A DNA stretch of 64,000 nt, taken from contig JARKPU010000022.1 in NCBI GenBank assembly GCA_029975055.1, positions 124,001 to 188,000 on the forward strand, in the 5' to 3' direction. The position numbers and the translations under genes are program-made. Shown here piece by piece: positions 1 through 64,000 of this stretch. This DNA is from Anaerolinea sp. GTDB taxonomy: Bacteria; Chloroflexota; Anaerolineae; Anaerolineales; Anaerolineaceae. Below the pieces are notes generated by a model. It did no database searches. It was not told where the DNA came from and saw only the letters and a program-made list of their open reading frames with translations. Within the stretch, counting starts at the first letter, position 1. Each line of letters begins with the position of its first letter.

Positions 1-3000
1 CGAAGGCCAGGGCATCCGCGGGGCGGTCACAGGCCAGGGCCCACTCGCACAGGCCCTGCAGGCAGCGCAGGGCATGCAATTGCAGGCCGTTCTCTTCTGA
101 AAACGCGAGCGCCTCCTGCAAATCGGCGCCCACGTCCAGGCGGCCCTGACGCAGGCGGTCGATGGCCAGGTTGGCCTGCAGGAAAGGCAGCCAGAAGCCG
201 ATCACCTTGCTGCGCGCCACCTCAAGGCCGCGCGCGTGGACTTCTTCGGCCTGGGCGAACAGGTTGAGGTCCTGGAGGAGCATGCCGTGGAAATCGAGCG
301 CCACGCTGAGGTAGCGGTGGCTGTTCGACTCTCCGGCGATCTTCAGCGCCTCGCCGGAGAAGGCAAAGGCCTGCTCGTAATCGCCACGTCCGGCCATGGC
401 CAGCGAGAGGATGAACAGAGAGGGCATCATGTGCCAGCTCAGGCGCACTTCGCGGGTGATCTCGAGCGCCTCCTGAAGCACTTCCACCGCCTTGCCGTAC
501 TCAGCTCCGAGCATGCCGGTGTACATGGCGCCGAGGTTATGCAGGTTTTCGTCCACCAGGCCCTTATCGCCCAGCGCGGTTGCCAGGTCGATGGATTCGT
601 TCGCGTAGCGCACCGCCAGCGGGTATTGGGCGGCGAACCAGGCCGCCTCGCTCAGGCCGTGGATTGCCTGCGCCGCGACCAGGTCTTGCAGGCCGAGGGT
701 GCGGCAGATCTCGACCGCCTCGAGGTGATAGGCCGTGGCGCGGTTGTTATCGCCCTGGCTCCAAACCACGGTGCCCAGGTGGTAGAGCGACTCGGCAATG
801 GCGTGCTGGTCGCCGCTCTCGCGCGAGATGGCCAGGGCCTGTTCCAGGTAAACCCGCGCCTGGATGTAATTATCGCTGCGCCGGTGGAGCATCCCCAGGC
901 CGATCAGCAGGCTACGTTCGCGCTCGAGCCGGCCCGCCTTGTGCGCGTCATCGAGCGCAAGCTGCAGGTCGGCGGAAGCCTGTTCGAAATCGCCCAGCTG
1001 CAGGTTCGTTTCACCGCGCAGCTCGTACAGCCCGGTCAGGAATTCAGGCACCGCAGCCTGGGGGTGCGCCTCGAGCAGGGCAATCGCCCGGTCGTAGAAG
1101 CGCTGCGCCTCGCGCAGGCCAAACAGGCGCCTCGAGCGCTCGCCCGCCCGGCGCAGGAAGTGCGCGGCCTTGGGCCAGTTCTGGGCCTGCTCGTAGTGCT
1201 CGGCGATCGTGCCGGCGTTTTCGTCGATGAAGCGCTCGTCATGGTCTTCGAAGAAGCGCGCGGCTTCGGCGTGCAGGAAGGCGCGCCGGGCGTGCGTCAG
1301 GTCGTGATACACCACCTCGCGGATTTTATCGTGAGAGAAATCGTAGTGCAGGCCGTCTTCCACTTCACGCAGCAGGTGGCGGGCAAGCAGGTCCTCGAGG
1401 ATGGGGAGCAGGTCGCGCGCGGGCAGCCCGCTGACGGCCTGCAGCGTGGAAAATTCGAAACGGCGGTGCAGCACGGCGGCTGTTTCCAGCGCTTCGCGCC
1501 CCCGGCGCGGCACCCGGCGCAGCCGGCTGCGCACGTTTTCGCGTAGCGCCTCGGGGAGAGTCAATGCCAGGTTGGGGGAAAGCGCGCCCGAAGGGGCGCC
1601 GGAGCGTTCCTGTATGGCCGGGATGCCCTGCTCGAGCACCGATTGTAAGATGGTGACGAGAAAGAAAGGGTTGCCCTCGGTCTCGCTCTGGAACCACCCC
1701 GCCAGCTCCACCGGCACGCCCGAAGCCTCGAGCAGCCGGGTGATTTCAGGCGGGGTGAGCGGCTCAAGGTGGATCGATTGGGTGTGAGCCTCGCGGCGCA
1801 TATCGGCCGCAAAGCTGCTCAGGTCGGGGTTGGTATGCACCTCTTCGGCGCGGTAGGTGCACAGCAAAAGCACCGGCTGCCCGGCGATCGAGCGCGCCAG
1901 GTGATGCAGCGCCCGGATGGTGGCCAGGTCCGACCAGTGCAGGTCGTCGATCACCAGCACCAGGCCGTCTTCTTTGGCCAGCGTTTGAAAGAAGAGCGTC
2001 AGGGCGATCAGCAGGCGCGCCAGGCGGGTCTCATCCAGCCCGCCGGGCTGCGGGGCCGCCTGGGGGTTGATACGCCCCACCTCGGGGACGAGCGCGGCGA
2101 TCTCGGCCAGGGTGGAAGGCGGGAGGCTCTGGAAGCCGCGCCCGGGCAAAGTGTGCAGCACGCGGGCGATCAGATCGATGACCGGCTGAAAGGGGGTGGA
2201 TTGTTCGATCTGGTAGCAGCAGGCCAGCAGCGTTTGCACGCGGCGCTGCTGCGCGTAGCGCAATGTTTCGGCGACGAGGCGGCTTTTACCGATGCCGGGG
2301 TCGCCGTCGATGAGCACCACCTGGCCCTGGCCGGTGATGAGCTGATCAACGCAGCCTTTCAATAGGGCAAGCTCGCGTTCGCGGCCCACAAAACCGGTCG
2401 GCGGCGGCGGGGCGGCTTCGGCGGGCAGCCAGCGGGCAGGGGCGGCGCTCCCTTCGCCCTGGCGGTGCAGCACCTGCTGGTAGAGGGCTTCCGTTTCAGG
2501 AGATGGTTCGACGCCCAGCTCTTCTTGCAGCATGTCGCGGCAGGCGCGGTAGGCTTGCAGCGCCTGGGCGTGCTCTCCGAGCGCGGCAAAGCAGACCATC
2601 CGGCGGCGGTAGGCGGCCTCGCGTGTGGGGTCGTGCGCCAGGCTTTCGCCGGCCAGGGCAAGGGCAGAATCGAAGCGCTTGCGGGCGATGTATTCGCCGG
2701 CCAGCTCGTCCAGCAGTTCGAGGAAGGCGGCCTGGAGCTGCTCGCGGAGCCCGGCAGCCCAATCGTCGTACAGGTTTTCCGGCAGAAAGGGCCCGGTGTA
2801 GAGCCTCCGGGCAGCCTCGAGGGCCTCGATGCGCCTGGGGCCGGCCCCGGCCGAACGGGCCGCCTGCACCTGCGCCAGGAAGGCTTCCACATCCACCCAG
2901 GCGCCGTTATCGGCGTTGAAGCGATACCCGAGCGGGCCGCTGAGGATGAAGCGCGACTCGCCTCCGCGCGGCAGGCCGGGCTCGAGGACGCGGCGGGCCT

Positions 3001-3226
3001 GGCTGGCGGTGACCCACAGGTTGTTGCGGGCGCTGCCCAGGCCAAGATCGGGCCACAGGTATTCCATCAAGCGGTCGGCGGAGACCCAGCCCGTGGAAGA
3101 CCGCTCGGCGAGCAGGATTTTGAGGAAAGATTGGCTTTTCTGGGTGGGCCAGCTTTCCGGCGCGATGAGCGCGTCTTCTCGCCAGACGGCGAACCCTCCC
3201 AGCATGTTGATGCGCAGGTTCGGCAT
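1..3226 (-). CDS. SARP/BTAD-type transcriptional activator with AAA ATPase and TPR-like C-terminus (partial, runs off left edge)
   Basis: Reading frame from ATG at 3226 (MPNLRINMLGGFAVWREDALIAPESWPTQKSQ...) stays open to position 1; internal FVGRERELALL...LIDGDPGIGKSRLVAE Walker A. Not listed in the ORF track because it has no stop in the window. Confidence 0.85.
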   Translation of the reverse strand, partial: MPNLRINMLGGFAVWREDALIAPESWPTQKSQSFLKILLAERSSTGWVSADRLMEYLWPDLGLGSARNNLWVTASQARRVLEPGLPRGGESRFILSGPLGYRFNADNGAWVDVEAFLAQVQAARSAGAGPRRIEALEAARRLYTGPFLPENLYDDWAAGLREQLQAAFLELLDELAGEYIARKRFDSALALAGESLAHDPTREAAYRRRMVCFAALGEHAQALQAYRACRDMLQEELGVEPSPETEALYQQVLHRQGEGSAAPARWLPAEAAPPPPTGFVGRERELALLKGCVDQLITGQGQVVLIDGDPGIGKSRLVAETLRYAQQRRVQTLLACCYQIEQSTPFQPVIDLIARVLHTLPGRGFQSLPPSTLAEIAALVPEVGRINPQAAPQPGGLDETRLARLLIALTLFFQTLAKEDGLVLVIDDLHWSDLATIRALHHLARSIAGQPVLLLCTYRAEEVHTNPDLSSFAADMRREAHTQSIHLEPLTPPEITRLLEASGVPVELAGWFQSETEGNPFFLVTILQSVLEQGIPAIQERSGAPSGALSPNLALTLPEALRENVRSRLRRVPRRGREALETAAVLHRRFEFSTLQAVSGLPARDLLPILEDLLARHLLREVEDGLHYDFSHDKIREVVYHDLTHARRAFLHAEAARFFEDHDERFIDENAGTIAEHYEQAQNWPKAAHFLRRAGERSRRLFGLREAQRFYDRAIALLEAHPQAAVPEFLTGLYELRGETNLQLGDFEQASADLQLALDDAHKAGRLERERSLLIGLGMLHRRSDNYIQARVYLEQALAISRESGDQHAIAESLYHLGTVVWSQGDNNRATAYHLEAVEICRTLGLQDLVAAQAIHGLSEAAWFAAQYPLAVRYANESIDLATALGDKGLVDENLHNLGAMYTGMLGAEYGKAVEVLQEALEITREVRLSWHMMPSLFILSLAMAGRGDYEQAFAFSGEALKIAGESNSHRYLSVALDFHGMLLQDLNLFAQAEEVHARGLEVARSKVIGFWLPFLQANLAIDRLRQGRLDVGADLQEALAFSEENGLQLHALRCLQGLCEWALACDRPADALAF

Positions 3227-3497
3227 TCACACGGCTTTCAGAAGCCCCCGGCGGAGGGTGCCCCTGCCGGGGTGGATGAAATCGAAGTCTTTCTCTCTGG
3301 GATGGGGAGGTGTATTGAGGGAAGAGCGAAAGAGCATCCGCGGATACATGAATATATTGACCTTAATCATAATAGATGGGCGCGGGAAGTCAAGCCGGAT
3401 TCTTGCTTTAATCGGCGCAGTGCGGGTGGGTTGGGCGGGCCGGGGTCTTCATATTGTTTTAACCCGCAAGTCTATAATCGGATATTGGAGGTGAAAT

Positions 3498-4079
3498 ATG
3501 TCTATCAAAACAATCGAAATGCCCGATCCCCCTTTCATTCAACGTTTATTTGGCAGCGCGGGATGGGCCTGGTTGTGGTTGGTGGTGCGCGTTTATGTGG
3601 GGTATTCGTGGCTGGAGGCGGGCATTGGCAAGCTGAGCAACCCCGGCTGGACGCAGACAGGCGAGGCGCTCAAGGGTTTTTGGGCCAATGCCGTGCGAAT
3701 CCCTGAGGCCCCGGCGCGCGCGCCGATTGCCTTCGATTGGTACCGCGCGTTCATCCAGTCGTTATTGGACAGCGGCTCGTACACCTGGTTCTCGAAGCTG
3801 GTGGTGGCAGGTGAGCTGCTGATCGGCGTGGCGCTGATTTTAGGGGCTTTCGCGGGCGTGGCGGCGTTTCTGGGCGGCTTTATGAACTGGAATTTCATGA
3901 TGGCAGGCACCGCCAGTATCAATCCGGTGCTGTTCACGCTGTCGATCTTTTTGATCCTGGCGTGGAAAAATGCCGGCTGGTGGGGCCTTGACCGGTGGCT
4001 GCTGCCGGCGCTCGGCACGCCGTGGAGCCCCGGGAAAGCGTTTGCGAAGAAGCAGCCTCAGGAGGCGGGCGGGGGATAA
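3498..4079 (+). CDS. DoxX/DoxD-like membrane protein
   Basis: About 190 aa, four hydrophobic segments, WLWLVVRVYVGYSWLEAGIGKL typical of the DoxX family. Confidence 0.75.
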   Translation: MSIKTIEMPDPPFIQRLFGSAGWAWLWLVVRVYVGYSWLEAGIGKLSNPGWTQTGEALKGFWANAVRIPEAPARAPIAFDWYRAFIQSLLDSGSYTWFSKLVVAGELLIGVALILGAFAGVAAFLGGFMNWNFMMAGTASINPVLFTLSIFLILAWKNAGWWGLDRWLLPALGTPWSPGKAFAKKQPQEAGGG

Positions 4080-4145
4080 TCTGCGAGAATAACCGCCCCC
4101 CCGGCGCACCCGAAGGGATGAGGGACATGAAAAAGAGAAGAGACT

Positions 4146-4242
4146 AACCGCAAAGGACGCGAAGGACGCGAAAGCACTCAGGAAGGAAGAGCGGGCTGAT
4201 TTTCCGCTCTTCCTTCGTGTTTCTTCGCGTTCCTTAGCGGTT
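4146..4242. repeat. MITE-like 97-bp inverted-repeat element
   Basis: AACCGCAAAGGACGCGAAGG... with ...TTCGCGTTCCTTAGCGGTT; inner stem GGAAGAGCGG/CCGCTCTTCC. Confidence 0.7.
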
Positions 4243-4304
4243 CAAAATCTTACCCCGGCGCACCTGCAAGGTTGAAGGGCGCGACGAACGAGTTTAAGAA
4301 ACAA

Positions 4305-6248
4305 TCACCACTTCGGCGTGGGAGATACCTCGGGCGGGTTGGTCGGCTCGGGGGTGCCCTTGGTCGGCGTGGGAGGCACATCCGGCGGGGCAGTGGGTTC
4401 GATCGTCCCCGTGACGGTGGGCCAGGCGGTGAAGGTGGGCGTGGGCGGCGGCGGGTTGATGTGGATATTGTAGCTGAAGGAGCAAATCGGCTCTGAGCCG
4501 CGCGTAAAGGCCCACACCTCGCCGAAATCGCCCCAATCGAACGGCGCGGCGGCCCGGATGGTGAAGCGATAGGTCTCGCCGGGCAGCACCGAGCGCGACA
4601 GGTCGTAGGCGTCTGCACCGGAGTGCAGCGGCCCCCCTCCCAGCGCGGTGACGAAGGCCAGGTCAACATCTCCGCTCGACCACGTCTTCGCGGTGGTGTT
4701 CTTCACCTCGATCTCAACGGTGAAGTCCTCGTTGGGCCGGAAGACCCTGCCGTTTGCGGGCGATTGATAGGTGAGAGCGCAGGCGGCGGAGGTGATGTCG
4801 GCCGGGATCCAATCCGGCAGAGGGGTGGCAACCACCTGGACGTTCTCCGCCGCGAAGAGGCGCACATTGGGCTCCATCACCCAGGCGAAACCCGTGGCCG
4901 AGACGGAAGGCGAGACCTTCACCTGCAGCCACATCCCATCCACCGTGCGCCCGGTGACGGCCAGGAGCTGCCCTTTGAGGGCGAAATCGAGCACCGAGAA
5001 CCACTCGCCCGGCCCGGCGCGCAGATTGATGGTGACATACGGCGCGGCGAGTGCACCCCCGGCTTCAGCCTTGGGGAAGCGCGTGGCCGCAGCCCCCGGC
5101 AGGACGGGGACGACGGGCACGTTCTCGGTGTGCGTGGCGTGCACTGCCGAGGCTAATATCCAGCCGGAAGCCGCCGGGACGACCTCGGGCGGCAGGTACA
5201 CCTTCCAATACCTGCCGGGCGCGTCTCGGCCGATGACAAACAGGCTGGCGCCGGTCAGCGCCGCCGAGATGGGCGGGTATTCCTCGCCGGGGCCGGCGAG
5301 GATGAGCTGCGGGTCGGTGAGCAGCACCTGCGGGTCATCCAGGCGCGGGAGGGGGTATGAATGGCCGAAGTCTTCAGCCGGGGCAGGCAGCGAAGGGACG
5401 GCGGCGTAGTTCTCTGCCCGCACCGTGCCCTGCTTCACCCACCCGATTCCAGCGGGGTAACCGGGCAGGCGCAGCGCCCACCAGGGCGTGAACTTGCCGA
5501 CGATCTCGGCCTGCGCGCCCGCCGGGAGCACGCCATAGGCCGGGTAGGAGTCGCCTGGGCCGAGGCGCACCGGCACGTTGGCCTCGGCGCCGGCGCTGGC
5601 GGCTCCCTCGGCGGGAGCAGGGAAAGAGAGAATGATTTGCGGGGCGAACTGCATCGAACCGCCGCCCTGCAGGCCAAGCTCGAGGTAGCCTTCATTTAGC
5701 TGATAGGCGGAGACCTGGCCAAGCTCGAGCGCAAATTCACTGCCCAGCGAACCCGGTGGGCAAGCCATCTTGGTCATCGCGCCCACATTGAGGGCCAGGG
5801 CGCCGTTTCCGGCCAGGGTGTAGGAGCCGGAAGCCGTGTTGCAATCGGCCTGGGTTTGCAGCTTGCCGGATGGGTCGAACTGCAGGGTGTAGCGCAGCGG
5901 GTCGGCCACAGTGAGAGATTCACCGCCGCCGAGGGCGGGGCGGGCGGAGCGAGTCCACGTCCACAGCGCGCCGGGCAGACCGCTGGCGGCAAGGTCAACC
6001 GGGGCGGCGGCCGGCGGGGCGGGGGTATCGGTGGGGGCGGCAGGGACGGTTGGCGTGGCAGTGGCAGCAGCGGCGCCGCCTCCGGCCGGCGAGGTGGGAC
6101 TGGCGGTGGGGGCGGTGGTGGCCGGTAACTCAGCCGAGGTGGGCTGGGGGGCGGTGGTGGCGCTGGGCGTGGCGGTGGTGCAGGCCGTGATGAACAACAC
6201 GGCAATCAGGGTGACCGCCCTGACGGCCGCGGCGGTGAGTCTGGGCAT
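4305..6248 (-). CDS. Lipoprotein with META/HslJ-like domain, SH3-like segments and C-terminal NBR1-Ig-like domain
   Basis: Lipobox LFITAC; SGSYTLAGNGALAL...; repeated NLRAGPGEWFSVLD-type SH3 motifs; WSSGDVDLAFVTALGG...LPGETYRFTIRAAAP NBR1-Ig pattern. Confidence 0.8.
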   Translation of the reverse strand: MPRLTAAAVRAVTLIAVLFITACTTATPSATTAPQPTSAELPATTAPTASPTSPAGGGAAAATATPTVPAAPTDTPAPPAAAPVDLAASGLPGALWTWTRSARPALGGGESLTVADPLRYTLQFDPSGKLQTQADCNTASGSYTLAGNGALALNVGAMTKMACPPGSLGSEFALELGQVSAYQLNEGYLELGLQGGGSMQFAPQIILSFPAPAEGAASAGAEANVPVRLGPGDSYPAYGVLPAGAQAEIVGKFTPWWALRLPGYPAGIGWVKQGTVRAENYAAVPSLPAPAEDFGHSYPLPRLDDPQVLLTDPQLILAGPGEEYPPISAALTGASLFVIGRDAPGRYWKVYLPPEVVPAASGWILASAVHATHTENVPVVPVLPGAAATRFPKAEAGGALAAPYVTINLRAGPGEWFSVLDFALKGQLLAVTGRTVDGMWLQVKVSPSVSATGFAWVMEPNVRLFAAENVQVVATPLPDWIPADITSAACALTYQSPANGRVFRPNEDFTVEIEVKNTTAKTWSSGDVDLAFVTALGGGPLHSGADAYDLSRSVLPGETYRFTIRAAAPFDWGDFGEVWAFTRGSEPICSFSYNIHINPPPPTPTFTAWPTVTGTIEPTAPPDVPPTPTKGTPEPTNPPEVSPTPKW

Positions 6249-6388
6249 CTTTATCCTCTAGGTTGGGTTGGCTTCAATTATAGTATGGAATTGGCGCAGG
6301 CCGGTTAGAATCGGTGGTAGCTTCCGGTTCTCGAGAACTCAATCTGGAATCGGGTCAGGATTCGCCCGCGGCTTCGGGCGGCCGCACG

Positions 6389-7549
6389 CTAATCAGACTG
6401 GGCGCCTACCCGCCCCACGAACAGCTTTACCGGCATGCCCCCGTTGAGCAGCGGCAGCGCGCGTTCGAAGCGGATGCGCGTGTGCCCCGCCAGGTACGGC
6501 GTGGAACACAGCATGGCCAGTTCCCAGCCGGGGCAATGCGCCCGCAGCACGTTGCCAAATTGAGCATACAGGTCGCGCAGGTCGCGCCCGGGGCTTATCC
6601 GCACGCCGTAAGGCGGGTTGGTCACCACCCAGCCCGGCCCCGGCGGGGGCTGGATGCCCGAAACTGCCCGGCAATCGAACTGGATCTCACCCGCCACCCC
6701 GGCGCGCTCGGCGTTGGCCTGCGCGGTGCGCACCGCCCCCGCGTCGCGGTCGGAGGCCTGAATGACCCCCGGCGCGGGGCGCTCGTTCGCCGCCGCCTGC
6801 GCCAGCAGCGCCTGCCAGCGCGCGTCATCGTAGCCGGGCCAATCCATGAAGGCAAAGCGGCGTTGTTTGCCGGGGGCCGCCCGCCGGGCCATCAGCGCCG
6901 CCTCGATGGCAATTGTCCCCGAGCCGCAGAACGGGTCGAGCAGGGGCGCAGAGGGGTTCTCGGCCCAGCCGGAGGCAAAAAGCATCGCGGCGGCCAGCGT
7001 CTCGCGCAGGGGGGCCTTGGCCGTTTCCAGGCGGTAGCCGCGCCGGTGCAGCAGCGCCCCAGAGCTATCAACACTGATGGTGCAATGGTCGTGCAGCAGC
7101 CGAACCACCACCAGCTGCGGCAAAGGCGGCGCGGACTCATCGAAGCGCGCCGCCTCGGGCGGCTTGCCCAGCCGGTCGCCTGCCGCCGCGGCAATGCGCT
7201 CGGCCACCGCGCCGGAATGGTAGAGTTTGGATTTATGGCAGGTCACCCGCACTGCCAGCCGCCCTCCCGGGGCGAGGTAGCTCTCCCACGGCAGGCGCGC
7301 GGCCTTCTTGCGCAGTTCAGGGAAGCCCGCGGCGTAAAAATCGCCCAGGCGCACCAGCACGCGGCTGGCGGTGCGCAGGTGCAAATTGGCGCGGTAGAGC
7401 GCATCCAGCCCGCCCTCGAACGCCACGCCCCCGCCCTCCTCGCCTTCATCCACAGCCTCGGCCTGCGCCGCGATGCCCAGCCCGGCCAGCTCGCGCATGG
7501 CGAACGGCTCCAGCCCGGGCGCGGTGACGGCAAACAGGCGCAGATTCAT
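6389..7549 (-). CDS. THUMP-domain class I SAM-dependent RNA methyltransferase (RlmL/YpsC-like)
   Basis: LLDPFCGSGTIAIEAALMA and VVTNPPYGVRI motifs. Confidence 0.88.
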   Translation of the reverse strand: MNLRLFAVTAPGLEPFAMRELAGLGIAAQAEAVDEGEEGGGVAFEGGLDALYRANLHLRTASRVLVRLGDFYAAGFPELRKKAARLPWESYLAPGGRLAVRVTCHKSKLYHSGAVAERIAAAAGDRLGKPPEAARFDESAPPLPQLVVVRLLHDHCTISVDSSGALLHRRGYRLETAKAPLRETLAAAMLFASGWAENPSAPLLDPFCGSGTIAIEAALMARRAAPGKQRRFAFMDWPGYDDARWQALLAQAAANERPAPGVIQASDRDAGAVRTAQANAERAGVAGEIQFDCRAVSGIQPPPGPGWVVTNPPYGVRISPGRDLRDLYAQFGNVLRAHCPGWELAMLCSTPYLAGHTRIRFERALPLLNGGMPVKLFVGRVGAQSD

Positions 7550-9270
7550 GGCTTGCGCGGCCCCCGGCCCGCGGCGGGTTTACTCACCACCACCGCCTTC
7601 TGGCGCTCGCGGCGCGCGTGGTCTTTCTCCACAAAGAGCGGTTCCAGCGTGAACGGATCCAGCCCGGTGTAATACATCAGCGCCGAATAGGTGGAAGGCA
7701 GGGGCGTGAAGATTTGCACCTGTTCCGGCGAGATGTGCAGCTTGCGCCCGGCAAATTCCTTCAGGCGGCGCATGTCGCTCTCGGTGCAGCCCGGGTGCGC
7801 AGCGATCAGGTAATAGGTCAGGTACTGTTCCTTGCCCGCCTCCGCCGAAAGCTCATCGAACAACGCCTTGAACTTGAGCAGCGCTTCCTTGCCCGGTTTG
7901 CCCATGCGCGCCAGCACGTGCTCTTCCGAGTGCTCGGGGGCCACCTTCAGCTGCCCCGAGACGTGCCAGCCCACAATCTCCTTCAAGTAGCCGCGCCCGT
8001 GCGCCCGGTCGGCCAGCACCAGGTCATAGCGAATGCCCGAGGCCACGAAAGCCCGCTTCACACCGGGCAGGCTCCGCACGCGCCGCAGCAGTTCGATCTG
8101 CGGGGAATGGTCTGGCTTGAGCGCCGGGCAGACCTGCGGCGAAAGGCAGCGCCGGTCGGGGCAGGCGCCGCTCGTCAGCTTCTTGCGGCACTCGTAGCCG
8201 TACATGTTGGCAGTCGGCCCGCCGATGTCGTGGATATACCCCTTGAAGCCGGGCAGCCGCGTCAGCTCCTCCGCCTCCGCAAGGATCGACTCTGCACTGC
8301 GCCAGCGCACCGTGCGCCCCTCGTGCACGGCGATCGAGCAATAATTGCACTCGCCATAGCAGCCCCGGTGCGTGCTGATCGAAAAACGGATCGTCTCCAG
8401 GGCCTTCACCGCCCCCTGGCGCTCGTATTCGGGGTGCTGCGCCCTGCGGTAGGGCAGCGCCGCGAAGGCATCCAGCTTCTCCTGCGAGGGGTAAGGCGCG
8501 GGCGGGTTCTGCACCAGGCAGCGCTCGCCGTGGCGCTGGAAAAGTCCTTTTGCACTGAGCGGGTCGCTGTTGCGGTAGAAAACATGGAACATCTCGATGA
8601 ACGCCAGTTTGTCGGCAGCCACGCTTTCATACGCGGGCAGCTCCAGGTAACCCGCCGGCGGCCGGTTGGCAATGTAGCACAGCCCGCGCAAGGCGCGCAC
8701 GTCTTCGCCGGCCTGCAGGGCCCGCGCCAACGCCGTCACGCTCTCCTCAGCCATCCCGTAAAGCAGGAAATCGGCCTTGGCGTCGAAGAGGATCGAGCGC
8801 CGGATCGAGTCGCTCCAAAAATCGTAATGCGCCACCCGCCGCAGCGAAGCCTCGATGCCCCCCAGCACCACCGGGCAGGTATGCTTGAAGAAGCGCCGGA
8901 TCAGGTTGGTATAGACCAGCGTGGCCCGGTCGGGGCGGCGGTCGTTCAGCCCGCCGGGGGTGTAATCGTCGCTGCGGCGCTTCTTCTTGGCGGCGGTGTA
9001 GTTGGCCACCATCGAATCCACGCTGCCGCCCGTCACCCCCCAAAAGAGACGCGGCTCACCCAGGCGGGTGATGTCATCCCCCCGGTCCACCTGCGGCTGC
9101 GCGATGATCCCCACGCGGAAGCCTGCCGCTTCCAGCACGCGGCCGATTACCGCCGCGCCGATATAGGGGCTGTCGATGTAACTGTCGCCGGTGACGAGGA
9201 TCACATCCAGCCGGTCCCAGCCGCGCTCGCGCAACTCTGCGGGGGTGGTTGGGAGGAACGGAACGTTCAT
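7546..9270 (-). CDS. YgiQ family radical SAM protein
   Basis: RGCYGECNYCSIAVHEG radical-SAM cluster motif; N-terminal GWDRLDVILVTGDSYIDSPYIGAAVIGRVLE characteristic of YgiQ. Confidence 0.92.
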   Translation of the reverse strand: MNVPFLPTTPAELRERGWDRLDVILVTGDSYIDSPYIGAAVIGRVLEAAGFRVGIIAQPQVDRGDDITRLGEPRLFWGVTGGSVDSMVANYTAAKKKRRSDDYTPGGLNDRRPDRATLVYTNLIRRFFKHTCPVVLGGIEASLRRVAHYDFWSDSIRRSILFDAKADFLLYGMAEESVTALARALQAGEDVRALRGLCYIANRPPAGYLELPAYESVAADKLAFIEMFHVFYRNSDPLSAKGLFQRHGERCLVQNPPAPYPSQEKLDAFAALPYRRAQHPEYERQGAVKALETIRFSISTHRGCYGECNYCSIAVHEGRTVRWRSAESILAEAEELTRLPGFKGYIHDIGGPTANMYGYECRKKLTSGACPDRRCLSPQVCPALKPDHSPQIELLRRVRSLPGVKRAFVASGIRYDLVLADRAHGRGYLKEIVGWHVSGQLKVAPEHSEEHVLARMGKPGKEALLKFKALFDELSAEAGKEQYLTYYLIAAHPGCTESDMRRLKEFAGRKLHISPEQVQIFTPLPSTYSALMYYTGLDPFTLEPLFVEKDHARRERQKAVVVSKPAAGRGPRKP

Positions 9271-9320
9271 TCAGCGCCCTTTCTACCGCTAGGGGCGGGG
9301 GTTGGCATCTGCTCTCCTGT

Positions 9321-10145
9321 TCACTCGCCCGGCTTCTCACCGTCGTAATAAATTGCCATGTTGCCCAGCACCCCCCAGGAATTCTCGAACACCCTGGTGG
9401 GCACGTCAATGAACCGGCCGTTGGTCATGTAGCGGATATGATCCTCATTATATCCGGTGAGGATGATGGTGTGCTCATAAGCCGCCACGATGACCTTCTG
9501 GCCGTCTTTGGCGGTATATTCGGCGGGCACGCCCCCCTCCACGTTGCCGATCACCCAGGCGATCACAGGGCGGTCGTGCGCCAGTTCATCCTTCACCTGC
9601 TCCACCGTCCAACCCTTCACGGCGCGGGCCGGCAGCCCATATTTCACCAGCAGGTCGGCCACCGGCGGCGCATGGACGCCGTAACCATAGGGCGGCACCT
9701 GCCCCCACGGCGCGTTGACGCTCCCGACAAAGCCCTTCTCGGGGTTATCCGAAAGCGGCAGGGCAAACTGGAAGTCGAATTCCGCGATGGTCACGCCGAA
9801 GTACCCCGCCCAATCGGAGGCCACGGCGGCCTCGCAGCTCAGGCTGAAGTGCTGGCGGTGCCCGGTGATGGCGCGAATGTAGTGCTCGGCGGGGCGGGTG
9901 GGCGTGGGGGTGAGGGTGGGGGTGGCCGTCGGCTGCAGCGAGGGTGTGGCGCTGGGCGCCAGGGTGGGCGAAGGCGCAGGCGTGAGGGTGCGCGCGGCCT
10001 CCGGCGCGAGCGGGGAGGCAGCGGCGAGGGCCTCGGCCTGCCCCGCGGCCCCTGCGGCGCAGGCGCTCAGAAGCAGCAGCCCCGCCAGGGCAGCCAAATG
10101 GGGTAAAACCTTGCGTAAACGATAAAGGGAGGTCGCTGTGAGCAT
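9321..10145 (-). CDS. C39-like cysteine peptidase lipoprotein
   Basis: Lipobox LLLSAC; HRQHFSLSCEAAVASDWAGYFG (Cys) and YEHTIILTGYNEDHI (His). Confidence 0.75.
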   Translation of the reverse strand: MLTATSLYRLRKVLPHLAALAGLLLLSACAAGAAGQAEALAAASPLAPEAARTLTPAPSPTLAPSATPSLQPTATPTLTPTPTRPAEHYIRAITGHRQHFSLSCEAAVASDWAGYFGVTIAEFDFQFALPLSDNPEKGFVGSVNAPWGQVPPYGYGVHAPPVADLLVKYGLPARAVKGWTVEQVKDELAHDRPVIAWVIGNVEGGVPAEYTAKDGQKVIVAAYEHTIILTGYNEDHIRYMTNGRFIDVPTRVFENSWGVLGNMAIYYDGEKPGE

Positions 10146-10302
10146 AAGCTATTCCGCCCACAGTATACCAGACCCCCCCATGCATCGCGGCAATGCGTGG
10201 GCGCGGCTCGATCCACCCCCACCCGCAGGGGCGGTGTTTCGGAGGGGGTAGAATCACCGCGGCCTCGATGAAGGGTTTGGGAGGGGTTAGCAGGAAAACC
10301 CC

Positions 10303-11634
10303 TCAGCTCTTCTGGAATCCCTCCATATACTCTTTGATCGCCGGCAGCGCCGTCAGGCGCTCGTAGAAGAAATTGTTGACGATATTAATCACCTCGGCGC
10401 GCGCGGCTTCCGCCTCGGCGGTGAGCGTCGCACCCGCCTCGGGGCGCGAGAGCGCATCGCGCAGCTTGAGCAGGTGGCCGACGATCTCCGCTTCCTGCTC
10501 GCCTTCCAGCGCCCGGATCACATCCAAAATCAGCCGGTCGCAGGCCGCCGCCAGCTCCTCGTGAGGGATCGACGCCCCCGAACCGTAGGCGTCGTCGATC
10601 GTGCGGATCAGCGACCACACCTGGTAGAGCATCGTCGCCGGCTCGTCGAACAGCTCGCGCAAGAAGGCCGCCTCTTCATAACGCCCGGTCAGGCGGAAGA
10701 TGTTGTACATGCGCTTGGCCACCTTGCCGTAATTCACGTCGCGCGTCAGGTACTTCTGCACTTCGTGCTCGAGCTGGCTGACGTAATTTTCCAATGCGTT
10801 GGCCGAGACGTGCTGTGCCAGCTTGGAGAAAATCGGCACCGAAGCCGCATCCAGGTACACTTCCTGGAAATACGGGTCGAGGTAGCCGTCCAGCGGGGTG
10901 ATGCTGCCATCGGGGGCCTCCCAGGTCACGTCCAACATGTTGCTGGCGTTGGCAAGCTGTCTGCGGATGGGGTCGGCCACCACCCAATCGAGCTTGCACC
11001 AGCCCGGCTCATTCTGCACGTCTTCCCACAACACCGCCGCCGGGCTGCCGTCTGCGCGGAAGCCCTCCACCTTGCCGGCCTGGATCTGATCCGGCCGCCA
11101 GGCAATCGGCGCGCCTTTCTTCACCTGCCGCCCGCCCACCACCAAATCTTCGGGGTAAGAACCGAACTTCACCTCGATGAGCTGGTAGGTCGGCCCGCGC
11201 AGAGCGCTCAGGGCCTTCTCGCGCATCACTTTGGCCAGAACGGCGCAGGCCTCCTCGCGCGTGGGAGCCAGGATGTTCAGGCGTTCGAAGTAATCGCAAT
11301 CGCCGGGGTAAGACTGGATCTTCGACTGCGCCGCCGAGCCTGAGAGCGCCAGGGCCGTCTCCAGCACGCCGGGGATATCCGCGAACTCGACGATGCGCCC
11401 GATGCGCCGGAAGTATTCCAGCTCGCTGTCGCTGAAATCCAGCATGGTGATGTTGTGCCCGAAGACGCCCGTGCGCTCGTCCATGGTGATCTGGTCGCCC
11501 TCTTTGGCGGCCGCCATGCTCGTCAGCCACTGCAGCGCCTCGGCCTCCTCGATTTCAACACCCAGCCTGCGCGCCGATTCGAGTATGCGCGCCAGCTCCG
11601 CCTGCGGTTGGTCGCCGGTCTGGTTCATTTGCAT
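10303..11634 (-). CDS. Conserved hypothetical protein, candidate pol-beta-like nucleotidyltransferase
   Basis: Long ORF; LSGSAAQSKIQSYPGDCDYFERLNIL fits GS-x(11)-DxD; helical C-terminal region. Confidence 0.5.
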   Translation of the reverse strand: MQMNQTGDQPQAELARILESARRLGVEIEEAEALQWLTSMAAAKEGDQITMDERTGVFGHNITMLDFSDSELEYFRRIGRIVEFADIPGVLETALALSGSAAQSKIQSYPGDCDYFERLNILAPTREEACAVLAKVMREKALSALRGPTYQLIEVKFGSYPEDLVVGGRQVKKGAPIAWRPDQIQAGKVEGFRADGSPAAVLWEDVQNEPGWCKLDWVVADPIRRQLANASNMLDVTWEAPDGSITPLDGYLDPYFQEVYLDAASVPIFSKLAQHVSANALENYVSQLEHEVQKYLTRDVNYGKVAKRMYNIFRLTGRYEEAAFLRELFDEPATMLYQVWSLIRTIDDAYGSGASIPHEELAAACDRLILDVIRALEGEQEAEIVGHLLKLRDALSRPEAGATLTAEAEAARAEVINIVNNFFYERLTALPAIKEYMEGFQKS

Positions 11635-11773
11635 CCTCCCTTGGACTTTATGAACATTCGATTGTGGGTATTGTACATGAGATTAGATAAGGTGGAAACC
11701 GGCGAAGTACAGGGCTATCGCCAGGTTAGCAAGACCAATCGGCAACAGCTTTGACGATATCGCATTACGCCCA

Positions 11774-12331
11774 TCACTCCCCGCCCTGGCTGCGCCCCGG
11801 CAAGCCGAGCAGCTCGCGGAAGATCTCCGCCTGGTCTTGCGCATCGCGCAGCGCATTATGCGAGAGGTGCTTCTCCTCCAGGAAATGCGCCGAGATGTGC
11901 GCCATCGAAGTCTCGGCCCATTTCGAGCCCGTCTGCCCCATGAAGTAGGCCTTGATGTCGAGCGCGCTGTGCCCGAAAGGGTTTTCTCCCAGGTAGCGCA
12001 GGAAGTAATCGTTGACGAACATCCAATCGAAAGGCGCGTTGAAGGCCACGAACACCGGCCGCGCCCCCGCCGGCGTGACTCGCCGCACCCAATCGGCAAA
12101 GGCGCGCAGCGCCTCCTCCGGCGGCAGGCCTTCCTCCTTCAGCCGCTCCAGTGAGAGGCCCGAAATTTCCAGCGCCTCCGCCTTCCACTCCGGCCGGTCG
12201 GGCTGAAGCTCGACATAAAACGACACCTCCGGATCCGCCACCAGGCAGGCGCCGATCGAAAGCAGCGCATACTGCGCCGGCACCGGGCCCGCCGTTTCCA
12301 CATCCACGCTGATATATTCTTCTGGAAGCAT
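11774..12331 (-). CDS. DnaQ-like 3'-5' exonuclease family protein
   Basis: YISVDVETAGP (DxE), FVAFNAPFDWMFV, SHNALRDAQDQAEIF; ATG at 12331 preferred over track start 12403. Confidence 0.8.
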   Translation of the reverse strand: MLPEEYISVDVETAGPVPAQYALLSIGACLVADPEVSFYVELQPDRPEWKAEALEISGLSLERLKEEGLPPEEALRAFADWVRRVTPAGARPVFVAFNAPFDWMFVNDYFLRYLGENPFGHSALDIKAYFMGQTGSKWAETSMAHISAHFLEEKHLSHNALRDAQDQAEIFRELLGLPGRSQGGE

Positions 12332-12348
12332 GGCCTGATTATAGCCAA

Positions 12349-12789
12349 TTACGCCAGCGGGTAGATCAAATCGGTCACCAGCTTCGCTTCGTCTTCCGTC
12401 CAATGCCCATATACCTCGATCACCGGCCAGGCCTGCGCCAGCCCCCGCGCGCGGATCTCGGCGATCACCCGCTCATGCGCCGCGCCGATACCCCGGTAGG
12501 GGCCGGTGTGCCTGTAAAACGCATACCGGCCGATCGAAATTTCCCTCAAAAGCAGGCCGGGCAGCACCACGGTATCATCCGCCGGCTCCACCCCGGCGAA
12601 CAGGTCACCGTTTTGCGCATACAAGGCATGGTTGATGCCGGTGGTCGCATACCCGCCCTCGCGCACGGTTCGCCAGATGGTATCCAGCAGGCCGATCAGC
12701 TCCTGCCCGTAGCTCTTCGCGGGGTCGTGCGCGGCGGCCAGCCCAAAAAGCCTGCGCCGGAAGGGCGTTTCGATCCATTCAACGCTCAT
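12349..12789 (-). CDS. GyrI-like small-molecule-binding / effector-binding domain protein
   Basis: ISIGRYAFYRHTGPYRGIGAAHERVIAEI ... VIEVYGHWTEDEAKLVTDLIYPL. Confidence 0.7.
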   Translation of the reverse strand: MSVEWIETPFRRRLFGLAAAHDPAKSYGQELIGLLDTIWRTVREGGYATTGINHALYAQNGDLFAGVEPADDTVVLPGLLLREISIGRYAFYRHTGPYRGIGAAHERVIAEIRARGLAQAWPVIEVYGHWTEDEAKLVTDLIYPLA

Positions 12790-12808
12790 CTCGCCTCCTC
12801 AGATGAAA

Positions 12809-12840
12809 AAAGGGCCGGAGGGTTTCTCCCCCGGCCCAGG
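12809..12840 (-). terminator. Rho-independent terminator-like hairpin
   Basis: GGGCCGGagggtttctcccCCGGCCC downstream of the minus-strand NBR1-Ig lipoprotein gene. Confidence 0.5.
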
Positions 12841-12871
12841 TTGGTCAAATTACGCAGATTGTGCGCCCAGC

Positions 12872-13534
12872 TTATTTGACCCTGATGGTCAAATTGAAGG
12901 TGCAGAAGGTCGTCGAACCGCGCACCAGCCCCCAGGTCGTGCGGTAAGTGCCCGGCTCGGCGGGGGCCAGCAGGTCCACAACGATATCGATCGACTCGCC
13001 CGGCGCAACGCTCTTCGAGAGGTTGTAGGTATCGCCATACTGCTTCATATCGGTGCCGCCGACGAACTTCACGTCGATATCCGAAGAGCCCCACGTCTGC
13101 TTGCCGGTGTTCTTCACCGTCCACTTGCCGTCCATCTCGCCGCGCGGGGCGAACTCGGCCAGGTACACCGGCGAGGTGTTCGAGACGGAGCAGTCATAAT
13201 CGGCAGGCACCGCTGTGGCCACAACCCCGCCCGAAGATGCGGCGCGGGTGTTGGTCGGCGCGGGCAGCGTATCTGCCGGGGTGGAAGAGGGCACCAGCGT
13301 GGGCGTATCCATCGGCGTGGCGGAAGGCGCCAGCGTGGGCGGGGCGGGCGGCAGGGTGGCGGTGGGGCGGCTGTCAATCTCCGCCAGCGCGGTCTGCACG
13401 GCTTCTTCGCGCACCGCGTCCAGCGTCTTTGAGATATCTTGCGTGGGCGCGGGCGGCTGCCCGGTGCCCACGGCGTTGCAGGCGGCCAAAAGCACAGCCG
13501 CCAGCAAGAGGATGGTCGGTAGGAATTTCTTCAT
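12872..13534 (-). CDS. Lipoprotein with NBR1-Ig-like domain
   Basis: LLAACNAVG lipobox; KWTVKNTGKQTWGSSDIDVKFVGG...SVAPGESIDIVVDLLAPAEPGTYRTTWGLVRG. Confidence 0.85.
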   Translation of the reverse strand: MKKFLPTILLLAAVLLAACNAVGTGQPPAPTQDISKTLDAVREEAVQTALAEIDSRPTATLPPAPPTLAPSATPMDTPTLVPSSTPADTLPAPTNTRAASSGGVVATAVPADYDCSVSNTSPVYLAEFAPRGEMDGKWTVKNTGKQTWGSSDIDVKFVGGTDMKQYGDTYNLSKSVAPGESIDIVVDLLAPAEPGTYRTTWGLVRGSTTFCTFNLTIRVK

Positions 13535-13789
13535 CGTGTAGTCTCCAATCGGTGATTAGCCAGGGTTATCGGCATGGTTATCAGGGGCCGCGCGTCGTTC
13601 CGCGCGGCGTGGCTGAATTGTAACCCCTCTTGGTGGGTTTGGGCAGAGAACGCGGGCGAATTCAGAGCGAATTGAATGGACACGAATAAAAAACGCACCG
13701 CATCGACGGCGCGCGCAAAAACAAAAATACCCCCACCCCGGTTGGGCAAACCGCTAAAAACAACCCCCTCTCAGCACCAGGCGCTCGAC

Positions 13790-13888
13790 CTACCTGGTTT
13801 TACCTTCTCGCCGGTTGGTCAGCGCGATCCCAACGACCACCAGTAAAATCGCGCCAACACCGACAAGAATCCCGACCAACGCGTCCAT
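13790..13888 (-). CDS. 32-aa single-pass membrane microprotein
   Basis: MDALVGILVGVGAILLVVVGIALTNRREGKTR*; AGGAGG Shine-Dalgarno just upstream of ATG; absent from ORF track because of size. Confidence 0.7.
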   Translation of the reverse strand: MDALVGILVGVGAILLVVVGIALTNRREGKTR

Positions 13889-14034
13889 CTCTTACCTCCT
13901 GCACAATTGAAGATTTGGACATTTAAAATATAGCGCGCTCGGGCCGCCTCGTCAATTGGGTGTAAGCCGGTTTATATAAAAATGCCGTAGGCGCGGGCCT
14001 TGTGCCCGCGTCTTCTGAGAGAGGATACACCAGG

Positions 14035-14106
14035 TGGGCCCGGCTGGGTTCGAACCAGCGACCAAGCGGTTATGAGCCGCGCGCTCTGCCACTGAGCTAC
14101 GGGCCC
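14035..14106 (-). tRNA. tRNA with CAT anticodon (elongator Met or Ile2)
   Basis: GGGCCCGTAGCTCAGTGGCAGAGCGCGCGGCTCATAACCGCTTGGTCGCTGGTTCGAACCCAGCCGGGCCCA: cloverleaf with 7-bp acceptor, GTTCGAA T-loop, 72 nt. Confidence 0.92.
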
Positions 14107-14130
14107 CGAATAGGGCAAAACCAAATTGTT

Positions 14131-14212
14131 AACTCACGCCCAGCGGCCAGGCGGTGATGAGCAAGCGCTTGATCACCCTCCGCAGGAGGGCTGCCACTGA
14201 GCTACGGGCCCG
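14131..14212 (-). pseudogene. Degenerate tandem copy of the adjacent tRNA gene
   Basis: GGGCCCGTAGCTCAGTGGCAG identical to intact tRNA 5' end, then hairpin CCCTCCTGCGGAGGG, then degraded GCGCTTGCTCATCACCGCCTGGCCGCTGG. Confidence 0.7.
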
Positions 14213-14227
14213 TCGTGGGCAACCAAA

Positions 14228-14929
14228 TTATATCACGCCGCCCGCTTTATCCAGCAGCCTGAAGCCCAGCCCCAGCCGCTTCTCCCGCTCCGCGAAGCGC
14301 GCATACGCCAGCGCGATCACCCCCGCCAGGCGCATCACCCGCCGCCCGTCCACCTCGCCGCCCCCCGCGCGGTAACCCTCCTCCAACGCCGCATAGACCC
14401 CCTCGCGGCCGTCCTTCATCATCAGGTAATAGACAAACCCCAGGTCTTGATAGCGCGAGCCAAGCCCGATCCCCTCGAAATCGATGAACACGATCTCCCC
14501 GTTCTTCCTCTCGATCACCTGGGCAGGCTCCGAGTGGATCAGCGCATCGGGCGGGAAGTCGGCCGCCAGAGCCGGTTCGATGCACCTTCCCAGGCCCCAT
14601 TCGGCCAGGTTCTCGTTTGCCAGAGCGATCAGCCATTCCACGCCGGTCATGCATTCGTGCGGGTAACCCTGTTCCGCATGGAGCAGCCGCAGCGCCTGCC
14701 CGGCCCGCCGCGCGTTGCGCAGGGTCAACCCCTCGCGCCCGGCGATGTACTCCATCGTGATCCTCCCGCCCTCGATGTGCTCGATGCGCGGCAAGATACT
14801 CAGCCGCCGCGAGAGGGCCGCCAGGTCCCTTTGCCGCGCCGCGTTGTGGAGGAATTCCTCATCGCTGCTCTCTTTGAGGACGAAATCGCCCTCCCGCCAG
14901 ACGCTCGACCCGCTGAAACCCTGCCTCAT
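14228..14929 (-). CDS. Aminoglycoside phosphotransferase (APH)-like family protein
   Basis: ALIHSEPAQVIERKNGEIVFIDFEGIGLGSRYQDLGFVYYLMM, aligned with APH H(G/S)D...ID(F/W)E motifs. Confidence 0.75.
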   Translation of the reverse strand: MRQGFSGSSVWREGDFVLKESSDEEFLHNAARQRDLAALSRRLSILPRIEHIEGGRITMEYIAGREGLTLRNARRAGQALRLLHAEQGYPHECMTGVEWLIALANENLAEWGLGRCIEPALAADFPPDALIHSEPAQVIERKNGEIVFIDFEGIGLGSRYQDLGFVYYLMMKDGREGVYAALEEGYRAGGGEVDGRRVMRLAGVIALAYARFAEREKRLGLGFRLLDKAGGVI

Positions 14930-14934
14930 GCGCT

Positions 14935-15082
14935 GCTCCCACCCTTATCCGCGTTTATCCTTCGCATCCAGTTCTTTCTCTTTGCCTCCGCTCCCACTCT
15001 TACCCGCGTTCATCCTACGCATCCTGTTCTTTCTCTTTGCCTCCGCTCCCACTCTTATCCGCGTTCATCCTTATCATCCTGT
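14935..15082. repeat. 55-bp tandem repeat, about 2.6 copies
   Basis: GCTCCC...CTTTGCCTCC units start at 14935, 14990, 15045. Confidence 0.85.
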
Positions 15083-16170
15083 CTCTCCTCTTCCCGGCTC
15101 GCCAGCACCAGCGCCCCGAGCGCCAGCAGCGGGAAGAGCACATTCTGCCAGCGCCACGAACCCACCGGCCAGAGCACCGCGCTCCAGCCGAGCAGCCAGG
15201 CCGCCCCCACCGCCCAGCGCGCCCGCCCGCGCCAGCTCATCGCCAGCGGCCCCAGCAGCACCGTCAGCCCATAAATCAACGTCTGCGGAAGCAGCAGCAT
15301 CCCCAGCGGGATGCTCGCCCCAAAGGCAAAGCGCCCGCTCCAGCGCGCGCGCCAGAGCAACAGCGCAAGCGCCGCGCCCAGCAGCAGTAAGAAGAGCGGG
15401 CCCGCGTCCCAGGCCGTGGCGGGTGCCCAGGCCGGCTGCGCATACGCCGCGTAGCGCCGCAGCGCATCAAGCCAGCCCGGCAGCCACCAGCCCGCCGCCA
15501 GCACGCTCGCCCCCAGCAGGACCGCCTGGGCCGCCGCGAAGCCCCCCAGCCACTTCCAGCGCCGCCCGCGCAGCGCCAGAACGAGCATCACCAGGCAGGG
15601 CAGCGCCGCCAGCTCCGGCTTGATCACCCCCGCCGCCAGCACCGCCCCGGCGGCCCAATCGCGCTTTTGCTCAAAGAGCCGCCAGCCCGCCGCCAGCGCC
15701 AGCAGCGCCAGGCCGGTGAACTGCCCCTGGAAGACCATTAACAGAGGGAAGTACCACAGCACCAGCCCGAGCAGCGCCCAGGCCGGCAGCCCGCCCTGCC
15801 CGCGGAGGCGCAGCAGGTAAAGCGCGCCGCCCAGCATCAGCACCGAAAGCCCCTCCCACAGCGCCGTGGCCAGCTCCACATCCTTCACCAGCCAGAAGGG
15901 GAGCAGCAGCGGCACAAGCTGTGCCGGGTAGGCAAAGCCCTGCTGGTCGCGCTCAGGCGGCAGGCTGCCGCCATACAGGCGCTGCTGGATCAGCCGGGTG
16001 GTCTCCTCCGAGTAGAGGTCGCGCCGCTCGAAGAGCGCCAGCCGCGCCCCCGCCCAGCGGGGGTAAAAATCGCGGTGGTCGGCCCCGCGCACCCAGGCAA
16101 AGTAATTCGCCGCGCTCAGGGCCAGCCAGAGCACGGCGAGAGCAGCGGCGAGGAAGAGAGGCTTGCGCAT
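15055..16170 (-). CDS. GT87/DUF2029-like polytopic membrane protein
   Basis: Multi-TM ORF; HRDFYPRWAGARLALFERRDLYSEETTRLIQ typical of GT87-like proteins. Confidence 0.7.
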   Translation of the reverse strand: MRKPLFLAAALAVLWLALSAANYFAWVRGADHRDFYPRWAGARLALFERRDLYSEETTRLIQQRLYGGSLPPERDQQGFAYPAQLVPLLLPFWLVKDVELATALWEGLSVLMLGGALYLLRLRGQGGLPAWALLGLVLWYFPLLMVFQGQFTGLALLALAAGWRLFEQKRDWAAGAVLAAGVIKPELAALPCLVMLVLALRGRRWKWLGGFAAAQAVLLGASVLAAGWWLPGWLDALRRYAAYAQPAWAPATAWDAGPLFLLLLGAALALLLWRARWSGRFAFGASIPLGMLLLPQTLIYGLTVLLGPLAMSWRGRARWAVGAAWLLGWSAVLWPVGSWRWQNVLFPLLALGALVLASREEERQDDKDERG

Positions 16171-16218
16171 GATTGGGTTTCAAAGGCCCGGAAGGTCTTG
16201 AGATGGATTGTGCATCAA

Positions 16219-16263
16219 TATTTCTGTAAAATGTGGGGCAAAGCCCACATTTTACTGAAAATT
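16219..16263. repeat. Palindromic element (GTGGGGCAAA core), terminator-like
   Basis: ATATTTCTGTAAAATGTGGGGCAAAGCCCACATTTTACTGAAAAT. Confidence 0.75.
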
Positions 16264-16303
16264 ATATCCACAATCGTGAGAGACCTTGCGGGTCTTCACG
16301 GCC

Positions 16304-17245
16304 TCAAAGCGCGCGGCGTTCGCGGTCGTAATTTTGCCCGAGGAAGGCCGGAGCGCGCGTCTTGCCGAAGGTGAGGATCATCACCACGATCGTTGCCAGG
16401 TAAGGAAGCATCAGCAAGAACTGGTAGGGGATGCCCGTCCCCACCACCTGCACGCGGTAAGCCAGCACCTCGATGGTGGCGAAGAACGCCGCCCCGTAGA
16501 GGATGGTGAGCGGCTTCCAGCCGCCGAAGAAGGTGAGGGCAATCGCCAGCCAGCCGCGCCCCTTCACCATCCCTTCGGTGAAGGTGCCGGTATAGACCAT
16601 CGGCAGGTAGGCCCCCGCCAGGCCGATCATCATCCCCCCGATGATAGCGCTCCAATAGCGCGCGCGAGTGACGTTGATGCCCAGGCTGTCGGCGGCCTGC
16701 GGGTTCTCGCCCACCGAGCGCAGTTCCAGGCCCAGCTTGGTGCGGTAGAGGTACCACCACAGCGCTACCGAAACGAGAATCGACACATACACCAGCACGT
16801 TCTGGTTGAAGAAGATCTCGCCCAGCAGCGGGATTTTGCTCAGCAGCGGCACCGGCAGGTCTTTGAGCGTGGGCACCAGCGGCGGGGTCAGCGTCACGCC
16901 GATGATCAGCTTGGGCAGCAGCGTAGAAAGCCCCACGCCGATGAAGAACAACGCCAGCCCGATGACGAACTGGTCCATCTTGAGGTGGGTGGTAAAGTAC
17001 GCCAGCGCCAGCCCAAAGAGGGCCCCCGCCGCCATCGCCGCCGCCATCCCCAAAACGATGCTGCCGCTCAGGTAGCTGACGAGGAAGCCCACCGACGCCC
17101 CCACCAGCATGATGCCTTCCTGCGCCACGTTGAAGACGCCCGTGCGCCCGCCCAGCATCGTCCCCTGCCCCGCCAGGACGAACGGCACCATGCTCAGCAG
17201 AATCAGCTTGGCGTATGCCACGATCGAAACCAGGATCGCATCCAT
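16304..17245 (-). CDS. BMP-type (nucleoside/riboflavin-like) ABC transporter permease
   Basis: GGRTGVFNVAQEGIMLVGASVGFLVSY, GVFNVAQEG signature of the BPD_transp_2 family. Confidence 0.9.
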   Translation of the reverse strand: MDAILVSIVAYAKLILLSMVPFVLAGQGTMLGGRTGVFNVAQEGIMLVGASVGFLVSYLSGSIVLGMAAAMAAGALFGLALAYFTTHLKMDQFVIGLALFFIGVGLSTLLPKLIIGVTLTPPLVPTLKDLPVPLLSKIPLLGEIFFNQNVLVYVSILVSVALWWYLYRTKLGLELRSVGENPQAADSLGINVTRARYWSAIIGGMMIGLAGAYLPMVYTGTFTEGMVKGRGWLAIALTFFGGWKPLTILYGAAFFATIEVLAYRVQVVGTGIPYQFLLMLPYLATIVVMILTFGKTRAPAFLGQNYDRERRAL

Positions 17246-17247
17246 GT

Positions 17248-18285
17248 TTAGCGCCTCCGCACCACGTCTGAGAGCAAGACGAACACCAAAATCAGCGCTT
17301 CCACGATGAACACCATCTCCACCGGGATCAACAGCGTGCGCTGCATGGCGCTCGCGCCCACCTCGAGCACCGAGATAAAGAAGGCGATGAACGGCACCGC
17401 CAGGTTATTGCCTTTAGCGATCAACCCGATGATCAGCCCGAGGACGAGGAAGTTCGACTGCATGCCCTCGATCAGCCGGTGCTGCACCCCGGCCACTTCC
17501 AGCGCGCCCGAAAGCCCGCCCACCGCCCCCGCGATGACCAGCGAGGAGATGAACATCAGGCGGGTTTTGATGCCGAACGTTTTGGCGGCGCGCGGGTTGG
17601 CGCCGGTGGCCACCAACTCATAGCCGGCCACGGTGCGCGTGGTGTAGAAGTACACCAGCGCCGCCACGATGATCGCCACGATGATCCCCGCGTTCAGCGG
17701 CGGGTTGTTGATCAACATCGGCAGGAAGCCCCCTTCGCCGATCGCCACCGTCATCGGGTGGCCGGCGCCCTGGTCGCGCCAGGGACCGGTGGCCACGTAA
17801 TTCACCAGGCTGAAAGCCACAAAGTTGAGCAGCACCGTGGTGAGGATCTCGTTGATCCCGAAGCGGTAGAGCAGCCAGCCGGGGATCAAGCCCCACAGCG
17901 CGCCCGCCGCCACCCCCGCCAGGATGACCAGCGGCAGCAGCAGCGCCGGCGGCAGGTGCGAGAAGGCAATCCCCACCGCCGTCGAACCGATGGCCCCCGC
18001 CAGCAGCTGCCCCTCGCCGCCAATGTTGAACTTGCCTGCCGTCAACGGGATGGTGAACGCCAGAGCCTGCAAGAGCAGGGGTACGAACTTGAGCAGAGTC
18101 TGGATAAACCCGTTGGCCGTGCGGAACGAGGTGAACAGGATGGTCGAGTACGCCCTGAGCACATCGAAGCCCATCAGGGCGATGAAAATGCCCGCCGCCG
18201 CGAAGGATGCCAGGATGGCCAGCAGGTATGGGATGGCGGTGCCCAGCAGGCTCCGCGAAGTGGTTTTAGCAGTCATGGCTGTCAT
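17248..18285 (-). CDS. BMP-type ABC transporter permease
   Basis: AGKFNIGGEGQLLAGAIGSTAVGI; polytopic. Confidence 0.9.
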   Translation of the reverse strand: MTAMTAKTTSRSLLGTAIPYLLAILASFAAAGIFIALMGFDVLRAYSTILFTSFRTANGFIQTLLKFVPLLLQALAFTIPLTAGKFNIGGEGQLLAGAIGSTAVGIAFSHLPPALLLPLVILAGVAAGALWGLIPGWLLYRFGINEILTTVLLNFVAFSLVNYVATGPWRDQGAGHPMTVAIGEGGFLPMLINNPPLNAGIIVAIIVAALVYFYTTRTVAGYELVATGANPRAAKTFGIKTRLMFISSLVIAGAVGGLSGALEVAGVQHRLIEGMQSNFLVLGLIIGLIAKGNNLAVPFIAFFISVLEVGASAMQRTLLIPVEMVFIVEALILVFVLLSDVVRRR

Positions 18286-18287
18286 CC

Positions 18288-19838
18288 TTACGCCTCCCGC
18301 CTCACGCCGCTCATCAACTGGCCGATCGCATACTTCTCGAACTTCTCGCGCGGGAGAATGCCCAGGATCTCGCCCTTGTAGATCACGCCGATGCGGTCGC
18401 AGAGCAGGAGCAGCTCATCCAGGTCTTCCGAGATGAGCAAACTGGCCCGCCCCGCCGCTTTGCGCTCGAGGAACTTGCTATAGACGAAATCCATCGAGGG
18501 AATATCGAGCCCGCGGGTGGGGTTGTGCGCCACCAGCAGCGGCGCCTCGCGCGAGAAGGCCCGCGCGATCATCACGCGCTGGATGTTCCCCCCCGAAAGG
18601 TTGCCCCCCACTTCGCCCGGCCCGGCCGTCTTGATGTGGTACTGGGCGATCATCTCCTGCGCGCTGGCGAAGACGGTTTTCCAGTCGATCAGCCAGCCGT
18701 TGCTGTAGGGCCTGGAGCGCTGCGCGCCGAGGATCAGGTTCTGGGCGATGTTCGCCTTGGGGAGAAAGCCGTCGTGCAGGCGGTCTTCGGGGATGTACGC
18801 CACATCTTCACCGAGCAATTGCGCGGTGGTGCGCTCGCGCACGTCGCGGCCCGAAACCAGCACGCGCCCGGCCGTCGGCGGCTGAAGCCCGAGGACCAGC
18901 TCGGCCAGTTCGGTCTGCCCGTTGCCGGCCACCCCGGCCACGCCGAAGATCTCACCGGGGCGCACCTCAAAGCTCAGCTCCTTCAGGCGCTGCAGGCCGT
19001 CGGCGGTGCGCAGGCCCGCGCCCTCCAGCTTGAGCAGCGCTTCGCCGCCCGGCAGAGGGGCCGCGCGCGACTCGCGGATGCCGGAGAAGAGGATGCTCTT
19101 CTCCAGGTTCATCTCTTCGCCCACCATGCCGCGCACGAACTCCTCCTCGGGGGCTTCACCCTTGCGCAGCGTGGTCACGTTTCGCCCGTTCCGCAGCACG
19201 GTGATCCGGTCACAGACGCTCAGCACCTCGCGCAGCTTGTGGGTGATGAAGACGATGCTCAGGCCTTCCTTCACCATCTCGCGCAGCGACAGGAAGAGCG
19301 CATCCACCTCCTGAGGGGTCAGGTTGGTGGTCGGTTCGTCGAGGATGAGAATTTCCACGCCCCGGTAGAGCGCTTTGAGGATCTCCACCTTCTGGCGCGT
19401 GCCCATCGGCAGGTCGCCGAGGGTGGCGCCCAGGTCGATCTCTAACCCAAAACGTTTTTGAATGGCGGCAATCTTCTTCTCTTCCTCGCCAAAGCGCATC
19501 GTCAGGCTTTCCTTGAGCGGCGCGCCCATCAAAATGTTCTCCAGGACGGTGAATGAATCCACCTGGAGGAAGTGCTGGTGAACCATGTTGATGCGCTGGG
19601 CGATTGCATCGCGCGGGGCCGAAATGGAAATTTTCTTGCTGTGCAGGAACACATCGCCGGAATCCATCCGATAGAGGCCAAAGAGGATGTTCATCAGGGT
19701 CGTCTTGCCGGCCCCGTTGCCTCCCAGCAGCCCGTGGATCTCATTCGGGTGCAGCTCGAAATGCACCCCGTCCAGCGCAGGCACGCCCCCAAAAGCCTTG
19801 CGGATGCCCTCCATGCGGAGAATGACCATATCATCCAT
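18288..19838 (-). CDS. BMP-type ABC transporter ATP-binding protein (two NBDs)
   Basis: GGNGAGKTTLMNILFGLY; LSGGNIQRVMIAR; two nucleotide-binding halves. Confidence 0.93.
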   Translation of the reverse strand: MDDMVILRMEGIRKAFGGVPALDGVHFELHPNEIHGLLGGNGAGKTTLMNILFGLYRMDSGDVFLHSKKISISAPRDAIAQRINMVHQHFLQVDSFTVLENILMGAPLKESLTMRFGEEEKKIAAIQKRFGLEIDLGATLGDLPMGTRQKVEILKALYRGVEILILDEPTTNLTPQEVDALFLSLREMVKEGLSIVFITHKLREVLSVCDRITVLRNGRNVTTLRKGEAPEEEFVRGMVGEEMNLEKSILFSGIRESRAAPLPGGEALLKLEGAGLRTADGLQRLKELSFEVRPGEIFGVAGVAGNGQTELAELVLGLQPPTAGRVLVSGRDVRERTTAQLLGEDVAYIPEDRLHDGFLPKANIAQNLILGAQRSRPYSNGWLIDWKTVFASAQEMIAQYHIKTAGPGEVGGNLSGGNIQRVMIARAFSREAPLLVAHNPTRGLDIPSMDFVYSKFLERKAAGRASLLISEDLDELLLLCDRIGVIYKGEILGILPREKFEKYAIGQLMSGVRREA

Positions 19839-19923
19839 GTCGTTTTACCGTAGGGCGAAAAAATCCAGGCAAAGGGACTGCCCCACGAACCCTTGGGGGC
19901 AGCCCCTTCGCGATCGTGTGTAT

Positions 19924-19969
19924 CTTTTTCTGTAATTTGTGGGGCAAGCCCCACAAATTACAGAAAATC
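19924..19969. repeat. Palindromic element (GTGGGGCAAG core) between BMP gene and ATPase gene
   Basis: TTTTTCTGTAATTTGTGGGGCAAGCCCCACAAATTACAGAAAA. Confidence 0.85.
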
Positions 19970-20018
19970 AAAAGCACAGTCCCCTTGGCTGGGTGAACTG
20001 CATCTCTGCCAGCCTGGC

Positions 20019-21026
20019 TTACTTGACCTCGCTGGTGTCCTTCACAACGGTGATCTTGCCGGCCACCAGGTCGTCAATCACGGCCTTCATTTCCGTTTCC
20101 ACGCTCGGGTCCACATTCTTGAGCGGGGTCTGGATCGAAACACCCGTGGCGAAGCCGAGCGGGTAATAACCGCCCTTCTCGCCGGCCTGGATCTTGCCCA
20201 CGATGTCTTTCATCGGCTTGACGAAGTCATAAAGCAGCGAGGTGACGTAGTTATCGGGGGCGATGCTGGTCTTATCGGTGTATTTGGCGGTGACGAGGAT
20301 CTTGGTGCCGGTGTTGGCTTTGGCCGCCTCGAAGACGCCGAGCATACCGTTGTTGAGCGAACCAACCAGCACGTCATAACCCTCGGCGATCATCGTATCG
20401 GCCACCTGGCGCGACTTGGCCGGGTCGTTAAAGTCGCCCGCCCAAACCGGCTTGAACTCCACCGTCTTGCCCGAGTCGGTGATGGCCTGCTGCATGGCGT
20501 GCACCTCGGCATACGAGAAGGGCAGCGTGAGCCCGCCGATATAGCCGATCTTGCCCGTCTTGGTGATGCGCGCAGCCAGGGCGCCGATGCCATAGAAGCC
20601 GATGTGGAAGTTGCGGTCGATGAACCAGACGTTGGCCCCCAGCGTTTCGGGCTTGGCGTCGCCCTCGGCGATGAAGATCACATCCGGGAAGGATTTGGCC
20701 AGCTCGAGGGTCTGGTTGACAAACTGGCTGCCGTGAGTCCAGATGATGTTGAAGCCCTGGTCCACATACTCGCGCATGACGCGGTCAATATCGGGCACGG
20801 CCACCGATTCCGAATAGGCCATTTCGACGCCCAGGTCCTTCTGCACCGCTTCGGCCCCCAGGTAACCGAGGGTGTTATAGTCTGAGTCGCTGATTACACC
20901 CGGGAAGATGGCCGCCAGCTTGTAGGTCGTCTTGGCAGGGGTCGGCGTTGCAGCGGGGGCGCAGGCCGCCAGGAGCAGGACAGCGACCATTAACAAGGCA
21001 AACAGGGAATAAAACTTGCCTTTCAT
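20019..21026 (-). CDS. BMP family ABC transporter substrate-binding lipoprotein
   Basis: MKGKFYSLFALLMVAVLLLAACAPAA lipobox; BMP-fold motifs; SD GAGG upstream of ATG at 21026. Confidence 0.92.
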   Translation of the reverse strand: MKGKFYSLFALLMVAVLLLAACAPAATPTPAKTTYKLAAIFPGVISDSDYNTLGYLGAEAVQKDLGVEMAYSESVAVPDIDRVMREYVDQGFNIIWTHGSQFVNQTLELAKSFPDVIFIAEGDAKPETLGANVWFIDRNFHIGFYGIGALAARITKTGKIGYIGGLTLPFSYAEVHAMQQAITDSGKTVEFKPVWAGDFNDPAKSRQVADTMIAEGYDVLVGSLNNGMLGVFEAAKANTGTKILVTAKYTDKTSIAPDNYVTSLLYDFVKPMKDIVGKIQAGEKGGYYPLGFATGVSIQTPLKNVDPSVETEMKAVIDDLVAGKITVVKDTSEVK

Positions 21027-21204
21027 GCGATTTCTCCTCAAAAGAAAACCAGAATAGGGTGGGATTGTCAGGCAGGTACCTGTGAATCACACAATATCAT
21101 AACTTTCCAGGCTCGAATGTCAAGCACTGGAGCGAAAAAACTGCTATTTGTCACCCGCAACAGGTGAGTATTGCGCCGGCAGCGTAATTGTGCGAGGCTG
21201 TTTC

Positions 21205-21720
21205 TCAGTAACGCTCCCAATGGACGCGGTCTTCGCGGTATTGCGTGCGCGCCGGTTTCGCCTCAGCGGGGTAACCCACCAGAATCACCCCCAGCGGGAT
21301 GACCCCCTCCGGCAGGCCGAGGACGCGCTGAACCTCTCGGACGCGCGCCGTCACGGGGTACACCCCGGTCCAAACCGTGCCGAGCCCCAGCCCGGTGGCC
21401 GCCAACAGCAGGTTCTCGGTGGCAGCCGAGCAATCTTGCACCCAATAACTGCCGGTGGGCTCATTCTGGGCCAGTTCCGGCACGCCGCACACCACGACCG
21501 CCGCCGGGGCGTTGTATTTGCCGTATGGCAAGACGGCCTGCAACTCGGCCATCCGTTCCGGGCGGGTGACGACCACAAATTCCCAGGGTTGTTTATTCAC
21601 TGCCGACGGGGCCGCCATGGCTGCGCGCAGCAGGTCGATGAGCAGTTCGCGCGGCACGGGCCGTTCCTGGTACTGGCGGATGCTGCGACGTTGGAAGATG
21701 GTTTCGAGGATGGTTGGCAT
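21205..21720 (-). CDS. Nitroreductase family protein
   Basis: FQRRSIRQYQERPVPRELLIDLLRAAMAAPSAVNKQPWEFVVV. Confidence 0.92.
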   Translation of the reverse strand: MPTILETIFQRRSIRQYQERPVPRELLIDLLRAAMAAPSAVNKQPWEFVVVTRPERMAELQAVLPYGKYNAPAAVVVCGVPELAQNEPTGSYWVQDCSAATENLLLAATGLGLGTVWTGVYPVTARVREVQRVLGLPEGVIPLGVILVGYPAEAKPARTQYREDRVHWERY

Positions 21721-21832
21721 CTTGATCCCTTTGCTTTGGTCCGGTTGGATTGGAATATCCTTTGATCTTATTCTTCGCGTCCTTTGCGCTCTTTGCGGTT
21801 AATCTCTTCTCTTTTTTATATCAGAATCGCGA

Positions 21833-22522
21833 TTAAGTTGAAGAAAGCAGCCCGGGCAGCTCGGCCAGCGCGTGGATCTCGAACCTGGCCGGGTAGCGCG
21901 GGTCAGCGGGCAGGCGCCGGGGGTTGAACCAGCAGCAATCCAGCCCATACTCGTTGGCGCCCTGGATATCGGAGGTCAGCCCGTCGCCGATGACCAGCGC
22001 CTCATTGAGCGGCGGCGAGCCAAGCTGCGCGAAGAGGCGGTCGAAATAGGCGCGGTGCGGCTTGGCCACGCCGTATTCCTCCGAAATGGCCACCACCTCG
22101 AAGAACCCGGCGATGCCGGAACGCTGCAGGCGCGGGCGCTGCACATCCTTCAGGCCGTTGGTGATGAGCGCAAAGCGGAAGCGCGGCTGGAGCGCGCGCA
22201 ATGTCTCGGCAGCGCCGGGCATCAGATGCGACCCGCGCGCCAGGTTGGGCAGGTAGCGCCGCGCGAACTCGGCGGCATCGGCCTGGATGCCCCCAGCGGC
22301 AAACAGGCGCTCAAAGCGTTCCACGCTCAACCGTTCGGGGGTGGTCAGGCCCGCTTCGAAATCCTTCCACAACTCGGCGTTGAAACGCCGGTAGAGCAGG
22401 GCATAGGCCTCGAGGAAGGGGATGCGCATCTCGGCGAAGGTGGCCTGCAGGGCGTGCTCCTCGGCCCGGTCGTAATCGAAGAGCGTGCCGTCTGCATCGA
22501 AGAGAAGCCAGGTGTAGCTCAT
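21833..22522 (-). CDS. HAD hydrolase, YjjG-type noncanonical pyrimidine nucleotidase-like
   Basis: TWLLFDADGTLFDYDRAEEHAL; FALITNGLKDVQRPRL; LVIGDGLTSDIQGANEYGLDCCWFNP. Confidence 0.87.
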   Translation of the reverse strand: MSYTWLLFDADGTLFDYDRAEEHALQATFAEMRIPFLEAYALLYRRFNAELWKDFEAGLTTPERLSVERFERLFAAGGIQADAAEFARRYLPNLARGSHLMPGAAETLRALQPRFRFALITNGLKDVQRPRLQRSGIAGFFEVVAISEEYGVAKPHRAYFDRLFAQLGSPPLNEALVIGDGLTSDIQGANEYGLDCCWFNPRRLPADPRYPARFEIHALAELPGLLSST

Positions 22523-22791
22523 GGACGATATTATACCTGAGGCCCGTCACGCCTCCGGCCTCGGTGTTTTGGCCCTCTCGCGCCAGTTGGGAACTGCCCC
22601 GGCAGAACCACGAAGCCTGCCTTCGCAGGCTTCGCGCACAGTCACAGCGGGGTTTCAACCGTCGGAAATGGGTATGCGATCACCCGAAGCACTGGCGCGA
22701 CGCGATTGACTCGCGCCCCGTTCTCCACTACCATAGATCGTGTGTGCATTTGAAGCGCTTTCACCCTAAAGCCATCAGCGAGGAGGGCAGG

Positions 22792-23475
22792 ATGAAACTG
22801 GTTTACGAAGACAGCCTTGCCGCGACCCTGGATGCGCTCAACCAGGTCTTCTTCTACGGGCAACCGCTGCTCTACGCGCAGCGCGAGCAGGCCGCCGAGT
22901 GGATCGCCGGGCGGATCGGCCAGCCCAGCTCCTATTGGGGCCTGCCGGCGCCCACCGCGCGTGATTTCGCCGAGGGTGCCGCCCTGTTCACCGGCGAGCG
23001 CACCAACAGCCGGGCAGGCACGGCGCACATCCTCGGCGAAGAAGCCTGCCGGGCGCTGCACCTGCTCGGCAGCCGGCAAGCTCAGGTGGTGGAGGCGCAG
23101 CACCGAATGCAATCGCAATGGCGCGCCCGCCTGGAACAAAGCTCGGCTGTGCCCGGTTACAACGGCATCTTCTGCTGCGGGCGCTGCACCACGGCGCTCA
23201 TCCGCAACCTGGCGGCAGGCGGGTTGCCGGGCAGCGAAAGGCGGCTTGCCGAGGCGCTCCAGGCCCTGCGCGCCGCCCGCGAAGACGGGCGCTGGAAGCG
23301 CTTCCCCTACCATTACACCCTGCTGGCCCTGAGCGAGACGCAGCTCCCGGCCGCCGTCGAAGAGCTGCGCTATGCCGCCCCCGGCATGCAGCGCTCGTTG
23401 AGCCGCCTGGCCGGCGATGAACCGTTCACCGTCAGGCGGCGCGCGCTGCTCGAGCGCGCCCTCGCCATCTGCTAG
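22792..23475 (+). CDS. Conserved hypothetical protein
   Basis: SD GGAGGG before ATG at 22792; contains YNGIFCCGRCTTALIRNL. Confidence 0.65.
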   Translation: MKLVYEDSLAATLDALNQVFFYGQPLLYAQREQAAEWIAGRIGQPSSYWGLPAPTARDFAEGAALFTGERTNSRAGTAHILGEEACRALHLLGSRQAQVVEAQHRMQSQWRARLEQSSAVPGYNGIFCCGRCTTALIRNLAAGGLPGSERRLAEALQALRAAREDGRWKRFPYHYTLLALSETQLPAAVEELRYAAPGMQRSLSRLAGDEPFTVRRRALLERALAIC

Positions 23476-23535
23476 GGCGTGCTGCCGGGGGCCGAACCGT
23501 GCGCCGGGAACAATCACCTGTGGTAAGATAGCGGT

Positions 23536-25569
23536 GTGATTTCCAGGCTGGCGAAACAACTTGCCGCGCCGGGTCTGCTCCTGGGCATCTGCCTGCTGGC
23601 GTTCGGCCTGCAAACGCCTTGGCTGGGCTATTACCTCGACGATTGGATCATCCTGGCGGCTTACCGGGCGGGCGGAGCAAACGGCCTGTTCCTCTACTCC
23701 TTTCTGGATAACCGCCCGCTGGTCTTTTGGACCTGGTGGGCGGGCTTCCAGGTGCTCGGCTCGGCGCCCTTCGGCTGGCAGGTGTGGACTCTCTTCTGGC
23801 GGTTTCTCACCGCTCTGGCGGCCTGGCTGGCGCTCCGCGCACTGTGGCCGCAGCAGGCCCGCCGGGCGCTTTGGGCGGCCTTGCTCTTTGCCGTTTACCC
23901 GCTCTTTTTCCAGCAGCCCTCGGCGCTGACTTACAGCTTCCACTGGTTCTGCTTCTTCCTCTACTGCATCTCCCTGTATTGGATGATCCGCGCGGCGCGC
24001 GAGCCGCAGCGCTATCTGCTCTTCTCCTCGCTGGCCATCCTGGCGAATGCCATCCAGCTCTTCTCGTCTGAGTTTTACGCCGGGCTGGAGCTGCTGCGCC
24101 CGCTGGTGCTCACCTTCGTCATGCTCGAAGGAGCGCCGCCCCTGCGCAGGCGCCTGGCGCGCGCCGCCCTGCATTGGGCCCCCTATGCGGCCCTCTTTTG
24201 CGGCTACCTGGCCTGGCGGCTGGTGTTCATGCCCACGCCCGGCGTTGACCGCAACACGCCGGGGGTGCTCTACGGCCTGCTGACCAGCCCGCTCAGCACC
24301 CTCGCTGCGCTGGCCGCCATGGTGCTGCAAGATTTAGCCGAAGGGCTGGCGGGGGTCTGGTACCGCACCGTGCAGGCCTCGGTTTTCACCTTCTCGCCGC
24401 TCTCCAACCTGTTTGCCTGGGCGGCAGCAGCGGCGGCCGCGGCGCTGGCCTGGCTGGGCCTGCGCTTCCTGCGCAGCACCGATTCCGGCGCGGAGAAACC
24501 CGCCTGGAGAAGGCAGGCTTTCACCCTCGGGCTGGCGGGCATGCTGGCCGGTTTTGCCCCGGGCTGGGCAACCGGCCGCCAGTTCACCGACCCGACCGGG
24601 CTGTATAACGACCGCTTCGGGCTGGCGGCGATGCTGGGGGCCGGCATCCTGCTCGTCTGCCTGCTCGACCTGCTGCTGCGCCCGGGGAGACTCCAGGCGG
24701 TGGCCGTCTGCCTGCTGATCGGACTGGCGGTGGGGCAGCACTTCCGCAGCGCCAGCGTCTACCGCTGGTCTTGGGAAGAGCAAACCCGGCTGTTCTGGCA
24801 GTTCAAATGGCGCGCGCCCGGCTTGAAGTACCCCACGGCCATCCTGGGCAACGGCGCGCTGGTGAAGTACATCGGCTCGTGGGCCAACATTTCGGCATTC
24901 AACCTGCTCTACGAACCGCACCCCGCGCTGCCGGACGCAGACCTGTGGTACATCGACCTGTATAAGACCGATCTGAGCCGGTCGGTGGAAGAGGGCGCTC
25001 CCATCCGGGACACGCGCAAATTCCTGAACTTCTCATCCGCTGCCGGCGAGAGCATCGTGCTGGCAGACGACCTCGCCGAGAACCAATGCCTGTGGATTGT
25101 TTCGGAGGCCGACCGCCACAACCCTTACCTGAGCGCGGAATTGACCCGCGTGCTGCCGCTTTCAGATTTGGGGCGCATCCTGCCGCAGGGAGGCGCGCCC
25201 CCGGCCGAGATCTTTGGCAGAGAACCCGCGCACACCTGGTGCTATACCTACCAGAAGGCGCGCCTGGCCGAGCAAAATGCCGACTGGGAGCAGGTGATGG
25301 CGTTATGGGATGCGGCCGCCGGGCAGGGCCTTCACCCGCGCAGCGAGCCGGAGTATGTGCCCTTCATCCTGGCCGCTGCGCACACGGGCCGCTGGAGCCT
25401 TGCTCTGGATTTGACGGAGAAAGCCTATTTCCCCGATTACATCATGCACGATTACCTGTGCACCACCTGGCGGCGAATCCGCGATGAAGCCCCCGCCTCG
25501 CCCGAAAAGCAAGCCGCGCTGGGGCAGGCCGCCCGGCAGTTCGATTGCCAACCCATCCTCGCCCCCTAG
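23536..25569 (+). CDS. Large polytopic membrane protein, glycosyltransferase-C-like
   Basis: 677 aa with many TM segments and an N-terminal DDWIILAAYRAGG acidic motif as in GT-C/PMT-like families. Confidence 0.65.
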   Translation: MISRLAKQLAAPGLLLGICLLAFGLQTPWLGYYLDDWIILAAYRAGGANGLFLYSFLDNRPLVFWTWWAGFQVLGSAPFGWQVWTLFWRFLTALAAWLALRALWPQQARRALWAALLFAVYPLFFQQPSALTYSFHWFCFFLYCISLYWMIRAAREPQRYLLFSSLAILANAIQLFSSEFYAGLELLRPLVLTFVMLEGAPPLRRRLARAALHWAPYAALFCGYLAWRLVFMPTPGVDRNTPGVLYGLLTSPLSTLAALAAMVLQDLAEGLAGVWYRTVQASVFTFSPLSNLFAWAAAAAAAALAWLGLRFLRSTDSGAEKPAWRRQAFTLGLAGMLAGFAPGWATGRQFTDPTGLYNDRFGLAAMLGAGILLVCLLDLLLRPGRLQAVAVCLLIGLAVGQHFRSASVYRWSWEEQTRLFWQFKWRAPGLKYPTAILGNGALVKYIGSWANISAFNLLYEPHPALPDADLWYIDLYKTDLSRSVEEGAPIRDTRKFLNFSSAAGESIVLADDLAENQCLWIVSEADRHNPYLSAELTRVLPLSDLGRILPQGGAPPAEIFGREPAHTWCYTYQKARLAEQNADWEQVMALWDAAAGQGLHPRSEPEYVPFILAAAHTGRWSLALDLTEKAYFPDYIMHDYLCTTWRRIRDEAPASPEKQAALGQAARQFDCQPILAP

Positions 25570-25578
25570 GCGGTTCCC

Positions 25579-25749
25579 TCACCCCTCGGGTTCTTCCAGC
25601 TCGGGCGGGTCGAGGCTGATCACCACCCATTCCGAGCCGCACACCACGCAGGTCACCATCACGCCGGGGTCGGCGTATGTCAGGTCGATCTCACCGCCGC
25701 AAGACGGGCAGACCGTCAACGGGCGCTCATCGAAGGCTCTTTCGCTCAT
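25579..25749 (-). CDS. LysW/ArgW-like zinc-ribbon protein
   Basis: MSERAFDERPLTVCPSCGGEIDLTYADPGVMVTCVVCGSEWVVISLDPPELEEPEG: CxxC...CxxC and VVSLDP-like segment. Confidence 0.65.
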   Translation of the reverse strand: MSERAFDERPLTVCPSCGGEIDLTYADPGVMVTCVVCGSEWVVISLDPPELEEPEG

Positions 25750-26250
25750 CGCAATCCTTTCTCCGGGCAAGCGCGAATGCCACAATCGCTCAGTGCTTTT
25801 ATTCTTTTATCAGCACACGATTCACAATTGTACCCCCCCCCCGTCCCGGCAGGCAGCGGGCATGCCCTTTCGTTGCTCAAGAAAATTCCATTCTTAAAAA
25901 CCGAAAGCCCGCGGTGGTGCCCGCACCGTGGGCTCCGGCGGTCGGGCGCTGCCTTGCGCCCGGCCAGGAGAAAAGATGGGAGGAAATGCTCAATCCCTCA
26001 CATGAGAAGGATTGTTCTGAGTATAGAAAACTCGGCGCGCCGGGGCAATTCCCCAAACGGGTAATTCTTCTGGGAAGGGTCAGGCGCCTGGTGGTTTTCT
26101 CGCTGAGTTTAAAACATTTCCCCTCATCCCCCGGCCCTCACCCCCACGGGTGTGCGAAGCGCGTCCCAGAGGGAGAAGGGAAGTAAAAACCCTCTCCCAG
26201 AGGGAAAGGGTAGGGTGAGGGAAAAACCAGGAATTTAACGTGAAAACCAC

Positions 26251-29200
26251 TCAGGCCGGCGGATCGATCAACCGCAGGAAGACTTCTGCAAGGTGAGGGT
26301 CGAAGTGACGCCCCGCCTGCTCGCGGATATACTGGATGGCCTGCGAACGCGGCCAGGCCGGGCGGTAGGGCCGCACATTCGTCAGCGCATCGAAGACATC
26401 CGCCAGCGCAAAGATGCGTGCCTCTAACGGGATCTCCTCGCCCGCCAGCCCGCGCGGGTAACCGGAGCCGTCCCATTTTTCGTGGTGGCAGTAGGGAATG
26501 TTGAGCGCCGGGCGCAGGTAGGCGATGGGCGCAAGCATCTCGTAGGCATAGGCGGGGTGCATGCGCATCACCTTCCACTCTTCCTCGGTGAGCGCGTCCT
26601 GCTTGAGCAGGATGCGGTCGGGCACGCCCATTTTGCCGATGTCATGCAGCATGGCTCCGCGCCGGATGTGCACCAGGCGCTCTCCGGCCAGGCCGATCTC
26701 TTCCGCCAGGCGGAGGGTAAGCTCGGTGACGCGCTGGGTGTGGAATTCGGTTTCGCGGTCGCGCAAGTCTAACGCACGCGACCAGCCTTCGATCGTCCTG
26801 TCGTAGGCATCCAGCAGTTCGCGGTTCGATTCCTGCAGGCCCTGGTAGAGATCGGCGTTTTCGATGGCCGTGGCGGTGGTGCTGCCGATCAGCATCAGCA
26901 GGCCGGTTTCTTCGGCGGTGAAGCGCCCGCGGGTGGGGCTGACCAGCACCATCACGCCCAGGGCTTTGCCGCGCGTCACCAAAGGAACGATGACCGCCGA
27001 CCCGTCTTCGGGCAATTCGAGGCTGAGCGGTGAAAGCTGAGGCTGGATGCAGCGAACCGAGTCAACGAGCTGCGGCTCATGCGATTGAATCGCGCGCAAG
27101 AAGAGGTCGCAGCCGCTATCCGAGAGCGTGAGCCCCTCTGCGCCGGTCACATCCCACTCACGGCCGCCGGAGACTGCATAAATGAACCGGCCCCAACCGC
27201 CGGGCGCATCCACTTTTACGATCGCCAGGGTCGAAACGCCCCCCACCAGGTCGTTCACCGAGGCCGAGAGGCGCCTGTAGATGTCGCCCAGGTCGAGCGT
27301 TTCGGCCATGGCGCGCCCGGCGGCGGTGATCGCCACGGTTTGCTCGGCGTAGCGCAAGGTGCGTTCGTGCAGGCTGGCGCGGTGAATCGCGTTGGCGCTC
27401 ATATCCGCCACGGCCTGTAAAACGCGGAATTCTTCCGGCGTGAAGGGGTAGCTGCGCCCCACCCACAGCACGCCGATCTTCTCTCCCTGCACCATGAGGG
27501 GCGCCCCCACAACCGAGGTTATGCCCTGCAGAGGCAGCGCCAGCTTGAATTGGGGTTCCGCCTGCAGGTCGCTGGTCAGGTAAGGGCCTTCGGCGGCAAA
27601 GACCAGGCCCGAGATGCCCTCGCCAAGCTGGAAATAACGCCCGGTGGAAACGGCCGCCGTCCCGCGGCCCAGCTCAAGATAGAGCGCTTTCCTGGAGGGG
27701 TCGTAAGAGGCAATCGCCGCCCCGTTTCCACGCAGCAGTTCGAGGAGCTGGTCGAGAATGATCGGGAGCATCTCGGCGCGGGTTTCGGCCTTGCGCAGCG
27801 CCGTGGAGACCGAGACAATGGCCTGCATTTCGCGCTCGCGCTGCACCTCGTCGGTGATATTGCGCTTGACCGCAGCGTAATTGATGATGCGGCCGGAGGC
27901 GTCCTTCACCGGGAAGATGGTCGAGTTTTCATAGAACAGGCTGCCGTCTTTCCGCCGGTTGACCAGCCTGCCGGTCCACGGCTTGCCGGAAGTCAACCTT
28001 TGCCACATCCGGCGGTAGAACCGTTCATCCTGATAGCCGCTCTTGAGGATGCGCGGATTTTTACCGCGCACTTCCTCGAAGGTGTAGCCGGTGACGCGCT
28101 CGAAGTACGGGTTCACGTAGAGGATATCGCCGGCCAGGTCGGTGATCACCACGGCCTCGGCGGCCTGCTGAACCACGCCCGCCAGGCGCGACATTTCCAT
28201 CTGCGCGCGCACCTGCGCGGAGACATCGCGGATGATCGTCGTCAGGAAGACGCTCTCGCCGACCGCCACCTTTGAGATGGTCACCTCGGCCGGGAACTCT
28301 TCACCGTTCACGCGGCTCGCGCGGGTGTAGATTGCCCCGCTCACCATCCGGTCTGCATCGCGCCCGCGGGTGACGGCCTTGGCCCCCTGCTCCAAATCCT
28401 CGAAAAGCAGCTCCGGCATCAAACGCCCCACCGCCTGGCCGATCATCTCTTCCGCGCCGCAGCCAAACATGCGCTCGGCGGCCTCGTTAAACAGGAAGAT
28501 CTTGCCGCGCTCATCCATGGTGATGATCCCATCCATGGCCGAATCGATGATCGCCGCCAGCCGCTCCTGGCTGATGCGCAGCGCTTCTTCGGCCAGCTTG
28601 CGGCGGGTGATATCGCGATTCACCCCAAGGGTGGCGGTCAGTTTCCCCTGGCTGTCGAAAATCGGCAGCACCACCAGGTCGGCTGTGCCGGTGGAGCCGT
28701 CGCGGCGCATGAAGGTGTACTCCCCTTCCCACCGGCCGTCTCGCAGAAGCTTCTCGATCAGCTCGTCTTCCAACTCCTCGGCGCTATCGGGCGGGCGGAT
28801 GATTGTCACCGGCTTGCCGATGACTTCGTCACGCCGGTATTGGAACATGCGCTCGGCTGCCGGGTTCCAATCGATGATGCGCCGGCCGTCGGTCAGGATA
28901 ATCGCATCGAAGATATTGGCGAACGTCAACGCCTGCCGGCTGACTTCTTCATACAGGCGCGCATTTTGGAGGGCAATGGCCGCGTGCCCGGCCATCAGTT
29001 CGAGCATGGCCAGGTCGTCGCTGTTGAAGGCGCAGGGCTTGTAGCTCTGCACGCTGAAGGTGCCGATCACCTTGCCGGAGAGTTTGAGCGGCACCACCAG
29101 CACCGAGCGAGCGTTCACCGGTTTGCCAAAATGCACCGACGAGGGCATCCGGTCGCGTTCTTTGAGGAAATCATCAATGCGCATCGAAACACCGGTGCGC

Positions 29201-30402
29201 AGTACATAGCCCGACCAGCCCTGGTCGTCTCGAATTCGGAAAGAAGGGTACGTGCGGCCGCCATCGAAGAGGTAAATGCCCTCGATCTCGTGGTTCTTTT
29301 CGTCCCACAGCGTGATGGTGAAGACATCGAACTGGAGCAAACGGGCAGTGGCGGAATGAATGGCTTCGCACACGGCCTGCATATCCAGGCGCGCGGCGGC
29401 GATTTCCTGGCTGGCGTCATGAATGGCGGCCAGCTGCGCCAGGCGCCGGCGCGCGCTCTCTTCGCTGCGCATATGGTCGATGGCGACGCCCAGTTGAATG
29501 CCAAGCGTCATCATCAGGCGCTGGTCTTCCGCCGAAAAGGCGTGCGGGTGGTCTCTTTCGACATTGATCACGCCAAGGATTTCATCGCGCAGGCGAATCG
29601 GCACGCACAGTTGCGAACAGGTCTCGCTTCCACGGTGGAGAGAGGGCTCGCGGCGCTCCACTTCGGGCATGTTCACCGGCCGGCCTGTGAGCGCCACCGC
29701 GCCGATGGTTCCCTCGCCCAGGGCAAACGGGGTGGTTTTTTCTTTTCCGGTAATCCCCCGGCAAGAAGGATGGAAGCTCAATGTTTGCGTGGAGGGGTCG
29801 AGGGTTAAAATCCCGAATCTGCCGGGGTTCAAGGTCTCGGCGATCAGGCTGCTGACGCGCTCGATCAGCTCCGATTCGCTGCGCGCCTCGAACGCCGCCG
29901 CCGCCACCCCGTGCAAAACGGCCAGCTCATTGCGTGACTGCCTGAGTTCTCCGGTGCCGCTCTTCCGGCGGGCACCCCGGATAACGGCTCGCTGCGCCGC
30001 CTCATGAAGGCGGCCCGGAAGCTCGCTCCAGGCCAGCGCATCGCTTAATCCGGCCTCCCTGGCCGATTGAAGCGCGCCTTCATCGGGCGCATCCACCAGC
30101 GCCAGCAGGGCAAGCTCTGGGGCCTGCCGGGCTGAGCGCTTCAGCGCCGCCAACAGTTCCGGCCCGCCGAGCGGCCAATCCACCAGGGCCAGGTCCCAGA
30201 TGGCAAGCCCAAAGGCTTCCTCCAGCTCAGCGGCCGTGTTCGCCAGGCGCAGTTCCACGGCGCTGCCGAGGCCCGCTTTGCTCAGAGAATCCAAAAGCAT
30301 GGTCGCATCTGCACGATCCGTCACAAAGACCAGCTTGAGAGAAGTCGCCTTCAACGGCATTGTATGGATTTTTTCGACCTGTTGAATCACCTGCCTGCGC
30401 AT
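26251..30402 (-). CDS. Multi-GAF/PAS sensor with C-terminal HD-GYP phosphodiesterase domain
   Basis: Several GAF and PAS blocks (IIDWNPAAERMFQYRRDEVIGKPV; TGYTFEEVRGKNPRILKSGYQ); MLHDIGKMGVPDRILLK...PYCHHEKWDGSGYPRGL HD-GYP motif. Start placed at 30402 or 30360, not at track start 30864. Confidence 0.88.
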   Translation of the reverse strand: MRRQVIQQVEKIHTMPLKATSLKLVFVTDRADATMLLDSLSKAGLGSAVELRLANTAAELEEAFGLAIWDLALVDWPLGGPELLAALKRSARQAPELALLALVDAPDEGALQSAREAGLSDALAWSELPGRLHEAAQRAVIRGARRKSGTGELRQSRNELAVLHGVAAAAFEARSESELIERVSSLIAETLNPGRFGILTLDPSTQTLSFHPSCRGITGKEKTTPFALGEGTIGAVALTGRPVNMPEVERREPSLHRGSETCSQLCVPIRLRDEILGVINVERDHPHAFSAEDQRLMMTLGIQLGVAIDHMRSEESARRRLAQLAAIHDASQEIAAARLDMQAVCEAIHSATARLLQFDVFTITLWDEKNHEIEGIYLFDGGRTYPSFRIRDDQGWSGYVLRTGVSMRIDDFLKERDRMPSSVHFGKPVNARSVLVVPLKLSGKVIGTFSVQSYKPCAFNSDDLAMLELMAGHAAIALQNARLYEEVSRQALTFANIFDAIILTDGRRIIDWNPAAERMFQYRRDEVIGKPVTIIRPPDSAEELEDELIEKLLRDGRWEGEYTFMRRDGSTGTADLVVLPIFDSQGKLTATLGVNRDITRRKLAEEALRISQERLAAIIDSAMDGIITMDERGKIFLFNEAAERMFGCGAEEMIGQAVGRLMPELLFEDLEQGAKAVTRGRDADRMVSGAIYTRASRVNGEEFPAEVTISKVAVGESVFLTTIIRDVSAQVRAQMEMSRLAGVVQQAAEAVVITDLAGDILYVNPYFERVTGYTFEEVRGKNPRILKSGYQDERFYRRMWQRLTSGKPWTGRLVNRRKDGSLFYENSTIFPVKDASGRIINYAAVKRNITDEVQREREMQAIVSVSTALRKAETRAEMLPIILDQLLELLRGNGAAIASYDPSRKALYLELGRGTAAVSTGRYFQLGEGISGLVFAAEGPYLTSDLQAEPQFKLALPLQGITSVVGAPLMVQGEKIGVLWVGRSYPFTPEEFRVLQAVADMSANAIHRASLHERTLRYAEQTVAITAAGRAMAETLDLGDIYRRLSASVNDLVGGVSTLAIVKVDAPGGWGRFIYAVSGGREWDVTGAEGLTLSDSGCDLFLRAIQSHEPQLVDSVRCIQPQLSPLSLELPEDGSAVIVPLVTRGKALGVMVLVSPTRGRFTAEETGLLMLIGSTTATAIENADLYQGLQESNRELLDAYDRTIEGWSRALDLRDRETEFHTQRVTELTLRLAEEIGLAGERLVHIRRGAMLHDIGKMGVPDRILLKQDALTEEEWKVMRMHPAYAYEMLAPIAYLRPALNIPYCHHEKWDGSGYPRGLAGEEIPLEARIFALADVFDALTNVRPYRPAWPRSQAIQYIREQAGRHFDPHLAEVFLRLIDPPA

Positions 30403-30567
30403 CCGCTCACCAAGATCAGGTACAATTAAGATCGCAGTAATGAAGCCGTCTGGGAGCTTTCTTCTCTCAGCCACTCTTAATAGGAAGCTCCAGCCTGCGA
30501 GAGCCGCAACCACCATTATACAGGCGGCAGGCAGCCCTGGAATTAACAGTTTTGTTTGGAGGCATTC

Positions 30568-30996
30568 ATGCGCCCCGATTGGGATTCCTATTTTATGAAA
30601 ATTGCCTTCGCGGTATCGGAACGCAGTACATGCGACCGGGCTTTTGTGGGCTGCGTGCTGGTGCGCGATAAACGCATCCTCACCACCGGCTTCAACGGGT
30701 CGCCGGCCGGGCAGCCGCACTGCGACGAGATCGGCCACCTGATGGTAGATGGGCACTGCGTGCGCACCATCCACGCCGAAACAAACGCCATCATCCAGGC
30801 CGCCCTGCACGGGGTTTCGAGCAAGGGTTCGACCTGCTACGTGACGCACTTCCCCTGCATTCACTGCGCAAAGGTGCTGGTCAATGCCGGGGTTGTGCGC
30901 CTGGTGTACAGCGTGGCTTACCGGCAGGACCCGATCTCGGTGGAATTCCTGGAAAGCGCCAATATCGAGATCTGTCAGAAGGTATTCACGCCGTAA
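30568..30996 (+). CDS. dCMP deaminase / ComE operon protein 2-like cytidine deaminase
   Basis: TIHAETNAIIQAA (HAE) and THFPCIHCAKVLVNAG (PCxxC). Confidence 0.88.
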   Translation: MRPDWDSYFMKIAFAVSERSTCDRAFVGCVLVRDKRILTTGFNGSPAGQPHCDEIGHLMVDGHCVRTIHAETNAIIQAALHGVSSKGSTCYVTHFPCIHCAKVLVNAGVVRLVYSVAYRQDPISVEFLESANIEICQKVFTP

Positions 30997-31000
30997 TGAG

Positions 31001-31047
31001 AAAGGAAACCCCTGAAGGTTTTCGCAAATCTTCAGGGGTTTCCTTTT
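31001..31047 (+). terminator. Rho-independent terminator
   Basis: AAAGGAAACCCCTGAAG gttttcgcaaat CTTCAGGGGTTTCCTTTT. Confidence 0.9.
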
Positions 31048-31062
31048 CGGGAAATTAAAGCA

Positions 31063-31533
31063 TCAATCTTTAAGCTGCATCGCCAGGTAATTCTGCAGGC
31101 CCAGCTGCTTCACCTGGTCGAGCTGCGCCTCCAGCCAGTCGATATGCTCTTCCTCGTCCTCGAGGATCTCCTCGAGCAAGTCGCGCGTGCCGTTGTCGCC
31201 CAGGTCGACGGCCTGCTTGATGGCGGCGTTGTAAGCTTTGACCGCGCCGTACTCGGCCTGGGCATCGCTCTGCAGCTGGTCGAGTACCTCGGCCCCCACG
31301 TGCAGATCGTTGAGTTTGGAGACGATCGGCCGGCCTTCCAGGAAGAGGATGCGCGCGATGAGCTTTTCGGCGTGCTTCATCTCGTCGATGGCGCGCTTTT
31401 CGATCACATCGTGCAGGCGTTCATACCCCCAGTTGGCGCACATCTCCGAGTGCAGGATGTACTGGTTCACGGCGGTCAGTTCGTCGGCGAGCTGAACGTT
31501 CAAGGTCGCGATGATCGAATCGTTGCCTTTCAT
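31063..31533 (-). CDS. bfr: Bacterioferritin
   Basis: NVQLADELTAVNQYILHSEMCANWGYERL ... EEILEDEEEHIDWLEAQL. Confidence 0.93.
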   Translation of the reverse strand: MKGNDSIIATLNVQLADELTAVNQYILHSEMCANWGYERLHDVIEKRAIDEMKHAEKLIARILFLEGRPIVSKLNDLHVGAEVLDQLQSDAQAEYGAVKAYNAAIKQAVDLGDNGTRDLLEEILEDEEEHIDWLEAQLDQVKQLGLQNYLAMQLKD

Positions 31534-31758
31534 TTGGAATCCCTCCCGTGAGATTTATTCAATAATAGCACTGTTTTCAGCGTGAAAATACGGTGTTTCT
31601 CCCGGCCTGGCCGTCTTCACGTCTGAAAATTCAGCCTGCCCCAGCCACGGGGGGATTGGCCTTTGGTTTCTCGACTTCCGAACAGCGGGCTTTTTCGGGA
31701 TCGTCTGCCCACCTGCCGAGAGGGTGTTCACGATTGGTCGAATATTCCGAGTGAATAC

Positions 31759-31793
31759 TTGTATCCATACAAATGGGTTATATAATTAGTACC
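31759..31793 (+). promoter_or_regulatory. tup operon promoter with dyad overlapping -35
   Basis: TTGTAT (31759) 16-bp spacer TATAAT (31781-31786); perfect dyad TTGTATccATACAA; second dyad ATGGG...CCCAT spans the start codon. Confidence 0.7.
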
Positions 31794-31794
31794 C

Positions 31795-32502
31795 ATGCAG
31801 CAAATCTGGCAAGGTATCCTCCAGGGGCTGCGCCTGCTCTTCACTGGCGACCCAGCCTTATGGAGAATCATCCTGCTCTCCGCTAAAGTCAGCGGGGCTG
31901 CCCTGTTGATCAGCGCCGTGATGGGCATTCCCCTGGGGGCGATCCTTGGTCTGGTGAAGTTTCCCGGCAAACGCTTGATCCAGGCCGCCATCTACACCGG
32001 CATGGGCCTCCCGCCGGTGGTGGTGGGGCTGGCCGTGTACCTGCTGCTCTCGCGCAACGGCATCCTCGGGCCGCTCAACTTACCCTGGGTGCCCGAGCTT
32101 TTCACCGTCCCTGCTATGGTCTTGGCCCAGGTGATCCTTGCCACGCCCCTGGTGGCTGGTTACACAATGACTGCAGTGGCTGAAGTTGACCCCGCCCTGC
32201 GCCTGCAGATGCAATCGCTGGGAGCCAGCCACGCTCAAAGCCTGCTGGCGGTATTGCGAGAGGCACATTTGGGGGTCATTGTGGCGCTGGTGGGCGGGTT
32301 AGGGGGCATCATCTCGGAAGTTGGGGCGGTGATGATGGTGGGCGGAAACGTGGAAGGCTCGACACGCGTGCTGACCACAGCGATCATGCTCGAAACCCGG
32401 CGCGGCAACTTCGACTTGGCCATCGGCCTGGGTTTCGTGCTGCTGCTGCTGGCCTTTCTGATCAACGTGGGCGCGGCTCATCTCCTTGGAAAGGAGCATT
32501 AA
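31795..32502 (+). CDS. tupB: Tungstate ABC transporter permease
   Basis: LSAKVSGAALLISAVMGIPLGAILGLVKFPGKRL; EVGAVMMVGGNVEGSTRVLTTAIMLETRRG typical of TupB. Confidence 0.88.
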   Translation: MQQIWQGILQGLRLLFTGDPALWRIILLSAKVSGAALLISAVMGIPLGAILGLVKFPGKRLIQAAIYTGMGLPPVVVGLAVYLLLSRNGILGPLNLPWVPELFTVPAMVLAQVILATPLVAGYTMTAVAEVDPALRLQMQSLGASHAQSLLAVLREAHLGVIVALVGGLGGIISEVGAVMMVGGNVEGSTRVLTTAIMLETRRGNFDLAIGLGFVLLLLAFLINVGAAHLLGKEH

Positions 32503-33224
32503 TGGCGCCCGTTTTCCGCCTGGAATCGGCAAAGAAGAGTTATGCAGGCCGGACGGTCGTCGATATTGACCGGTTAGAGATCGACCCCGGCGAATTTCTG
32601 GCAATCGTCGGCCCCAGCGGCGCGGGTAAATCCACCCTGTTGCGTTTGCTCAACTTCCTGGAATATCCGGACTCAGGGAAAATTTATTATGCCGGGCAGG
32701 CCTCCTCGCCCGCACTGCCCCTCGAGCTGCGCCGCCAGGTGACGACCGTTTTCCAGCGGCCGGTACTGCTGCGTGACAACGTGGAGAATAACGTGGCCTA
32801 CGGATTGCGCCTGCGCGGCCTGCGAGACTGCCACGCGGAAGTGCGCGCCGTTTTGGGGCGTTTGGGCCTGGGCAAGCTGCACCGCGCCCAGGCTCGCTCC
32901 CTTTCGAGCGGAGAAGCCCAACGTGTGGCCCTTGCACGCGCCATCGTTCTCCAACCGGCCGTGCTCCTGCTGGATGAGCCCAGCGCCAACCTGGACCCTT
33001 ATAACATCGGCTTGATCGAGGATATGCTCAGAGAAATCCACCAGGCCGGTCGCACGACCGTACTGCTGGTGACTCACAACATCTTCCAGGCAAAACGCCT
33101 GGCCCAGCGTACTGCCTTGATGCTGGAGGGACGGATAATCGAGATTTCCCCCACGTCTGAATTCTTTGAAAACCCGCGCGATCGGCGTACACGTGCTTTT
33201 GTCAACGGTGAAATGATCTATTAA
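32502..33224 (+). CDS. tupC: Tungstate ABC transporter ATP-binding protein
   Basis: GPSGAGKSTLLRLLNFLE; LSSGEAQRVALARAIVLQP; next to tupB and tupA. Confidence 0.88.
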   Translation: MAPVFRLESAKKSYAGRTVVDIDRLEIDPGEFLAIVGPSGAGKSTLLRLLNFLEYPDSGKIYYAGQASSPALPLELRRQVTTVFQRPVLLRDNVENNVAYGLRLRGLRDCHAEVRAVLGRLGLGKLHRAQARSLSSGEAQRVALARAIVLQPAVLLLDEPSANLDPYNIGLIEDMLREIHQAGRTTVLLVTHNIFQAKRLAQRTALMLEGRIIEISPTSEFFENPRDRRTRAFVNGEMIY

Positions 33225-33242
33225 TTCCTAAAGGCAACTTGA

Positions 33243-34115
33243 ATGCACACAAAATCGCTGTTACCTCTCTTGATGATCATCGTCTTGCTGTGCATTCTGC
33301 CGGCAGCCTGCACCGCGGTGGCAGCCCCCGTCGGTGAGGCCTCCGAACCCGCCCGCCTGATCCTGGCGACCACCACCAGCACGCAAGATTCGGGCCTGTT
33401 GGAGTACCTCCTGCCAGATTTTGAGAAGGCTTATAACGCCAAAATTGAGGTCATCGCTGTCGGCTCAGGGCAGGCCCTGCAAACCGGCAAAGACGGCAAC
33501 GCCGACGTTCTGCTGGTGCATTCACCTGCCGCCGAGAAAACCTTCATGGAGGAAGGTCACGGCGTGCGCCGTGAAGACGTGATGTATAACGACTTCGTCA
33601 TCGCAGGCCCCGAAAGCGACCCGGCAAAGATCAACGGCTTGACCAGTGCGGTGGAGGCCTTCAAAGCCATCGCCTCCGCCCAGGCGCTTTTCGTCTCACG
33701 CGGCGATGACTCGGGCACGCATGTGAAGGAAAAATCGATCTGGAAAGCCGCCGGCATCGAACCCTCGGGAGGCTGGTACTTCCAGGCGGGTGACAGCATG
33801 GGCGCCGTGCTGGCGATGTCAGACGAGAAATCAGCCTACACGCTCAGCGACCGGGCCACCTACCTGGCGCTGGCAAAGAAAGGGCTGGCCCTCAAGGTGA
33901 TGGTTGAGGGAGATCCGGTGCTGTTCAATCCCTACGGGGTGATCGCCGTGAACCCGGCCAAGAGTGCGAAGATCAATAACGGCCTGGCAAACCGGTTTAT
34001 CGATTGGATCATCTCGGTGCCGGTGCAGGAGAAAATCGCGCATTTCGGCAATGAAAAATTCGGCCAGTCGCTCTTCGTGCCCGACTCCGGGCCGTGGAAA
34101 GCAGCCAATCCTTAA
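33243..34115 (+). CDS. tupA: Tungstate ABC transporter substrate-binding protein
   Basis: ILATTTSTQDSGLLEYLLPDFEKAYNAKIEVIAVGSGQAL...DVLLVHSP is TupA-diagnostic. Confidence 0.92.
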   Translation: MHTKSLLPLLMIIVLLCILPAACTAVAAPVGEASEPARLILATTTSTQDSGLLEYLLPDFEKAYNAKIEVIAVGSGQALQTGKDGNADVLLVHSPAAEKTFMEEGHGVRREDVMYNDFVIAGPESDPAKINGLTSAVEAFKAIASAQALFVSRGDDSGTHVKEKSIWKAAGIEPSGGWYFQAGDSMGAVLAMSDEKSAYTLSDRATYLALAKKGLALKVMVEGDPVLFNPYGVIAVNPAKSAKINNGLANRFIDWIISVPVQEKIAHFGNEKFGQSLFVPDSGPWKAANP

Positions 34116-34126
34116 CCGAATGGCCG

Positions 34127-35230
34127 TTAGATGATCTGAAATTCACCGCTGTGATCAAGGTTGTAACCGCGCAAGCCGCCAAGCGCCCGGCGCGCGGCAG
34201 GTGAGCCCAGCCAGCCCACCAAAGCAGCAAACGACCCCTGGCCGGCTTCTTCGGCCGGGAAAACCAGGTCGTAGCTTTCTTGCACAAGGAATTGAAAATC
34301 CAGATTAAAGGCCGCGGCAGCCGATTCCAGAGCCAGGCCGGCATCGGCGCGGCCTTCGGCTACCGCGCGAGCCACCTCTGAATGGGTGGCCTTTTCATCG
34401 GCGTAGCCCTGCACCCTGGAACGGTCAATGCCGAGACGCTCAAGCTGCTGGTCGAACCACACGCGCGTCCCCGAACCGCCTTGACGGTTGGCAAAGCGCA
34501 CACCCGAGCGCGCCAGATCGCGCAGCGTGTGAATACCCAGTGGGTTGCCGGGAGCCAGCACCAGCCCAACGCTGCGTTCGGCCAACCTCACCAGCGCCAT
34601 GCGCCTGCCGGGAAACAGTTTACGAAGGTAGGGCAGGTTATAAGTGCCGCTTTCCGGGTCGAAAAGGTGGCTGCCCGAGAGATCGGCGCGGCCTTCAGCT
34701 AGAGCCATCAGCCCGCCCAGGCTGCCGGTAAAGCTCAATTCCAGCGTCCAGCCTGGGCAGACCTGCTCAAAATGAGTAGACAGCCAGGTCACGGCCAGGT
34801 CATGACTGCCAGCGAAACGCAGGGTGTTTTCAGCCGATGCGCCCTGTGGCTGCTCCTGAACAGCCCGCCAGCGGTCCATCGCCAGGTCCACCGCCTGCTG
34901 GATTTCGGTGCGTGAAAAGCCTGCCGTCAGAACTTCGAGAAGGAAAGCCTCTGCGCGGTGGACCAGCCTGGCACGGCGCAGCGAGGCCTGAGAGGGAACA
35001 TGGCTCGCCTCAATGCGGCCGGCCACATAAGTGCCCCGCCCCGCCCGGCTGGTGACCAACCCCTGCCGGGTCAGGTCCAGGTAGGCGCGCTGGATCGTCC
35101 CCGGAGTACACTGCCAGACGGCCGATTGCTCGCGGATGGTGGGCAGGCGGTCGCCGGGCTTTAAGCGCCCTTCAAGGATCTCCTGTCGGATGTGATCTGC
35201 AATGCGCTGGTAGAGTGTGGGCTGATCCAT
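34127..35230 (-). CDS. GntR-HTH fused to molybdate/tungstate-type PBP-like domain
   Basis: LYQRIADHIRQEILEGRLKPGDRLPTIREQSAVWQCTPGTIQRAYLDL (GntR HTH), then GSHLFDPESGTYNLPYLRKLFPG...FANRQGGSGTRVWFDQQL (PBP-like). Confidence 0.87.
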   Translation of the reverse strand: MDQPTLYQRIADHIRQEILEGRLKPGDRLPTIREQSAVWQCTPGTIQRAYLDLTRQGLVTSRAGRGTYVAGRIEASHVPSQASLRRARLVHRAEAFLLEVLTAGFSRTEIQQAVDLAMDRWRAVQEQPQGASAENTLRFAGSHDLAVTWLSTHFEQVCPGWTLELSFTGSLGGLMALAEGRADLSGSHLFDPESGTYNLPYLRKLFPGRRMALVRLAERSVGLVLAPGNPLGIHTLRDLARSGVRFANRQGGSGTRVWFDQQLERLGIDRSRVQGYADEKATHSEVARAVAEGRADAGLALESAAAAFNLDFQFLVQESYDLVFPAEEAGQGSFAALVGWLGSPAARRALGGLRGYNLDHSGEFQII

Positions 35231-35398
35231 CGGGAAACGTCCCCGCTATAAAAACCTCTAACCCATCTCGTCAAAAAAGGATGACCTGTTCCTGTTTAAT
35301 TCATGAAAGGGAGAGGAAGGAAATCTGCTGCCTGGGCTAATCTCGCACGGCGGCCGCGTTCTCCCTCACTTGAGACGCCACGAACAGAGAGTGAGATT

Positions 35399-35785
35399 GT
35401 TGCCTGGGCTAATCTATAAGCCGCGTTCTGTCCACCCCGTCGCCGGGGATGGGCGATCATCTCTCTAGGCCGTCGGTTACCCGCCGGCTCATGCAGCCTA
35501 CCCGAGACCGTTGGACGGGCCGCCCTATCCGCCCCCGAAGGGGAGGCTGGTCTCTGCTTGGCCTTGCTCCGGGCGGGGGTTGCCTGGCCGCCGCATTGCT
35601 GCGGACGCCGGTGGTCTCTTACACCGCCGTTTCACCCTTACCTCTTGCGAGGCGGTATGTTTCTGTGGCCCGGTCCGGCACCTTGCGGCGCCCCGGGTGT
35701 TACCCGGCGCCATGCCCTGTGGAGCGCGGACTTTCCTCGACCCTCACGCAGAGAGCCGCGATCGCCCGACCAGCCCAGGCAAATC
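35399..35785 (-). ncRNA. rnpB: RNase P RNA, bacterial type A
   Basis: Minus strand contains GAGGAAAGTCCGCGCTCCA and the 3' signature GGACAGAACGCGGCTTATAGATTAGCCCAGGCA; P1 arms pair (GCCTGGGCT/AGCCCAGGC). Confidence 0.95.
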
Positions 35786-35814
35786 CATGATAACACATCC
35801 TGCCTTTAAAGATC

Positions 35815-35873
35815 GTGTGTATCTTTTTCTTTAATTTGTAAGGTTTGCCCCACAAATCACAAGAAACACAGCG
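35815..35873. repeat. Divergent member of the palindromic element family
   Basis: TTTTTCTTTAATTTGTAAGGTTTGCCCCACAAATCACAAGAAA; shares GATCGTGTGTATCTTTTTCTnTAATTTGT with 19912-19940. Confidence 0.65.
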
Positions 35874-35876
35874 CTT

Positions 35877-38009
35877 CTAAGTGAGCGGTGAGGTGCTCAA
35901 GAACCAGGCTGCCACCCAGCCGCGCGTGCCCTCTTCGCTCTCGCCGAAGACCCATAACCCCTGGCGGCCGGTTTTCGCGCGCGCGGCGTCCAGGTCGGTT
36001 TCGATCACCCTGAGTTTGCCCCCGCGCAGGATGCCCCCCACGCGCGGAGAGTTGGCGCTGGCCTGCGCGCGCATGTTGACATCCGCAGTGGTGAAGAGGG
36101 TCAGTTCGCCCAGGCCTGCGGGCGGGGCAGGCGGAGCGCCCGCATCCGCGCTCACCAGCCAGGCCGCCACGTAACCGGTGTACTTCTGCGGCGTGCGCAC
36201 ATTCAACCATTCACCCTGCCGGCCGATACGCGCCAGGGCCTGGGTTTTATCGCCCAAAACGGCCAGGGCGTCTCCCGGCAGCACCACGGTGAGGACGTTC
36301 TCTTCGGCGCCGGGGCGGGCGCGCACGTTGAGCGGAACGGTGGGGAACACACTCAGGCCTGAAGCCTGCGGCGCCTGCCCGGTGAGGTGCACCAGCCAGG
36401 CGGCCACAAAGCCTCTTTGCCCGGCTTCCGTCTGCACCTGAATCCACTCGCCCTGGCGGCCGATCTTCGCGCGGGCGTTATCGGCGTCGCCCAGCACGGT
36501 GAGCGGGTCGGTTGGCGCCAGCGCGGCGAGCACGTCGAAGCCCGTGCCCGGGCCGCTGCGCAGGTTGAGCGCGTCGGCGGGGTAGATCACCAGGCTGGAG
36601 GGTGGGAAGGACTGGTCGAACCCCTGCACGAACCAGGCCGCTACGAATCCGGCCTGGCCGGAGGCCGTCTGCACCTGCAGCCATTCGCCCTGCTGCCCGA
36701 TTTTGGCTTTGACCGCCGCGGCATCGCCCAGCGTGCTCAGCGGCTCGCCCGCCGGCAGCCCGGCGACGACTTGCGCCCCGGTATTGGGGCCTGCGCGCAG
36801 GTTAAGCTCGCTGGTGGTAAAAACCGTCACCCCGCTTTTGGGCGGCAGCGGCCCGGGCGGTGGCACCTCCACCGGGTTTTGCAGGTAAGGCCAGGGGTCT
36901 ACGATTCCAGCCGGGTAGCCGGGGGTCTGCGCGCCGTCAATCTTGAGCGTCAAATGCAGGTGCGAACCGAAGGAATTGCCGGTGTTATCGGCCAGGCCGA
37001 GCAAGTCGCCTGCCGAAACAAGGTCGTTTTCCTGCACGCGCGTCTCGGAAAGATGCGCGTAGATGGTGTGGAAGACCACCCCGTCCATCTCGTGGCGCAG
37101 GCGCACCTGCAAGCCGTAGGGATGCCCCGCAGGGTGGCCTGCCTTTTCCACCACGCCCGGCGCCGCGGCATAGACGTTTGCGCCGGTCGGAGCGAAGAGA
37201 TCCAAACCCTCGTGGCCGGGCAGCCCAAACGGTTTGTACGAATCGGGGTTCTCGCCAAAGAACTGGTTGACGCGGCGGCTGTCGACCGGCCAGGCCAGCC
37301 GGATGGCCGCCATGGGGCCGCGCGGTGCGAGCGCCGCCCCGCGCGGTGCCAGCCGGAAGGCATTTACTTTGGCCTGGTAGGGGATAATGAAAAACCCGCG
37401 CAGCGCCTCGCCGGTCGATTGGGTCACCGCAAAACCAGGCCCCGTCTGCCCCAGGTTGAGGCGCAAAGTGGGCGTCTGGCCGGGATGATTGGGGTCGTAA
37501 AGCGAGATCTGCATCTCCCGCGTGGCATCGTCCAGCGAATAGGCCACCGCCAGCACCTGGTGGTTGTGGGTGGGGTCGCCCAGGCCCTGCACACGCACCA
37601 GCCCGAGCACGGCCGGGTCGCCTTTATCGAGCATGCGCCGCAGCCTGGGGATCTCACTGCGCAGCATGCGCGCGCCGATCTCAGCCTGGTCGATCAACAT
37701 CCACTCGATGAATTTGATCAGGGTGGTGATCTTCAAGCTGTCGATCTGGCGGTCAGCCAGGTAAATGAGCGTCTTGGGGTCCAGTTCCTGCGGGCTGGCT
37801 GCCGCCGTGGGCGCTTTGCCCGCGTAGAAGTTATCCAGCGCGGCAAAGCACATGCCGCCGCACAGGCCGAGGACAACCTCGTTCAGGTCGATCGTCCCTG
37901 CCAGCGGGAGCGTGAACTTGAGCGGTAGTTTGAACTCGAAGCGGTTGACGAAAGGGAACCCGTTCTCCGCGGGGACGAATTTGGTCTGTGCCTGAGCCAT
38001 CGAGAACAC
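35877..38009 (-). CDS. N-terminal cysteine-protease-like domain + M23 peptidase + four SH3-like repeats
   Basis: M23: HEGLDLFAPTGANVYAAAPG and GSHLHLTLKI; four VNMRA/LNLRAGP SH3 units; N-terminus LCGGMCFAALDNFYAG...HNHQVLAVAY...LYDPNHPG. Confidence 0.8.
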   Translation of the reverse strand: MFSMAQAQTKFVPAENGFPFVNRFEFKLPLKFTLPLAGTIDLNEVVLGLCGGMCFAALDNFYAGKAPTAAASPQELDPKTLIYLADRQIDSLKITTLIKFIEWMLIDQAEIGARMLRSEIPRLRRMLDKGDPAVLGLVRVQGLGDPTHNHQVLAVAYSLDDATREMQISLYDPNHPGQTPTLRLNLGQTGPGFAVTQSTGEALRGFFIIPYQAKVNAFRLAPRGAALAPRGPMAAIRLAWPVDSRRVNQFFGENPDSYKPFGLPGHEGLDLFAPTGANVYAAAPGVVEKAGHPAGHPYGLQVRLRHEMDGVVFHTIYAHLSETRVQENDLVSAGDLLGLADNTGNSFGSHLHLTLKIDGAQTPGYPAGIVDPWPYLQNPVEVPPPGPLPPKSGVTVFTTSELNLRAGPNTGAQVVAGLPAGEPLSTLGDAAAVKAKIGQQGEWLQVQTASGQAGFVAAWFVQGFDQSFPPSSLVIYPADALNLRSGPGTGFDVLAALAPTDPLTVLGDADNARAKIGRQGEWIQVQTEAGQRGFVAAWLVHLTGQAPQASGLSVFPTVPLNVRARPGAEENVLTVVLPGDALAVLGDKTQALARIGRQGEWLNVRTPQKYTGYVAAWLVSADAGAPPAPPAGLGELTLFTTADVNMRAQASANSPRVGGILRGGKLRVIETDLDAARAKTGRQGLWVFGESEEGTRGWVAAWFLSTSPLT

Positions 38010-38068
38010 TCCTTACCCGGACAGGGCCGCAATCTCAACTTAATCAATCTATTTAGTGGTCGATCGGT

Positions 38069-38121
38069 GTTTTTTTATGGGTTTGTCCTGGGGCAAAACC
38101 CCGAAACAAACCCATAAAACC
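38069..38121. repeat. Palindromic element (GGGGCAAAACCCC core)
   Basis: TTTTTTTATGGGTTTGTcctGGGGcaaaaCCCCgaaACAAACCCATAAAA. Confidence 0.8.
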
Positions 38122-38217
38122 CATTCACCAGAGCGCTTAGCTCATCATACTGGAAAGTGCAAGTTAAATCAACAGCGCGCCCGGCGGTTGGCGGGCGCGC
38201 TGTGGCGTTCGCTCGAG

Positions 38218-40086
38218 TTATGCGTCGTGGAACTGGCCTTCGACGACCTCGCCTTCGGCGCTGCCGTCGTCAGGGCGGCCGCCCGGGTTCTCCGGCTGGG
38301 CCGAAGCCACCGCTGAAACCGCCTGCGACAGCGCTTGCGTGCGAATACGGATGGCCGACAGGTCGTCGCCGTTCATCACGGCGCGCAGGTCGTTGATCTT
38401 CGCCTCCACATCGGCGCGCACCTGCGCCGAGACGCTGCCGCCGCGTTCTTTGAGCAGCTTTTCGGCCTGGTAAACCGCCGTGTCGGCGATGTTGCGCGCC
38501 TCGACGATTTCCTTGCGCTTTCGGTCGGCGGCCTCATGCTTCTGCGCTTCGCTCACCATGCGCTCCACATCGCTCTTGCTCAGGTTGGTCGAAGCGGTGA
38601 TCGTCACGCGCTGTTCCTTGCCGGTGGCCTTATCGCGCGCCGAGACGTTGAGGATGCCGTTGGCGTCGATGTCGAAGGTGACCTCCACCTGCGGCACGCC
38701 GCGCGGGGCCGGGGGGATGCCTTCCAGGCGGAAGCGGCCCAGGCTGATGTTATCGGCAGCCATCGGGCGCTCGCCCTGCAGCACGTGCACGTCCACCGCG
38801 GTCTGCCCATCTTCCGCCGTCGAGAAGATTTCGCTCTTGCGGATCGGGATGGTGCTGTTGCGCGGGATCAGCGTGGTCATCACGCCGCCGAGCGTCTCCA
38901 CGCCCAGCGAAAGCGGGGTGACATCGAGCAGCAGCACGTCTTTCACTTCGCCGCCCAGCACGCCCGCCTGAATGGCCGCGCCGACCGCCACCACCTCATC
39001 GGGGTTGACGGATTTGTTCGGCTCTTTGTTGACCATGCGGCGCACGAAGTCTTGCACCATGGGCATGCGCGTAGCGCCGCCCACCAGCACCACTTCATCG
39101 ATGCCGCGCGTGTCCAGCTTCGCGTCGCGCAGGGCCGCCTCGAAGGGGCCGCGCATGCGCTCCACCAGGTCGGCGGTGAGTTGCTCGAAGCGCGCGCGGG
39201 TCAGGCGCAGCTGCATGTGCTTGGGGCCGTTGGCGTCTGCGGTGATGTAGGGCAGGTTGATTTCCGTCTCCATCACGGTCGAAAGCTCGATCTTCGCCTT
39301 TTCGGCGGCCTCGCGCAGGCGCTGCAGGGCCTGGCGGTCGCTGCGCAGGTCGATGCCCTGCTCCTTCTTGAACTCGTCGGCAGCCCAGTTGACGATGCGC
39401 TGATCCCAATCATCGCCGCCCAGGTGGGTATCGCCGTTGGTGGCGCGCACCTCGACGACGTTGTCGCCCACTTCCAGCACGCTCACGTCGAAGGTGCCGC
39501 CGCCCAGGTCGAAGACGAGGATCTTCTCGTTGGTCTTCTTATCCAGGCCATACGCCAGGGCAGCCGCTGTGGGCTCGTTGATGATGCGCAGCACGTCCAG
39601 CCCGGCGATCTTCCCGGCGTCTTTGGTGGCCTGGCGCTGGCTGTCGGAGAAGTAAGCCGGCACGGTGATGACCGCCTGGGAGACAGGTTCGCCCAGGTAG
39701 GCTTCGGCATCGGCCTTCAGCTTGCTCAAGATCATCGCCGAGATTTCCTGCGGGGTGTACTCGCGGTTGGTTTGCGGGATCTTCACGCGCGCGTCGCCGG
39801 CCGGGCCTTCCACCACGGCGTAAGGGACCATTTTGCGCTCGGTTTCCACTTCGGCATACCGGCGGCCCATAAAGCGCTTGATCGAATAGACCGTGTTTTC
39901 AGGGTTGATCACCGCCTGGCGCTTGGCCGTCTGGCCCACCAGGCGCTCGCCGGTCTTGCTGAACCCGACGACCGACGGGCACAACCGCGAGCCTTCGGCG
40001 GTGGTGATCACCAGCGGCTCGCCGCCTTCCATCACTGCCACCACGCTGTTGGTTGTACCGAGGTCGATACCGATAATCTTTCCCAT
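38218..40086 (-). CDS. dnaK: Chaperone DnaK (Hsp70)
   Basis: [42 protein letters not shown]; 622 aa. Confidence 0.98.
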
Positions 40087-40245
40087 GGTCTTTTCTCCTT
40101 CTTAAAAATGTTGATGATTGCTCCATGCGGGCAGGGTTGCTCACACATTCGTAAGGATACGCCGGGCATGCAAGAATTTCATTAACGAAATATTGGATGT
40201 ATATAAGACCCGCCGCAAATCGAAGAAACGGCTTAAAATGAGCGG

Positions 40246-40794
40246 ATGCACAGCGAACCACCTGTTGACGAAGATGCCATCACCCTCATTTTGCAGGCGC
40301 TGCGCTTTGCCGCGCGCAAGCACAGCAGCCAGCGCCGCAAGGGCAGCGACCAATCGCCGTACATCAACCACCCGATCGATGTGCTCGACCTGCTCTGGCG
40401 GGTGGGCGGCGTGCGCCGGGCCGAGGTGCTGGCCGCCGCCGTGCTGCACGATACGCTCGAAGACACCGCCACCACCCCGGCCGAACTGGAGGCCGCCTTT
40501 GGGCGCGAGGTGCTCGCGCTGGTGCAGGAAGTCAGCGATGATAAACGGCTGCCCAAAGAAGAGCGCAAGCGCCTGCAGGTGGAACACGCCCCCGCCCTCT
40601 CGGAAGGGGCGCGGTTAATCAAGCTGGCCGATAAAATCAGCAACGTGCGCGATATGCGGCACACCCCGCCGGTCTTCTGGTCGCGGCAGCGGCGCGAGGA
40701 ATACCTGGCCTGGGCCGCCCAGGTGGTGAGCCGCCTGCGCGGCACGAATGCGGCGCTGGAAGCCGAGTTCGAGCGGGTGCTGAGAGAAGGCTGA
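40246..40794 (+). CDS. HD-domain (p)ppGpp hydrolase-like protein (SpoT/MESH1 type)
   Basis: LRFAARKHSSQRRKGSDQSPYINHPIDVLDLLW...AVLHDTLEDTATTPAEL; no synthetase domain. Confidence 0.85.
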   Translation: MHSEPPVDEDAITLILQALRFAARKHSSQRRKGSDQSPYINHPIDVLDLLWRVGGVRRAEVLAAAVLHDTLEDTATTPAELEAAFGREVLALVQEVSDDKRLPKEERKRLQVEHAPALSEGARLIKLADKISNVRDMRHTPPVFWSRQRREEYLAWAAQVVSRLRGTNAALEAEFERVLREG

Positions 40795-40866
40795 ATCATC
40801 GCGGCTTCTGAGCGGCACTGTCAATCGCAAGAAACGCATTTTCCCTGGCGCAGACCAGAGGGCCGG

Positions 40867-40894
40867 TTGACAGTTGCGTCCAAGCATGCTATCC
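40867..40894 (+). promoter_or_regulatory. Candidate sigma-70-like promoter upstream of larE
   Basis: TTGACA (40867) 16-bp spacer TATCCT (40889). Confidence 0.5.
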
Positions 40895-40968
40895 TGCTCC
40901 AGCGAAAGACCATTACCCGTATTTTTACAAGGTAGGCGCAGAGGCACAGCCTTCGCGCCGGGAGATAA

Positions 40969-41790
40969 ATGCCCCCCATGATCGAAGCGAAATTATCCAA
41001 ATTAATGGACATCCTGCGCGCCATGGACAGCGCCATCGTGGCCTTTTCGGGCGGCATCGACAGCACGCTGGTGGCGAAGGCCGCCTTCGATGCGCTCGGC
41101 GAGCGCGCCGTGGCCGTCACCGCCGATTCGGCCAGCCTGGCGGGCAGCGAGCGCGATGAAACCATCGCCCTGGCGCGGCAGATCGGCATCCGGCACGTGC
41201 TGGTGCAGAGCAACGAACTGGAAGATGAACGCTACCGCGCCAACTCTCCGCTGCGCTGCTACTGGTGCAAGCACGAACTGGCCGGCATCCTCACCGCCTA
41301 CGCGCGCCAACATGGATATGCCGCCATCCTCGACGGCTCGAACCTGGATGACACCCGCGATGTGCGCCCCGGCCGGAAGGCAATGGCCGAAGGCGGCTTC
41401 CGCTCGCCGTTGATTGAAGCCGGCATGACCAAAGCCGACGTGCGCGAGGCCGCCCGCCGGCTGGGCCTGCCCAACTGGGATAAGCCCGCCATGGCCTGCC
41501 TGGCTTCGCGCATTCCCTACGGCACGCAGGTGAACGCGGCCAACCTCAAGCAGGTGGAGCTGGCAGAAAGCTTCTTGCACGGGCTGGGGCTGCGGCAGGT
41601 GCGCGTGCGGCATCACGGCAGCCTGGCGCGCATCGAGGTGGACCCGGAAGAATTTGCACCGGTCCTCGCGGAGCGCGAGGCCATCGCCGCGCGCTTCAAG
41701 GAAATCGGCTACACTCACACGGCCCTCGACCTGGCCGGTTACCGGCCCGGCAGCCTGAACGAAGCCCTCAAAGCGCGCGCCGCCGCATAG
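40969..41790 (+). CDS. larE: ATP-dependent sacrificial sulfur transferase LarE
   Basis: VAFSGGIDSTLVAKAAFDALG; RCYWCKHELAG; ILDGSNLDDTRDVRPGRKAMAE. Confidence 0.93.
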   Translation: MPPMIEAKLSKLMDILRAMDSAIVAFSGGIDSTLVAKAAFDALGERAVAVTADSASLAGSERDETIALARQIGIRHVLVQSNELEDERYRANSPLRCYWCKHELAGILTAYARQHGYAAILDGSNLDDTRDVRPGRKAMAEGGFRSPLIEAGMTKADVREAARRLGLPNWDKPAMACLASRIPYGTQVNAANLKQVELAESFLHGLGLRQVRVRHHGSLARIEVDPEEFAPVLAEREAIAARFKEIGYTHTALDLAGYRPGSLNEALKARAAA

Positions 41791-41801
41791 CCTGGCAGCT
41801 G

Positions 41802-41876
41802 GTAGGGTGCAGTCGCGTTGGACTGCACCGCCTCCGCCCGAAAGATGGCGCGGTCAAAAACCCGACCGCGCCCTAC
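41802..41876. repeat. REP-like double-hairpin element
   Basis: GTAGGG...CCCTAC flanks hairpins GGTGCAGTCgcgttgGACTGCACC and GGCGCGGTCaaaaacccGACCGCGCC. Confidence 0.75.
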
Positions 41877-41931
41877 GGGGAGCTGAGAGTATAATTACAA
41901 CATCCATACCATTACACAAAAGGTTTACATC

Positions 41932-42807
41932 ATGACGGCTCAAATCCTGGATGGCGCGGCGGTGGCAGAGAAAATCCGGGCGGATGTCGCCCAGGCTGTT
42001 GCAGAGCGGCTGGCGCAGGGCAGGCCTGCGCCCGGCCTGGCCACCGTGCTGGTGGGTGATAACCCCGCCTCGCATGTCTATGTTCGCTCCAAACACAAAG
42101 CCTGCCAGCAGGTGGGCATCCAATCCTTTGGCTACGAGCTGCCCGCCACGGCCTCGCAGGCCGAAGTGGAAGCCCTGGTGCGCGAGTTGAACGCCGACCC
42201 GCGCGTGAACGGCATCCTGGTGCAGCTGCCGCTCCCCTCCGGGCTGGATGAAGAGCGCGTGCTGAGCGCCATCTCGATCGAAAAAGACGTGGATGGCTTT
42301 CACCCCCTCAACATCGGCCGGCTGGCGCAAAAAGGCCGCGACCCGCTGTTTGTGCCCTGCACCCCTGCCGGCTGCATGGTGCTGATTGAATCGGCGCTGC
42401 CTGACCTGAACGGCGTCAACGCGGTGGTGCTGGGGCGCTCGAACATCGTCGGCATGCCCATGGCGCTGCTGCTGGTGCGCGCCAATGCCACCGTCACGGT
42501 GTGCCATTCACGCACGCGCAACCTGCGCGAAGTCGTCCGGCAGGCCGATGTGCTGGTGGCGGCGGTGGGGCGCGCCGAAATGGTGCGCGGCGATTGGATC
42601 AAGCCCGGCGCGGTGGTGGTGGATGTGGGCATGAACCGCGTGGAAGACCCGACCCGCCCGAAAGGTTACCGCCTGACCGGCGACGTGTGCTTCGATGAGG
42701 CCAAAGAGGTCGCCGGGTGGATCACGCCCGTCCCGGGCGGCGTGGGGCCGATGACGATCGCCATGCTGCTGCAAAACACGCTGCGCGCCGCCCGCCTGGC
42801 CGGCTGA
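41932..42807 (+). CDS. folD: Bifunctional methylenetetrahydrofolate dehydrogenase/cyclohydrolase FolD
   Basis: [62 protein letters not shown]. Confidence 0.97.
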
Positions 42808-42843
42808 GCCGCCGCGGAGCGCCGTTCCAGGCCGTTACGCATT

Positions 42844-43338
42844 ATGAAAGGGGGGAGGGTGAAGATGGACGCGAAACGTGTCATCCAGGCGCAGTACCTG
42901 GCGGCTTTGGACATGCTCTGCGACGCCGTGGCGCAGTGCCCGGAGGAGTTGTGGGACGACCCGGCCTATCGGAACCGCTTCTGGCAGGTGGCGTTCCACG
43001 CCCTGTTCTACGTTCATCTTTACCTGCAGCCCAACCTGGAGGCGTTCAAAACCTGGGCCAAACACAGGGCCGGCCGCGAGCAGCTGGACCAACCCAGCCA
43101 GCCCTATTCGGTGGAAGAGGTGCTGGAATATGCCGGGCTGTGCCGCGACGAGGTGGTGAAACAGGTCGCGCAGCTCGAGCCGGATGCGCCTTCCGGCTTC
43201 CACTGGCTGCCGTTCAACAAGCTGGAGCTGCAGTTCTATAACATCCGCCACCTCCAGCAGCACATCGGCGAGCTGTGCGAGCGCCTGGGGAGGGTGGGCG
43301 AGATCTCCGTTCAATGGATAGGAACAAAGCAGGCTTAA
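42844..43338 (+). CDS. DinB-like/YfiT-like small protein
   Basis: About 160 aa helical protein with FYNIRHLQQHIGELCERLG DinB-like C-terminal His motif. Confidence 0.6.
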   Translation: MKGGRVKMDAKRVIQAQYLAALDMLCDAVAQCPEELWDDPAYRNRFWQVAFHALFYVHLYLQPNLEAFKTWAKHRAGREQLDQPSQPYSVEEVLEYAGLCRDEVVKQVAQLEPDAPSGFHWLPFNKLELQFYNIRHLQQHIGELCERLGRVGEISVQWIGTKQA

Positions 43339-43354
43339 CTGGTGACATTTGGGT

Positions 43355-43421
43355 ATTGTCTGACAATTGACAATTAACGGAATTGCCATTAAACTGAAAT
43401 ACAGCCTCGATGGTCAGACAA
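43355..43421 (+). promoter_or_regulatory. Promoter flanked by two copies of a GntR-type operator candidate
   Basis: ATTGTCTGACAAT (43355-43367); TTGACA (43367) 17-bp spacer TAAACT (43390); second site TGGTCAGACAA (43411-43421, inverted). Confidence 0.65.
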
Positions 43422-43432
43422 CCAACCCATAT

Positions 43433-44815
43433 ATGCCCACTCTCCTGGTTAAGAATGCCTCCGTCCTGATCACCATGGACGGCTCGCGCCGCGAGATTGC
43501 CGGCGGCGGGCTGTTTGCCCGCGATGGATTCATCGAGCAGGTCGGTCCGGCGGGCGAACTGCCCTCCGCCGCCGATGAAGTCCTCGACCTGAGCGGGTAC
43601 GTGGTCTTCCCAGGGTTAATCAACACCCACCACCACTTTTACCAGACTCTCACGCGCGCGGTGCCCGCCGCGCAAGACGCCAACCTCTTCAACTGGCTCA
43701 AGACGCTCTACCCCATCTGGGCGCGCATGACCCCGGAGGACATCTTCACCTCCACGCAGACTGCGCTGGCCGAGCTGGCCCTTTCGGGCTGCACCACCGC
43801 CTCCGACCATCTCTACCTCTTCCCCAACGGCGCGCGGCTGGATGACGAGATCGCCGCCGCCGCCGAGGTGGGCCTGCGCCTGCACGCCTCGCGCGGCTCG
43901 ATGAGCCTGGGCGAGAGCCAGGGCGGCCTGCCGCCCGACAGCGTGGTGGATAGCGAAGAGCGCATCCTCGCCGATTCGCAGCGCCTGATCGAAACGTATC
44001 ACGACCCAAAGCCCGGCTCGATGCTGCAAATCGTCCTCGCGCCGTGCTCGCCATTCAGCGTCACCGGCGACCTGATGCGCCAGAGCGCCGCGCTGGCGCG
44101 CCAGTATCGCGTCCACCTGCACACGCACCTGGCCGAAACGCAAGACGAAGAGGTCTTCTGCATGGAGAAGTTCGGCCACCGCCCGGTGGGCTACATGCAG
44201 GCGCTGGGCTGGGTGGGCGAAGATGTCTGGTTCGCGCACGCCGTGTATGCCAGCCCGGATGAGGTGCAGGTCTTTGCCCGCACCGGCTGCGGCGTGGCGC
44301 ACTGCCCCAGCTCGAATATGCGCCTGGCTTCGGGCATCGCCCCGTTGACGGCCTACCGGGCCGCAGGCGTCAACGTGGGGCTGGGGGTAGATGGCTCGGC
44401 CTCCAACGACGGCTCACACATGCTGGCCGAGGCGCGCCAGGCCATGCTGCTGCAGCGCCTTTCGGCGGCACTGGGCGGGGCCTCGCTCTCCGGCCAGGGT
44501 GCACCCGCGCTGCTCACCGCGCGCCAGGCGCTCGAACTGGCCACGCGCGGCGGGGCCGCGGTGCTCGGCCGCCCCGACCTCGGCTCGCTCGAGGCCGGCA
44601 AATGCGCCGATTTTGCCGCCATCCGGCTCGACCGGCTGGCCTACGCCGGGGCCTTGCATGACCCCGTCGCGGCGCTGGTTTTCTGCGCCCCGCAGCAGGT
44701 GGACCGCCTGGTGGTCGGCGGGCGAACCATCGTCAAGGACGGCTTGCTGCAGAGCGTCGACCTCCCCCGCCTGGTCGAGCGGCACAACCGCGCGGCCGGC
44801 CGGTTGCTTGCCTGA
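43433..44815 (+). CDS. Amidohydrolase, 8-oxoguanine deaminase/SsnA-like
   Basis: VVFPGLINTHHHFYQTLTRAVPAAQDANLFNWLKTLYPIW; HLHTHLAETQDEE; GLGVDGSASNDGSHM. Confidence 0.85.
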   Translation: MPTLLVKNASVLITMDGSRREIAGGGLFARDGFIEQVGPAGELPSAADEVLDLSGYVVFPGLINTHHHFYQTLTRAVPAAQDANLFNWLKTLYPIWARMTPEDIFTSTQTALAELALSGCTTASDHLYLFPNGARLDDEIAAAAEVGLRLHASRGSMSLGESQGGLPPDSVVDSEERILADSQRLIETYHDPKPGSMLQIVLAPCSPFSVTGDLMRQSAALARQYRVHLHTHLAETQDEEVFCMEKFGHRPVGYMQALGWVGEDVWFAHAVYASPDEVQVFARTGCGVAHCPSSNMRLASGIAPLTAYRAAGVNVGLGVDGSASNDGSHMLAEARQAMLLQRLSAALGGASLSGQGAPALLTARQALELATRGGAAVLGRPDLGSLEAGKCADFAAIRLDRLAYAGALHDPVAALVFCAPQQVDRLVVGGRTIVKDGLLQSVDLPRLVERHNRAAGRLLA

Positions 44816-44820
44816 TTCCC

Positions 44821-44869
44821 AGCCGCCCCCGAGCCCCTCCCATTCCCTTGAGGGAGGGCCGGGGGCGGC
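44821..44869. repeat. Inter-cistronic hairpin between deaminase genes
   Basis: GCCGCCCCCGagCCCCTCCCattcccttGAGGGAGGGccGGGGGCGGCg. Confidence 0.7.
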
Positions 44870-44891
44870 GATCCAACCGCGAAGGACACGG

Positions 44892-46676
44892 ATGAGAGAT
44901 TTCCGCCTGACCAACTCTCGCGAACTGGTTGACTGCGCCATGGGGCGCACGCCGGCCGACCTGGTGATTCGCGGCGGGCGCTGGGTGTGCGTCCAATCGG
45001 GCGAGGTGCTGCCGGGCACCGATGTGGCCGTCAAGAACGGGCGCATCGCCGCCGTCGGGCCCGATGTGCACCAGACCGTCGGCCCCAACACGCGCATCCT
45101 GGATGCCGCCGGGCGCTACCTGACCCCCGGCCTGCTCGATGCGCACATGCACGTCGAATCGGGCATGCTCACCGTGGCCGAGTTCGCCCACGCCGTCATC
45201 CCGCACGGCACCACCGGCATGTTCATCGACCCGCATGAGATCGCCAACGTCTTCGGGCTGCGCGGCGTGCGCCTGATGGTGGATGAGGCCGCACTCCAGC
45301 CGATCCACATCTTCGTCCAGGTGCCCTCCTGCGTGCCTTCCGCCCCGGGCCTGGAGACGAACGGCGCCGGGCTGAGCGCCGCCGAAGTGCAGGAAGCCCT
45401 CGCCTGGCCGGGAGTGATCGGCCTGGGCGAGATGATGAATTACCCCGGCGTCGCCGGAGGCGACGAAACCGTGCACGCCAAGCTGCAAGCCACGCGCGAA
45501 GCCGGCAAGGTGATCGGCGGGCACTACCCCGCGCTCGACCTGGGCATGGAATTTTCGGCTTACGTGGCGGGCGGCCCGATGGACGACCACGAGGGCACGC
45601 GCCTCGAAGACGCCGTCGCCCGCGTGCGCCAGGGCATGCGCGCCATGCTCCGCTTTGGCTCGGCCTGGCACGATGTGGCCGAGCAGGTGCGCGCCGTCAC
45701 CGAAATGGGCCTCGACCCGCGCCACTTCATCCTCTGCACCGACGACACGCACTCGGCCACGCTGATCGGCGATGGCCACATGGACCGCGCCGTGCGCCAC
45801 GCCATCAGCCAGGGCCTGCCGCCGGTCACGGCCATTCAGATGGCCACGCTCAACACCGCCGAGCACTTCGGCGTCAGCGGTGAGATTGGCCAGATCGCCC
45901 CCGGCCGCTACGCCGATATCCTCATCGTGCCGGACCTGGTCAACTTCCGGCCCGATGTCGTGCTGGCGCGCGGCGAGGTGGTGGCCGAGCACGGGCGCCT
46001 GCTGGCCCGCACGCCGGCGATCACCTACCCCGATTGGGCGCTGCATTCGGTGCACCTGCCGCGCCCCCTGACGGAAGCGGATTTCGCCCTGCGCGCTGCG
46101 GGCAGCGGGCAGCAGACGGCCAACGTGATCGGCGTGATCGAAAACCAGGCCCCCACGCGCCACCTGCGCGTGCCGGTGCGCGCCCGCTCAGGGCAAATCC
46201 GCGCCGACCTCACCCGCGACCTTGCCAAAGCGGCCCTGGTCGAACGCCACCACGGCACGGGCGGCGTGCAGGTGGGGCTGGTGCAGGGTTTTGGCTTCAG
46301 CGAGCCGTGCGGCATGGCTTCCACGGTGGCGCACGACAGCCACCAGATGATCGTCATCGGCACCGACGACGCCGACATGGCCCAGGCCGCCAACCGCCTG
46401 GCGCAGACCGGCGGGGGGCAGGTGGTGGTGCGCCGCGGCGAAATCATCGGCGAGGTGAACCTGCCGATTGCGGGGTTGATCTCCAACGAACCGGCCGAAC
46501 TGGTGGCGCGCGGCGCCGAGACGGTGCTGGCGGGCTTCCGCGCCTGCGGCTGCAAGCTCAACAACCCCAACATGCAGATGAGCCTGCTGGCGCTGGTGGT
46601 CATCCCAGAGCTGCGCATCTCCGATAAAGGCCTGGTGGACGTGCAACGGTTCCAGGTGATCGACGTCCTGGAATAA
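44892..46676 (+). CDS. ade: Adenine deaminase
   Basis: YLTPGLLDAHMHVESGMLTVAEFAHAVIPHGTTGMFIDPHEIANVFG; C-terminal SHQMIVIGTDDADMAQAANRL. Confidence 0.95.
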   Translation: MRDFRLTNSRELVDCAMGRTPADLVIRGGRWVCVQSGEVLPGTDVAVKNGRIAAVGPDVHQTVGPNTRILDAAGRYLTPGLLDAHMHVESGMLTVAEFAHAVIPHGTTGMFIDPHEIANVFGLRGVRLMVDEAALQPIHIFVQVPSCVPSAPGLETNGAGLSAAEVQEALAWPGVIGLGEMMNYPGVAGGDETVHAKLQATREAGKVIGGHYPALDLGMEFSAYVAGGPMDDHEGTRLEDAVARVRQGMRAMLRFGSAWHDVAEQVRAVTEMGLDPRHFILCTDDTHSATLIGDGHMDRAVRHAISQGLPPVTAIQMATLNTAEHFGVSGEIGQIAPGRYADILIVPDLVNFRPDVVLARGEVVAEHGRLLARTPAITYPDWALHSVHLPRPLTEADFALRAAGSGQQTANVIGVIENQAPTRHLRVPVRARSGQIRADLTRDLAKAALVERHHGTGGVQVGLVQGFGFSEPCGMASTVAHDSHQMIVIGTDDADMAQAANRLAQTGGGQVVVRRGEIIGEVNLPIAGLISNEPAELVARGAETVLAGFRACGCKLNNPNMQMSLLALVVIPELRISDKGLVDVQRFQVIDVLE

Positions 46677-46698
46677 AACGATAGGGGAAATAAAAGGA

Positions 46699-47445
46699 AT
46701 GGACACGAAAGCAACCGTTATCCACCCATACCAGCGGCTGCAAACCCAACTGGCCGGGTTGATCGCCGCCACAGCCGCGGGCGAGCGCCTGCCCGCCGAG
46801 CCAGAACTGGCGCGCCAGCTGGGGGTTTCGAGGGCCACGCTGCGCGAGGCTATGCGCACCTTCGAGGGCCAGGGTCTCATCCGCCGCCGGCAGGGCGTTG
46901 GCACGTTCGTCGTCGGCCAGCTGCCGGTGATCGAAACCGGCCTGGAAGTGCTGGAGAGCATCGAAAGCCTGGCCCGCCGCATCGGGCTGGAGGTGACGAT
47001 GGGCGACCTGCACATCGAGCGCATCAGCGCCAGCCCAGAACAGGCCGAGGCGCTCAACGTGCCGCCGGGAGACAGCCTGGTGATGGTCAGCCGGGTGATC
47101 AACACCAAAGGGCGGCCGGTGGCTCACCTGGTGGATATCCTCCCCGAAGATATCCTCACCCCCGAAGACCTGCGCCAGGGGTTCACCGGCTCGGTGTTCG
47201 ACCTGCTCCTCCAGCGCGGCGAACCGGCGCTGAGCAACTCCTATACCGAGATCAACGCAGTGGCGGCCACCGCCGAGTGGGCGCGCGCGTTGCAGATCCA
47301 GCGCGGCGACGTGCTGCTCAAGTTCACCGCGCGGCTGTACACCACCGAAGGGCGGGCGATCGATTATTCGCAGAGCCTGTTCCTGCCGGGGTACTTTCAC
47401 TTTCATGTCGTCCGGCGCGCCGGGTCTCAGCCGCCTTCTGCCTGA
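46699..47445 (+). CDS. GntR family transcriptional regulator with UTRA domain (HutC type)
   Basis: RLPAEPELARQLGVSRATLREAMRTFEGQGLIRRRQGVGTFV HTH and C-terminal UTRA-like region. Confidence 0.9.
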   Translation: MDTKATVIHPYQRLQTQLAGLIAATAAGERLPAEPELARQLGVSRATLREAMRTFEGQGLIRRRQGVGTFVVGQLPVIETGLEVLESIESLARRIGLEVTMGDLHIERISASPEQAEALNVPPGDSLVMVSRVINTKGRPVAHLVDILPEDILTPEDLRQGFTGSVFDLLLQRGEPALSNSYTEINAVAATAEWARALQIQRGDVLLKFTARLYTTEGRAIDYSQSLFLPGYFHFHVVRRAGSQPPSA

Positions 47446-47520
47446 CCGTAACGTCCGAAACCGGCGGGCCGCGCCTGCCGTTTCTATCCTAACCAACCGA
47501 TTTCAGGAGGTTTTTTCCGT

Positions 47521-48471
47521 ATGCGAAGTTTTGCAGGCCGTGACATTCTTTCGCTCAAGGACTTTGAGCGCAATGAGTTTGAGCGAGTCTTCGAAGTGGC
47601 TCGCGAGCTCGAACCGATCGCCCGCAGCCGCCGCAACAGCGACCTGTGCGCCGACAAGACCCTCGTCACCGCCTTCTACCAGCCCAGCACGCGCACGCGC
47701 CTGGCGCACGAAGCCGCCATGCACCGCCTCGGCGGGCATGTCACCGGCTTTTCGGACGCCAAGATGACCCGCGCCGGCGACTGGTACCAGGAATCGATCA
47801 AAGACACGGTCAAGATGCTCGAATTCTACGGCGATGTCATCGTGATGCGCCACTTTCAACAGGGCGCTCCGCACGAAGCCGCGCGCTGGGCTTCCATCCC
47901 CATCATCAACGGCGGCGACGGCTGGGGCGAGCACCCCACCCAGATCCTCACCGATCTGTACACCGTGCTCAAAGAGAAGGGCACCATCGACGGCCTGAAG
48001 TGGCTGGCGGTCGGCGATATGCGCATGCGCACCATGCACTCGCTGGCCTACGCGCTCACCCAGTTCGACTGCCCGATCACCTTTGTGGCTCCGCCGGATA
48101 TGTCGCTCAAGCCGGAGTTCAAAGAAGAGCTCAAGCAGTACAGCCTGAACTTCAAAGAGGCCGAGCACGTCGAGCAGGCCATCCACGAGGCCGATGTCAT
48201 CCTGGTGGAGCCGGTTGTCCAGCCGGATTACACCAAATCGCGCCAGGAAGCCGGCGAACACGGGCAGACCCCCGACAATTACAAGATCACCCGCCAGCTG
48301 CTGGAAACGAAGGCCAAGCCGGGCGCCATCCTGCTGCACTCGCTCCCGCGCATGGATGAGATTCCCCCGGATGTCGATATCACCCGCTGGTCGCGCTACT
48401 GGCAGGAGGCCTTCTACGGCGTGGTGATGCGCATGGCGCTCATCGCCCTCGTCCTGGGCAAGATGGAGTAG
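47521..48471 (+). CDS. Aspartate carbamoyltransferase-like family protein
   Basis: FYQPSTRTRLAHEAAMHRLGG; EHPTQILTDLYTV; LPRMDEIPPDVDITRWSRYWQEAFYGVVMRMALIALVLG. Confidence 0.85.
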   Translation: MRSFAGRDILSLKDFERNEFERVFEVARELEPIARSRRNSDLCADKTLVTAFYQPSTRTRLAHEAAMHRLGGHVTGFSDAKMTRAGDWYQESIKDTVKMLEFYGDVIVMRHFQQGAPHEAARWASIPIINGGDGWGEHPTQILTDLYTVLKEKGTIDGLKWLAVGDMRMRTMHSLAYALTQFDCPITFVAPPDMSLKPEFKEELKQYSLNFKEAEHVEQAIHEADVILVEPVVQPDYTKSRQEAGEHGQTPDNYKITRQLLETKAKPGAILLHSLPRMDEIPPDVDITRWSRYWQEAFYGVVMRMALIALVLGKME

Positions 48472-48544
48472 AAGCCGTTCATCGTTTCCCGATCCTCCGC
48501 GTGGATGGTCGGGAAACGATAAAGATCAATGGGCAGGAGGATTT

Positions 48545-49525
48545 ATGCAGACGTTTTTACACGGGCGCGACCTGATCGGCGACCTTGACTTCAGCAAAGA
48601 GGAAGTCGAGACCGTCCTGGATGTGGCGCTCGACCTCAAACGCAAGCGCGCGCTCAACGAACCGCACGCGTACCTGCGTGATAAGACCCTGGCGATGCTG
48701 TTCTTCTTCAGCAGCACGCGCACGCGCGGCTCCTTCGAGGCCGGCATGGCTCAACTCGGCGGCCACGCGGCCTTCATCGAATCGCGCACCACGCAGATCT
48801 CGCACGGCGACACCGCCAAGGAGATCGGCGAGATCCTCGGGCGCTACTACGACGGCCTGGCCATCCGCCACGTGGAGTGGACCAAGGGCAACCCCTATCT
48901 CAACGAGGTCGCCAAATACTCGCGCGTGCCGGTGTTGAACATGCAGTGCGATATCTACCACCCCTTCCAGTGCCTGGCCGACCTGCTGACCATCTGGGAG
49001 AAGAAAGGCCGCGACCTGCGCCGCAAGAAGATGGTCGTCTCGTGGGCCTATGCCGCTTCGTACCAAAAGCCCATGTCGGTGCCGCAGAGCCTGATCCTGC
49101 AAATGCCGCGTTTCGGGCTGGATGTCGTCCTGGCGCACCCGCCAGAGTTCAAATTGATGCCCGAGATCATGGACCAGGCGCGCGAACAGGCGCGCAAATT
49201 CGGCACCGGCTTTGAGGTGGTGGATGACATGGACGAGGGCTTCAAGGACGCCGATATCGTCTATGCCAAATCCTGGGGCGCCATGGTTCACACGCCCGAT
49301 GAAAAGCAGGGCGCCGAGATCATCCAGAAGTACTCGAGCTGGATCACCGACCAGCGCCGCATGCGGCTGGCCAAGAGCGACGCCATTTACATGCACCCGC
49401 TCCCCGCGGACCGCAATATCGAGGTCACCGATGAGGTGATCGACGGGCCGAATTCGGTCGTCTATGACGAAGCCGAGAACCGACTCCACGTGCAAAAAGC
49501 CGTGATGGCCCTCACGATGGGCTGA
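48545..49525 (+). CDS. YgeW-like carbamoyltransferase
   Basis: FFFSSTRTRGSFEAGMAQLGG; LNMQCDIYHPFQCLADL; VSWAYAASYQKPMSVPQSLILQMPRFGLDVVLAHPPEFKLMP; GFKDADIVYAKSWGA; resembles remembered E. coli YgeW segments. Confidence 0.82.
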   Translation: MQTFLHGRDLIGDLDFSKEEVETVLDVALDLKRKRALNEPHAYLRDKTLAMLFFFSSTRTRGSFEAGMAQLGGHAAFIESRTTQISHGDTAKEIGEILGRYYDGLAIRHVEWTKGNPYLNEVAKYSRVPVLNMQCDIYHPFQCLADLLTIWEKKGRDLRRKKMVVSWAYAASYQKPMSVPQSLILQMPRFGLDVVLAHPPEFKLMPEIMDQAREQARKFGTGFEVVDDMDEGFKDADIVYAKSWGAMVHTPDEKQGAEIIQKYSSWITDQRRMRLAKSDAIYMHPLPADRNIEVTDEVIDGPNSVVYDEAENRLHVQKAVMALTMG

Positions 49526-49557
49526 CGGCTATTTATTCCTGTTTTTTTGGAGAACCC

Positions 49558-50514
49558 ATGTCTGAAAAGAAGATCGCTGTCATCGCTATTGGTGGTAACT
49601 CGCTGATCAAAGACAACGCGCACCAGCGCATCGAAGACCAGTACCTGGCCGCCAAGGAGACCACCTACCACATCGCCGATATGATCGAATCCGGCTGGAA
49701 CGTGGCCATCGGGCACGGCAACGGGCCGCAGGTGGGGCTCATCCTGCGCCAGTCGGAAGTCGCGGCGCACCACGAGAGCATCCCCGAAACTCCGCTGGAT
49801 GTTTGCGGCGCCGAGAGCCAGGGGCTGATCGGCTACCTGCTGCAGCAAAACCTGCAGAACGAGCTGTACCGCCGCAAGATCCAGCAGAACGTCGCCACCG
49901 TCATCACCCAGGTGCTGGTGGATGTGAACGACCCGGCTTTCCAGCACCCCACCAAGCCGATCGGCGGCTTCATGGATGAAGCCGAGGCCAAGCGCAAAGC
50001 CCACGACCTGGGCTGGACGATCGTGGAAGATGCCGGGCGCGGCTGGCGGCGCGTGGTGGCCTCGCCGGACCCGAAAGAGGTCGTCGAGATCGACACCGTC
50101 AAAGCGTTGATCAACGCCGGGGTGATCGTCATCACCGTGGGCGGCGGCGGCATCCCGGTGATCGACAAGGGCGGCGGCGAGTACGTCGGTACGGCGGCAG
50201 TGATCGACAAAGATTACGCCTCCAGCCTGCTGGCCCAGGAAATCCATGCCGACCTGTTCGTCATCTCCACCGCGGTGGAGAAGGTGGCCCTCAACTACGG
50301 CAAGCCCAACCAGGTGCTGCTCGACCGCATGACGGTGGCCGAAGCCAGGCAGTACATGGCCGAAGGGCACTTTGCCAAGGGCTCAATGCTCCCCAAGATC
50401 CAGGCCATCCTGCGCTACCTCGAAAAGGGCGGCAAGCAGGCCCTGATCACCAACCCGGAGAATATCGGCCGCGCCCTGAAGGGCGAGACCGGCACCTGGG
50501 TGGTGGCGGAATAA
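49558..50514 (+). CDS. arcC: Carbamate kinase
   Basis: IAVIAIGGNSLIKD; GHGNGPQVGLILRQSE; VITVGGGGIPVI; AVIDKDYASSLLA. Confidence 0.96.
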   Translation: MSEKKIAVIAIGGNSLIKDNAHQRIEDQYLAAKETTYHIADMIESGWNVAIGHGNGPQVGLILRQSEVAAHHESIPETPLDVCGAESQGLIGYLLQQNLQNELYRRKIQQNVATVITQVLVDVNDPAFQHPTKPIGGFMDEAEAKRKAHDLGWTIVEDAGRGWRRVVASPDPKEVVEIDTVKALINAGVIVITVGGGGIPVIDKGGGEYVGTAAVIDKDYASSLLAQEIHADLFVISTAVEKVALNYGKPNQVLLDRMTVAEARQYMAEGHFAKGSMLPKIQAILRYLEKGGKQALITNPENIGRALKGETGTWVVAE

Positions 50515-50522
50515 GGCTCCGT

Positions 50523-50562
50523 AAACCAAAAAGAGTGCGCGCGGGCGCACTCTTTTTGGTTT
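50523..50562. terminator. Bidirectional terminator hairpin
   Basis: AAACCAAAAAGAGTGCGC gcgg GCGCACTCTTTTTGGTTT. Confidence 0.9.
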
Positions 50563-50573
50563 AAAGGTAAATG

Positions 50574-50622
50574 TTTTTTTCGATCAAATGGTGGGGCAAA
50601 CCCCACCATTTGATCGAAAAAC
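50574..50622. repeat. Palindromic element (GTGGGGCAAACCCCAC core)
   Basis: TTTTTTTCGATCAAATGGTGGGG caaa CCCCACCATTTGATCGAAAAA, about 20-bp near-perfect stem. Confidence 0.9.
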
Positions 50623-50632
50623 CGCCCACCGT

Positions 50633-51388
50633 TCAGAGGCTCTTGCAGTAAATCTGAATGGCCTCGCGCAGGAAAGGGGCCAGCTCCGGGTGGATGCGCA
50701 CGAAGGTGGCGTTGAACTCCGGGTCGTCGTTGTAGAGGTCGCCCAGGCCGAGGAGAATTTCTTTGGTCGGCTCGTAGAAGTTGCGCAAATTCCGGTGCCA
50801 GCGGGCGACGCCCTCTTGAGCCTGCGGGCTGGCCGGCCCCAGCGGCATGCTGGCGACCAGGTCGAGGTAAATCTGCCGGGCTTCTTCGAACACGGCTTTT
50901 TTCTTTTCGGGCGAATACGAAGCCCAGCGCTTCTGCGATTCGCTCACATTCGCCCGGCCCCAGCGGCGGGCAGCCTCTTCTTCATATTGTTTTTGCTTTT
51001 CTTCGCTGAAGCCCTCGAACAACTGTTGATCATCCATGGCGGCGTTTCCTTTCAGGTAAGAGATGGTGCGGTCTACCGTTTGAACCAGGGCAGCGAGCCG
51101 CTCCTGGCGCGCCAGCAGCGCCTTGCGGTGCTGTTCGAGCGCCGCCAGCAGGTCAAAGCCCGGCTCGTCGAGGATGACCTGGATCTCCTCCAGGCTCAAC
51201 CCCAGCTCGCGCAGAAAGAGGATCTGCTGCAGGCGCAGAAGCGCCGCGCGGTTGTAGATGCGGTAGCCGTTATCGGGGTTACGGTCGGGCCTCAGCAGGC
51301 CGATCTCATCGTAGTAATGCAGGGTGCGCGCGCTGACCCCCGCCACCCTGGCGAGCTGCCGGACTGTGTATTGCCTTTGCGTATCCAC
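50633..51388 (-). CDS. MerR family regulator with TipAS-like C-terminal domain
   Basis: YTVRQLARVAGVSARTLHYYDEIGLLRPDRNPDNGYRIYN; C-terminal helical effector region; GTG start at 51388. Confidence 0.9.
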   Translation of the reverse strand: MDTQRQYTVRQLARVAGVSARTLHYYDEIGLLRPDRNPDNGYRIYNRAALLRLQQILFLRELGLSLEEIQVILDEPGFDLLAALEQHRKALLARQERLAALVQTVDRTISYLKGNAAMDDQQLFEGFSEEKQKQYEEEAARRWGRANVSESQKRWASYSPEKKKAVFEEARQIYLDLVASMPLGPASPQAQEGVARWHRNLRNFYEPTKEILLGLGDLYNDDPEFNATFVRIHPELAPFLREAIQIYCKSL

Positions 51389-51394
51389 GCCGAT

Positions 51395-51425
51395 AGTATA
51401 AAGTATTACGTTACGTTAATGTCAA
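51395..51425 (-). promoter_or_regulatory. MerR-type promoter with 19-bp spacer
   Basis: Minus strand TTGACA TTAACGTAACGTAATACTT TATACT; dyad-like ACGTaACGT in spacer. Confidence 0.75.
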
Positions 51426-51746
51426 GGGGCAAATCGGGTTCACCGGGCCTTCTGCGGCCGGGAGCACAGCGCCGATCTCCAACGCCCGAACGCAGAATGC
51501 GTTCGCCTAAAAACTCACCCTTTTGGGCGTCTCGCTGGCAGAGATTCGATGTAAAATTATGATTATGCCGATCATCGAGTCCGCATCTGCGGGCCCTCAA
51601 CCCGGCATAGTTTCAACCTTTCGACAATTGAGCTACCTCTCCGCTGCCAGAACAATCTCAAAGGAGGTGATCCCGGTCGAATCCCCTCTGTAACTGTGTT
51701 TTACAGAAACACCGTCCCTCAACCATCTGTTTTGGAGGAGAACCAC

Positions 51747-52988
51747 ATGAAAAAGTCCGCATTGTTCTTTGGCCTGAGCATTTTGCTGATCGTTGCATTT
51801 GCTCTTTCGGCCTGCCAGCCCGCTGCTCCGGCTGCCACCGAAGCCCCGAAGGAAGAACCCACGCCCGAGAAAGTCGGCGGGTTCCAGATTCCGGCCGTGG
51901 TGGAAGGCAAATTCAATGTCGCGATGGTGCTGATCGGCCCCCATGACGACGGCGGCTGGTCGCAGGCTCACTACGAGGGCCTGGAATACGTGCAAAAGAA
52001 CGTGCCGAATGTGAACACCGCTTATGTGGAGAACGTGCCGGAAGGCGCCGACTCTGAGCAGGTGTTCCGCGCGCTCTCGCGCAAGGGCTTCAACCTGATC
52101 TTCGGCACCTCCTACGGCTTCATGGACCCGATGGAAACCGTTGCCAACGAATTCCCCGATATCATGTACGTGCACATTTCGGGGATTAAATCGAACGAGA
52201 AGAACTTTGGCAACCTGTTCGGCGGCATGGAGACGATGAAGTACCTGGCCGGTATGCTGGCCGGCGCGCGCGCCAAGATGGACGGCAACACCAAGCTGGG
52301 CTACATGGCCACCTTCCCCATCCCTGAAGAGCTGCGCCTGGGCAACGCCATCGCCCTGGGCATGCGCAAGACCTGCCCGGAATGCACCATGGACGTGCGC
52401 TGGATCAACACCTGGCACGACCCGGTGAAGGAAAAAGAAGGCGCGGCCTCCCTGTTTGACGCCGGCGCTCAGGTGGTCTTCACCGGCGCCGACACCCCTG
52501 CCGTGGCCGACGTGGCCACCGAAAAGGGCAAATGGGGCGTCACCTATGACTGGTACGGCTCCTGCAAGGCCGAGCGCTGCCTGACGGCCCCCTATTGGAT
52601 CTGGGGCCCGGTGTATGCCAAGATCGCCCAGGCCGTCATTGACAAGACCTACAAGCCCGGCTGGGAGTACTTCGATGCCGATTCCGGCGGTTTGGGGCTG
52701 TTTGGCTTCATGGAAGGCCAGACCCCGACCAAGGGCGTTTCGGAGCTGCCCCCGGAGGTCGTCAATGAGGTCAAAGACCTGGTGGCGAAATCCCTCAAGG
52801 GCGAATTCAACCGCTTCAATGTCTTCAGCGGGCCGATCAACGACAACTCCGGCAAGGAGATTGTCCCCGCCGGCTCGGCCCTGGAGCAGGCCGACCTCGA
52901 CCAGTTCCCCGAGTACAACCTCGGCTGCAAATACTGCATGAAGTGGTGGGCCGAAGGCGTCACCGCCGAACTGCCCTCCACGCAATAA
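51747..52988 (+). CDS. BMP family ABC transporter substrate-binding lipoprotein
   Basis: MKKSALFFGLSILLIVAFALSACQPAA; BMP fold; SD GGAGGAG upstream. Confidence 0.93.
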   Translation: MKKSALFFGLSILLIVAFALSACQPAAPAATEAPKEEPTPEKVGGFQIPAVVEGKFNVAMVLIGPHDDGGWSQAHYEGLEYVQKNVPNVNTAYVENVPEGADSEQVFRALSRKGFNLIFGTSYGFMDPMETVANEFPDIMYVHISGIKSNEKNFGNLFGGMETMKYLAGMLAGARAKMDGNTKLGYMATFPIPEELRLGNAIALGMRKTCPECTMDVRWINTWHDPVKEKEGAASLFDAGAQVVFTGADTPAVADVATEKGKWGVTYDWYGSCKAERCLTAPYWIWGPVYAKIAQAVIDKTYKPGWEYFDADSGGLGLFGFMEGQTPTKGVSELPPEVVNEVKDLVAKSLKGEFNRFNVFSGPINDNSGKEIVPAGSALEQADLDQFPEYNLGCKYCMKWWAEGVTAELPSTQ

Positions 52989-53002
52989 ACTCTTTTGCGG
53001 CC

Positions 53003-53202
53003 TTCTTCGTGCGCCCAGAGCGGGCGCACGAAGAAGGATGCGCTTGAGATCGGCATTTGAAGTGTTTGCAGGTGCGCTGCACCTGAAAACACTTCAAATG
53101 CAGGATCATCACCCTCGCCCTCCCGCGGGGGCCTGCAGCGAATGATTGGGTGCATAGGTTTTTGTAAATTGTGAGGCCTGCCACACAATTTACAGGAAAA
53201 TT
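53003..53202. promoter_or_regulatory. Three consecutive long hairpins between substrate-binding and ATPase genes
   Basis: CTTCTTCGTGCGCCC/GGGCGCACGAAGAAG; GCATTTGAAGTGTTTgCAGGTGC/GCACCTGaAAACACTTCAAATGC; GTAAATTGTG/CACAATTTAC. Confidence 0.8.
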
Positions 53203-53234
53203 GAAGCCCCGTCCAGCAAAGCTTTAGAGGTGGC

Positions 53235-54794
53235 ATGGAGCAACCGAAACCGACCGAACCTGAGGTCATCGTCAGCATGCGCGGAATCACCAAACGCTTC
53301 CCCGGCGTGCTGGCGAACGACCATGTGGATTTCGACCTGCGGATGGGCGAAATCCACGCTCTGCTTGGAGAAAACGGCGCCGGCAAGAGCACCTTGATGA
53401 ACATCCTGGCCGGCCTGTACCGCCCCGATGCCGGGACGATCCTGGTCAACGGCAGGCCGGTCTCCTTCGCCTCGCCGCGCGAGGCGATCAACGCCGGAAT
53501 CGGGATGATCCACCAGCATTTCATGCTCGTGCCATCCATGACCGTCACCGAAAATATCCTCATCGGCCTGGAAAAGCCGCGCTTCAGGCTGAACTTATCT
53601 GCTTACGACCGCGAGATCCAGGCCCTGAGCGAGCGCTTTGGCATGCGGGTAGACCCGCGCGCGCACGTCTGGCAGCTTTCGGTCGGTGAGCAGCAGCGCA
53701 TCGAAATCCTCAAGATGCTCTACCGCGGTGCGGGAATCTTAATCATGGATGAACCTACCGCCGTCCTCGCGCCGAGCGAAGTGGATGAGCTGTTCCACAC
53801 CCTGCGGGCGATGACGGCCGAGGGCAAGTCGATCATCTTCATCTCTCATAAGCTGCACGAAGTGATGCAAATCTCGGACCGCGTCACCGTGCTGCGCCGC
53901 GGTAAGGTGACGGCCGGCGGCAGAAGCGCCGAAGGCATCACCCGCGAAGAACTGGCGCGCCTGATGGTGGGCCGCGAGGTGATCTTCAACCTCCAAAAGA
54001 AGCCCTGCCAGCCCGGCAATGTGGTGCTGAAGGTGGAAGACCTGTGGGCCGATAACGATAAACTCCTGCCGGCGCTGCGCGGCGTGAACCTGGAGATCCG
54101 CCAGGGCGAAATCCTCGGGCTGGCGGGCGTGGCCGGCAACGGGCAGCGTGAACTGGCCGATGTGATCACCGGCCTGCGCAAAGCCAGGAAAGGCCGCGTG
54201 CTCGTCGGCGGAGAGGATATCACCAACCAGGCGGTCAGCAAGGGCATCCGGCGCGGGGTTTCGCACATCCCGGAGGACCGCACCCACGTCGGCACCGCCC
54301 CCAACCTGAGCGTGACCGACAACGTGGTGATGAAAGCCTACAACCGCGCGCCGATCGGCCGCGGCTGGCTCTTCAATGCCCTGGCAGCCAGCAATTACGC
54401 CGAAGAGCTGCGCAAGAGTTACGACATCGTCGCCCCCAACATCGAGACGCCCGTGCGGCTGCTCTCCGGCGGCAACCTGCAGCGCGTCATCCTGGCGCGC
54501 GAAATCTCCAGCGCCCCGGCGCTGATGATCGCCATGCAGCCCACGCGTGGGCTGGACGTGGGCGCCATCGAGGGCGTGCACCGCCTGCTGCTGGCTCAGC
54601 GCGACGCCGGGGCCGCCATTTTGCTCATCTCGGAAGAGCTGGAAGAATTGATCGCCTTGAGCGACCGCGTGGCTGTGATCTATGAAGGCCAAATTATGGG
54701 CGAGGTCAACGATGGAAACGTGGATGAGATTGGCTTGATGATGACCGGTTCGCGCCAGGAACAGATTCGCTCCGCGGAGGTGCCGCATGGCTGA
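53235..54794 (+). CDS. BMP-type ABC transporter ATP-binding protein (two NBDs)
   Basis: GENGAGKSTLMNILAGLY; LSVGEQQRIEILKMLYRG; LLSGGNLQRVILAREI. Confidence 0.94.
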   Translation: MEQPKPTEPEVIVSMRGITKRFPGVLANDHVDFDLRMGEIHALLGENGAGKSTLMNILAGLYRPDAGTILVNGRPVSFASPREAINAGIGMIHQHFMLVPSMTVTENILIGLEKPRFRLNLSAYDREIQALSERFGMRVDPRAHVWQLSVGEQQRIEILKMLYRGAGILIMDEPTAVLAPSEVDELFHTLRAMTAEGKSIIFISHKLHEVMQISDRVTVLRRGKVTAGGRSAEGITREELARLMVGREVIFNLQKKPCQPGNVVLKVEDLWADNDKLLPALRGVNLEIRQGEILGLAGVAGNGQRELADVITGLRKARKGRVLVGGEDITNQAVSKGIRRGVSHIPEDRTHVGTAPNLSVTDNVVMKAYNRAPIGRGWLFNALAASNYAEELRKSYDIVAPNIETPVRLLSGGNLQRVILAREISSAPALMIAMQPTRGLDVGAIEGVHRLLLAQRDAGAAILLISEELEELIALSDRVAVIYEGQIMGEVNDGNVDEIGLMMTGSRQEQIRSAEVPHG

Positions 54795-55923
54795 GCAGGG
54801 CCTCGGGCGCGGCAGCTTTTTGAACCGCTTCCCCTATCGAATTGTCTTGGAGCCGCGTCTCAAACAGCCTCCGCGCTGGTACCCGGTTTTCCTCTCGCTG
54901 CTGTCGGTCGCCATCGCTCTGCTCATCGGCGCGCTCATCCTGACCATCGCCGGCGGCGACCCCTGGGCCACCTACGCTTACATCGCCAAAGCCTCGTTCG
55001 GCAGCCTGGGGGTGATCTCTGACACACTCGTCAAGGCCATCCCGCTCATGCTGGTGGGGCTGGCCTGCACGCTGGCCTTCCGCATGAAGCTGTGGAACAT
55101 CGGCGCCGAGGGGCAGTTCTTCATCGGCGCGTTTGGCGCCAGCGCCGTGGTGCTCACCCCGCTGCTGCCCGAAACGGCCCCCACCTGGCTGTATATCGCC
55201 ACGATGGTTTTCTTCGGGGCGCTGTGCGGGGCGATCTGGGGCTTCATCCCGGGCATCTTGAAAGCCAGGTTCAACGTCAACGAGGTCATCTCCACCTTGA
55301 TGATGAACTACATCGCCGTCTCCTGGAATAATTACTGGATCTTCGCCGTCTGGACGGAGGGCGGGTTTCAGATGTCGCGCATGTTCCCCAAGAACGCCTG
55401 GCTCCCGCGCCTGACGGATTTTGCCGCGCAGGTGCCGCTCTTCCGCGGGCTCACCACGCATTTCGGGCTGGTGCTGGCGCTCATCGCGGCGGTGGTCGTC
55501 TGGCTGATTCTTTACCGCAGCCAGTGGGGATATGAGATCCGCCTGGTGGGCGATAACCCGCGCGCCGCGCAGTACGCGGGCATTTCCATCGCGCGCAACA
55601 CGGTGCTGGTGATGATGATTTCGGGGGCCATCGCGGGCATCGCGGGCATGTCGGAAATTTCGGGCGTGGTGCACCGCCTGCAAGGCGCCATTTCGCCCGG
55701 GTACGGCTTCACCGGCATCATCGTGGCCTGGCTCGCCAAGCTCAACCCGTTTGCCATCATTCCCGTCTCGATCCTCTTCGGGGCGCTCATCCTGGCCGGG
55801 CGCGAAATTCAGCCCTCGGGCATCCCTAAAATGATGAACGGCATCATCCTGGTGACGTTGATCGCCAGTGACTTCCTCCTGCGCTATCACATCCGCATCG
55901 TCCGCCGCGAGGAGGCCGAATGA
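54787..55923 (+). CDS. BMP-type ABC transporter permease
   Basis: FRMKLWNIGAEGQFFIGAFGAS; overlaps upstream ATPase gene. Confidence 0.92.
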   Translation: MAEQGLGRGSFLNRFPYRIVLEPRLKQPPRWYPVFLSLLSVAIALLIGALILTIAGGDPWATYAYIAKASFGSLGVISDTLVKAIPLMLVGLACTLAFRMKLWNIGAEGQFFIGAFGASAVVLTPLLPETAPTWLYIATMVFFGALCGAIWGFIPGILKARFNVNEVISTLMMNYIAVSWNNYWIFAVWTEGGFQMSRMFPKNAWLPRLTDFAAQVPLFRGLTTHFGLVLALIAAVVVWLILYRSQWGYEIRLVGDNPRAAQYAGISIARNTVLVMMISGAIAGIAGMSEISGVVHRLQGAISPGYGFTGIIVAWLAKLNPFAIIPVSILFGALILAGREIQPSGIPKMMNGIILVTLIASDFLLRYHIRIVRREEAE

Positions 55924-56888
55924 ACCTCATCATCATTCTGCAGGCAGGCGTCGCCACCGGAACGGTGCTCCTGTTTGCCACGCTGGGCGGCATCTTCTCT
56001 GAACGCGCCGGGGTGATGAACCTGGGCATGGAAGGCATGATGCTGATTGGCGCGATGAGCGCCTTCAGCGTGGCCACGCGCACCGGCAGCCCCTGGCTGG
56101 GCGTGCTGGTGGCCATGCTGGCGGCCGGGTTGATCAGCCAGGTGCACGCTTTCATCAGCATCACCCTTCAGGCCGACCAGGTGGTCTCGGGGCTTTCGCT
56201 GGGCTTTCTGGCAACCGGCATCAGCCTGGTGCTGGGCGAGGGTCTCTCCAAAGCCGGCACGGTGACGCTCATCCCCACGCTCACCGTCCCGCTGCTCAGC
56301 CAGATACCCCTCATCGGGCCGGTTTTCTTCACCGACCAGAAGCTTTCGGTATACCTGGGCTACGTGCTGGTGCCGGTGGCCTGGTACATCATCAACCGCA
56401 CCCGCCCGGGCCTGCACCTGCGAGCAGTGGGCGAATACCCCGCGGCGGCCGACTCGCTGGGCGTGAACGTGTACGCGCTGCGCTACCTGTATGTCTTTGT
56501 CGGCGGCCTGCTGGCCGGGCTGGCCGGCGCCACCATCAGCCTGGCCATCTCGCCCGGCTGGTTCAGCGAGCTGACCACCGCCGGGCAGGGCTGGATCGCC
56601 ATCGGCCTGGTGATCTTCGCCCAGTGGGACCCGCTGCGCGCGGCCTTCGGCTCGTATGTCTTCGGCGCGCTGCGCCGGCTTGTGCTGGATATCCAGGGCC
56701 CGATGATGCTCTTCGGCGCGCCCAACCCCTTCTATTACAACCCCTACTGGGGCTTCTTCCTGGAAATGCTGCCCTACGCCTTCACCATCATCGTGCTGGT
56801 GATCGGCTCGCGCGAGGCGATCCGCAAACGCCTGGGCGCGCCGACCGCGCTGGGCATTCCGTACATCCGCGGCGAACGCGGCATGTGA
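55920..56888 (+). CDS. BMP-type ABC transporter permease
   Basis: SERAGVMNLGMEGMMLIGAMSAF. Confidence 0.92.
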   Translation: MNLIIILQAGVATGTVLLFATLGGIFSERAGVMNLGMEGMMLIGAMSAFSVATRTGSPWLGVLVAMLAAGLISQVHAFISITLQADQVVSGLSLGFLATGISLVLGEGLSKAGTVTLIPTLTVPLLSQIPLIGPVFFTDQKLSVYLGYVLVPVAWYIINRTRPGLHLRAVGEYPAAADSLGVNVYALRYLYVFVGGLLAGLAGATISLAISPGWFSELTTAGQGWIAIGLVIFAQWDPLRAAFGSYVFGALRRLVLDIQGPMMLFGAPNPFYYNPYWGFFLEMLPYAFTIIVLVIGSREAIRKRLGAPTALGIPYIRGERGM

Positions 56889-56913
56889 AGCCCCCCAACC
56901 AACGAGGAACCTG

Positions 56914-58164
56914 ATGCCCGAGACGAAATTCACCGGCTATCGCTGCTCCATTTGTGGAGAAGAATACCCCCCGCTCGACCAGATCTACACCTGCCCGCGC
57001 GACGGCGGCAACCTGGATGTTGTCCTCCCTTCGCTGCGCATCCGCCGCGAGCTTTCGCCCGAGCGGCTGGCTGCCTCGACGGAGCCTTCGCTCTGGCGTT
57101 ACCTGCCGCTGCTGCCGGTGGGCGACCCCCTCTCGTGGGGCACGCCGCTGCGCGCCGCCGGCTGGACGCCCGTTTACCAGCCGCCGCTGCTGGCGCGCCG
57201 CCTTGGCCTGGAACGCTTGTGGATCAAAGACGACGGCCGCAACCCCAGCGCCTCCTTCAAGGACCGCGCCAGCGCGGTGGTGGTGGCGCGCGCCCGCGAG
57301 ATCGGCGCGGAACGGGTGGTGACGGCCTCCACCGGCAACGCCGGGGCGGCCCTGGCCTGCATGGCGGCCGCCGCCGGGCAGCCCGCCACCATCTTCGCGC
57401 CGCGCACGGCCCCGCCCGCCAAAATTGCGCAGCTCCTCGTCTTTGGGGCGCAGGTCATCCTGGTGGACGGCACCTACGATGAGGCTTTCGACCTGACGGT
57501 GCAGGCCGCCCAAGAGTTCGGCTGGTACTGCCGCAACACGGGCTACAACCCCTTCACCGCCGAGGGAAAGAAAACCGCCGCCCTGGAGATCTGGGAGCAG
57601 GTGCTGCTGCCCAACCGTTTTGAACGGCCGCTGTGCGTGTTCGTCTCGGTGGGCGACGGCAACATCATCTCGGGCATTCACAAGGGCTTCAAGGACCTCC
57701 TCAACCTCGGCTGGATCGAGCAGCTTCCGCGCATCATCGGCGTGCAGGCCGAGGGTTCGGCGGCCGTGGCGAACGCCTTTCATGCCGGCGGTGAGAGAAT
57801 CACCCCCGTGGCGGCGCAGACCCTGGCCGACTCGATCGCCGTGGACCTGCCGCGCGACGGCGTTCGCGCGGTGCGCGCCGCGCGCGAGACGGGCGGCACG
57901 TACCTCACCGTGAGCGACGCCGAGATTCTGCAGGCCATCGCCGCGATGGGCCCGGCGGGCATCTTCTCCGAACCGGCCGGCGCGGCGGCATACGCAGGGC
58001 TGGTGAAGGCGCTCGGGCTTGGCCTGGTGACCGGCGCAGACCCCGTGCTGGTGCTCATCACCGGCTCGGGGCTCAAGGACGTGCGCGCCGCCATGCAGGC
58101 GGTGCACGAGGCCCCGGTCATCGAGCCGAACCTCGCGGCGGTGAAGAGGCTGCTGAACATCTGA
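56914..58164 (+). CDS. Threonine synthase-like fold-type-II PLP enzyme
   Basis: N-terminal Cys pairs CSICGEEYPPLDQIYTCPRDGG; DDGRNPSASFKDRASAV; ASTGNAGAALACMAA. Confidence 0.85.
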   Translation: MPETKFTGYRCSICGEEYPPLDQIYTCPRDGGNLDVVLPSLRIRRELSPERLAASTEPSLWRYLPLLPVGDPLSWGTPLRAAGWTPVYQPPLLARRLGLERLWIKDDGRNPSASFKDRASAVVVARAREIGAERVVTASTGNAGAALACMAAAAGQPATIFAPRTAPPAKIAQLLVFGAQVILVDGTYDEAFDLTVQAAQEFGWYCRNTGYNPFTAEGKKTAALEIWEQVLLPNRFERPLCVFVSVGDGNIISGIHKGFKDLLNLGWIEQLPRIIGVQAEGSAAVANAFHAGGERITPVAAQTLADSIAVDLPRDGVRAVRAARETGGTYLTVSDAEILQAIAAMGPAGIFSEPAGAAAYAGLVKALGLGLVTGADPVLVLITGSGLKDVRAAMQAVHEAPVIEPNLAAVKRLLNI

Positions 58165-58200
58165 GCCGAAGGCAGGCAAACGAAACCATCACAGAACATG

Positions 58201-58231
58201 AGCAGGCGGGGCGCCCTCCGCCTGCTTTGTT
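58201..58231 (+). terminator. Rho-independent terminator
   Basis: AGCAGGCGGggcgccctCCGCCTGCTttgtt after the threonine-synthase-like gene. Confidence 0.75.
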
Positions 58232-58287
58232 ATCCGTTCTAAAGGCTTAGAACTACGCTGGAATGCTTTTTCTCACCTCAGACGCAC

Positions 58288-58318
58288 CTGTCAGACAATA
58301 TGCAGTCTGGGTTATAAT
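58288..58318 (+). promoter_or_regulatory. Promoter with operator-like CTGTCAGACAAT near -35
   Basis: CTGTCAGACAAT 58288-58299; TATAAT 58313-58318. Confidence 0.5.
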
Positions 58319-58371
58319 TCGTCTTGAATGAACTGCACCAACGCCGGGTTTTTTACGGAAAGGCACACTGC

Positions 58372-59319
58372 ATGAACCCTGTCTTTACGATCGTCGCGCC
58401 GGTGTTCAACGAATGCGAAATCCTCCCCGAACTGCACCGGCGCATCAGCGCGGTGATGGAAAGCCTGGGCGAGACCTGGGAGCTGATCCTGGTGGACGAC
58501 GGCTCCTCCGACGGCTCTTCCGAGAAGATCCGCGAGCTGGCCGCGCAGGACCCGCACGTCAAGCCGCTCATCTTCGCGCGCAACTTCGGCCATCAAATTG
58601 CCGCCACCGCCGGATTGGATTACTCCAGCGGCGACGCGGTGGTGATCATCGACTCAGACCTGCAGGACCCGCCGGAGGTGATCGCCGAACTGGTCGCCAA
58701 ATGGCGCGAGGGGTATGAGGTGGTCTATGCCGTGCGCGCCGAACGCGAGGGCGAAAGCTGGTTCAAGCTCTTCACCGCCTCGCTGTTCTACCGCCTGATC
58801 TTCCGCATCACCGATGTGAAAATCCCGCTCGACACGGGCGACTTCCGCCTGATGGATCGCAAAGTGGTGAACGTGATGAACTCGATGCGCGAGCGCGACC
58901 GCTTCTTGCGCGGCATGTCGGCCTGGGTGGGCTTCCGGCAGATCGGCGTGCCCTACAAGCGCGCGGCGCGCTTTGCCGGATCGACCAAGTACCCCTTCAA
59001 GAAGATGCTGCGCCTGGCGCTCAACGCCATCACGGGGTTTTCTTACTTCCCCCTGCAGCTGGCCACGTGGATCGGCTTTGCGGCCGCGGGCCTTTCGATG
59101 ATCTTCATCCCCGTGGTGGTCATCGAGCGCCTGATGGGCCGGCAGGAATTCCTCGGGCAGGCCACCACGCTGGTGATGGTGCTCTTCCTCGGCGGGGTGC
59201 AGCTCATCTGCCTGGGCATCCTGGGCGAGTACATCGGCCGCATTTATGATGAAGTGAAGGGCCGGCCGCTGTACATCGTGCGCGAAGCCCCCGAAAAGCG
59301 AAAAGACATTACCCAATGA
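58372..59319 (+). CDS. Family 2 glycosyltransferase, polyprenyl-phosphate sugar transferase-like
   Basis: [47 protein letters not shown]; two C-terminal TM helices. Confidence 0.93.
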
Positions 59320-59395
59320 AGCAAAAGAGGATGACTCACCCATGGGATGAGCATCCTCTTTTCATCGATCAAAATCTGACAGGAGAAGCAACCGA

Positions 59396-60862
59396 ATGGC
59401 AACCATTGATCTGACCGTCCATCCCGACCGGCTCGAACATGCCGTGCAGCGCGTGCGCGAGCGCGGGATCCGCATCCCCACCTTTGCGCAGATGAAGAAC
59501 CCGGCCCTCATCCCGGCGGAGATTCGCGCGAAGCTGGAGCAGACCGGGCTGTGGGACGTGGCCCCGGTGAACCTGTTCCGCATCACCTGGAAGAACCAGC
59601 CCGTGGCGAAGGGCGGTCTCTTTGGCGGGGTGAATTACATCGAATTCCCCTCCAGCCTCACCGGCACGCGCGCCAGGGTGATCGCCCTCATCGGCAAATG
59701 GTTCCCCACCGGCGCGCATAAGGTTGGCGCGGCCTTTGGCTGCCTGGTGCCGCGCCTGGTGACCGGGCAGTTCGACCCGATCACCCAAAAGGCCGTCTGG
59801 CCTTCCACCGGCAACTACTGCCGCGGCGGCTCTTACGACTCGGCGCTGCTCGACTGCCAGTCGATCGCCATCCTCCCCGAAGGGATGAGCCAGGAGCGCT
59901 TCCAGTGGCTCTCGAAGATCGCCGGCGAGGTCATCGCCACGCCGGGGAGCGAATCGAACGTCAAGGAAATCTTCGACAAGTGCTGGGAGCTGCGCAAATC
60001 CGGCCAGGATTTGATGATCTTCAACCAGTTCGAGGAATTTGGCAACTACCTGTGGCACTACGATGTGACCGGGCACGCCATGGAAGAAGTGCTGCGCGCC
60101 GAGCTTGGCCCCCGTGATGCCTACCGCGGCGTGGCGCTCACCACCGGCTCGGCGGGGACGATTGCCTGCGGCGATTACATGAAGCAGGTCTTCCCCACCA
60201 GCAAGATCATCGCCAGCGAGGCGCTGCAGTGCCCCACCCTGCTGCAGAACGGCTTCGGGGCGCACCGCATCGAGGGCATCGGCGATAAACACGTGCCCTG
60301 GATCCACAACGTCAAGAATACCGACCTGGTGGTGGCGATCGACGATAACGACGTGGTGAAGATCGCCCGCCTGTTCAATGAGCCGGCAGGGCAGGAATAC
60401 CTCAAGCGCAAAGGCGTGCCGGAAAGCACCCTCAGCCGCCTCGACCTGCTTGGTTTCTCGGGCATCGCCAACGTGCTCTCGGCGATCAAGTTCGCCAAGT
60501 ATTACGAGCTCACCGAGCACGACGTGGTGCTGACCGTGCTGACCGACTCGATGGAACTCTACGGCACGCGCCTGGAGGAATACCGCCAGCAGTTTGGCGC
60601 CTTCACCCCCTACGATGCCGCCGAGGCCTTCGCCGGAGCGCTGCACGGGCAGAGCACCGACAACCTGCTCGAGCTTGGCTACGCCGAGCGCAAACGCATC
60701 CACAACCTCAAGTACTTCACCTGGGTGGAGCAGCAGGGCAAGACCTACGAGGAAGTCCAGGCGCAGTGGTATGACCCGAACTACTGGACCGACGTGCAGA
60801 AGCAGGTCGGCGAGATCGACGCGAAGATCACCGAGTTCAACCGCAAAGCCGGGCTGGGCTAG
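59396..60862 (+). CDS. Fold-type-II PLP-dependent enzyme (cysteine synthase/ammonia-lyase superfamily)
   Basis: WFPTGAHKVGAAFGCLVPRL (PLP Lys region), WPSTGNYCRGGSYDSALLDC, TTGSAGTIACGDYMKQ. Confidence 0.8.
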   Translation: MATIDLTVHPDRLEHAVQRVRERGIRIPTFAQMKNPALIPAEIRAKLEQTGLWDVAPVNLFRITWKNQPVAKGGLFGGVNYIEFPSSLTGTRARVIALIGKWFPTGAHKVGAAFGCLVPRLVTGQFDPITQKAVWPSTGNYCRGGSYDSALLDCQSIAILPEGMSQERFQWLSKIAGEVIATPGSESNVKEIFDKCWELRKSGQDLMIFNQFEEFGNYLWHYDVTGHAMEEVLRAELGPRDAYRGVALTTGSAGTIACGDYMKQVFPTSKIIASEALQCPTLLQNGFGAHRIEGIGDKHVPWIHNVKNTDLVVAIDDNDVVKIARLFNEPAGQEYLKRKGVPESTLSRLDLLGFSGIANVLSAIKFAKYYELTEHDVVLTVLTDSMELYGTRLEEYRQQFGAFTPYDAAEAFAGALHGQSTDNLLELGYAERKRIHNLKYFTWVEQQGKTYEEVQAQWYDPNYWTDVQKQVGEIDAKITEFNRKAGLG

Positions 60863-60882
60863 GCCGATCCTTTCTTGCAGCA

Positions 60883-60913
60883 AAAAGAGGGCGGAGGTGT
60901 GTCCGCCCTCTTT
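60883..60913 (+). terminator. Rho-independent terminator
   Basis: AAAGAGGGCGGA ggtgtg TCCGCCCTCTTT. Confidence 0.85.
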
Positions 60914-60932
60914 ATTGCACCCTCCTCTGTCT

Positions 60933-61502
60933 TCAGCTCATCGCCTGGAGGTCCGCGAACATCTCCTGGGCCGTGCGGGCGGCCTTCTCGCCGAGCGCTT
61001 TGGGCAGCGTGCAGTGGGGCACGATGTACTTGCCGAGCACCCGGCAGCCCAGGTACTCCATCTCGCGCTCGAACTCGATTTGAATCGTGTCGGCGTTGTT
61101 TTCGACGGCGTCGCCGCAGGTGACGAGCAGCGCCGCGGTTTTACCCTGCATCAAGGCGGCGGCTTTTTGGCCTTCCTGCCACTTCACCAGGCAATAATGC
61201 CGGTCTAGCAGGGCTTTGAGCTGCGCCGAATAGCTCCAGCAATAGAGCGGCGAAGCGTAGATCACCACGTCGGCTGCCAGAATGCGCTCGAGCAGGGCCA
61301 CGCCGTCGTCCTTTTGCTTGCAGCCGGGTTCTTCCAGGTTCTTGAAGCACGAGTCGCAGCCCAGGCAACCGCGCACCTCGTAATCGGTGATGTTGATGCG
61401 CTCGACGCTGTGCTCGGCCGCCGCCAGGCGCTCAAAGCGGGCCAGCACCGCCGCGGTGTTGCCCTTGCGGCGCGGGCTTCCCAAAATGGTGAGAATTTTC
61501 AT
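60933..61502 (-). CDS. Flavodoxin-family NADPH-dependent FMN reductase / iron-sulfur flavoprotein-like
   Basis: MKILTILGSPRRKGNTAAVL; CLGCDSCFKNLEEPGC; IYASPLYCWSYSAQLKALLDR. Confidence 0.88.
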   Translation of the reverse strand: MKILTILGSPRRKGNTAAVLARFERLAAAEHSVERINITDYEVRGCLGCDSCFKNLEEPGCKQKDDGVALLERILAADVVIYASPLYCWSYSAQLKALLDRHYCLVKWQEGQKAAALMQGKTAALLVTCGDAVENNADTIQIEFEREMEYLGCRVLGKYIVPHCTLPKALGEKAARTAQEMFADLQAMS

Positions 61503-61581
61503 CGGCTAACCCTCCCGCTTCCATTATAGACCAGGCGGCGCGCAAACCTCTGTATAATAATCGGGAAAAGGTTCTCTCTCA

Positions 61582-62139
61582 TTGAGCGCCATCGACCCAA
61601 CCTCCCTTGTCCTGGTGGCATACCTGCCTTCGGTGCGCGATTTCGAAATCGCGCGCCTGCTGGGTTGGTACCGCATTCCCTTGCGCACCGCGCCGAAGGT
61701 GGTCCAGGTGGATTACCTGGCCTTCTACCAGGCCGGGCCGTTCGGCGAGGAGCACCGCTGGCGCATCGAGACGTATGCGCCCGTGCGCGGCGTCGAGTTG
61801 ACCACGCGCGGCGAGCTTTTGCGCGACGAACCCGAACACCCCCGCGCCCGCGAGGAGTATTACAAGGTGCAGCTCGGTCCGCTGGAACTCCTACCGCAGC
61901 CCATCCTGGCGCGGAACTGGCGAAGAATCACCTTCCTCTACACCACCGGCGAGATGCTGATGCGCGCCCGTTCAGTGAGCGAGCTGGCAGTTCGCTCGGA
62001 AGAGCGCGAGGTGCTCTGGAAGACGCTGCGCGAGCGCGCCCTGCGCGCCGGGGCCTACCAGGCCGAGCAGCTCCCCGAGCTGCCCATCGATCCGGCGATC
62101 CTGGCCCTGCTGGGAGGCCTCGAGCGGAGAAACGGTTGA
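61582..62139 (+). CDS. Conserved hypothetical protein
   Basis: Coherent ORF SLVLVAYLPSVRDFEIARLLGWYRIPLRTAPKVVQVDYLAFYQAGPFGEEHRWRIETYAPVRGVE; no family recognised. Confidence 0.7.
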   Translation: MSAIDPTSLVLVAYLPSVRDFEIARLLGWYRIPLRTAPKVVQVDYLAFYQAGPFGEEHRWRIETYAPVRGVELTTRGELLRDEPEHPRAREEYYKVQLGPLELLPQPILARNWRRITFLYTTGEMLMRARSVSELAVRSEEREVLWKTLRERALRAGAYQAEQLPELPIDPAILALLGGLERRNG

Positions 62140-62204
62140 AGTGGTGGCTCAAGGCGAAGAACAGGGCTGCTTTGCGCAGGCGAGGTTTTGGCAATCAAGA
62201 GGAG

Positions 62205-62268
62205 AACGACTGAAGTCGTTGCGACAAGAGAAGATTTGCTTTTCTGCGTAGTAACGACTTCAGTCGTT
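62205..62268. repeat. Inverted repeat with self-palindromic arms
   Basis: AACGACTGAAGTCGTT (62205-62220) and AACGACTTCAGTCGTT (62253-62268). Confidence 0.85.
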
Positions 62269-62299
62269 TCTTCTTCAATAAAAGAACCCGGCTGGGGTT

Positions 62300-62512
62300 C
62301 TACTTCGTCTCCTTCTCTTCCCCGTCTTTGTCTTTCACTTTCAACTCGGCTGCCGGGGTGCGCCCGGCATGCTCCTGGGCCTTCTTCTGCATTTCTTCTT
62401 CGCGGCGCTCTTCCTCGCGCCAGCGGCGGTTCGCCACTCCGTAAGCGAAGATAATCCCGACAAAGAAAAGAACTGCCCAGGCCCAGCCCGGCACGCCGCT
62501 TAAGAATTCCAT
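62300..62512 (-). CDS. Small single-pass membrane protein
   Basis: MEFLSGVPGWAWAVLFFVGIIFAYGVANRRWREEERREEEM...: one TM helix followed by charged tail. Confidence 0.65.
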   Translation of the reverse strand: MEFLSGVPGWAWAVLFFVGIIFAYGVANRRWREEERREEEMQKKAQEHAGRTPAAELKVKDKDGEEKETK

Positions 62513-63021
62513 ATGCTCTCATCCAATGGCGGATCTGTTTTTTCACCCGGCTCCGCTCGGGTGTGCACCCCGCCGCCTGGGGGCGGGGTGGCCTTCTCTC
62601 CCCTTGCCAGGTAATGAGCCAGGTTCTCGCGGCTCACCAGACTGAGCTGCGCGGGCACATCCTCGGGCGCAAACCAGCCGATGGCGCTGCACTTGCCCGG
62701 CTCGCGGATAGCAGGCTCGCCCGAGCGCACCCGGCAGAGAAAGGTGGGCGAAACCCAATGCTGGCCTTCCTCCGGCAGGATGTGATCGACCACGTCGAGC
62801 AGCTCGAGCACCTCCACCTCGATGCCGAACTCCTCACGCATCTCGCGCCGCAGGGCATCGGCCAGGCGCTCGCCAAACTCCACCGACCCGCCGGGGAACT
62901 CCCAAAGGCCGCGCTCGTTCTTGGCCTGCGGGCCGCGTTGCGCCAGGAAGAGCCGGCCCGCGTCGTCAACGATCAACGCGCCCACGCCCACGCCGATAAA
63001 ATCCACTCCGCGCCTGCTCAT
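62500..63021 (-). CDS. NUDIX hydrolase
   Basis: GLWEFPGGSVEFGERLADALRREMREEFGIEVEV (Nudix box); ATG at 63021 preferred over 63270. Confidence 0.92.
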   Translation of the reverse strand: MSRRGVDFIGVGVGALIVDDAGRLFLAQRGPQAKNERGLWEFPGGSVEFGERLADALRREMREEFGIEVEVLELLDVVDHILPEEGQHWVSPTFLCRVRSGEPAIREPGKCSAIGWFAPEDVPAQLSLVSRENLAHYLARGEKATPPPGGGVHTRAEPGEKTDPPLDESIWNS

Positions 63022-63962
63022 ACGATCCACGGCGCCGCGAAGGTGGCCTCCACCTGCCCGGCGGCCAGGTTCCACCAATGGATCACGCCGCTCTCCAGCA
63101 GGCTGGCCAGATGAATGCCGTCTGGCGCGCAAAACAGGCCGTGCACGGCCTGCGGCTCGGGGAGCACCGCCTCCACCGCGGCGCGGCGCATCCCGCCGGC
63201 AGAAATGCGCCCCAGGTTGAGAATTTGCACCTCGAAGGGCGAGACGGCCGTGCTGGCCACCGGCCCCCACACGCTCACCGCCACCAGGCGCGGGTCGCTC
63301 ACCATGGCGGCGGCCACGTTGGTGAACCCGCTCACCCAGGTTTCACCGGCGATATGGCCGGTGGAAAGGTCAAAAACCGAGAGGTGATAGATATCATCGC
63401 TGATCATGAGCAGGTTGTGCTCGCGCGAAAAGTTGAACGGCGGCAGGCTGCGAAATTTGTTCACCTTGAACTTGAAGCGCCGCGCCCCGCTGGCCAGGTC
63501 CACGCACAGGCCGCTGGCCCAGCCCTGCCCGGCCACCTCGCCGGCCAGGGTGACGACCAGCGAGCGGTCGTCGGGCGCAAGCGCGCAGGCCTCGAGGGCA
63601 GGGTAATAGCGCGGGTCATGCTCGATGCGCACCACCCGTTTAGGCTCGATTCCCAGCGCATCGCGCAGCTCGATGAGCAGCTTGTAGCGGTCGGGGGCGG
63701 CCACAAAGCGCTGGTGCAGGCTGAGCTCCGCGGCATCCAGGGCCTTCAACGCACATTCGGCCCCGGTGCATGCCTCCCAGGCCTTCACCGCGCCGCCGGA
63801 AGAGCCGGTCAGCAGCCGCCGGCCGCTTCGCTCCACGCCCAGCAGGCCGCCCGGAAGCGCGCGCACGTAAGCACCGTCGCGCAAATCCCACACGTCCACC
63901 GATTCGTCGCTGGTGGAATGGAACAGGAACTCTCCGCCAGGTGATATGTAGAGCGGCTTCAA
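63018..63962 (-). CDS. WD40/beta-propeller-like repeat protein
   Basis: LYISPGGEFLFHSTSDESVDVWDLRDGAYVRAL, GLFCAPDGIHLASLLESGVIHWWNLAAGQVEATF. Confidence 0.75.
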   Translation of the reverse strand: MKPLYISPGGEFLFHSTSDESVDVWDLRDGAYVRALPGGLLGVERSGRRLLTGSSGGAVKAWEACTGAECALKALDAAELSLHQRFVAAPDRYKLLIELRDALGIEPKRVVRIEHDPRYYPALEACALAPDDRSLVVTLAGEVAGQGWASGLCVDLASGARRFKFKVNKFRSLPPFNFSREHNLLMISDDIYHLSVFDLSTGHIAGETWVSGFTNVAAAMVSDPRLVAVSVWGPVASTAVSPFEVQILNLGRISAGGMRRAAVEAVLPEPQAVHGLFCAPDGIHLASLLESGVIHWWNLAAGQVEATFAAPWIV

Positions 63963-64000
63963 GGCAGATCACCTCAACTTCAAGCGCACCACACGGGCTT

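Follow-up and report, generated by a model that had tools for sequence, protein, structure and literature searches.

The window, by which the whole stretch of 64,000 nucleotides analyzed here is meant, contains an operon that starts with a gene for 8-oxoguanine deaminase and ends with one for carbamate kinase. Its third gene encodes a GntR-family regulator with a UTRA effector domain, and two similar words, O1 and O2, bracket the promoter in front of the operon. The features are listed below with their coordinates and strand.

43355-43367, strand not applicable: O1, ATTGTCTGACAAT, a 13-bp odd palindrome, conserved in five of five genus members
43356-43366, strand not applicable: 11-bp core of O1, TTGTCTGACAA, with its final base directly before TTGACA
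43367-43372 and 43390-43395, + strand: promoter, TTGACA and TAAACT separated by a 17-bp spacer; hexamers and spacer conserved, offset to O1 fixed
43411-43421, strand not applicable: O2, TGGTCAGACAA, with one mismatch compared with TTGTCNGACAA
43433-44815, + strand: 8-oxoguanine deaminase, first gene of the operon (NF006055, 689 bits, cut-off 532)
44892-46676, + strand: adenine deaminase (TIGR01178, 500 bits, cut-off 472.5), with an Adenine_deam_C domain
46699-47445, + strand: GntR-family regulator with a UTRA effector domain, third gene, proposed reader of O1 and O2
47521-48471, + strand: aspartate-transcarbamylase-type carbamoyltransferase (TIGR00670, 256 bits, cut-off 237)
48545-49525, + strand: ornithine-carbamoyltransferase-like (OTC-like) enzyme (best model 267 bits, under its cut-off of 306)
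49558-50514, + strand: carbamate kinase, last gene of the operon (NF009007, 433 bits, cut-off 266)
58288-58298, strand not applicable: third operator-like site, CTGTCAGACAA, 5' of a glycosyltransferase gene

A check of the sequence found the two words, the promoter hexamers and the 17-bp spacer exactly where an initial annotation of this DNA had placed them. The words had been described there as inverted copies; two copies are indeed present, but the label says little, since each copy is itself a near-palindrome. The center of O1 lies near position -41.5, and transcription is predicted to start at ~43402. O2 begins 16 bp past the -10 hexamer, and the ATG of the deaminase gene at 43433 follows 11 bp beyond O2; the TTG at 43367 merely opens the longest open frame. 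The -35 hexamer is at consensus or one base off. Two sigma-70-like matches, this promoter among them, lie in the segment 43300-51750, where 1.3 are expected; this count is not above chance, unlike the conservation of the promoter in all five genus members. The third site is located just 5' of a TATAAT (58313-58318) and the glycosyltransferase gene, at the end of a purine/ABC cluster, and in genome G004 the same gene is preceded by an exact TTGTCAGACAA (L143:3051). Also encoded in the window are a MerR regulator with a TipAS domain, between the carbamate kinase and BMP transporter genes (50633-51388, - strand), and a second GntR-type winged-helix protein of 367 amino acids (34127-35230, - strand).

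When up to one mismatch to TTGTCTGACMA was allowed, four matches were found in the window vs. 0.93 expected, i.e., O1 on both strands, O2, and the site at 58288. The probability that such a site, and thus O2, occurs by chance within 66 bp after O1 is ~0.002. A genome-wide scan, which the initial annotation had proposed as a check, bore out the motif for exact copies: the 4.59-Mb genome contains six copies of TTGTCWGACAA, compared with ~0.6 (0.58-0.68) expected (P ~3e-5 to 8e-5). It did not do so for copies with up to one mismatch, of which there were 49 vs. 44 for a reversed-pattern control. Because the latter show no clear genome-wide excess, only exact sites, together with conservation, were used.

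Orthologs of gntR were taken from relatives and named genomes, nearly all of which are titled Anaerolineae or other Chloroflexota. In the 93 distinct regions upstream of the operons that contain these orthologs, all palindromes of the form 5+k+5 were counted without a prior motif. TTGTC-1-GACAA ranked first with 49 upstream regions, as compared with at most three for any palindrome in shuffled controls, and the palindrome ranked second (16 regions) is a shifted form of TTGTC-1-GACAA itself. Among the 50 loci with the deaminase as first gene, 46 have an exact operator, which agrees with the earlier reading of the sites as operators; three of the other four have one mismatch, and L086 has two. 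Most other upstream regions start at adenine deaminase, with the start of the deaminase operon located farther off or beyond the contig. An alignment of five species of the genus showed that O1, the -35, the 17-bp spacer, and the -10 are all conserved. O2 is clear in three of these species and missing or degenerate in two.

The geometry was analyzed in the 49 loci with an exact site, where the background is 0.003 per position. The operator ends exactly at the -35, without a gap, in 30 loci, and in 15 an operator close to the transcription start begins 4-5 bp past the -10; either fixed offset is present in 41. Many loci carry O1 only, and 11 keep the start-proximal site alone on the same promoter. 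Both sites are found together in four loci, with 44-45 bp between them. Since both fixed offsets recur among these loci, bracketing of the promoter is a recurring design. The dual-site repression layout that had been suggested for the window is upheld in this respect, but the downstream copy is not general, being clear in three of five species of the genus, and repression is what we infer. DNA looping at a fixed helical phase was considered and rejected, as the spacing of paired sites varies (14-15, 26-29, 44-45, and 50-57 bp). A fixed promoter geometry was also sought at the other genes of the regulon and was not found there.

The operator is linked to the UTRA-type GntR protein by its position in other genomes. 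In operons with gntR as the first gene (L078, L094, and L109), it is located upstream of gntR. Distant orthologs elsewhere in the class, with ~45-53% identity, have a GTC-N-GAC palindrome directly 5' of gntR in 16 of 21 cases, among them a lineage variant, T[TC]GTCAGACGA, of which one clade has an inverted pair directly behind a TATAAT. In contrast, GTC-N-GAC is absent upstream of all 28 ordinary UTRA regulators (p = 7e-9 by Fisher's test, in which related sequences were included), and two of these have N4 palindromes instead (TTGTCTAGACAA and TTGTGTACACAA). A further UTRA protein (L353), only 36% identical but sharing the helix residue, shows ATGTCAGACAA downstream of its TATAAT. Genomes with an ortholog contain on average 3.6 exact sites vs. 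1.2 in those without (p = 1e-4), although, the compared sequences being related by descent, these p-values overstate independence. In G039 and G052, which have a divergent ortholog, no exact site was found. Thus, the earlier proposal that the operon's own GntR protein owns the sites is in line with the position of the operator wherever gntR leads or the ortholog is distant; the two words are very probably true docking sites for the regulator of the same operon, an assignment that is well-supported by comparative genomics. A divergent gntR clade (L279-L284, L288, and L395) displays an inverted pair, TTGTCAGACGA ... TCGTCTGACAA, after TATAAT and before gntR, and shows clade-specific changes in the helix-turn-helix (HTH), e.g., Gln65 to His.

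The regulator contains a GntR winged-helix domain (PF00392, 57.6 bits, cut-off 27) and a UTRA domain (PF07702, 90.1 bits, E=1.4e-25), and no match to the FCD domain (PF07729) was found in it. Its predicted fold is of the HutC type, with YvoA, DasR, and PhnF as top solved structures for a model of moderate quality (pLDDT 78, pTM 0.61). Most HutC-type regulators bind GT-N4-AC and most FadR-type regulators GT-N3-AC, in a study whose HutC set held no Chloroflexi (PMC4494728). Hence, the family argument of the initial annotation, which derived the dyad from HutC/UTRA membership, does not hold. The conserved operator is GT-N3-AC and as such is a deviation inside the HutC/UTRA subfamily, for which GT-N4-AC is typical rather than universal and in which membership rests on the domain. 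TTGTCNGACAA has the TKGT/ACMA boxes of FadR/FCD-type operators, though the protein is no FadR/FCD member. The regulator in the window has Glu50 at HTH position 43, and all 101 aligned orthologs have Glu or Asp there, as do 27 of 28 local FCD proteins but only one of 29 UTRA controls. The best solved match for the HTH is PdhR. Profile comparison placed the whole HTH nearer to UTRA than to FCD by ~11 bits, which argues against a complete HTH grafted from FadR; only the residue at position 43 and the operator are FadR-like.

Exact sites were also found upstream of other genes, which were called heuristically as the longest plausible open frames. In several genera they precede the same gene families, namely those for diaminopropionate ammonia-lyase (five loci), formate-THF ligase (four), the FAD subunit (four) and the Fe-S/Mo subunits (two) of XDH, YgeY (three), glutamate dehydrogenase (three), a PreA/UacX-like reductase (three), and parts of BMP/ABC transport systems. 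In the source genome, the fhs site comes directly after a TATAAT, and the one for xdh lies ~340 bp before the FAD subunit. Approximately 20 of 88 sites are intragenic, consistent with some background, and the glycosyltransferase, glutamate dehydrogenase, and a dual-specificity phosphatase are targets not obviously related to purines. Judged from the genes next to the sites, the target set looks like a purine-catabolism regulon, and throughout a class of Chloroflexota the regulator seems to govern genes of purine breakdown by means of a DNA word that is typical of another subfamily. Further exact operators of the source genome (C4:477532, C4:479024, and C45:3154; L027 and L030) are found near genes for an MFS transporter and a Usp-domain protein, the dual-specificity phosphatase, and a Mg-chelatase-like AAA protein; the operator at the phosphatase gene is also present in G002 (L144). 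The PreA/UacX-like gene, of the dihydroorotate-dehydrogenase family, has the operator in three genomes (L186, L187, and L211). A report on reductive uric acid degradation describes the Chloroflexota clusters as lacking UacX (PMC12507026), and this gene may be the absent reductase.

The sequence comparison itself shows the motif and how it is conserved, its fixed position at promoters, the joint conservation of motif and gntR, and a set of targets mostly related to purines, whilst direct binding, repression over activation, and the identity of the inducer are what we infer. The UTRA-type GntR protein encoded at 46699-47445 likely has TTGTCNGACAA as its operator; it would repress its own operon until released by a purine and would govern a wider purine regulon. 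In this model, a GntR dimer would bind O1, in contact with the -35, and, in this lineage, would also occupy the weaker O2 just past the transcription start. The bound dimer would block RNA polymerase and thereby repress the operon for the deaminases, the regulator, the carbamoyltransferases, and carbamate kinase, and the location of gntR within the operon would result in negative autoregulation. Binding of a purine or purine-derived metabolite to the UTRA domain would release the repressor, and further purine-catabolism genes may be controlled by the same regulator via single copies elsewhere in the genome. The target genes make a purine, or an intermediate of its degradation, the probable inducer.

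Whether O2 contributes here can be weighed separately. It is off consensus, absent or degenerate in two of the five species of the genus, and located farther downstream than usual (16 bp instead of ~5 bp past the -10), and it could be a chance or decayed word without function next to a genuine operator O1. This is unlikely, given the low chance probability calculated above and the presence in G003 and G004 of a site matching O2 with almost the same spacing (54-57 bp). Moreover, a second site within two mismatches is present in 23 of 49 loci, whereas shuffled regions hold one in 8.6% of cases. The downstream copy thus appears, from these comparisons, to be real yet lineage-specific rather than general. 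As to its mode of action, the regulator is most likely a repressor, because a protein at the start-proximal sites can hardly do other than block, the -35, being close to consensus, requires hardly any assistance, and part of it would lie under a dimer bound at O1. The main rival is that the same regulator, at the same sites, mainly activates from O1 by contacting the polymerase from ~-41.5, with O2 as the repressing site. The flush position of O1 at the -35 in 30 of 49 loci, its center, and the many loci with O1 only would also suit a class-II activator, and E. coli FadR activates at fabA by contact of the dimer with the polymerase. Nevertheless, a -35 at or one base from consensus hardly requires an activator, and in the 11 loci with the start-proximal site alone, binding would interfere with the very same promoter, which makes activation from O1 quite improbable.

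A further rival is that the motif has another owner, most plausibly an FCD (FadR-type) GntR protein. The same word is bound by AlkR, an FCD protein, and by LhgR (see below), and the source genome encodes one FCD protein. However, G056 (94% complete) has seven exact sites and no FCD protein, the less complete G001 (84%) likewise lacks one, and, unlike in the distant gntR orthologs, the palindrome is upstream of none of the 26 FCD genes examined. The occurrence of operators without FCD genes thus disfavors such an owner, which we consider very unlikely.

It is the effector domain that defines a subfamily of GntR regulators, and the literature ties every such subfamily to an operator spacing. The group described here appears to break that tie. 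On balance, we lean slightly toward the view that a class-wide UTRA clade has adopted the FadR-type Glu/Asp at position 43, and with it GT-N3-AC, and that purine deamination, purine breakdown, and one-carbon recovery are linked in Anaerolineae by a single regulator. If so, the reading head, and not the effector domain, would at least in part determine the spacing of GntR half-sites. No prior report of the motif, or of a purine regulator of the UTRA type, turned up in a literature search; the protein is a candidate regulator of purine breakdown for Anaerolineae, and its motif can be used to find missing pathway genes.

Among known systems, the reductive uric acid degradation cluster (PMC12507026, where the passages retrieved by a word search name no regulator) shares with the window operon a carbamoyltransferase and carbamate kinase, and in relatives the operator precedes YgeX, YgeY, XDH, and PreA/UacX-like genes. 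However, the amidohydrolase (124 of 444 bits for SsnA) and the carbamoyltransferases (196 of 453 bits for YgeW) of the window score far under the curated cut-offs. Thus, the operon is not a canonical SsnA/YgeW uric-acid cluster, although the regulon of its relatives includes several pathway enzymes. With HutC, PhnF, DasR, and NagR/YvoA, the regulator shares the domain order and fold, a winged helix plus UTRA, but these HutC/UTRA proteins mostly have GT-N4-AC operators (PMC4494728) and Gln or Arg at HTH position 43, where the regulator and its orthologs have GT-N3-AC and Glu or Asp. The recognition-helix Glu is instead a likeness to FadR/FCD proteins, and so is the word itself: the footprint of the FCD regulator AlkR, ATTGTCAGACAAT, is the 13-mer of O1 on the opposite strand (PMC12042122), and LhgR protects the same 11-mer as the O1 core (PMC8206213). 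Unlike AlkR and LhgR, the window protein has no FCD domain, belongs to a different phylum with different target genes, and has an HTH nearer to that of UTRA proteins.
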